IMG/VR virus record: IMGVR_UViG_3300040751_002061
Location: 1-21,726 of that record
DNA: 21,726 nt
Direction: 5' to 3' (one strand)
From: a virus
In this document: positions 1 through 21,726 of the stretch, piece by piece
Numbering within the stretch: position 1 is the first letter of the stretch
How the letters are laid out: each line of letters opens with the position of its first letter
Program-made: the position numbers and the translations under genes
Notes under the pieces: model-generated
Database searches by the model: none
What the model was told of the DNA's origin: nothing
The model's input: the letters and a program-made list of their open reading frames with translations, nothing else

Positions 1-55
1 CTACCATAACCTAACTAAACCTAACCTAACTAAACCTAACCTAACTAAACCTAAC
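1..55. repeat. 15-bp telomere-like tandem repeats
   Basis: Three perfect copies of CTAACTAAACCTAAC lie at 11-25, 26-40 and 41-55, preceded by a degenerate partial copy at 1-10. The array may continue left of the window. It could be an iteron-type protein-binding site or a simple-sequence spacer; the (CCTAA)-like composition resembles telomere repeats, but nothing here proves a linear end. Confidence 0.85.
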
Positions 56-61
56 ATATAG

Positions 62-100
62 AGAGCAGAAAAAATTCTGCTCTACCCCTCTCTCTTTTTT
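62..100 (+). terminator. hairpin followed by T-run, probable terminator
   Basis: A perfect 9-bp stem (62-70 with 75-83) closes an AAAA tetraloop. Eleven bases later comes a run of six T (95-100). An alternative stem, GAGAG at 61-65 with CTCTC at 88-92, would bring the T-run closer. It would end transcription arriving from the left and insulate the promoter that begins at 99. Confidence 0.55.
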
Positions 101-127
101 GACAGGTAAAATATTTTTATAAATAAT
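99..127 (+). promoter_or_regulatory. promoter P1 (TTGACA-N17-AATAAT)
   Basis: A consensus -35 box TTGACA lies at 99-104 and AATAAT (5/6 to TATAAT) at 122-127, with a 17-nt spacer. It sits directly behind the hairpin/T-run and ahead of the first gene, so it probably drives the early operon from 198 on. Confidence 0.6.
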
Positions 128-197
128 GGTTGAATTAGATTTTGAAATGTGTTTCAATAATCAAAAATATGAACAACAACATAAATAAATTTTTATT

Positions 198-383
198 ATG
201 ATTCTGGAGATGTTAAGCAAAGAAGAGATAGCAGAAATGTATGCTGTGCGAACTGTTAAAGATATTTGTAAACAATTTAATTTAACTCCTTACATGTTTT
301 ACCAAATCATTGATGGGCTTGGTATAAGACGGAAAAATGCAGTCAATGCTAAGGATTTACTGGCTAAAATTAAAAGTAATTAA
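198..383 (+). CDS. small helix-turn-helix protein
   Basis: This 61-residue protein has a probable helix-turn-helix at residues 18-46. The stretch TVKDICKQFNLTP, then MFYQIIDGLGIRR, has the spacing of resolvase-like or sigma-type HTH domains in small phage regulators. It is the first gene behind promoter P1 and could regulate the early region or be a DNA-bending accessory. No good ribosome-binding site precedes ATG 198. A second ATG at 210 has GGAG directly against it, too close to serve it normally, so the start is uncertain. The next gene begins 3 bases after the stop. The exact target is unknown. Confidence 0.7.
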   Translation: MILEMLSKEEIAEMYAVRTVKDICKQFNLTPYMFYQIIDGLGIRRKNAVNAKDLLAKIKSN

Positions 384-385
384 TT

Positions 386-616
386 ATGATTGACAGAAAA
401 ATAGTACTACCTGAGTCATTAGTGGATTTTATTGAGGATGCAGCAGATTTAACGAGTGAAGAGCTTGGTCAAGCGTTTAGGTTAGCTATGAAAAAAGTAC
501 AATATGAGCGTGGAGAAGTGCATTGTGAGGGTTATAATGGTGAAATTGAACACGAAAACCGCCTTGTAAAATTTGCAGCAATAACCTTATTTAATGGGAT
601 AAGTTTTGCCAGATAG
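386..616 (+). CDS. hypothetical protein
   Basis: A 76-residue protein of no recognised family. The N-terminal half (VLPESLVDFIEDAADLTSEELGQAFRLAMKK) looks helical and acidic, somewhat like the start of phage DUF6291-type proteins, which carry a similar pattern around a conserved 'LP.E' segment. The C-terminal half is mixed. It begins 3 bases after the previous gene and is probably cotranscribed from P1. It is followed by an inverted repeat and direct repeats before the next gene. Confidence 0.6.
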   Translation: MIDRKIVLPESLVDFIEDAADLTSEELGQAFRLAMKKVQYERGEVHCEGYNGEIEHENRLVKFAAITLFNGISFAR

Positions 617-625
617 GCATAAAAA

Positions 626-652
626 AAGCTAGCATCTGGTAAATACTAGCTT
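626..652. terminator. hairpin with flanking A-run (minus-strand terminator-like)
   Basis: AAGCTAG (626-632) pairs perfectly with CTAGCTT (646-652) around a 13-nt loop. The run of A at 621-627 would be a U-run only in a leftward transcript, so as an intrinsic terminator it fits the minus strand. On the + strand it may be a weak terminator, an mRNA-stabilising hairpin or a processing site. Confidence 0.4.
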
Positions 653-660
653 GGATTAGA

Positions 661-695
661 TGAAAATTAACAAACTACTGAAAATTAACAAACTA
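661..695. repeat. two direct repeats upstream of gene at 712
   Basis: TGAAAATTAACAAACTA occurs at 661-677 and again at 679-695, a period of 18 bp. The pair lies between the hairpin at 626-652 and the start codon at 712. It may be a regulator-binding site or part of a weak promoter; no strong -35/-10 pair is visible. Confidence 0.8.
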
Positions 696-711
696 TACAG
701 GTATTATACAT

Positions 712-1695
712 ATGAAAGACAATTATACAAGTTTTAAAGTACATAATAACTATTACGCTGGTATTTTAGATGTAATTGAAGACTTACCAGAATCAGAAAA
801 GAATAGTATTTTAGCTGAATACTTTTTAGCATTTCACAAATACGGCAATACACGCCAGATACCAGAATTTAAAAACAAAATAGCACAAGGTTTCTTTAAA
901 ACACACTTATATTCAATAGATAAATCCTTTGCAGATAATGATGTGTATTGTGCATCACATGATATAGGCAGCTATGGTGGAAAACAAAAATCAGTTAACG
1001 CACAGATAAAAGCAGCAGAAAAGAAGTTGCAAGAATCTTATAAAAAACTAGAGAATTTAGAAGCACAGATAGAGCAAGCAGAACAGCTAAACACTGTAAA
1101 AACAGATACTCCAGAGGTAGAAGACAATCAAACTATCACAAATAGTGATACTTTGAAAACTGGGCAGTTGCAAAAAACGCAACAACCACACAAACCGCAA
1201 CAGGTACAAAAAGAGCAACAGTTGACAAAACAAGAGAAGCAAAAAGCACAAATATCTAAGATTGTTAGCAAACTTAATTGGAATACTACCGCTGGCTTAG
1301 AGCTATCAGACGAAGATAAACACAAGATTGTTGAAATTAGGTTAAACAACAAAAAGATTCACAGAGACCAAAGAGAGTATACACAGTCTGCTTTAAATTT
1401 AAGTTTACCGCAGATAAAGCTATCGCTAGATAACGGTATACATATGAAAGAACTTTTGGAAGCATGGGAGGGCAACGGCTGGATAAAATGGATGAATGCT
1501 TGGTATGCAAAAGAGATTGCAAGCGACTTAAAAGCACAAAGCCAGACTGCTAAGACTTTAAAGAGTGTTCAAGCGGTGCAGGAATCTAAAAAAGATAATA
1601 ACTGGGAAGATTTAAAAATGACCGATACAGCACGTGAAATGATTGAGATTAGCTATAAAAGCAGGATGAATGAAACAAACAAAGTAGGTAATTAA
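712..1695 (+). CDS. DUF6291-like N-terminus, coiled-coil replication-region protein
   Basis: A 327-residue protein. Residues 5-75 (pattern F.....Y..I.D.I.DLPESEKN...AEYFLAF) resemble the DUF6291 domain found in replication regions of phages. Residues about 98-135 form a lysine/glutamate-rich coiled coil, followed by a Q/T/K-rich linker (about 135-180) and a C-terminal helical part rich in charged residues and containing WEGNGWIKWMNAW. DUF6291 proteins are of unknown biochemical function but often lie next to helicase-loader or replication-organiser genes, which fits the DUF6475-like gene two positions downstream. A role in replication initiation is inferred only. An AGG about 10 bases upstream supports the start at 712. 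Confidence 0.65.
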   Translation: MKDNYTSFKVHNNYYAGILDVIEDLPESEKNSILAEYFLAFHKYGNTRQIPEFKNKIAQGFFKTHLYSIDKSFADNDVYCASHDIGSYGGKQKSVNAQIKAAEKKLQESYKKLENLEAQIEQAEQLNTVKTDTPEVEDNQTITNSDTLKTGQLQKTQQPHKPQQVQKEQQLTKQEKQKAQISKIVSKLNWNTTAGLELSDEDKHKIVEIRLNNKKIHRDQREYTQSALNLSLPQIKLSLDNGIHMKELLEAWEGNGWIKWMNAWYAKEIASDLKAQSQTAKTLKSVQAVQESKKDNNWEDLKMTDTAREMIEISYKSRMNETNKVGN

Positions 1696-1697
1696 GC

Positions 1698-2207
1698 ATG
1701 GATAAACAAATTTTACAAAAAAATCACACTGACTATACATGTAAGTACAAAAGTATCTGGTATACCGTGCGAGAGCATCACGCTAATCAAGACAGATGGC
1801 GTTTTAAACATAGGTGTATAACTTTTGCTATTACAATTCAGCTTAAATATATGCACAAAAAATACAAAAGTTTCTGGTTAAGCAAAGAAAAGAAGCATGG
1901 TTTGCTAGATTACCCTCACAGGAATTTAGAGTGCTTTTTCTCTGGCAGTGATGACCTTTATAGTTTTAGAACTGAGCTTGGCTATGAGTTGACTGGTTAC
2001 TATAAACTTAGAGGTTTTGAAGATGGGGATGATAAAGTTGTAGAGCTTGCATTTAGTGCAGATGATTGTTGGAATGGCAATAATTATGATGACAGCACAT
2101 TTACTGTTGAGCAAGCTTCAAAAGAGGCAGATCAAGCTATTGATGCATTTTTACAAAATGTACCTGATTATTGTCCAATAGAGCAACATAAAAAAGGAGG
2201 TAATTAA
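1698..2207 (+). CDS. hypothetical protein in replication operon
   Basis: A 169-residue protein that I do not recognise. The N-terminal third is basic and rich in tyrosine, tryptophan and lysine; the C-terminal two thirds are acidic. There is no signal peptide or membrane segment. The start at 1698 is supported by an AGG 9 bases upstream inside the previous gene's end, and the stop is 2 bases before the next start. Its junction with the preceding gene is almost identical in DNA to its junction with the following gene (GGTAATTAAnCATGG plus GATAAA). Its function is probably tied to replication by position only. Confidence 0.65.
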   Translation: MDKQILQKNHTDYTCKYKSIWYTVREHHANQDRWRFKHRCITFAITIQLKYMHKKYKSFWLSKEKKHGLLDYPHRNLECFFSGSDDLYSFRTELGYELTGYYKLRGFEDGDDKVVELAFSADDCWNGNNYDDSTFTVEQASKEADQAIDAFLQNVPDYCPIEQHKKGGN

Positions 2208-2209
2208 TC

Positions 2210-2782
2210 ATGGATAAAAAATCAGATAATTTAAAGAGTTTTTTAACGACTTTCTGTGAAAGCGAGAATATCACTCTAAGCAAAGAATTAAAACTATTAT
2301 GGCTTGGTGAATTAATGCAAGAAGATGCAGAAGCTGTTAAACAGGCTTGCGTTAATATTATGACTGGCAAACATAAGGTATACGGCAAGATAACGCTTAA
2401 AAACATTTTAGAGCAAATTAGGGGTAATACCGAGCAAGATGCACAACTTAAAAAAGAGCAGTTAGAGAAGCAAGCAGACGATGCCTACATTGAGTTTAGG
2501 CGTTGTGTACGCTCTATGAGTCCATATTCTAACTTTATACACGAAGACAAAGCATTAATTGCATGTGTAGAGGATTTAGGCGGTTGGCATATCATAACAA
2601 ATAAAACCACAGCAGAGCTAGATAATGTATACATGAACCGTTATTTTTTAGAAAGATACAAGCAAAACGCACAAGCAGATAGTGCTAGCTTACCAGAGCA
2701 AGCAATAGGATATGCAGAACAGCAGAACAGCAAAAGAATTAGCCGTGGAGCTGTAAAGATAGGTAGCTTAAAAGTAGTGTAA
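2210..2782 (+). CDS. DUF6475-like, possible helicase loader/replisome protein
   Basis: A 190-residue protein. The N-terminal part (residues 8-70, FLTTFCESENITLSKELKLL, then W.GELMQEDAEAVKQAC) has the 'elected residues then W..L...D...v..A' pattern of G39P/DUF6475-type phage proteins that sample replicative helicase. A second conserved piece, LGGWHIITNKTTAELDNVYM followed by RYFLERY, at about residues 124-148 matches the GGW...F...Y signature I associate with DUF6475. Its likely role is helicase loading or replisome assembly in the cytoplasm, inferred from family and position. A strong GGAGG lies 9 bases before ATG 2210. Confidence 0.6.
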   Translation: MDKKSDNLKSFLTTFCESENITLSKELKLLWLGELMQEDAEAVKQACVNIMTGKHKVYGKITLKNILEQIRGNTEQDAQLKKEQLEKQADDAYIEFRRCVRSMSPYSNFIHEDKALIACVEDLGGWHIITNKTTAELDNVYMNRYFLERYKQNAQADSASLPEQAIGYAEQQNSKRISRGAVKIGSLKVV

Positions 2783-2808
2783 TTTTAAAAATAAATGGAG
2801 GTAAATAG

Positions 2809-3108
2809 ATGGTGTTAAACGCAATAAAAAGAAAGAAAGCTGAGAATGCAAAGAAAAAAAGAGAAGAGGGCGAAAGACGACGTCTGGGTGCAACAATAGA
2901 TGAGTTGGTTGCCAGAGATATAAAGAAATTTAGGATAAATTTATCAAGGTTTTTTCCGCCACATTCAATATCTGTACCTATGTCGTTGATTGAAATATGG
3001 AATAAAGCTTCATTAACTGATGAAGAATTTGGAGCAATGATGAGAGAATGGGTAAAATTAACGATTGAAAAATGCAAAGAATCTCAAGAATTGCAACAAG
3101 AGCTGTAA
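2809..3108 (+). CDS. small basic helical protein, unknown
   Basis: A 99-residue protein with a very basic N-terminus (residues 6-26 almost all K/R/E) that would form a charged helix. A more ordinary helical part follows, containing FFPPHSISVPMSLIEIW and a C-terminal helix rich in E, K and Q. It could bind nucleic acid, but no family is recognised. The start is secure: GGAGG at 2797-2801 with 7-base spacing. It follows the DUF6475-like gene by 26 bases. Confidence 0.65.
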   Translation: MVLNAIKRKKAENAKKKREEGERRRLGATIDELVARDIKKFRINLSRFFPPHSISVPMSLIEIWNKASLTDEEFGAMMREWVKLTIEKCKESQELQQEL

Positions 3109-3135
3109 ACATAGCTAATTTAAAAGCATTGTAAT

Positions 3136-3480
3136 ATGACTGTAGAACTCACAAAACAAGAGCTGTTAAACACGCTAGCAAGGCAGATTGTAAACTATGC
3201 ATTCTACAGAGTAATAGACGACAAATTTATGTTTAAATGTGCAGACGACCAATTCAGAAAAAACAATGTGCAGGACTTCCAAGCTCAAGTGCTAGATTAT
3301 TTACGCACACCTGAAAAACTAAAAACAAAGTGGGATAAATTAGGCATAAGTGTGCCGCATTCTGTAGCAATCACGCACGATATGCAAGCTAGCTTTAGGT
3401 GCGATAGGAGCAAAGTACTATTGTGCAATATGAGTGCGTATGCTTTGGCAAATTATATAAATAAATTTAATCATGTGTGA
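3136..3480 (+). CDS. hypothetical protein
   Basis: A 114-residue soluble protein of no recognised family, mixed helix and strand, with cysteines at CADD, FRCD and LLCN that do not form a clear metal site. It has no good ribosome-binding site, although the reading frame and codon use match its neighbours. Its end overlaps the next gene's start by 8 bases, suggesting coupled translation. Confidence 0.6.
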   Translation: MTVELTKQELLNTLARQIVNYAFYRVIDDKFMFKCADDQFRKNNVQDFQAQVLDYLRTPEKLKTKWDKLGISVPHSVAITHDMQASFRCDRSKVLLCNMSAYALANYINKFNHV

Positions 3481-3775
3481 TAGTTATTATCAAAACAACA
3501 AGAAAACAATTTTAGCCAAAGCAAAAGAAAAATATAAACAATTAACGCCCGAGCAAAAAGAAAATTTAAAAATATACAATAAAAATTATTACAAAAAAAA
3601 TAAAGAAAGAAGACTAGAACAACAAAAAAAATATGCGTTAACTGATGCAGGAATTGCAGTCAGAAAAAAAGCTAACAGTAAGTGGTATAAAAAAAACAAA
3701 GATTATTTACGTGAACAAGACAAAAAATATCAGTTCAAACGCAAATTAGCAATTTTACAGGGAAATAATCTATAA
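3473..3775 (+). CDS. lysine/tyrosine-rich protein (HNH-flank-like), no HNH motif
   Basis: A 100-residue, very basic protein built from Tyr/Lys/Asn-rich helices (NKNYYKKNKERRLEQQKKYA, then SKWYKKNKDYLREQ). Such segments are common as DNA-binding arms in front of phage HNH endonucleases, but no HNH catalytic motif follows, so it is a free-standing arm or an unrelated basic protein. A shorter protein at 7610 has a similar KAYHKEYY and KQYQQQLK style. It is the last gene before promoter P2. Confidence 0.6.
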   Translation: MCDSYYQNNKKTILAKAKEKYKQLTPEQKENLKIYNKNYYKKNKERRLEQQKKYALTDAGIAVRKKANSKWYKKNKDYLREQDKKYQFKRKLAILQGNNL

Positions 3776-3780
3776 AAGTA

Positions 3781-3809
3781 TTGTAAATTAAAAATATTTA
3801 TATTATAAT
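3781..3809 (+). promoter_or_regulatory. promoter P2 (TTGTAA-N17-TATAAT)
   Basis: TTGTAA lies at 3781-3786 and TATAAT at 3804-3809 with a 17-nt spacer. It overlaps the left end of a 42-bp sequence (3798-3839) repeated exactly at 5482-5523. It drives the recombination genes from 3844. Confidence 0.7.
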
Positions 3810-3839
3810 AATGCTTTAAACAACAACAAATGGAGATAA
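3798..3839 (+). repeat. 42-bp promoter/RBS cassette, copy 1
   Basis: The stretch runs from just before the -10 box through the leader (GCTTTAAACAACAACAAATG) to the ribosome-binding site GGAGATAA and is identical to 5482-5523. It places GGAG 8 bases ahead of ATG 3844. A perfect copy of a whole promoter-leader-RBS unit suggests recent duplication or gene conversion. Confidence 0.9.
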
Positions 3840-3843
3840 TAAC

Positions 3844-3999
3844 ATGAGAGACTATGCAGGTACATTTATAAGCATGATGGTAGATACAAACAGACGTTTT
3901 GTAGATGATATTGTACACGAGCAAGAGCAAGAATTACATAAAGATTGCCAGTGCAATGGCGGTGGCTTTGCATATTGTGAGGCTTGTCATGGTGAATAA
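3844..3999 (+). CDS. 51-residue zinc-finger-like protein
   Basis: A short gene of 51 residues preceded by an ideal ribosome-binding site (GGAG at 3832-3835). The C-terminal end has the pattern C-x-C-x8-C-x2-C (DCQCNGGGFAYCEACHGE), which resembles half of a DnaJ-type CxxCxGxG zinc module. The N-terminal 35 residues are helical and acidic. It is the first gene under P2 and overlaps the annealing-protein gene by 11 bases, so it may be a partner or regulator in recombination; that is inferred from position. Confidence 0.75.
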   Translation: MRDYAGTFISMMVDTNRRFVDDIVHEQEQELHKDCQCNGGGFAYCEACHGE

Positions 4000-4678
4000 T
4001 CAAATATCACAACTAATGCAGCCTCTCAAGGCTGCTGATGTTGAAGTGAGAGTTGGCAATGTCACTGCAAAGGGTGCTAATTTATTGCTGTACAAAACAG
4101 CTAGGGTAGATACTAAACGACTTAATGAGGTATTTGGTGCTGGCTGGCAATGCGAGTATGCACGAGATGGTCAAAATTTAGTCTGCACAATATCTGTATA
4201 CGACAAAGAATTACAGCAATGGGTTAAGCGTTCAAATGTAGGTACTAAGAGCTATACAGAGGAAATAAAAGGCGAGTATTCTGATGCGTTGAAACGTGCT
4301 GGTACAATTTGGGGCATAGGTTTAGAGTTATACAATGCTCCAGATTTGTTTATGTTCTGCCCAACAAAACAAGAAAATAAGAGATATAAAATTGCAGACT
4401 ATGCAAACACAAAACTTAGCATTGCAAGGTATAGGTCATCAAAAGAATATGGTTTTGAGTATATACAAATTGTGAACAAAGATGGTTTAGATGTTGTTAA
4501 TTATTCATTGGATTACACTGAAAGCCGAGTGTTACAAACTGTAAATAATATAGATGATGTTGTAAAACTTAAAAATTATTGTAGCGATATGGTAATCATG
4601 CATAAGCATTTGAAACAGGAAATTATAGATATTTGCAAGGCTAGAAGTGAGGAGTTAAAAAAAAAGGAGGGTAAATAA
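3989..4678 (+). CDS. Rad52/DdrA-like single-strand annealing protein
   Basis: A 229-residue protein. Residues 10-118 contain the core pattern of phage Rad52/DdrA-like annealing proteins: a Y.TARVDTKRLNEVFG..WQ segment, then VCTISVYD, VGTKSYTEEIKGEYSDALKR, and GTIWGIGLELYNAP. Such proteins pair complementary single strands during phage recombination and replication. The C-terminal 110 residues are variable. The frame is open from 3905, but the start is taken at ATG 3989 because a GAGG lies 6-7 bases upstream and the family domain begins soon after it. It overlaps the zinc-finger gene by 11 bases. SSB follows two genes on, the usual partner of annealing proteins. Confidence 0.8.
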   Translation: MVNNQISQLMQPLKAADVEVRVGNVTAKGANLLLYKTARVDTKRLNEVFGAGWQCEYARDGQNLVCTISVYDKELQQWVKRSNVGTKSYTEEIKGEYSDALKRAGTIWGIGLELYNAPDLFMFCPTKQENKRYKIADYANTKLSIARYRSSKEYGFEYIQIVNKDGLDVVNYSLDYTESRVLQTVNNIDDVVKLKNYCSDMVIMHKHLKQEIIDICKARSEELKKKEGK

Positions 4679-4845
4679 TGATAGCAGACCTATTTGCGTG
4701 GCTAATGAGTTTAGACCCATTTGGACGGTTATTTGTGGTTGTATTCTTTATTTGGCCTTGCTTTATTGCATGTTTAGGAATAATTGCAATGATGTGCGGT
4801 TGTGTAAGACTTACATATAAAAAAATTAAGAGAGTATTGATATGA
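4678..4845 (+). CDS. 55-residue single-span membrane protein
   Basis: This 55-residue protein contains one strongly hydrophobic segment at about residues 17-42 ([20 protein letters not shown]) followed by a basic tail (TYKKIKR), predicting one inner-membrane span with a cytoplasmic basic end. GGAGG lies 7-8 bases ahead of the start. It overlaps the annealing-protein gene by one base and SSB by four, so it is translated within the recombination operon. Its role is unknown; a holin is unlikely from location, and a superinfection or membrane-anchoring role is speculation. Confidence 0.7.
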
Positions 4846-5246
4846 AAAAAGGAGTAAACAAAGTAATTATTTTGGGCAATTTAGGACAAGACCCTAAAAC
4901 ACAACAACTGCCGTCAGGTGGTGCAGTAACGAATATAAGTGTAGCCACTTCTGAATCTTGGAAAGATAAGAATACTGGAGAGCAGGTAAACCGTCCAGAA
5001 TGGCATCGTATAGTATTTTTTAACAAGCTAGCTGAAATAGCAGGGCAGTACTTAAAAAAAGGCTCTAAGGTTTATATAGAGGGTTCTATACGTACTAGGT
5101 CGTATGATAAGGATGGTGAGAAACGCTATGCAACAGAAATAGTAGCTAATGAGATGCAGATGTTAGACAACAAAGGTGACGGTGGTAATAGTGCAAGCAA
5201 TAGCACACAAACCACACCAGATTTTGACGATGATATACCGTTTTAA
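4842..5246 (+). CDS. ssb: single-stranded DNA-binding protein
   Basis: A 134-residue SSB. Residues 1-105 form the OB fold with typical landmarks: [15 protein letters not shown], a [11 protein letters not shown] loop, [29 protein letters not shown] and the [13 protein letters not shown] strand. A short flexible linker leads to the acidic tip DDDIPF, which recruits replication and recombination partners in SSBs. It coats single strands during phage replication and helps the annealing protein encoded just upstream. The length is shorter than E. coli SSB because of the short linker. The start overlaps the preceding membrane-protein gene by four bases. Confidence 0.95.
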
Positions 5247-5262
5247 ATATTGATTATTAATT

Positions 5263-5475
5263 ATGTACGATGACACTTTAGATATAGAGATAAGTTCAGC
5301 ATACAATGTTGATGAGTTTATAACTGCTTTAAAAGCAGAATTGGAAGAGGAACTTGAATCGTTAGAATTTGATGCTAACAACACATTACCAGACCTTGAC
5401 CCATCTCTCACATTTGAAAGAATCGCTATTGTTAAAGAGATAATGGCAAGGTTAAACTTAAATATTGATAATTAA
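5263..5475 (+). CDS. small acidic protein, paralogue of 6861 gene
   Basis: A 70-residue acidic protein with the pattern NVDEFITALKAELEEELE..., then IVKEIMARLNLN. It is clearly related to the 61-residue product at 6861 (NADEFIAALKEQL..., IQEIMQRLNLK). The conserved ends enclose a variable acidic middle. No known family was recognised and no ribosome-binding site is obvious. It sits between SSB and Gp157, so a role linked to recombination is possible but unproven. Confidence 0.65.
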   Translation: MYDDTLDIEISSAYNVDEFITALKAELEEELESLEFDANNTLPDLDPSLTFERIAIVKEIMARLNLNIDN

Positions 5476-5493
5476 CTATAATTATATTATAAT
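5465..5493 (+). promoter_or_regulatory. promoter P3 (TTGATA-N17-TATAAT)
   Basis: TTGATA lies at 5465-5470 and TATAAT at 5488-5493, with a 17-nt spacer. The -35 box overlaps the end of the preceding gene. The -10 and leader belong to the second 42-bp cassette. It drives the Gp157 gene. Confidence 0.7.
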
Positions 5494-5523
5494 AATGCTT
5501 TAAACAACAACAAATGGAGATAA
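5482..5523 (+). repeat. 42-bp promoter/RBS cassette, copy 2
   Basis: Identical over 42 bp to 3798-3839. It contains GGAGATAA, which decides the start of the downstream gene at 5526 rather than the in-frame ATG at 5514, which lies inside the ribosome-binding site. Confidence 0.9.
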
Positions 5524-5525
5524 AC

Positions 5526-6053
5526 ATGAGCGACAAACAATCATTACACGATATAACGAACGCAACAAGAGAATTACAATCTATACTTGATAATCTGAAG
5601 TTTGAAGATTTGACAGACGATGTAAAAGCAATTCAAAAGCAAGCAATTCTGGACAGTTTAGAAGGGCTAGGGTTAGAGCAAAAGCTGGAGGCATATTGTC
5701 AGGTAATTGCAGAAAAAAAAGCAAACAACGATTATTTAAGTGCTGAGATTGCAAGGTTGCAAAAACGTAAAAAGAGCAATAATACTGTTAGAGAGTGGTT
5801 ACGTGGTAATATACAAGCTGCATTAATTGCAGTGGATAAGCAAAAAGTAGACACAGGGCTTCATAAAATCAGTATTACCAAGCGTACATCTTTAGAGATA
5901 GATTATGATGCACTGGCAGAGCAAGGTATACCAGAGGTGATATACAAGCCAGCAGTTATTGATGAAACAGCTACCAAAAAAGCAATACAAGATTTAGGTA
6001 TAGAGATTGATGGAGTTCAAGAAGTAGAAAAAACAAGCATAAGAATTACATAA
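5526..6053 (+). CDS. Gp157-family siphovirus protein
   Basis: A 175-residue protein of the siphovirus Gp157 family, recognised by its long N-terminal helical half (residues 1-95, with the coil segment CQVIAEKKANNDYLSAEIAR, then LQKRKKSNNTVREWLRG) and the conserved KVDTGLHKISITK and VIYKPAVIDETATKKAI segments. The family often sits beside SSB and recombination genes in phages and has been associated with phage-resistance phenotypes in streptococci, but its reaction is unknown. The start is at 5526, not 5514, because the earlier ATG is part of the GGAGATAA ribosome-binding site. It overlaps the next gene by one base. Confidence 0.85.
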   Translation: MSDKQSLHDITNATRELQSILDNLKFEDLTDDVKAIQKQAILDSLEGLGLEQKLEAYCQVIAEKKANNDYLSAEIARLQKRKKSNNTVREWLRGNIQAALIAVDKQKVDTGLHKISITKRTSLEIDYDALAEQGIPEVIYKPAVIDETATKKAIQDLGIEIDGVQEVEKTSIRIT

Positions 6054-6535
6054 TGACTGGAAAAGAAAACACAGAAAGAAATATCAAGAATGCACTGTTA
6101 GACGGTGCATTCTACTATTTACAAGATAAAGAATGGCAAAACAACACCATATTTAGCAAGGTAATATCAAGCAAAGAAACAGCAGAACATATGTTGTTTG
6201 AATGCTTGCAACGTGTAGGCATAGAGGAGTTTAAACAGCACGCTAGAAGCCTTGGCGGTGTAGATTTAAACAAAATAGCAAATAACTTGCAGCGTGATTA
6301 TGCAATCGTATTATATTATTTGTGCAATGACTTGCACGAGCTGACAGTTAAAGAAACTAGAAAATCAATTATGCATAGATTTGGGTGGGATAGTCAAGAT
6401 TTGAGTAATTGTGTACAGCAATTCAAATCTCACATTAACAAACAATTCAAAAGGGATAATTACCCAATCATGTTAGAAGTCTTTCAAAAGTTAGTTACTC
6501 CGAACAAGGGGCGACCTAAAAAAATAACTCTATAA
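6053..6535 (+). CDS. hypothetical protein coupled to Gp157
   Basis: A 160-residue, mostly helical protein of no recognised family. It ends in a basic tail (NKGRPKKITL), suggesting nucleic-acid contact. It overlaps the Gp157 gene by one base and so is probably translated by reinitiation. No metal or nucleotide-binding motif is visible. It is the last gene before promoter P4. Confidence 0.6.
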   Translation: MTGKENTERNIKNALLDGAFYYLQDKEWQNNTIFSKVISSKETAEHMLFECLQRVGIEEFKQHARSLGGVDLNKIANNLQRDYAIVLYYLCNDLHELTVKETRKSIMHRFGWDSQDLSNCVQQFKSHINKQFKRDNYPIMLEVFQKLVTPNKGRPKKITL

Positions 6536-6539
6536 ACTA

Positions 6540-6568
6540 TTGACAATTAATCTTCATTTATATATATT
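6540..6568 (+). promoter_or_regulatory. promoter P4 (TTGACA-N17-TATATT)
   Basis: TTGACA at 6540-6545 and TATATT at 6563-6568, spacer 17 nt. The leader contains a small AGGG/CCCT hairpin and then AATGGAGATAAT ahead of ATG 6617. It is closely similar to P5 and P6. Confidence 0.75.
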
Positions 6569-6616
6569 AATGCGTATCAAGAGGGAATAACCCTTATTTT
6601 ATAAAATGGAGATAAT

Positions 6617-6841
6617 ATGAAAAATGCAATTTTAAAAGCAGTTACACAATTTACTGAATTTAAATCAGACAAAAATTACAAATTATCAGCGTTGGTAAAA
6701 TTGTGCGAAGATTATGCTGCAAGGATTCGTTATAGAAACCCTAATGTCACTGAAAGTGAATTTTATGAATTATTTTGGTGCTTTACCCCTGAGCAATTAG
6801 CAGATATTAGTGCTGGCACTAAAGCATATAACGACTTTTAA
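6617..6841 (+). CDS. small hypothetical protein
   Basis: A 74-residue protein with no recognised domain; probably helical, with a conserved-looking ESEFYELFWCFTPEQLADIS segment. Its start is secure, with GGAG 7-8 bases upstream, and it has its own promoter P4. It begins a unit of small genes. Confidence 0.7.
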   Translation: MKNAILKAVTQFTEFKSDKNYKLSALVKLCEDYAARIRYRNPNVTESEFYELFWCFTPEQLADISAGTKAYNDF

Positions 6842-6860
6842 TTTATAAATAGAGGTAATT

Positions 6861-7046
6861 ATGATGGATAACGAGTTACAGATTAATATACAAACATCAG
6901 TCAATGCTGATGAGTTTATAGCTGCTTTAAAAGAGCAGCTACACGGTGTAATGGAGGGCATATCTCTCATTGATAGAGAAAACTCAACGCAAAAAATGTT
7001 GGTTATTCAAGAGATTATGCAAAGATTAAATCTAAAGCCTTTTTAA
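6861..7046 (+). CDS. small acidic protein, paralogue of 5263 gene
   Basis: A 61-residue protein sharing NADEFIAALKEQL near the N-terminus and VIQEIMQRLNLK at the C-terminus with the 70-residue product at 5263. The two are paralogues that differ mainly in the middle. Two ATGs, at 6861 and 6864, follow GAGG (6852-6855); the second has the more usual 8-base spacing. Function unknown. Confidence 0.65.
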   Translation: MMDNELQINIQTSVNADEFIAALKEQLHGVMEGISLIDRENSTQKMLVIQEIMQRLNLKPF

Positions 7047-7056
7047 AAACTAAAGT

Positions 7057-7608
7057 ATGTTGAAATATGTAATATTGGCAGTGCTTTTAACGTCTGCGAC
7101 ACAGCAAAGTAAAGCATTAAGCATATCTGGCAACTATAAAGAGTTTGATGGTGTGCAATCATACAATTATGCTATAAATCATGGTATAATAGATTATGAG
7201 TATATCAAGTCTTCTAAGTACTTCTATGAAGCTATAGAAACTAATTATAACTATGATAAGTGGTTAGGCTATGCAAGGCTTGCAAAACACTCTAAGAGCT
7301 TACATAAGGTAGAGCAGACTATATCTGTAGGGTATCAATTCATAGATGCTTGCAATGTGTCTGTAGGGCATAGAGAGGATATAACAGGAAACAGCCTATT
7401 AATACGTCCTGCTTGCGGTTATAAATTAGATAACTTAGGTATAAAAGCAGCATACATATACACTGCTAACTCTAATATTTATACGTTAAAAGTTAAATAC
7501 GAGCTAACAGATACAATCTTTATAAAATATAAATTGCTCCAGTTTGACGCAGATAATGCAGAGCATAGCTACAGTGCTAATGCTATTAGTTTTGGTGTGA
7601 ATTTTTAA
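7057..7608 (+). CDS. exported outer-membrane-barrel-like protein
   Basis: A 183-residue protein. Residues 1-21 form a signal peptide: MLK, a hydrophobic core (YVILAVLLTSA), and a probable cleavage after SKA. The rest is rich in alternating polar/apolar strands with many Tyr and Asn, and the C-terminus NAISFGVNF ends in Phe, the usual signal for outer-membrane barrel assembly. A small barrel of about eight strands is plausible. Phages and prophages do carry such proteins (lambda Lom is an example) that alter the host surface. It has no clear ribosome-binding site. It lies between small cytoplasmic genes under P4. The family is not identified. Confidence 0.65.
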   Translation: MLKYVILAVLLTSATQQSKALSISGNYKEFDGVQSYNYAINHGIIDYEYIKSSKYFYEAIETNYNYDKWLGYARLAKHSKSLHKVEQTISVGYQFIDACNVSVGHREDITGNSLLIRPACGYKLDNLGIKAAYIYTANSNIYTLKVKYELTDTIFIKYKLLQFDADNAEHSYSANAISFGVNF

Positions 7609-7609
7609 C

Positions 7610-7801
7610 ATGGAGACAGCAGGAGAAGCTGAAGCAATCAATGCTTTGATTAATGCTGTAGATAAAGAGTTAGAAGCTTTTAAACAGCAAAGACTGAAAG
7701 CTTATCATAAAGAGTATTACTCTATACCTGTGAACAAACAACGTAGGAATAATTACAGCAAGCAGTATCAACAACAGCTGAAATTAAAACAGTTAAAATA
7801 A
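7610..7801 (+). CDS. small basic Tyr/Gln-rich protein
   Basis: A 63-residue protein with an acidic N-terminal helix (residues 1-24) and a basic Tyr/Gln/Lys-rich C-terminal half (AYHKEYYSIPVNKQRRNNY). The C-terminal style is like the 100-residue basic protein at 3473. It starts one base after the previous stop, so translation may be coupled. Function unknown. Confidence 0.55.
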   Translation: METAGEAEAINALINAVDKELEAFKQQRLKAYHKEYYSIPVNKQRRNNYSKQYQQQLKLKQLK

Positions 7802-7815
7802 ACACTAAAAAAGTG

Positions 7816-7844
7816 TTGACAATCTAAACTCAATTATATATATT
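7816..7844 (+). promoter_or_regulatory. promoter P5 (TTGACA-N17-TATATT)
   Basis: TTGACA at 7816-7821 and TATATT at 7839-7844, spacer 17 nt. AACACT (7801-7806) and AGTGTT (7812-7817) form an inverted repeat that runs into the -35 box. Its spacer and leader closely match those of P6. Confidence 0.75.
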
Positions 7845-7888
7845 ACTTATCTCAAGACGGAAATACTTACTAATCAAATGGAGATAAA

Positions 7889-8086
7889 ATGAAAGATAGT
7901 CAAAAATTTAGCGAGGGTTTAGTGTGTAATGAGTGCTTATCTAATGATATTAGAAAGCTAAGAGATGATGAAACAGATATAATGGATTGCTACTGCAACA
8001 ACTGTAAAGAGCCGCAACACACTGTCTCTACATGGTGGGTAGAGCAGCCATTTAATAAAATTGATTGGTTAAAGTTAGCAAAATAA
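7889..8086 (+). CDS. small zinc-ribbon protein
   Basis: A 65-residue protein with CNEC at residues 13-16 and CYCNNC at 34-39, spaced as a zinc ribbon whose second knuckle is CNNC. The C-terminus is aromatic (WWVEQPFNKIDWL). It could bind nucleic acid or a protein partner, but no specific family is recognised. It is served by its own promoter P5 and a good GGAGATAA site. Confidence 0.7.
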   Translation: MKDSQKFSEGLVCNECLSNDIRKLRDDETDIMDCYCNNCKEPQHTVSTWWVEQPFNKIDWLKLAK

Positions 8087-8090
8087 TAAA

Positions 8091-8417
8091 ATGCAGATAA
8101 TAAACGGAATAAAATTTATACGGGTACTAAACACACACCGCAGCAATCCAGCGTTACATATTCACGACTGGCGAGAATATGGTCAATATTTATCTTACCC
8201 ATCCAACGACCGCTATATCTTTAAAGTTGACGATTTTAAAAATAACCCTGATTTTAAAGATTACGACATGTCGAATATTGTGGAGCAATTAACAGCATTA
8301 GGTGCAATACGTAACACCGCAGAAGGCTATAGAGATTATCTAGTAATTATTGCTCTCAATCTGTGGGTGTTTATAGATATGCTGCTGCAAAACTTGCAAA
8401 GACAAAAAAATAATTAA
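8091..8417 (+). CDS. hypothetical protein with C-terminal hydrophobic helix
   Basis: A 108-residue protein. Residues 1-80 look soluble (NTHRSNPALHIHDWREYGQY, later MSNIVEQLTALGAI). Residues about 83-103 form a hydrophobic helix (YLVIIALNLWVFIDMLLQNL), which may be a membrane tail or a buried helix, and the last residues are basic. It starts 4 bases after the zinc-ribbon gene and has no clear ribosome-binding site. Function unknown. Confidence 0.55.
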   Translation: MQIINGIKFIRVLNTHRSNPALHIHDWREYGQYLSYPSNDRYIFKVDDFKNNPDFKDYDMSNIVEQLTALGAIRNTAEGYRDYLVIIALNLWVFIDMLLQNLQRQKNN

Positions 8418-8426
8418 AATAAAGTA

Positions 8427-8455
8427 TTGACAATCTAACCGCATTCATATATATT
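8427..8455 (+). promoter_or_regulatory. promoter P6 (TTGACA-N17-TATATT)
   Basis: TTGACA at 8427-8432 and TATATT at 8450-8455, spacer 17 nt. The spacer shares ATCTAA and the TATA end with P5. The transcript would begin with the inverted repeat at 8456-8485. Confidence 0.75.
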
Positions 8456-8485
8456 AGTAAGTATTGAAAGGAGATAATACTTACT
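8456..8485 (+). promoter_or_regulatory. 5'-end hairpin with SD-like loop
   Basis: AGTAAGTATT (8456-8465) and AATACTTACT (8476-8485) are perfect inverted repeats around GAAAGGAGAT, which includes an AGGAG. The hairpin would lie at the 5' end of the P6 transcript. It may protect the mRNA or hold an extra ribosome contact site. P5's leader keeps only the right arm. Confidence 0.7.
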
Positions 8486-8503
8486 AATAAACGGAGATAA
8501 AAG

Positions 8504-8821
8504 ATGACAAGAGTAACAAAAAAGCATTTGCAAAGTTTTTTGAAATATAAAAAAAATGGCGAAATATACAGCAGTGATTTAGAGGCGTTGCAAGCATTTA
8601 AACATATTGAGGCTGGAAAAAATCGTTATCATTATTGGAGTGGTACACGGAACAATATGAAATTAATTGAGTTGTTCAATATGTATTTGCTAAATCAATT
8701 TTGTAAAATTACTTTAGGCAACGATTGTAAAGGTGGTAAAGATTCTGATTTCTTTTTTATCGAAAAATCGGAGCTTGCAAAGTTGCAAAAAAGGGTGAGT
8801 TATTTTATCACAAATAAATAA
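8504..8821 (+). CDS. hypothetical protein
   Basis: A 105-residue basic protein of no known family; helical prediction with the segments KKHLQSFLKYKKNGEIYSSD and FFFIEKSELAKLQKRVSYF. It has its own promoter P6 and a clear CGGAGATAA ribosome site. No membrane segment or metal site is visible. Confidence 0.7.
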   Translation: MTRVTKKHLQSFLKYKKNGEIYSSDLEALQAFKHIEAGKNRYHYWSGTRNNMKLIELFNMYLLNQFCKITLGNDCKGGKDSDFFFIEKSELAKLQKRVSYFITNK

Positions 8822-8827
8822 CCTTTT

Positions 8828-8864
8828 ATCTACCGCTTTAATATTGACAATTAAGGCGGTAGAT
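8828..8864. promoter_or_regulatory. 15-bp inverted repeat over promoter P7 (operator-like)
   Basis: The left arm at 8828-8842 and the right arm at 8850-8864 match at 14 of 15 positions (core ATCTACCGC / GCGGTAGAT) around the 7-base centre ATTGACA. The -35 box is exactly in the centre and the right arm fills most of the spacer, as expected for a repressor operator. Confidence 0.7.
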
Positions 8865-8872
8865 ATTATAAT
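8844..8872 (+). promoter_or_regulatory. promoter P7 (TTGACA-N17-TATAAT)
   Basis: Perfect consensus -35 at 8844-8849 and -10 at 8867-8872 with a 17-nt spacer. It drives the three MIQLND genes and probably the methyltransferase through overlapping starts and stops. It is covered by the palindrome at 8828-8864. Confidence 0.85.
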
Positions 8873-8902
8873 TCATAGCATAATAACAAATGGAGATAAA
8901 AA

Positions 8903-9103
8903 ATGATTCAATTAAACGATGTAAAGCAATCATCAGTAGATGCTAGCAAGGTTGTTAATGTTAAGATGCGTGATAAAACTTGCGGTTACTTCTATGGCAT
9001 TAAATGCAAATTAACTGACGAAAGTGTATTGTCGTTTGTCTATTCAGGTAAAGATGCATTACACGCTGATTATCAAAAATTATTAATTGCTACAAGGTTA
9101 TGA
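8903..9103 (+). CDS. MIQLND paralogue 1 (66 aa)
   Basis: A 66-residue protein starting MIQLND and ending ADYQKLLIAT. The layout (MI.LND, an I/V-rich strand pair, KC plus a strand, then a DY.KLL helix) recalls the small beta-rich FlbD-like proteins, which is a resemblance and not an identification. The start follows AAATGGAGATAAAAA. Its last four bases overlap the next paralogue's start, a translational coupling point. Function unknown. Confidence 0.75.
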   Translation: MIQLNDVKQSSVDASKVVNVKMRDKTCGYFYGIKCKLTDESVLSFVYSGKDALHADYQKLLIATRL

Positions 9104-9372
9104 TTCAATTAAATGATATTACTTGCACTGTAATTAACCCATTGCATATAATTTATTTTAATGTTAGCTCTAATCCCTTAGAGCCTGACTTTAAAGAGTT
9201 AAGTGAATTAACAGGACAAATGACAATCATTGAAATAGGAGAAAAAGATTTCACAATAGTTGGTGAAATTAAATGTATATTTAACTACCAAGGATTGGCT
9301 ACATTTAAATATGTAAGCGTTGAGGCTTTTGAGTCTGATTACCGTAAATTATTAAGAGCCACAAACGCCTGA
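9100..9372 (+). CDS. MIQLND paralogue 2 (90 aa)
   Basis: A 90-residue member of the same family, with the same first residues MIQLND, INPLHIIYFNV near residue 13, then IKCIFN, and the C-terminal DYRKLLRAT. Unlike its neighbours it has about 24 more residues in the middle (roughly 27-52). It overlaps the preceding gene by four bases (ATGA) and the following gene by one. Confidence 0.75.
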   Translation: MIQLNDITCTVINPLHIIYFNVSSNPLEPDFKELSELTGQMTIIEIGEKDFTIVGEIKCIFNYQGLATFKYVSVEAFESDYRKLLRATNA

Positions 9373-9566
9373 TGATTCAATTAAATGATTTTTTTGAAAC
9401 TGCAATCAATCCGTCGCAGATAGTTTGGTTTAATATAATTAAAGACCCTGTCATTGCTGGCAGGATTAAATGCACATTCAACAATAATTGCCACATCACA
9501 TTAAATTATGATTCTCCTGAGGCGTTAAAGAATGATTACAACAAATTATTAAATGCAAGTAATTGA
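9372..9566 (+). CDS. MIQLND paralogue 3 (64 aa)
   Basis: A 64-residue third member, with MIQLND, AINPSQIVWFNI, RIKCTFNN and DYNKLLNAS. The 17 bases at its start are the same as those of paralogue 2, so the genes arose by local duplication. Its stop overlaps the start of the methyltransferase gene, which suggests that all four are translated as one coupled set. Confidence 0.75.
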   Translation: MIQLNDFFETAINPSQIVWFNIIKDPVIAGRIKCTFNNNCHITLNYDSPEALKNDYNKLLNASN

Positions 9567-10837
9567 TGATGCTAGATAGAGTTATTAAAAGCGAGAAAAT
9601 AGATTGGAAGCAGATTCAAACGCTCCAGCCTGATAATTTTAAGATACCAGAACAACAAGAGGTCTTAAAGAAATCACTGCTAGCTAATGGCTTTGTATCT
9701 CCTTTTTGTGTATGGCAAGACGAGGCAGGGGCAATATGGAGCATTGACGGTGTACACCGCATAAAAGCACTCACAGAGCTACAAGAGCAGGGGCAAGACA
9801 TACCAGAGCTATTAACCGCTAATTTTATAGAAGCCAAAGATAGGAAAGAGGCAGGGATAATATTATTAGAAGTTTTTAACACTAAACAGAACAAAGCGAC
9901 AGAACAGGGTTTAGAGTTATTAAAAATAGATTTAAATATTAGCAACGATGACTTGCATGTAGATTTTGAAGATTTAGATTTAAAAATAGAGCTGGAAGAC
10001 CCAGAAATAACAGAGCTAGAGCCAGACGAAGCCCCAGACGAAGCACCAGAGCCACCAACCATACCTATTACCGCTAAAGGTGATTTATACGAGCTTAATG
10101 GTCATAGAGTGCTTTGCGGTGATTCTACTGTGATAGATGATGTAGATAAATTAATGCAGGGGGAAAGAGTAGACCTTGTATTTACTGATCCGCCCTACAA
10201 ATTAGAAACAAAAGGAGGAAGTAAAGGAGATATTGGGGAAGGGCTAATGAAACAAGGGAATGATATTGATTTTATATCAGATTTTAACCCTACTAATTTT
10301 TTACAAGTACTACCTTTGATATTTGACAAAAATAGCATGAATGCATACATATTCTGTAATAAAGAATTATTGCCAGATTATTTAAACTATGCAAAAGATA
10401 CAAAATATTCTTTTAATGTACTTATTTGGAAAAAGCCTAACGCAATTCCTATACGTGATAGCCATAGACCAGATATAGAATATCTTTTATTGTTTAGAAA
10501 GAATGCTATTTGGAATCATGGCTTACAAGGTGTTAATTACTCTAGAGCGTTAGAATACGGCAGAGAAAATGGATTACATCCTACTATGAAACCTATTGAG
10601 TTAATAACGAACGAGTTATTTATATCTTCTAATAAAAACTCTTTAGTAGTAGATGCATTTCTAGGCTCTGGCAGCACACTAATAGCAGCAGAACAAACAA
10701 ACAGACGTTGTTATGGTATAGAACTAGAGGAGAAATACTGTGATGTAATAGTTACTAGATGGGTAAAGATGATGCAAAGCAACAACAAAGAATACACGGT
10801 TAAAAGAAATGGAGAAATAATAAACTGGGAGATTTAA
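9566..10837 (+). CDS. ParB-like / DNA methyltransferase fusion
   Basis: A 423-residue protein. Residues 8-65 form a ParB/Srx-like domain (VSPFCVWQDEAGAIWSIDGV, then HRIKAL), and an acidic EPDEAPDEAPEPP linker follows near 152-165. Then comes an N6-adenine or N4-cytosine methyltransferase: DPPY at about 208, a HPTMKP motif near 338 and the S-adenosylmethionine motif FLGSGST near 365, the order of the beta class. It adds methyl groups to DNA, perhaps to shield phage DNA from host restriction; no endonuclease partner lies nearby. The start is ATG 9566 (or 9569); a TTG at 9563 is in frame but less likely. Its stop overlaps a small downstream gene. Confidence 0.85.
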   Translation: MMLDRVIKSEKIDWKQIQTLQPDNFKIPEQQEVLKKSLLANGFVSPFCVWQDEAGAIWSIDGVHRIKALTELQEQGQDIPELLTANFIEAKDRKEAGIILLEVFNTKQNKATEQGLELLKIDLNISNDDLHVDFEDLDLKIELEDPEITELEPDEAPDEAPEPPTIPITAKGDLYELNGHRVLCGDSTVIDDVDKLMQGERVDLVFTDPPYKLETKGGSKGDIGEGLMKQGNDIDFISDFNPTNFLQVLPLIFDKNSMNAYIFCNKELLPDYLNYAKDTKYSFNVLIWKKPNAIPIRDSHRPDIEYLLLFRKNAIWNHGLQGVNYSRALEYGRENGLHPTMKPIELITNELFISSNKNSLVVDAFLGSGSTLIAAEQTNRRCYGIELEEKYCDVIVTRWVKMMQSNNKEYTVKRNGEIINWEI

Positions 10838-10839
10838 TG

Positions 10840-10971
10840 ATGACAGATAATATAATTTTTGAATGCGATACAAATATAGATTGTGTAGAAGATAAGGAGA
10901 CTATAGAAACAATCAATGGTCAACAAGTTATAATTAAAAACACCGGAGAAGTTTTTAGTTTAGAAGGCTAG
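10840..10971 (+). CDS. 43-residue protein, coupled to methyltransferase
   Basis: An acidic 43-residue protein (MTDNIIFECDTNIDCVEDKE...) whose C-terminal IIKNTGEVFSLEG loosely resembles the methyltransferase tail VKRNGEIINWEI. An ATG at 10837 is also in frame; either start sits on the methyltransferase stop. It may be a decayed relative of the tail or an unrelated small protein. Confidence 0.45.
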   Translation: MTDNIIFECDTNIDCVEDKETIETINGQQVIIKNTGEVFSLEG

Positions 10972-10982
10972 ATATTAAAAAA

Positions 10983-11042
10983 CTGGTTGTTACAAAAATT
11001 GCAACTAAAAGAAATGGTGAAGTAATAGATTGGGATATTTAA
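10983..11042 (+). pseudogene. duplicated remnant of methyltransferase 3' end
   Basis: The last 37 bases (11006-11042) match the methyltransferase end (10801-10837) at 32 positions, including the stop codon, and encode TKRNGEVIDWDI against VKRNGEIINWEI. The frame has no start codon of its own and is closed by a stop at 10956-10958. It is the surviving end of a duplicated or recombined methyltransferase gene. Confidence 0.75.
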
Positions 11043-11043
11043 G

Positions 11044-11072
11044 TTGCGTAAATGTTTGTATTTTTGTATAAT
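11044..11072 (+). promoter_or_regulatory. promoter P8 (TTGCGT-N17-TATAAT)
   Basis: TTGCGT at 11044-11049 and a perfect TATAAT at 11067-11072, spacer 17 nt. It begins right after the methyltransferase remnant and drives the fibre-like gene at 11136. Confidence 0.65.
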
Positions 11073-11135
11073 ATCAATGGTTTGTTTATTCAGCATTGTC
11101 GGGCAAATATTTTTTAATTTATTAGAGAGAATAAA

Positions 11136-11621
11136 ATGCCTTACAATCCAGACACTATGCCAAACGCAATATTTACTGACTTAACGAATATACTTGATCA
11201 GATTAAAAATTGGTCGGTAAATCGCCACACAGACATTAACACGTCAATTTCTGGCTTAAGTACACAGATTACAGCACTACAAACGCTTACATCTTCTAAT
11301 GACTTAGATTTAGACACTGTACAAGAAGTTGTTGATTTCATTAAAACTACTAGAACATCGCTAGATACTATTTTAGTGAATGATTTAACAACGGGCGGCA
11401 TTGCAAAAGCTTTGACAGCTGAGCAGGGAAAAGTCCTTAAAGGTCTAATTGACGATGCTAACACTGCTGCTTCTGCTTTAACTGTTAGAGTTGCTACTTT
11501 AGAAAGCAAGGTTGCTACTTTAGAAAGTGAGCAATCTTTAATGCAGCAAGAATCTACCAACTTGCAAACAAAAGTAAACGAGTTAGCAACTGCAAACGCT
11601 GTACGATTTCCGCAGGCTTAA
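11136..11621 (+). CDS. tail-fibre-like coiled-coil protein
   Basis: A 161-residue protein. Residues 35-100 contain the pattern DLTTGGIAKALTAEQGKVLK, typical of linking segments in phage tail-fibre and other trimeric adhesin proteins. Residues about 118-155 are a heptad coiled coil (RVATLESKVATLESE), partly made by a 21-bp DNA repeat at 11490-11506 and 11511-11527. Such short proteins may form a fibre base or adaptor. It ends with TAATAA, and the +1 frame stays open beyond it (see 11626). It lies upstream of the terminase genes, unusual for a tail gene. Confidence 0.65.
   Translation: MPYNPDTMPNAIFTDLTNILDQIKNWSVNRHTDINTSISGLSTQITALQTLTSSNDLDLDTVQEVVDFIKTTRTSLDTILVNDLTTGGIAKALTAEQGKVLKGLIDDANTAASALTVRVATLESKVATLESEQSLMQQESTNLQTKVNELATANAVRFPQA
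11490..11527. repeat. 21-bp period repeat in coiled-coil coding
   Basis: The 17-bp string GTTGCTACTTTAGAAAG occurs at 11490-11506 and at 11511-11527, encoding VATLES twice within the coiled coil of the fibre-like gene. It shows heptad expansion by slippage or duplication. Confidence 0.9.
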
Positions 11622-11625
11622 TAAT

Positions 11626-11784
11626 ATTTATAATATTGCTTCTACCAATCCTGATGAGGCAACAATTACGCATTCAAAAAATGGCATAGTGTTTAACATT
11701 ATGCCATTTACTTCAATTAATACTACTTTGTTGCGTGTTGCCAGTTCAAGCAGTAGTTTGCAAGTAGCAAGTATTATCAGATAA
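11626..11784 (+). CDS. possible frameshifted extension or small gene without ATG
   Basis: This frame, +1 relative to the fibre-like gene, is open from the stop at about 11581 to 11784 and reads as plausible protein (IASTNPDEATITHSKNGIVF, later INTTLLRVASSSSSLQVASII). It has no ATG near its front, only ATT codons and an internal ATG at 11701 without a ribosome site. It is either a C-terminal extension of the fibre-like protein reached by a +1 shift before the TAATAA, a gene using a rare start, or a decayed gene. Coordinates of the front are approximate. Confidence 0.4.
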   Translation: MYNIASTNPDEATITHSKNGIVFNIMPFTSINTTLLRVASSSSSLQVASIIR

Positions 11785-11786
11785 TT

Positions 11787-12185
11787 ATGAGATTTGACGT
11801 ACAATTTATTAAATACAGAGGTGAAAGTGTTGTAGTTGATTTTAGCATTGCACATCTTGCTAACGACCCTACTGATGCAACAGTATATGCTGACCCTGTT
11901 TTCTTATTGTTAGATGGTAGCAATAAGATTTTAGTAAACACGACTGATACAATTTCTAATTCTAACAACCAATATTTAGGTTATACTTACCATGGCGTAA
12001 CTATCAACGACAACCAAGCATTTAGCAATTACAATTTTATTGTTAAGCAAGCAGTTTCTTTGCTTTCAAAAGAATCCAGCAATTACATTTTAGATATTTA
12101 TTTCCAGCATTTAGTACATACTGATTACACAATTATAAAGCGTATCGTAATGACGTTTGATAGCTCCTACACTTTTTCGCAGTAA
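11787..12185 (+). CDS. hypothetical protein in fibre-like region
   Basis: A 132-residue protein predicted to be largely beta-strand (FDVQFIKYRGESVVVDFSIA, later DPVFLLLDGSNKILVNT and YNFIVKQAVSLL). It resembles small structural proteins placed next to phage fibre genes, but I do not recognise a family. It starts two bases after the open frame at 11626-11784, lacks a strong ribosome site and is followed by promoter P9. Confidence 0.65.
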   Translation: MRFDVQFIKYRGESVVVDFSIAHLANDPTDATVYADPVFLLLDGSNKILVNTTDTISNSNNQYLGYTYHGVTINDNQAFSNYNFIVKQAVSLLSKESSNYILDIYFQHLVHTDYTIIKRIVMTFDSSYTFSQ

Positions 12186-12193
12186 AACAAATA

Positions 12194-12222
12194 TTGTAAT
12201 AGCAACAAAAACAAGGTATAAT
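12194..12222 (+). promoter_or_regulatory. promoter P9 (TTGTAA-N17-TATAAT)
   Basis: TTGTAA at 12194-12199 and a perfect TATAAT at 12217-12222 with a 17-nt spacer. Transcription should begin near 12228-12230, exactly where a GC-rich structured leader begins. Confidence 0.7.
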
Positions 12223-12227
12223 TACAA

Positions 12228-12314
12228 GGCGTCCTACTCTTAGCGGGGGAACGCTAGAATCGTTGGCTAGCTGGGCGTACTTTTAACTCAACGGATACTA
12301 CAACGAGGTATACA
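12228..12314 (+). ncRNA. GC-rich structured leader RNA, possible RBS-controlling element
   Basis: About 87 nt starting at the predicted 5' end of the P9 transcript, much richer in GC than its surroundings. An outer stem GCGTCC (12229-12234) with GGGCGT (12273-12278, two G-U pairs) can enclose a TAGCG/CGCTA hairpin (12241-12245 with 12252-12256; GGGGAA loop). TCGTTG (12260-12265) can pair with CAACGA (12301-12306), overlapping the GAGG ribosome site at 12305-12308, or with CAACGG (12289-12294). GCTAG (12253-12257) with CTAGC (12267-12271) is an alternative. No known riboswitch class was recognised. Confidence 0.5.
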
Positions 12315-12614
12315 ATGATAGCCACATATATTCGATATGTTATCAATGCTAATTTAATAGTAAATAACACTTACAAATTAAATTTATCTAACAAACAAAT
12401 AGCCACACTATCTGGCAATGCATGTATAGCAGTTATAGGTGGCATAGATTACAAGGGTGAAAGTTTTAGTTCCCTTCGGTTGTTTAAAAGTGAATCACTC
12501 GCTGAAAAGTACATTGTTGACTTATTAAGTGGAGAAAGTCCATATACTTATGTATACGTACAAATACAAGAGATTGCACAAAAAGCGTATAACGAGAGCA
12601 AAGGCAAAATATAA
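12315..12614 (+). CDS. hypothetical protein under structured leader
   Basis: A 99-residue protein of no recognised family, with beta-like segments (YVINANLIVNNTYKLNLSNK) and ACIAVIGGIDYKGESF in the middle, ending in a helical YNESKGK. The start has GAGG 6 bases upstream, inside the structured leader, so its translation may depend on how that RNA folds. It is the only gene between P9 and the packaging-site-like region. Confidence 0.65.
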   Translation: MIATYIRYVINANLIVNNTYKLNLSNKQIATLSGNACIAVIGGIDYKGESFSSLRLFKSESLAEKYIVDLLSGESPYTYVYVQIQEIAQKAYNESKGKI

Positions 12615-12630
12615 TCAAAGAATATAATAA

Positions 12631-12690
12631 AAAAGGTACTCCCAGACCTATGGGTAGGCGTTGGGGTTTATATTCCGACCCCGACCTTTT
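12631..12690. other. GC-rich inverted-repeat block, possible cos/terminator
   Basis: AAAAGGT (about 12631-12637) and ACCTTTT (12684-12690) form an outer inverted repeat. Inside it are CCTA/TAGG around TGGG and a TTGGGGT/ACCCCGA stem with a 10-base loop (12661-12684, including one G-U pair). The block lies between an unknown gene and the small-terminase gene and is unusually GC-rich. The right side has only four T; on the minus strand the stem is followed by a run of six T. Besides a terminator it could be the cohesive-end nicking region, by its place ahead of the small-terminase gene. Confidence 0.45.
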
Positions 12691-12714
12691 AAAAATCACA
12701 CCACTTTTTAGCTC

Positions 12715-12834
12715 TCTGACCTTGGAAATAATAGAAACCCTACAAAACAAATGGTTTATTGTATTAAAAAGGCTTATTATTATTGACTTTCTGACCAAAG
12801 TCAGATAAGGTCAGACAAATTACAAAAAGTCAGA
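12715..12834. repeat. five RGTCAGA boxes upstream of small terminase
   Basis: The 7-mer RGTCAGA occurs at 12799-12805, 12809-12815 and 12828-12834 on the + strand and at 12715-12721 and 12790-12796 on the minus strand. The second minus and first plus copies face each other as TCTGAC-CAAA-GTCAGA. Such clustered boxes next to a small-terminase gene are typical of cosB/pac-type binding sites; binding is inferred. Confidence 0.65.
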
Positions 12835-12852
12835 CAAACTATTACTATTAAG

Positions 12853-13548
12853 ATGATATTACTCGCATTGCCGCATCTTAAAAAGCATTTAGGTATTGCT
12901 AAACAATCTGTTGCGTATCTTGCAAATAAAACAATAAAAGATGCTGTTATATTCCGTGATAAAAGCAAATACATAGATATAAACCATGCATTGTTCAAAA
13001 ACTACTACAAAACAAAAGAGAAAAATCTCAAGCAAAGTTATAGCGAGTTTGTAGAAGCGTGTAAGCCTGATTGTATTATTCTTGAGACAAGTGGAGCGGT
13101 AGAGCAACAAACAATACAGAAGCGTGGTACTGCTTTAGATAAAGCCAACATCATTACTAAACACCAAATAGACCAGTTAACCAATCTTACATTGCAAGAG
13201 TTGCTAGACCAGCACGGAGATAGTTTATATAACTATACAGCAATCATGGAGGCACACAAAGCCACTTTAGAGCTTCAAAAGCTAGCAAATCAGGTATGTA
13301 AACAAAGAGGGGAGCTAATAGACGCAGAAGTTTTAACAAAGACGTGCAAAGGGTATTTAGATGCTTTAGCAGGTGCATTACTAACTGACTTTGTAAACTG
13401 GAGCGTTCAGGAAGTAGCAGCATTGACAGATTGCAGCAAACAAAAACAAATATTACTGACTGATAAATTTAAGGCAGAACTTAGCAGACAACTAAAAAAC
13501 ACGCAATCTAGAACAATCAAAGCAATAGAGAAAGCACAAGAGGTATAA
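12853..13548 (+). CDS. terminase small subunit (Nu1-like)
   Basis: A 231-residue protein whose N-terminal part (LPHLKKHLGIAKQSVAYLAN..., then YIDINHALFKNYY) is a winged-helix-like DNA-binding domain of the Nu1 type. A helical middle (residues about 85-150, with ELQKLANQVCKQRGELIDAE) and a basic C-terminus (KNTQSRTIKAIEKAQEV) follow. Small terminases recognise the phage packaging site and recruit the large subunit, encoded 100 bases downstream. No ribosome site precedes ATG 12853, and the frame is open upstream to 12787 across the RGTCAGA boxes, so an upstream non-ATG start is possible. The family call rests on position plus the HTH. Confidence 0.7.
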   Translation: MILLALPHLKKHLGIAKQSVAYLANKTIKDAVIFRDKSKYIDINHALFKNYYKTKEKNLKQSYSEFVEACKPDCIILETSGAVEQQTIQKRGTALDKANIITKHQIDQLTNLTLQELLDQHGDSLYNYTAIMEAHKATLELQKLANQVCKQRGELIDAEVLTKTCKGYLDALAGALLTDFVNWSVQEVAALTDCSKQKQILLTDKFKAELSRQLKNTQSRTIKAIEKAQEV

Positions 13549-13647
13549 TATTGCAGAATCAAGAATTTATAAAACGCTTATATAATAATAGTTTAGTATA
13601 CTTGCTGTCCGTGGTTGGTAAATTTTACTTATTGTAATTATTGCATA

Positions 13648-16041
13648 ATGAAATTAAGAATATCATTACAAGAATTAGGTATAGTTGCCACTAATAAGCA
13701 ACTAACTTATGAACAAGCGACGTTTTACAGCACGCTGTACAGCTTATTAATTAACTGCATGGGTAAAGGTGCAGAATCTCAAAACATTAATAATGCCAAA
13801 AAGATAATAGATTTATTGGTTGCTCATGGATTAGAGCAAGAAATTGCTAGCAGTTACCACAAACTCAAGGCACAAACGCCAGACGAGGTGCAACAAGAAC
13901 TAGCCACACAACAAACCATAAGCAATCTAATTGTGTATGTATGGTTTAAATATTGCCAAGAAAAAAAGCAATCCATTCATTTATTAGATTTTGAAGAATC
14001 CAACATAGCAACGGATACACAAGAGCAAGCAGAACCAATTAAAACAGCGATCTGGATACCGCCAGAGTTTGACAAAGAGAAATATTTACAGGTATGGCGT
14101 AATTTATTAAATACAAGCGTTACACTGTCTGTCAGTGCGTGGGCTGAACAAACAAGAATATTAGGAGCAACAAGTAATAGAGCTAATACTTTATATGATT
14201 ATAGTGTTATGCCATATCTAAAAGAAATAGCAGATAATTTAAGCATTAACAGCGACACGCAAGAAGTAGCACTGATGAAAGGTGTGCAGCTTGGTGGCAC
14301 TGTAGGTATTTTAGAAAACTTTATTGGATACGGCATAGAGCATGTAAGCAATGCATCCATGCTAATGGTTACAGCTACAGACGACCTAGCCAAAGAGCGT
14401 ATGGATAAATACATTAAACCTATGATTCTAGCTTCCAATCTAGAGGATAGAATTATTTCTAGCGACTTTTTTAGCAAGAATAAAAAAAGCGGTGCAACTA
14501 GTAAACAGATGGAATGGGTAGGCGGTGGCTATTTAAAAGCAATCGGTAGCAATAGTGGCTCTAGTTTACGTTCATTGCCAATTAAATATTTATTACTAGA
14601 TGAAACAGACAGTTACCCAGAGAAAGTAGGTAAAGATGGCGACCCAGTCGCTCTAGCTGTAGCACGTACAACCACTTTTGGAGCTAATAAAAAAATATTG
14701 TATATCAGCACGCCATTAATTGAGGAAACTAGCCAGATATACAAAGCGTATCTGGTAGGAGACCAGAGAAAATACGTAGTACCATGCTTAGAGTGCGGAG
14801 AGTATCAAGACCTAGTTTTTAACAAAGTAAATAAGGAAACAGGGGAGATTTACGGTTTAACTTTCAAAACTCTAGAAAATGGCAATCTAGATTATGATAG
14901 CGTTGAATATTTATGTAGAGCTTGCCAACATCCACACAAAAACTATCACAAGACAGAAATGCTTGCACGTGGCAAATGGATGCCAACAGCAGAACCGCAA
15001 AAACAGGGTGCTGTTAGTTACCAGATAAGCGGTTTATATTCTCCTGCCAGTTTTAAATCTTGGGAGGATATTTGCTATGATTGGTTGCAATGTTGGGATA
15101 TTTACTCAAACAAGCCAAAGGACATAGACAAGCTACAAGTATTTTACAATAATAATCTAGGCGTACCGTTTAGGGAAGTGAGGGAAAAATTACAACTGTC
15201 TGTAATCTCGCAACATAGGCGTAATTATGCTAGATACGTATTACCGCAATCATACGCAGAAAAACATGCAGGGCAAAAAATAAGATTAATTACCGCAGCG
15301 GTAGACGTACATGCAGATAATCTAGCTGTAATTATTACAGGCTGGGCGGGTGGTAGATGCTTTCTACTAGATTACACACGAATTAAGGGCAAATGTATTC
15401 ATGCAGATGATAAATCATGGCAGGATTTATGGGAGTTGATGAGCAAGCAGTATACAGGAGTAGATGAGGCAGACCCAGTTACAGTAGCAGCTATTTTTAT
15501 TGATACAGGCTATAAGCAATACACAGTAGCCAACGCAGCTAGTAACGCTCCTGAAAATATTAAAAAGAAAATACAATTAATAAAAGGTGAGAGCAGTGGA
15601 AAAATTAAACAAGTAAATTTTAAATACGGTACAAAGAATTTAGCAGGTTACAGGCAGATAATTATATACATTGATAATTATAAAGATTTAATCCATGGGA
15701 AATTACAGTATGCATGGCAACAGGGCGAAACTATGCCAGATGGACACTTCAATACTTACAACACAATATCTACACAGCAATTAAAAGAATTAACTAACGA
15801 GAGTAAACAAGAAGTAGTAGATAAACCGACTGGCAAGATTATCGGTTATAAGTGGCACAGAACAGGAGATAATGAATTATTTGATGGTTTAGTGTATAAT
15901 TACTGTGCTATTGAGTTTATAGCACAGGTATACTACAATGATTATGCTAAAAAATATACAGACTTGCCAGAATTTGATTTAGCGTATTTTTGGCAAACAT
16001 TATTTCCTATAATTGAGCAACAAACTTTTAACAATGACTAG
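13648..16041 (+). CDS. terminase large subunit, GpA family, with N-terminal extension
   Basis: A 797-residue protein. The GpA-family core begins near residue 155 (VTLSVSAWAEQTRIL). It includes the deviant ATP-binding loop KGVQLGGTVG near 210, the LLLDETDSYP box near 312, a CLECG...CRAC zinc pair near 379-430, nuclease-region acidic residues (AAVDVHADN near 550, IFIDTGYK near 616) and LFDGLVYNY near 742. It drives DNA into the prohead and cuts the ends. About 150 N-terminal residues precede the normal start of the family and match nothing I know. ATG 13648 is preferred over TTG 13615, although no ribosome site is visible. The end overlaps the next gene by eight bases. Confidence 0.9.
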   Translation: MKLRISLQELGIVATNKQLTYEQATFYSTLYSLLINCMGKGAESQNINNAKKIIDLLVAHGLEQEIASSYHKLKAQTPDEVQQELATQQTISNLIVYVWFKYCQEKKQSIHLLDFEESNIATDTQEQAEPIKTAIWIPPEFDKEKYLQVWRNLLNTSVTLSVSAWAEQTRILGATSNRANTLYDYSVMPYLKEIADNLSINSDTQEVALMKGVQLGGTVGILENFIGYGIEHVSNASMLMVTATDDLAKERMDKYIKPMILASNLEDRIISSDFFSKNKKSGATSKQMEWVGGGYLKAIGSNSGSSLRSLPIKYLLLDETDSYPEKVGKDGDPVALAVARTTTFGANKKILYISTPLIEETSQIYKAYLVGDQRKYVVPCLECGEYQDLVFNKVNKETGEIYGLTFKTLENGNLDYDSVEYLCRACQHPHKNYHKTEMLARGKWMPTAEPQKQGAVSYQISGLYSPASFKSWEDICYDWLQCWDIYSNKPKDIDKLQVFYNNNLGVPFREVREKLQLSVISQHRRNYARYVLPQSYAEKHAGQKIRLITAAVDVHADNLAVIITGWAGGRCFLLDYTRIKGKCIHADDKSWQDLWELMSKQYTGVDEADPVTVAAIFIDTGYKQYTVANAASNAPENIKKKIQLIKGESSGKIKQVNFKYGTKNLAGYRQIIIYIDNYKDLIHGKLQYAWQQGETMPDGHFNTYNTISTQQLKELTNESKQEVVDKPTGKIIGYKWHRTGDNELFDGLVYNYCAIEFIAQVYYNDYAKKYTDLPEFDLAYFWQTLFPIIEQQTFNND

Positions 16042-16288
16042 TAGTACATTCTGGAGCGAGCAAAAAACACAAATAGAAACGCAACTAGCACAGGTTAGAA
16101 GTGCTATATCTGCATTATTGGTCGGAGGAGTTGAAAGTTACCAGATAGACGATGGGCAAAGCCGACAATCTGTAACTAAACTAGATATTGATAATCTACA
16201 CAAACTAGAAGCACACTATCTATCACAACTAAAAGCCATTGATAACTATCAAAATCCAGATTTAGCTAAAATCGGAGTAGCTTTATAA
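16034..16288 (+). CDS. gpW-like head-tail joining protein
   Basis: An 84-residue protein with two helices flanking a small loop (LAQVRSAISALLVGGVESYQ, then LDIDNLHKLEAHYLSQLKAI), the layout of lambda gpW-type proteins that join the DNA-filled head to the connector. The ATG at 16034 is taken as the start because it precedes the conserved part; it overlaps the terminase gene by eight bases and ends with a one-base overlap with the portal gene. Location between terminase and portal supports the call. Confidence 0.75.
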   Translation: MTSSTFWSEQKTQIETQLAQVRSAISALLVGGVESYQIDDGQSRQSVTKLDIDNLHKLEAHYLSQLKAIDNYQNPDLAKIGVAL

Positions 16289-17940
16289 TGCCTTATACTC
16301 AAGAATTTAAAAATAAAGTAGTAGCAGAATCATCTACTACAAGTGCTAGACAGCTAGCAGAAAAATATAATGTATCTAATGGAACTATAAGCAACTGGAT
16401 TAAACAGGCTAATACGGCAACACAGGAAGCCGTACAACCGCAAATACAAGCATATAATAGTGGTAGTAGCAATATTGGCTATAGCAATGATTTTACCGCT
16501 GCCTTTCAATTACGACTTTTTGAAAACGACACAGTAAACACGGCTAACGCAAGCAACACAGCTTTAGATTATAGCAGATGGGCTAATTTAGCGTATGGAG
16601 CAAGAACTCTATACATGCAAAACGGCATAGCAGCTACTATAGTAGATAGATTGGTAGCTAGCGTGGTAAATACAGGGCTAATATTACAAGCAATCACTGA
16701 TAATCTGGAAGACAGCAAAGTTATAGAAAAAAACTTCAAGTTGTGGGCTGATAATCCCTACTTGTGCGATTATTCACAACAGAGAAACTGGAGCGAGTTA
16801 CAAGCACAAATATATCAATTATCTCTAGTTTATGGTGATGTGTTGGTTGTAGCACACGCAAGTAAACAAAACAATTTGCCAGTAATACAAGTAATATCTA
16901 CTGACAAACTAACCAACCCATTAAATGCCAATTTACCAGATGGGCATTATATGCAAGATGGTGTGCAGATTAATAAATTTGGCAAACAAGTTGCATACTG
17001 GGTAACGGCTGCAAATGGTACAGTTAAAAAAATAAGTGCATACGGTCGTGTCAGTGGCATGAAGCGTACAGCGTGGTTAGTGTATGGACACAGGACAAGA
17101 CGTGTAAATGGTGTCAGAGGATATCCGCCTCTTAGCGTTGTATATGAATTTTTAAAAGATGTAGACAAACTAAGCAAAGCTAATATTAAAAAAGGCTTAC
17201 TATCATCACAAATAGCTGCTTTTGTTAAAAAGAGCAAGGTAGAAAGTAATAGTTTGCCAAATTATAATCCGCTTGCAGAAGCAGCAGGGCGTACTACTGA
17301 TAAAAAACTAACAACAACAGATAATGATAATGATGTAAACTTTAGAAAGCATAGCATTCTAGATGGCTCTGTTGTAACTGGCTTAAATGCTGGTGAAGAA
17401 ATAGTGCAAATTAAACAGGAAAGCATGGGTACTGACTTTATTAGCTACCAACAAGCACAGATAAAAATTTGTGCTTATGCTTTAGAAGTACCACCCAATG
17501 TTTTTGGTATGGAATATGACCAGAGTTTTAATGCAACCCAAGCTACTAATAACCAATTCAACGCAGCTATAGAAGGAAAAAGAATAGCATTGATAAACCA
17601 ACATTATAACCATGTATACAGCTCTTTTATCCTTGGTTTAGCTGTAAATAATTCACTGTCTACCAGCAACAACATTGTAATAGCATTCACTGCTAGAGAT
17701 GGTTTAGCTTTTTATAGTTATTGTGTTTGCGGCTGGATAGGTAAAGTAATTCAAACAAGCGACTTGAAGAAGACAACGGCTGCACTTGTAGACCAGATAG
17801 AAAATAAATTAATCACAAGAGAGCAAGCGACTAACAGATTAAATAATGGTAGTTTTGAAAGCAATATAGCTAAACAAGCAGAAGAAAATAAAAAGTTAGA
17901 AGAATTAGGGCTTGTTGCAGATGAGCAAGAAGAACAATAA
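16288..17940 (+). CDS. portal protein with N-terminal transposase-type HTH
   Basis: A 550-residue protein. Residues about 60-530 match the lambda-family portal (for example LDYSRWANLAYGARTLYMQN, GIAATIVDRLVASVVNTGL, later QESMGTDFISYQQAQIKICA). It forms the ring through which DNA enters the head. Residues 3-38 are an extra helix-turn-helix of the kind found at the front of IS3-type transposases (YTQEFKNKVV...ARQLAEKYNVSNGTISNWIKQ). The frame is unbroken, and no other ATG precedes the portal part (next Met near residue 110), so the fusion is real in this sequence. The start overlaps the gpW-like gene by one base. Confidence 0.9.
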   Translation: MPYTQEFKNKVVAESSTTSARQLAEKYNVSNGTISNWIKQANTATQEAVQPQIQAYNSGSSNIGYSNDFTAAFQLRLFENDTVNTANASNTALDYSRWANLAYGARTLYMQNGIAATIVDRLVASVVNTGLILQAITDNLEDSKVIEKNFKLWADNPYLCDYSQQRNWSELQAQIYQLSLVYGDVLVVAHASKQNNLPVIQVISTDKLTNPLNANLPDGHYMQDGVQINKFGKQVAYWVTAANGTVKKISAYGRVSGMKRTAWLVYGHRTRRVNGVRGYPPLSVVYEFLKDVDKLSKANIKKGLLSSQIAAFVKKSKVESNSLPNYNPLAEAAGRTTDKKLTTTDNDNDVNFRKHSILDGSVVTGLNAGEEIVQIKQESMGTDFISYQQAQIKICAYALEVPPNVFGMEYDQSFNATQATNNQFNAAIEGKRIALINQHYNHVYSSFILGLAVNNSLSTSNNIVIAFTARDGLAFYSYCVCGWIGKVIQTSDLKKTTAALVDQIENKLITREQATNRLNNGSFESNIAKQAEENKKLEELGLVADEQEEQ

Positions 17941-17956
17941 AATATAGAGGTTATAA

Positions 17957-19036
17957 ATGAGTAATAAAATTTGGGCTATAGATGAGAACAATATCACGCT
18001 AGCTAAAGAGATTAGTGCAGTTGATAAAACATTGCTAGATACTAATGTTAAAACTAACATTTTAACATTACAGGGCAACACAGCAATTATAGCAATCAAA
18101 GGCACACTTGGATTCACTCCTAACTTGATGCAACAAATTATGGGAGTAACCGCAACAAGTTATGAGGATATTATTGAAGCAGTAGAGCTAGCCAACACTG
18201 ACGATGAGATAGAGCAAATAGCATTAGATGTAAATTCTGGCGGTGGTGCAGTTAATGATAGCTTATGGTCTGCAAGCGATGCAATCTATACAAGCAAAAA
18301 GCCAGTTACAGCGTATGTATCAAATAATTGTTGTAGTGGAGCGTACTTGTTAGCCAGCCAAGCAAGCGGTGGCATAATTGCAAAGCACGACCTAACAAAT
18401 ATAGGTAGCATAGGTGTGATTGCTTTTTATAAGAAGCCAGACGAAAAAATGATGGTAATGCGTTCAAGCAATGCAAATTTAAAAAATGCAGACCCAGAGC
18501 AATACCCAGAGCAATATCAAGCTAAGATAGATGCTGTAGAAAAATACTTTATAAATCATATTAGTAGAAGTTTAGGCTTGACAAATGAGAAAATTATTGC
18601 AGACTTTGGCAAAGGTGCTACAATTACTGCATTAGAAGCCTTAGAAAGAGGCATGATAAAACAAATTTACACTCCTGATATGTTTGGAAAAAAAGAACAG
18701 CCAGAGGCACAAGTAGAACAAGCTGCTAGTGTTGATGTAGAGCAAATAAAAGCAGAATCATACCAAGCTGGTATAGTTGCAGAGCGTGAAAGAGTTGCAA
18801 CATTAAATGAGTTTGCAGCTAAGTACAACGCACCAGAATCAGCAATAAAAGCTGTAGAAGAGGGTTTATCTGTTCAAGATTGCATGGAAGCCATGCTGCA
18901 GGAGCAACAAAGAAACTTAACAGCTAAAACTATTCAGGAAGACGTAGAAGCCGTATCTGTAGCAGATACTCAAGAACAAGATTTAGAAACTGCAAGTGCA
19001 GAAATGAAAGAAGCATTAGAAACCATAGGAGCGTAA
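17957..19036 (+). CDS. S49 peptidase, head maturation protease (gpC-like)
   Basis: A 359-residue protein. The S49 domain (residues about 40-225) has the usual LDVNSGGGAVNDSLW box and a serine in CCSGAYLLAS (Ser127), plus Lys176 at the spacing expected for the Ser-Lys pair. The C-terminal 120 residues are acidic and helical, as in lambda gpC, whose last part provides scaffold. It processes the capsid during head assembly. GAGG lies 7 bases ahead of the start. The decoration gene follows after four bases. Confidence 0.9.
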   Translation: MSNKIWAIDENNITLAKEISAVDKTLLDTNVKTNILTLQGNTAIIAIKGTLGFTPNLMQQIMGVTATSYEDIIEAVELANTDDEIEQIALDVNSGGGAVNDSLWSASDAIYTSKKPVTAYVSNNCCSGAYLLASQASGGIIAKHDLTNIGSIGVIAFYKKPDEKMMVMRSSNANLKNADPEQYPEQYQAKIDAVEKYFINHISRSLGLTNEKIIADFGKGATITALEALERGMIKQIYTPDMFGKKEQPEAQVEQAASVDVEQIKAESYQAGIVAERERVATLNEFAAKYNAPESAIKAVEEGLSVQDCMEAMLQEQQRNLTAKTIQEDVEAVSVADTQEQDLETASAEMKEALETIGA

Positions 19037-19040
19037 AAAT

Positions 19041-19418
19041 ATGACTACAACTACTTTATCTAAAGTTATTCTTAGCAACTTAGAGCCAAGAGATGAAACT
19101 TTAACTGCAACAATTAAAACTTACCCAGTTGGTACTTTGCTAGCTAGAGATACTTCTACTCTAAAGTTAGTACCCTTTGTAAAAGGTGGCAGCACTAACG
19201 GCAACGGCATTATAAACAGTGTTTTAAGTGCAGAGTTAGTAGCAAGTGCAGCACAAGACTATAATGTATCTACAATGATAGCAGGACAAGTTGACAAAAA
19301 TTTATTAATAATTGATGCAGACGGCAATGCTAGTAACGTAGACGCTGCAATAGTAGATGAGTTGGCAAAGATGGGCATATACGCACAATCTTACGCTAAA
19401 AACACTGCAGGTTTTTAA
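19041..19418 (+). CDS. head decoration protein D-like
   Basis: A 125-residue protein of the lambda gpD (HDPD) type. The features are the acidic-polar N-terminus, YPVGTLLARDTSTLKLVPF, the GNGIINSVLSAELVASA strand pair, and a closing AELA-like KMGIYAQSYAKNTAGF. It stabilises the expanded capsid as trimers. It has an AGGAG site nine bases upstream and lies in the usual place between protease and capsid genes. Confidence 0.85.
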   Translation: MTTTTLSKVILSNLEPRDETLTATIKTYPVGTLLARDTSTLKLVPFVKGGSTNGNGIINSVLSAELVASAAQDYNVSTMIAGQVDKNLLIIDADGNASNVDAAIVDELAKMGIYAQSYAKNTAGF

Positions 19419-19435
19419 TTTAACAGGATAATATA

Positions 19436-20506
19436 ATGACTAGAAAACTTTTAGACACTGCTTATAGCGAAGTATTACAGGAGCGTACTATTGCACGTTC
19501 ATTTTTTAACGTAGATAAAAATATAGGTCAAGCTGGCGTTGTTGAATATGACACTCAATTAATGCAACAGAAAGCTGCTGAGCGTAAAAATGCAGACAGT
19601 GGTTATTCACAAAACACAGCTGGCTCTTTTGTTACTAAGACTGTCAAACCAGCAAATTACAAAGAAGAGTTCAAAGTATCTGCTTCTAGCGTGCAAGAAA
19701 AGCAATTTGGTGGCAGTAACGATATTTTAACGCCAGAACAAATAACTTTAGTTCCTGACTTTGTAAGTAACGTAGTAGTGCCAGAAGCTAGCAAAGTTGC
19801 CAACAAAATAGTAACAGATTTAGACTTGCAAGCTGTTGAGATTTTAACTACAGGTGGTGTATCTGCTAGTGATAAGTTTGAAGGTGCTGTTTACATTGCA
19901 AGCAATGACACTAACTTTTTTGACACTGTAGGCACAGTCTGGACTGACAACGCAGCTACTCCAATTAGTGATTTAACTGCTTTAGCTAAAACAATCAAAA
20001 TTAATGGCATGAAGTCTATTGATAACATCATTATGAATGATGCTACTTATGACAAATTTATCAGCCGTTCTAGTGTTAAAAATGCTTTAGAAACTCGCAG
20101 AATTGAGCTTGGCTCTATTTCATTGCCAGCAAACACTGCATCTAGTGCTAATTACTTTGGTGATATATTAATCAACGGCAAACGTGTGAAAATATGGGTA
20201 GAATCTGCTTACTACACTAACAATTCAGGTGTACAAACTCCTTTTATACCTGACAACAAAGTGATTTTAGTATCAGACGACAACCGTTTTGAGCAATATT
20301 TTGGAAGTCTTGCTAGATTTGATGTAGATGCAAGTAATGCTAGCTTAGTAAACTTGTTATCTGGCGGTATTAATGTAGAAAACAACTTGCAAATTAACCA
20401 AATAGCTACTATTGATAAATATAAAACAGGGTTAGAAATAGCATTAGATTGTTCTGCTTTGCTAGTAGCTAAGTCTAAAGGCTTTGGTTGCTTAACTGTT
20501 GCATAA
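19436..20506 (+). CDS. major capsid protein, gpE-like
   Basis: A 356-residue HK97-fold capsid of the lambda gpE group. The front contains the repeat-free N-arm (LLDTAYSEVLQERTIARSFF), the DTQLMQQKAAERKN segment and the KTVKPANYKEEFKVSASS strand. The C-terminal part contains ILINGKRVKIWVESAYYTN and the KVILVSDDNRFEQYFG loop. It forms the head shell. The gene is preceded by AGGATAATA and sits between the decoration gene and two small genes. Confidence 0.9.
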   Translation: MTRKLLDTAYSEVLQERTIARSFFNVDKNIGQAGVVEYDTQLMQQKAAERKNADSGYSQNTAGSFVTKTVKPANYKEEFKVSASSVQEKQFGGSNDILTPEQITLVPDFVSNVVVPEASKVANKIVTDLDLQAVEILTTGGVSASDKFEGAVYIASNDTNFFDTVGTVWTDNAATPISDLTALAKTIKINGMKSIDNIIMNDATYDKFISRSSVKNALETRRIELGSISLPANTASSANYFGDILINGKRVKIWVESAYYTNNSGVQTPFIPDNKVILVSDDNRFEQYFGSLARFDVDASNASLVNLLSGGINVENNLQINQIATIDKYKTGLEIALDCSALLVAKSKGFGCLTVA

Positions 20507-20507
20507 T

Positions 20508-20675
20508 ATGGCGGTTAAAAGAGAAGCTAAGAAAGAAACAAAAAAGCAAGAGGTGAAATATACTCTTGCTATTTCTATGCAAGGCTTTAAAAAAGGGCAG
20601 GAAGTAAAACCTACAGATTTTACGGAACACTCTTTTAAGCATTGGTTAGAAAAAGGTGCAATTATTAAAAAATAA
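20508..20675 (+). CDS. small head-region protein 1
   Basis: A 55-residue basic protein with KYTLAISMQGFKKGQEV, DFTEHSFKHWLEKGAIIKK. The layout (strand, glycine turn, DF, helix, L..KGAI) is close to that of the next gene's product, so the two are paralogues. Similar small proteins follow capsid genes in many phages. The start is only one base after the capsid stop, with no ribosome site. Confidence 0.7.
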   Translation: MAVKREAKKETKKQEVKYTLAISMQGFKKGQEVKPTDFTEHSFKHWLEKGAIIKK

Positions 20676-20677
20676 TT

Positions 20678-20842
20678 ATGTATATTGTTAAAGCATCCAG
20701 TATCAAGACAGATACAGGCATAAAGTATAAAGGTGCTGTAATATCAAAGTTTGATTTTAATAATCAAGCAGTTTTTCAAGATTTAGTTGATAAAAAACTA
20801 ATAGTTAAAAAATCAACAACAACTAAAAAAGAAGAGAGCTAA
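20678..20842 (+). CDS. small head-region protein 2, paralogue of preceding gene
   Basis: A 54-residue protein (YIVKASSIKTDTGIKYKGAV, then SKFDFNNQAVFQDLVDKKLIVKK) sharing the strand, YKG turn, DF, helix and KKLIVKK pattern with the previous gene. Its basic tail KKSTTTKKEES ends inside the left arm of a terminator hairpin, so its stop codon is part of that structure. Confidence 0.7.
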   Translation: MYIVKASSIKTDTGIKYKGAVISKFDFNNQAVFQDLVDKKLIVKKSTTTKKEES

Positions 20843-20856
20843 ACAGCTCTTTTTTT
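20834..20856 (+). terminator. rho-independent terminator after capsid operon
   Basis: AGAGCT (20835-20840) pairs with AGCTCT (20845-20850) around AAAC and is followed by a run of eight T. The stop codon TAA of the small gene at 20678 lies at its centre. It is the clearest terminator in the window and may set a strong drop between capsid genes and the downstream tail or connector genes. Confidence 0.8.
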
Positions 20857-20865
20857 TATTAAATC

Positions 20866-21204
20866 ATGGCATTAGTAGATATAGCCAACACTGACTTAAA
20901 CAACGCTATAAAAGCAGACATGGAGCTTGTAAACGTGCAAGCAAACAAAGATTCTGCACAGGTACAAGTTAGTGTGTTAAAAAGCCATATAGGCACTACT
21001 TTAGACCCAGAAACAGGGCAATTAATAGCTAGTGAATCAATTACTATATCATTCTTAAAACAAGAGTTAGTAGATAACGGCTTAACATTACTATCAGGTG
21101 CAAGCATTGTGAGTTGGAGCGGTAATACTTATTTATTAGATAATCAGATGCCAGACGAAACTCTAGGGTTGTATAAATGGAGCGCTACAAGATATGACAT
21201 TTAA
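20866..21204 (+). CDS. head-completion or connector-region protein
   Basis: A 112-residue protein in the place of the lambda FII/head-completion genes: after the capsid genes and overlapping by 11 bases the next tail-like gene. It has a helical front (IANTDLNNAIKADMELV), a beta middle (ESITISFLKQELVDNGLTLL) and a tryptophan-rich end (YKWSATRYDI). Exact family not recognised. There is no ribosome site, and it follows directly after the terminator, so it may depend on read-through or on an unseen promoter. Confidence 0.6.
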   Translation: MALVDIANTDLNNAIKADMELVNVQANKDSAQVQVSVLKSHIGTTLDPETGQLIASESITISFLKQELVDNGLTLLSGASIVSWSGNTYLLDNQMPDETLGLYKWSATRYDI

Positions 21205-21726
21205 ACTAATAGACAAAGAGATTACAGGTCAATCTACTGCACAGCTAATAACACAGCAACTAGGTGCTTTGTTAAAGGCAGAATTTGATAATCAATATAA
21301 TTTATACAGCAACAAAGATAAATTTAATGTTGATATCTACTTAAACAACCACGGCATATACCAGAAATACCTAGAAGACAGCACTAATCAAAAAGCATTA
21401 ATAAATATACTATTCACAAATGCTACTACTGATAGCTTATTAAGTGATGGGACACAAGAGGTAATCTATACGTATAGACTACAATTAGTTACTAGAGCAG
21501 CTACAAATGTAACCACAGGCGATGAGGCGACAAAATTAGCAACAGACAAGATGCAAGAGCTAATATTTATCATAAGCCAGATAATGACTTACTATGCTAA
21601 TATGTACCCACCTTTACAATTAGATTTAGTGCATAGAGTAAAAATTGCTAATTATGAAGTAGGGCAAGTTCAAGAATACAACAGTGTAGATAAAAATATA
21701 GGTTGCTCTTTAGACTTAGAAATAAA
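21194..21726 (+). CDS. tail or connector protein, cut by window end
   Basis: Open from ATG 21194 to the end of the window with no stop (177 complete codons seen). The front reads MTFKLIDKEITGQSTAQLIT and the middle is mixed helix and strand (KALINILFTN, later EVIYTYRLQLVTRAATNV). It follows the head-completion-like gene with an 11-base overlap, as tail-completion genes often do. The family cannot be named; the gene is incomplete here. Confidence 0.6.
   Translation, partial: MTFKLIDKEITGQSTAQLITQQLGALLKAEFDNQYNLYSNKDKFNVDIYLNNHGIYQKYLEDSTNQKALINILFTNATTDSLLSDGTQEVIYTYRLQLVTRAATNVTTGDEATKLATDKMQELIFIISQIMTYYANMYPPLQLDLVHRVKIANYEVGQVQEYNSVDKNIGCSLDLEI

Follow-up and report, generated by a model that had tools for sequence, protein, structure and literature searches.

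The int-alpA RNA class (Rfam RF02996) is named for its position between the genes int and alpA, and C4 (RF01695) is a released 77-nt RNA that acts in trans. C4 of phages P1 and P7 and CI of phage P4 give immunity between like elements. In homing endonuclease genes of the T4 type (I-TevI, segB and mobE), an RNA hairpin hides the ribosome site (PMC2988022). Here we describe a leader RNA that resembles each of these systems in part. It lies in an IMG/VR contig of 21,726 nucleotides, the whole of which is called the window. Comparison with its relatives makes it quite probable that the leader is a divergent int-alpA relative and acts as a self-contained switch on translation of the gene that follows.

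The leader and its surroundings

The window derives from a tailed phage that has a GpA terminase of the lambda type, and the closest annotated phages are Vibrio phages, with approximately 40% protein identity. The leader sits between a 132-aa open reading frame (ORF; 11787-12185), itself downstream of a tail-fibre-like gene, and a 99-aa ORF (12315-12614) near a likely cos site. Protein searches with either ORF found no relatives in IMG/VR, and the 99-aa product matches phrog_17343, a small cyanophage protein of unknown function. The parts of the element are as follows.

12194 to 12222, plus strand: sigma-70 promoter TTGTAA-17 nt-TATAAT, driving the leader
12229 to 12234, plus strand: 5' arm of stem P1, GCGUCC, covarying with 12273-12278
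12235 to 12251, plus strand: conserved core UACUCUUAGCGGGGGAA, invariant within the subfamily, much of this being enforced by the scan pattern
12237 to 12248, plus strand: hairpin H1, CUCU-UAGC-GGGG, inside the core
12253 to 12271, plus strand: hairpin P2, GCUAG-AAUCGUUGG-CUAGC, with covarying arms and a loop that forms the antisense element
12273 to 12278, plus strand: 3' arm of P1 (P1'), GGGCGU, pairing fully with 12229-12234
12288 to 12294, plus strand: copy 1, UCAACGG, complementary to the P2 loop and coevolving with it, about 8 nt past P1
12296 to 12312, plus strand: possible ribosome-site hairpin, AUAC...GUAU, with copy 2 in its predicted loop
12301 to 12308, plus strand: copy 2, CAACGAGG, likewise complementary to the P2 loop and coevolving with it, and overlapping the Shine-Dalgarno sequence
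12315 to 12614, plus strand: putatively controlled gene, 99 aa (phrog_17343 match, E 3.5e-13)

The promoter, with its 17-nt spacer, scores 10 of 12 and is the best in the 3 kb scanned. Within the P2 loop, the antisense element UCGUUG (12260-12265) is complementary both to CAACG at 12289-12293 and to CAACGA at 12301-12306, the latter running into the GAGG Shine-Dalgarno sequence. These features, together with the outer stem P1, had been noted in a preliminary description of the locus and hold up well. A hairpin with copy 2 in its loop can be drawn in most relatives with varied stem sequences, each of them weak (mean z -0.9).

Two further observations concern the phage itself. A GC-rich hairpin region at 12630-12690 (z -1.9) is a probable cos site or genome end, since two independent contigs start exactly at the equivalent of position 12666 and related Vibrio phage records start slightly upstream of the same next gene. 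In addition, a promoter-like module TTGACA..TATATATTA stands before small ORFs in three copies (6531-6569, 7807-7845 and 8418-8456), is also found in the related contig L005, and is a second repeated control module of this phage.

Covariation of the stems and coevolution of the loop

Relatives were gathered by scanning IMG/VR with an exact 16-base core pattern, which biases the sample towards an invariant core and builds in part of its apparent conservation. The scan returned 35 stretches, and the element is present in all except L016 and the degenerate L022. The core matches in L016 and L049 are due to chance. A blastn search added Oceanospirillum phage vB_OsaM_PD0307 and phage MW202520, so that after removing duplicates we had 32 elements, namely the window and 31 relatives, two of these in the named phages. 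A loosened core, GCGCCTACCN(5-9)GGGGAAAA, regained the known members and gave six new matches, all attributable to chance and devoid of the shared plan, and a search of plasmids for the element found none. The decayed module of L022 (1609-1650) consists of a promoter and the first half of the RNA joined to an apparent HNH gene fragment.

The common order is a sigma-70 promoter, P1, UACYYUUAGCGGGGGAA, P2, P1', copy 1, copy 2 and a start codon, with CUACYYUUAGCGGGGGAA as the conserved hairpin region. In 22 of 31 elements a hexamer resembling a -10 box ends 4-5 nt ahead of the nominal 7-bp P1, and the transcript therefore very probably starts at or just before P1. L019 and its duplicates deviate from the plan, with a tRNA-Pro gene directly after the RNA and no evident copies 1 and 2, and L035 and L037 carry poor copies of the loop complement. 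The L019 locus (5923-6067) runs from the RNA module through the tRNA-Pro gene to an HNH gene.

Folding of the window leader by itself is uninformative, with a minimum free energy of -22.4 against -21.5 +/- 3.2 in shuffled sequences (z -0.27). Taken alone, this might favour chance self-complementarity in a functionless GC-rich intergenic patch, but the comparative data refute that idea and we give it almost no credence. Among 31 aligned sequences, window included, 86.7% of cells are paired compared with 65.6% in shuffles, and P1 and P2 together show 121 two-sided changes against 48.5 +/- 4.8 in shuffles, with all slid registers far worse than the true register in the pairing test. Two-sided changes occur at six of seven pairs in P1 and at five of six in P2. 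H1 is paired in all 31 sequences, but since its changes are confined to G-C/G-U, covariation is of little help for this hairpin among them; its sequence differs, and is still paired, in Escherichia coli int-alpA RNAs and in a second element of the L023 phage. We retain H1 and P2 in place of the inner UAGCG-GGGGAA-CGCUA hairpin of the preliminary description, which is fully paired in only one of the 31 aligned sequences, the window itself. An exact search with that GGGGAA hairpin gave two matches, both inside coding genes and both chance.

The loop changes in step with its targets. The leader of L005 is approximately 80% identical to that of the window across 133 nt, rising to 94% in the promoter and first half, and precedes an unrelated gene, and between the two leaders UCGUUG has become UUGUUG while both downstream CAACG copies have become CAACA. 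For 21 representatives, we compared the duplex energy of each loop with its own copies and with the copies of other members. The mean is -6.1 kcal/mol for own copy 1 against -2.0 when swapped (z -10.4), and -8.1 kcal/mol for own copy 2 against -4.5 (z -9.3), and the own loop-copy value was matched in none of 100,000 reassignments. Of 29 elements (L019, L035 and L037 being left out), 28 have a copy 2 that overlaps the Shine-Dalgarno sequence; the linker that separates P1 from copy 1 spans 6-12 nt (median 9), and the median spacing between copies is 8 nt. Comparison among relatives shows that both P1 and P2 are formed and that the loop complements two copies at fixed spacing, the second on the ribosome site. 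It is because P1 and P2 covary and the loop coevolves with both copies that we count the observation as real.

Cargo genes and proposed mode of action

An HNH, endonuclease-VII-like or GIY-YIG endonuclease gene lies downstream in 24 of the 32 elements (by Pfam and PHROGs), or in about 25 if the gene behind L025, which resembles a damaged endonuclease copy, is included. These endonucleases come from several different families in many unrelated phages, which argues that the RNA is a portable module. Within the window clade, which comprises four contigs (window, L005, L015 and L017), the same RNA precedes different genes, although those behind L005 and L015 resemble each other. Of the other cargo, the L014 gene has a weak match to primosomal proteins, and the L035 and L045 genes have no family matches. 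In a literature search covering few subscription journals, we found no link of this element or of int-alpA RNA to endonucleases, and a description elsewhere may exist.

We favour autoregulation as the way in which such a module would act. Copy 1, being made first, could pair with the P2 loop to give a cis pseudoknot in which the ribosome site stays accessible, whereas pairing of the loop with copy 2, on its own or another transcript, would block translation. Competition between these two pairings would hold expression of the cargo, in most cases a homing endonuclease, at a low level or set its timing, much as C4/CI antisense RNAs do. The cis pairing is tight, with 6-12 nt for copy 1 to bridge the distance between the foot of P1 and the P2 loop. 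The regulatory proposal of the preliminary description, that exclusive pairings include one over the ribosome site, finds backing in the covariation and coevolution data even as its GGGGAA hairpin does not.

A serious possibility, to which we would give somewhat less than even chances, is that the RNA works mainly in trans, as do C4 of P1 and CI of P4. The P1-P2 part might be freed by processing or termination and act as an antisense RNA on any transcript that carries copy 2, thereby giving immunity between like elements. The plan is the same as in C4/CI, where the second of the hairpins enclosed by P1 also bears the antisense loop and the target lies at a ribosome site; Rfam types int-alpA as an sRNA; and one phage carries two diverged modules with different loops (L023, 12390-12447 and 8148-8206, each ahead of an HNH-like gene). 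However, no terminator was found after P1' in the window, and the constant linker to copy 1 suggests intramolecular pairing. Our estimates for trans action and for the autoregulatory switch overlap because loop-target pairing is common to both.

It is also conceivable, if rather improbable, that the core UACYYUUAGCGGGGGAA binds a metabolite, an ion or a host protein that chooses the loop's partner copy, making the element a riboswitch. The alternative pairings are near-isoenergetic and the conserved core is long, but the conservation is largely enforced by the scan pattern, the H1 sequence changes in the more distant elements noted above, and the cargo genes have no metabolic theme in common.

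Returning to the antisense switch, we offer a broader extension, which we hold to be less likely than not. The module might be a portable, reprogrammable RNA immunity device on phage homing endonuclease genes that silences its own and like cargo through the loop, with joint change of the loop and its two targets creating a new orthogonal specificity. Related modules, including int-alpA in P4-like elements, could then form a large heteroimmunity system. Even in its narrower form, the proposal offers a testable mechanism for a bacterial Rfam family without an assigned function, and the comparison shows that one portable, putatively controlling RNA module is common to unrelated types of free-standing homing endonuclease gene. 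Moreover, the naturally reprogrammed loop-target pairs provide a compact set for testing the control of translation by alternative pairing.

Relation to known RNA classes

The window has no match in all of Rfam, riboswitch classes included, and none to RF02996 up to an E-value of 10. Its relatives L034 (48.7 bits), L045 (45.9 bits) and L033 (37.8 bits) do score above the RF02996 gathering cut-off of 35.8 bits, and L044 and L038 match below it. A covariance model built without the window clade recovers the window at 36.6 bits (E 5e-8) and members of int-alpA from E. coli at up to 31.4 bits, and the second L023 element has an int-alpA-like core before another HNH-like gene. The preliminary description recognised no known class, but a related class does exist, although its Rfam model misses the window.

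The element has the int-alpA architecture of P1, a short hairpin, a GAAA-type junction, a second hairpin and P1', and the loop of the second hairpin is complementary to downstream sites, the second on the ribosome site. In location it departs from the class, as the window leader does not lie between an integrase gene and alpA. By the Rfam threshold and by gene neighbourhood, the window element is not an int-alpA RNA; judged by architecture and by chained similarity, it is a divergent, unannotated relative. In seven E. coli genomes, the int-alpA RNAs occupy the interval from int to the following gene. They have a copy 1 together with a shorter copy 2, which falls on the ribosome site of that following gene and matches over only about five bases. 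We propose the two-copy loop-target feature, which is absent from the Rfam model, as a trait of int-alpA RNAs.

The resemblance to int-alpA thus lies in two hairpins enclosed by P1, the first one short and the second bearing a loop complementary to the tail past P1. The differences are that Rfam files RF02996 as an sRNA under a model that lacks the pseudoknot and stops before copy 2, whereas the module here has its own promoter and precedes cargo genes, most of them for HNH homing endonucleases.

Membership in C4 is rejected by its covariance model, as the window does not match RF01695 while the P4 CI region does at 74.9 bits, and models from the present element class have no match in the P1 or P4 immunity regions. 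In both C4/CI and this leader, the RNA is closed by P1, forms part of the controlled gene's leader and carries its antisense element in a hairpin loop, and C4 likewise has two target sites, one of them near the ribosome site in phage P1. Nevertheless, the sequences differ, the stems of C4/CI are longer, and phages P1 and P4 have one target site upstream of the RNA.

Finally, the T4-type hairpins also place an RNA structure over the ribosome site of a homing endonuclease gene (PMC2988022), and this known control fits the idea that homing endonucleases are held down by the leader described here. Those are plain hairpins relieved by promoter choice, whereas the module in the window and its relatives would rely on a portable antisense loop and two competing targets.
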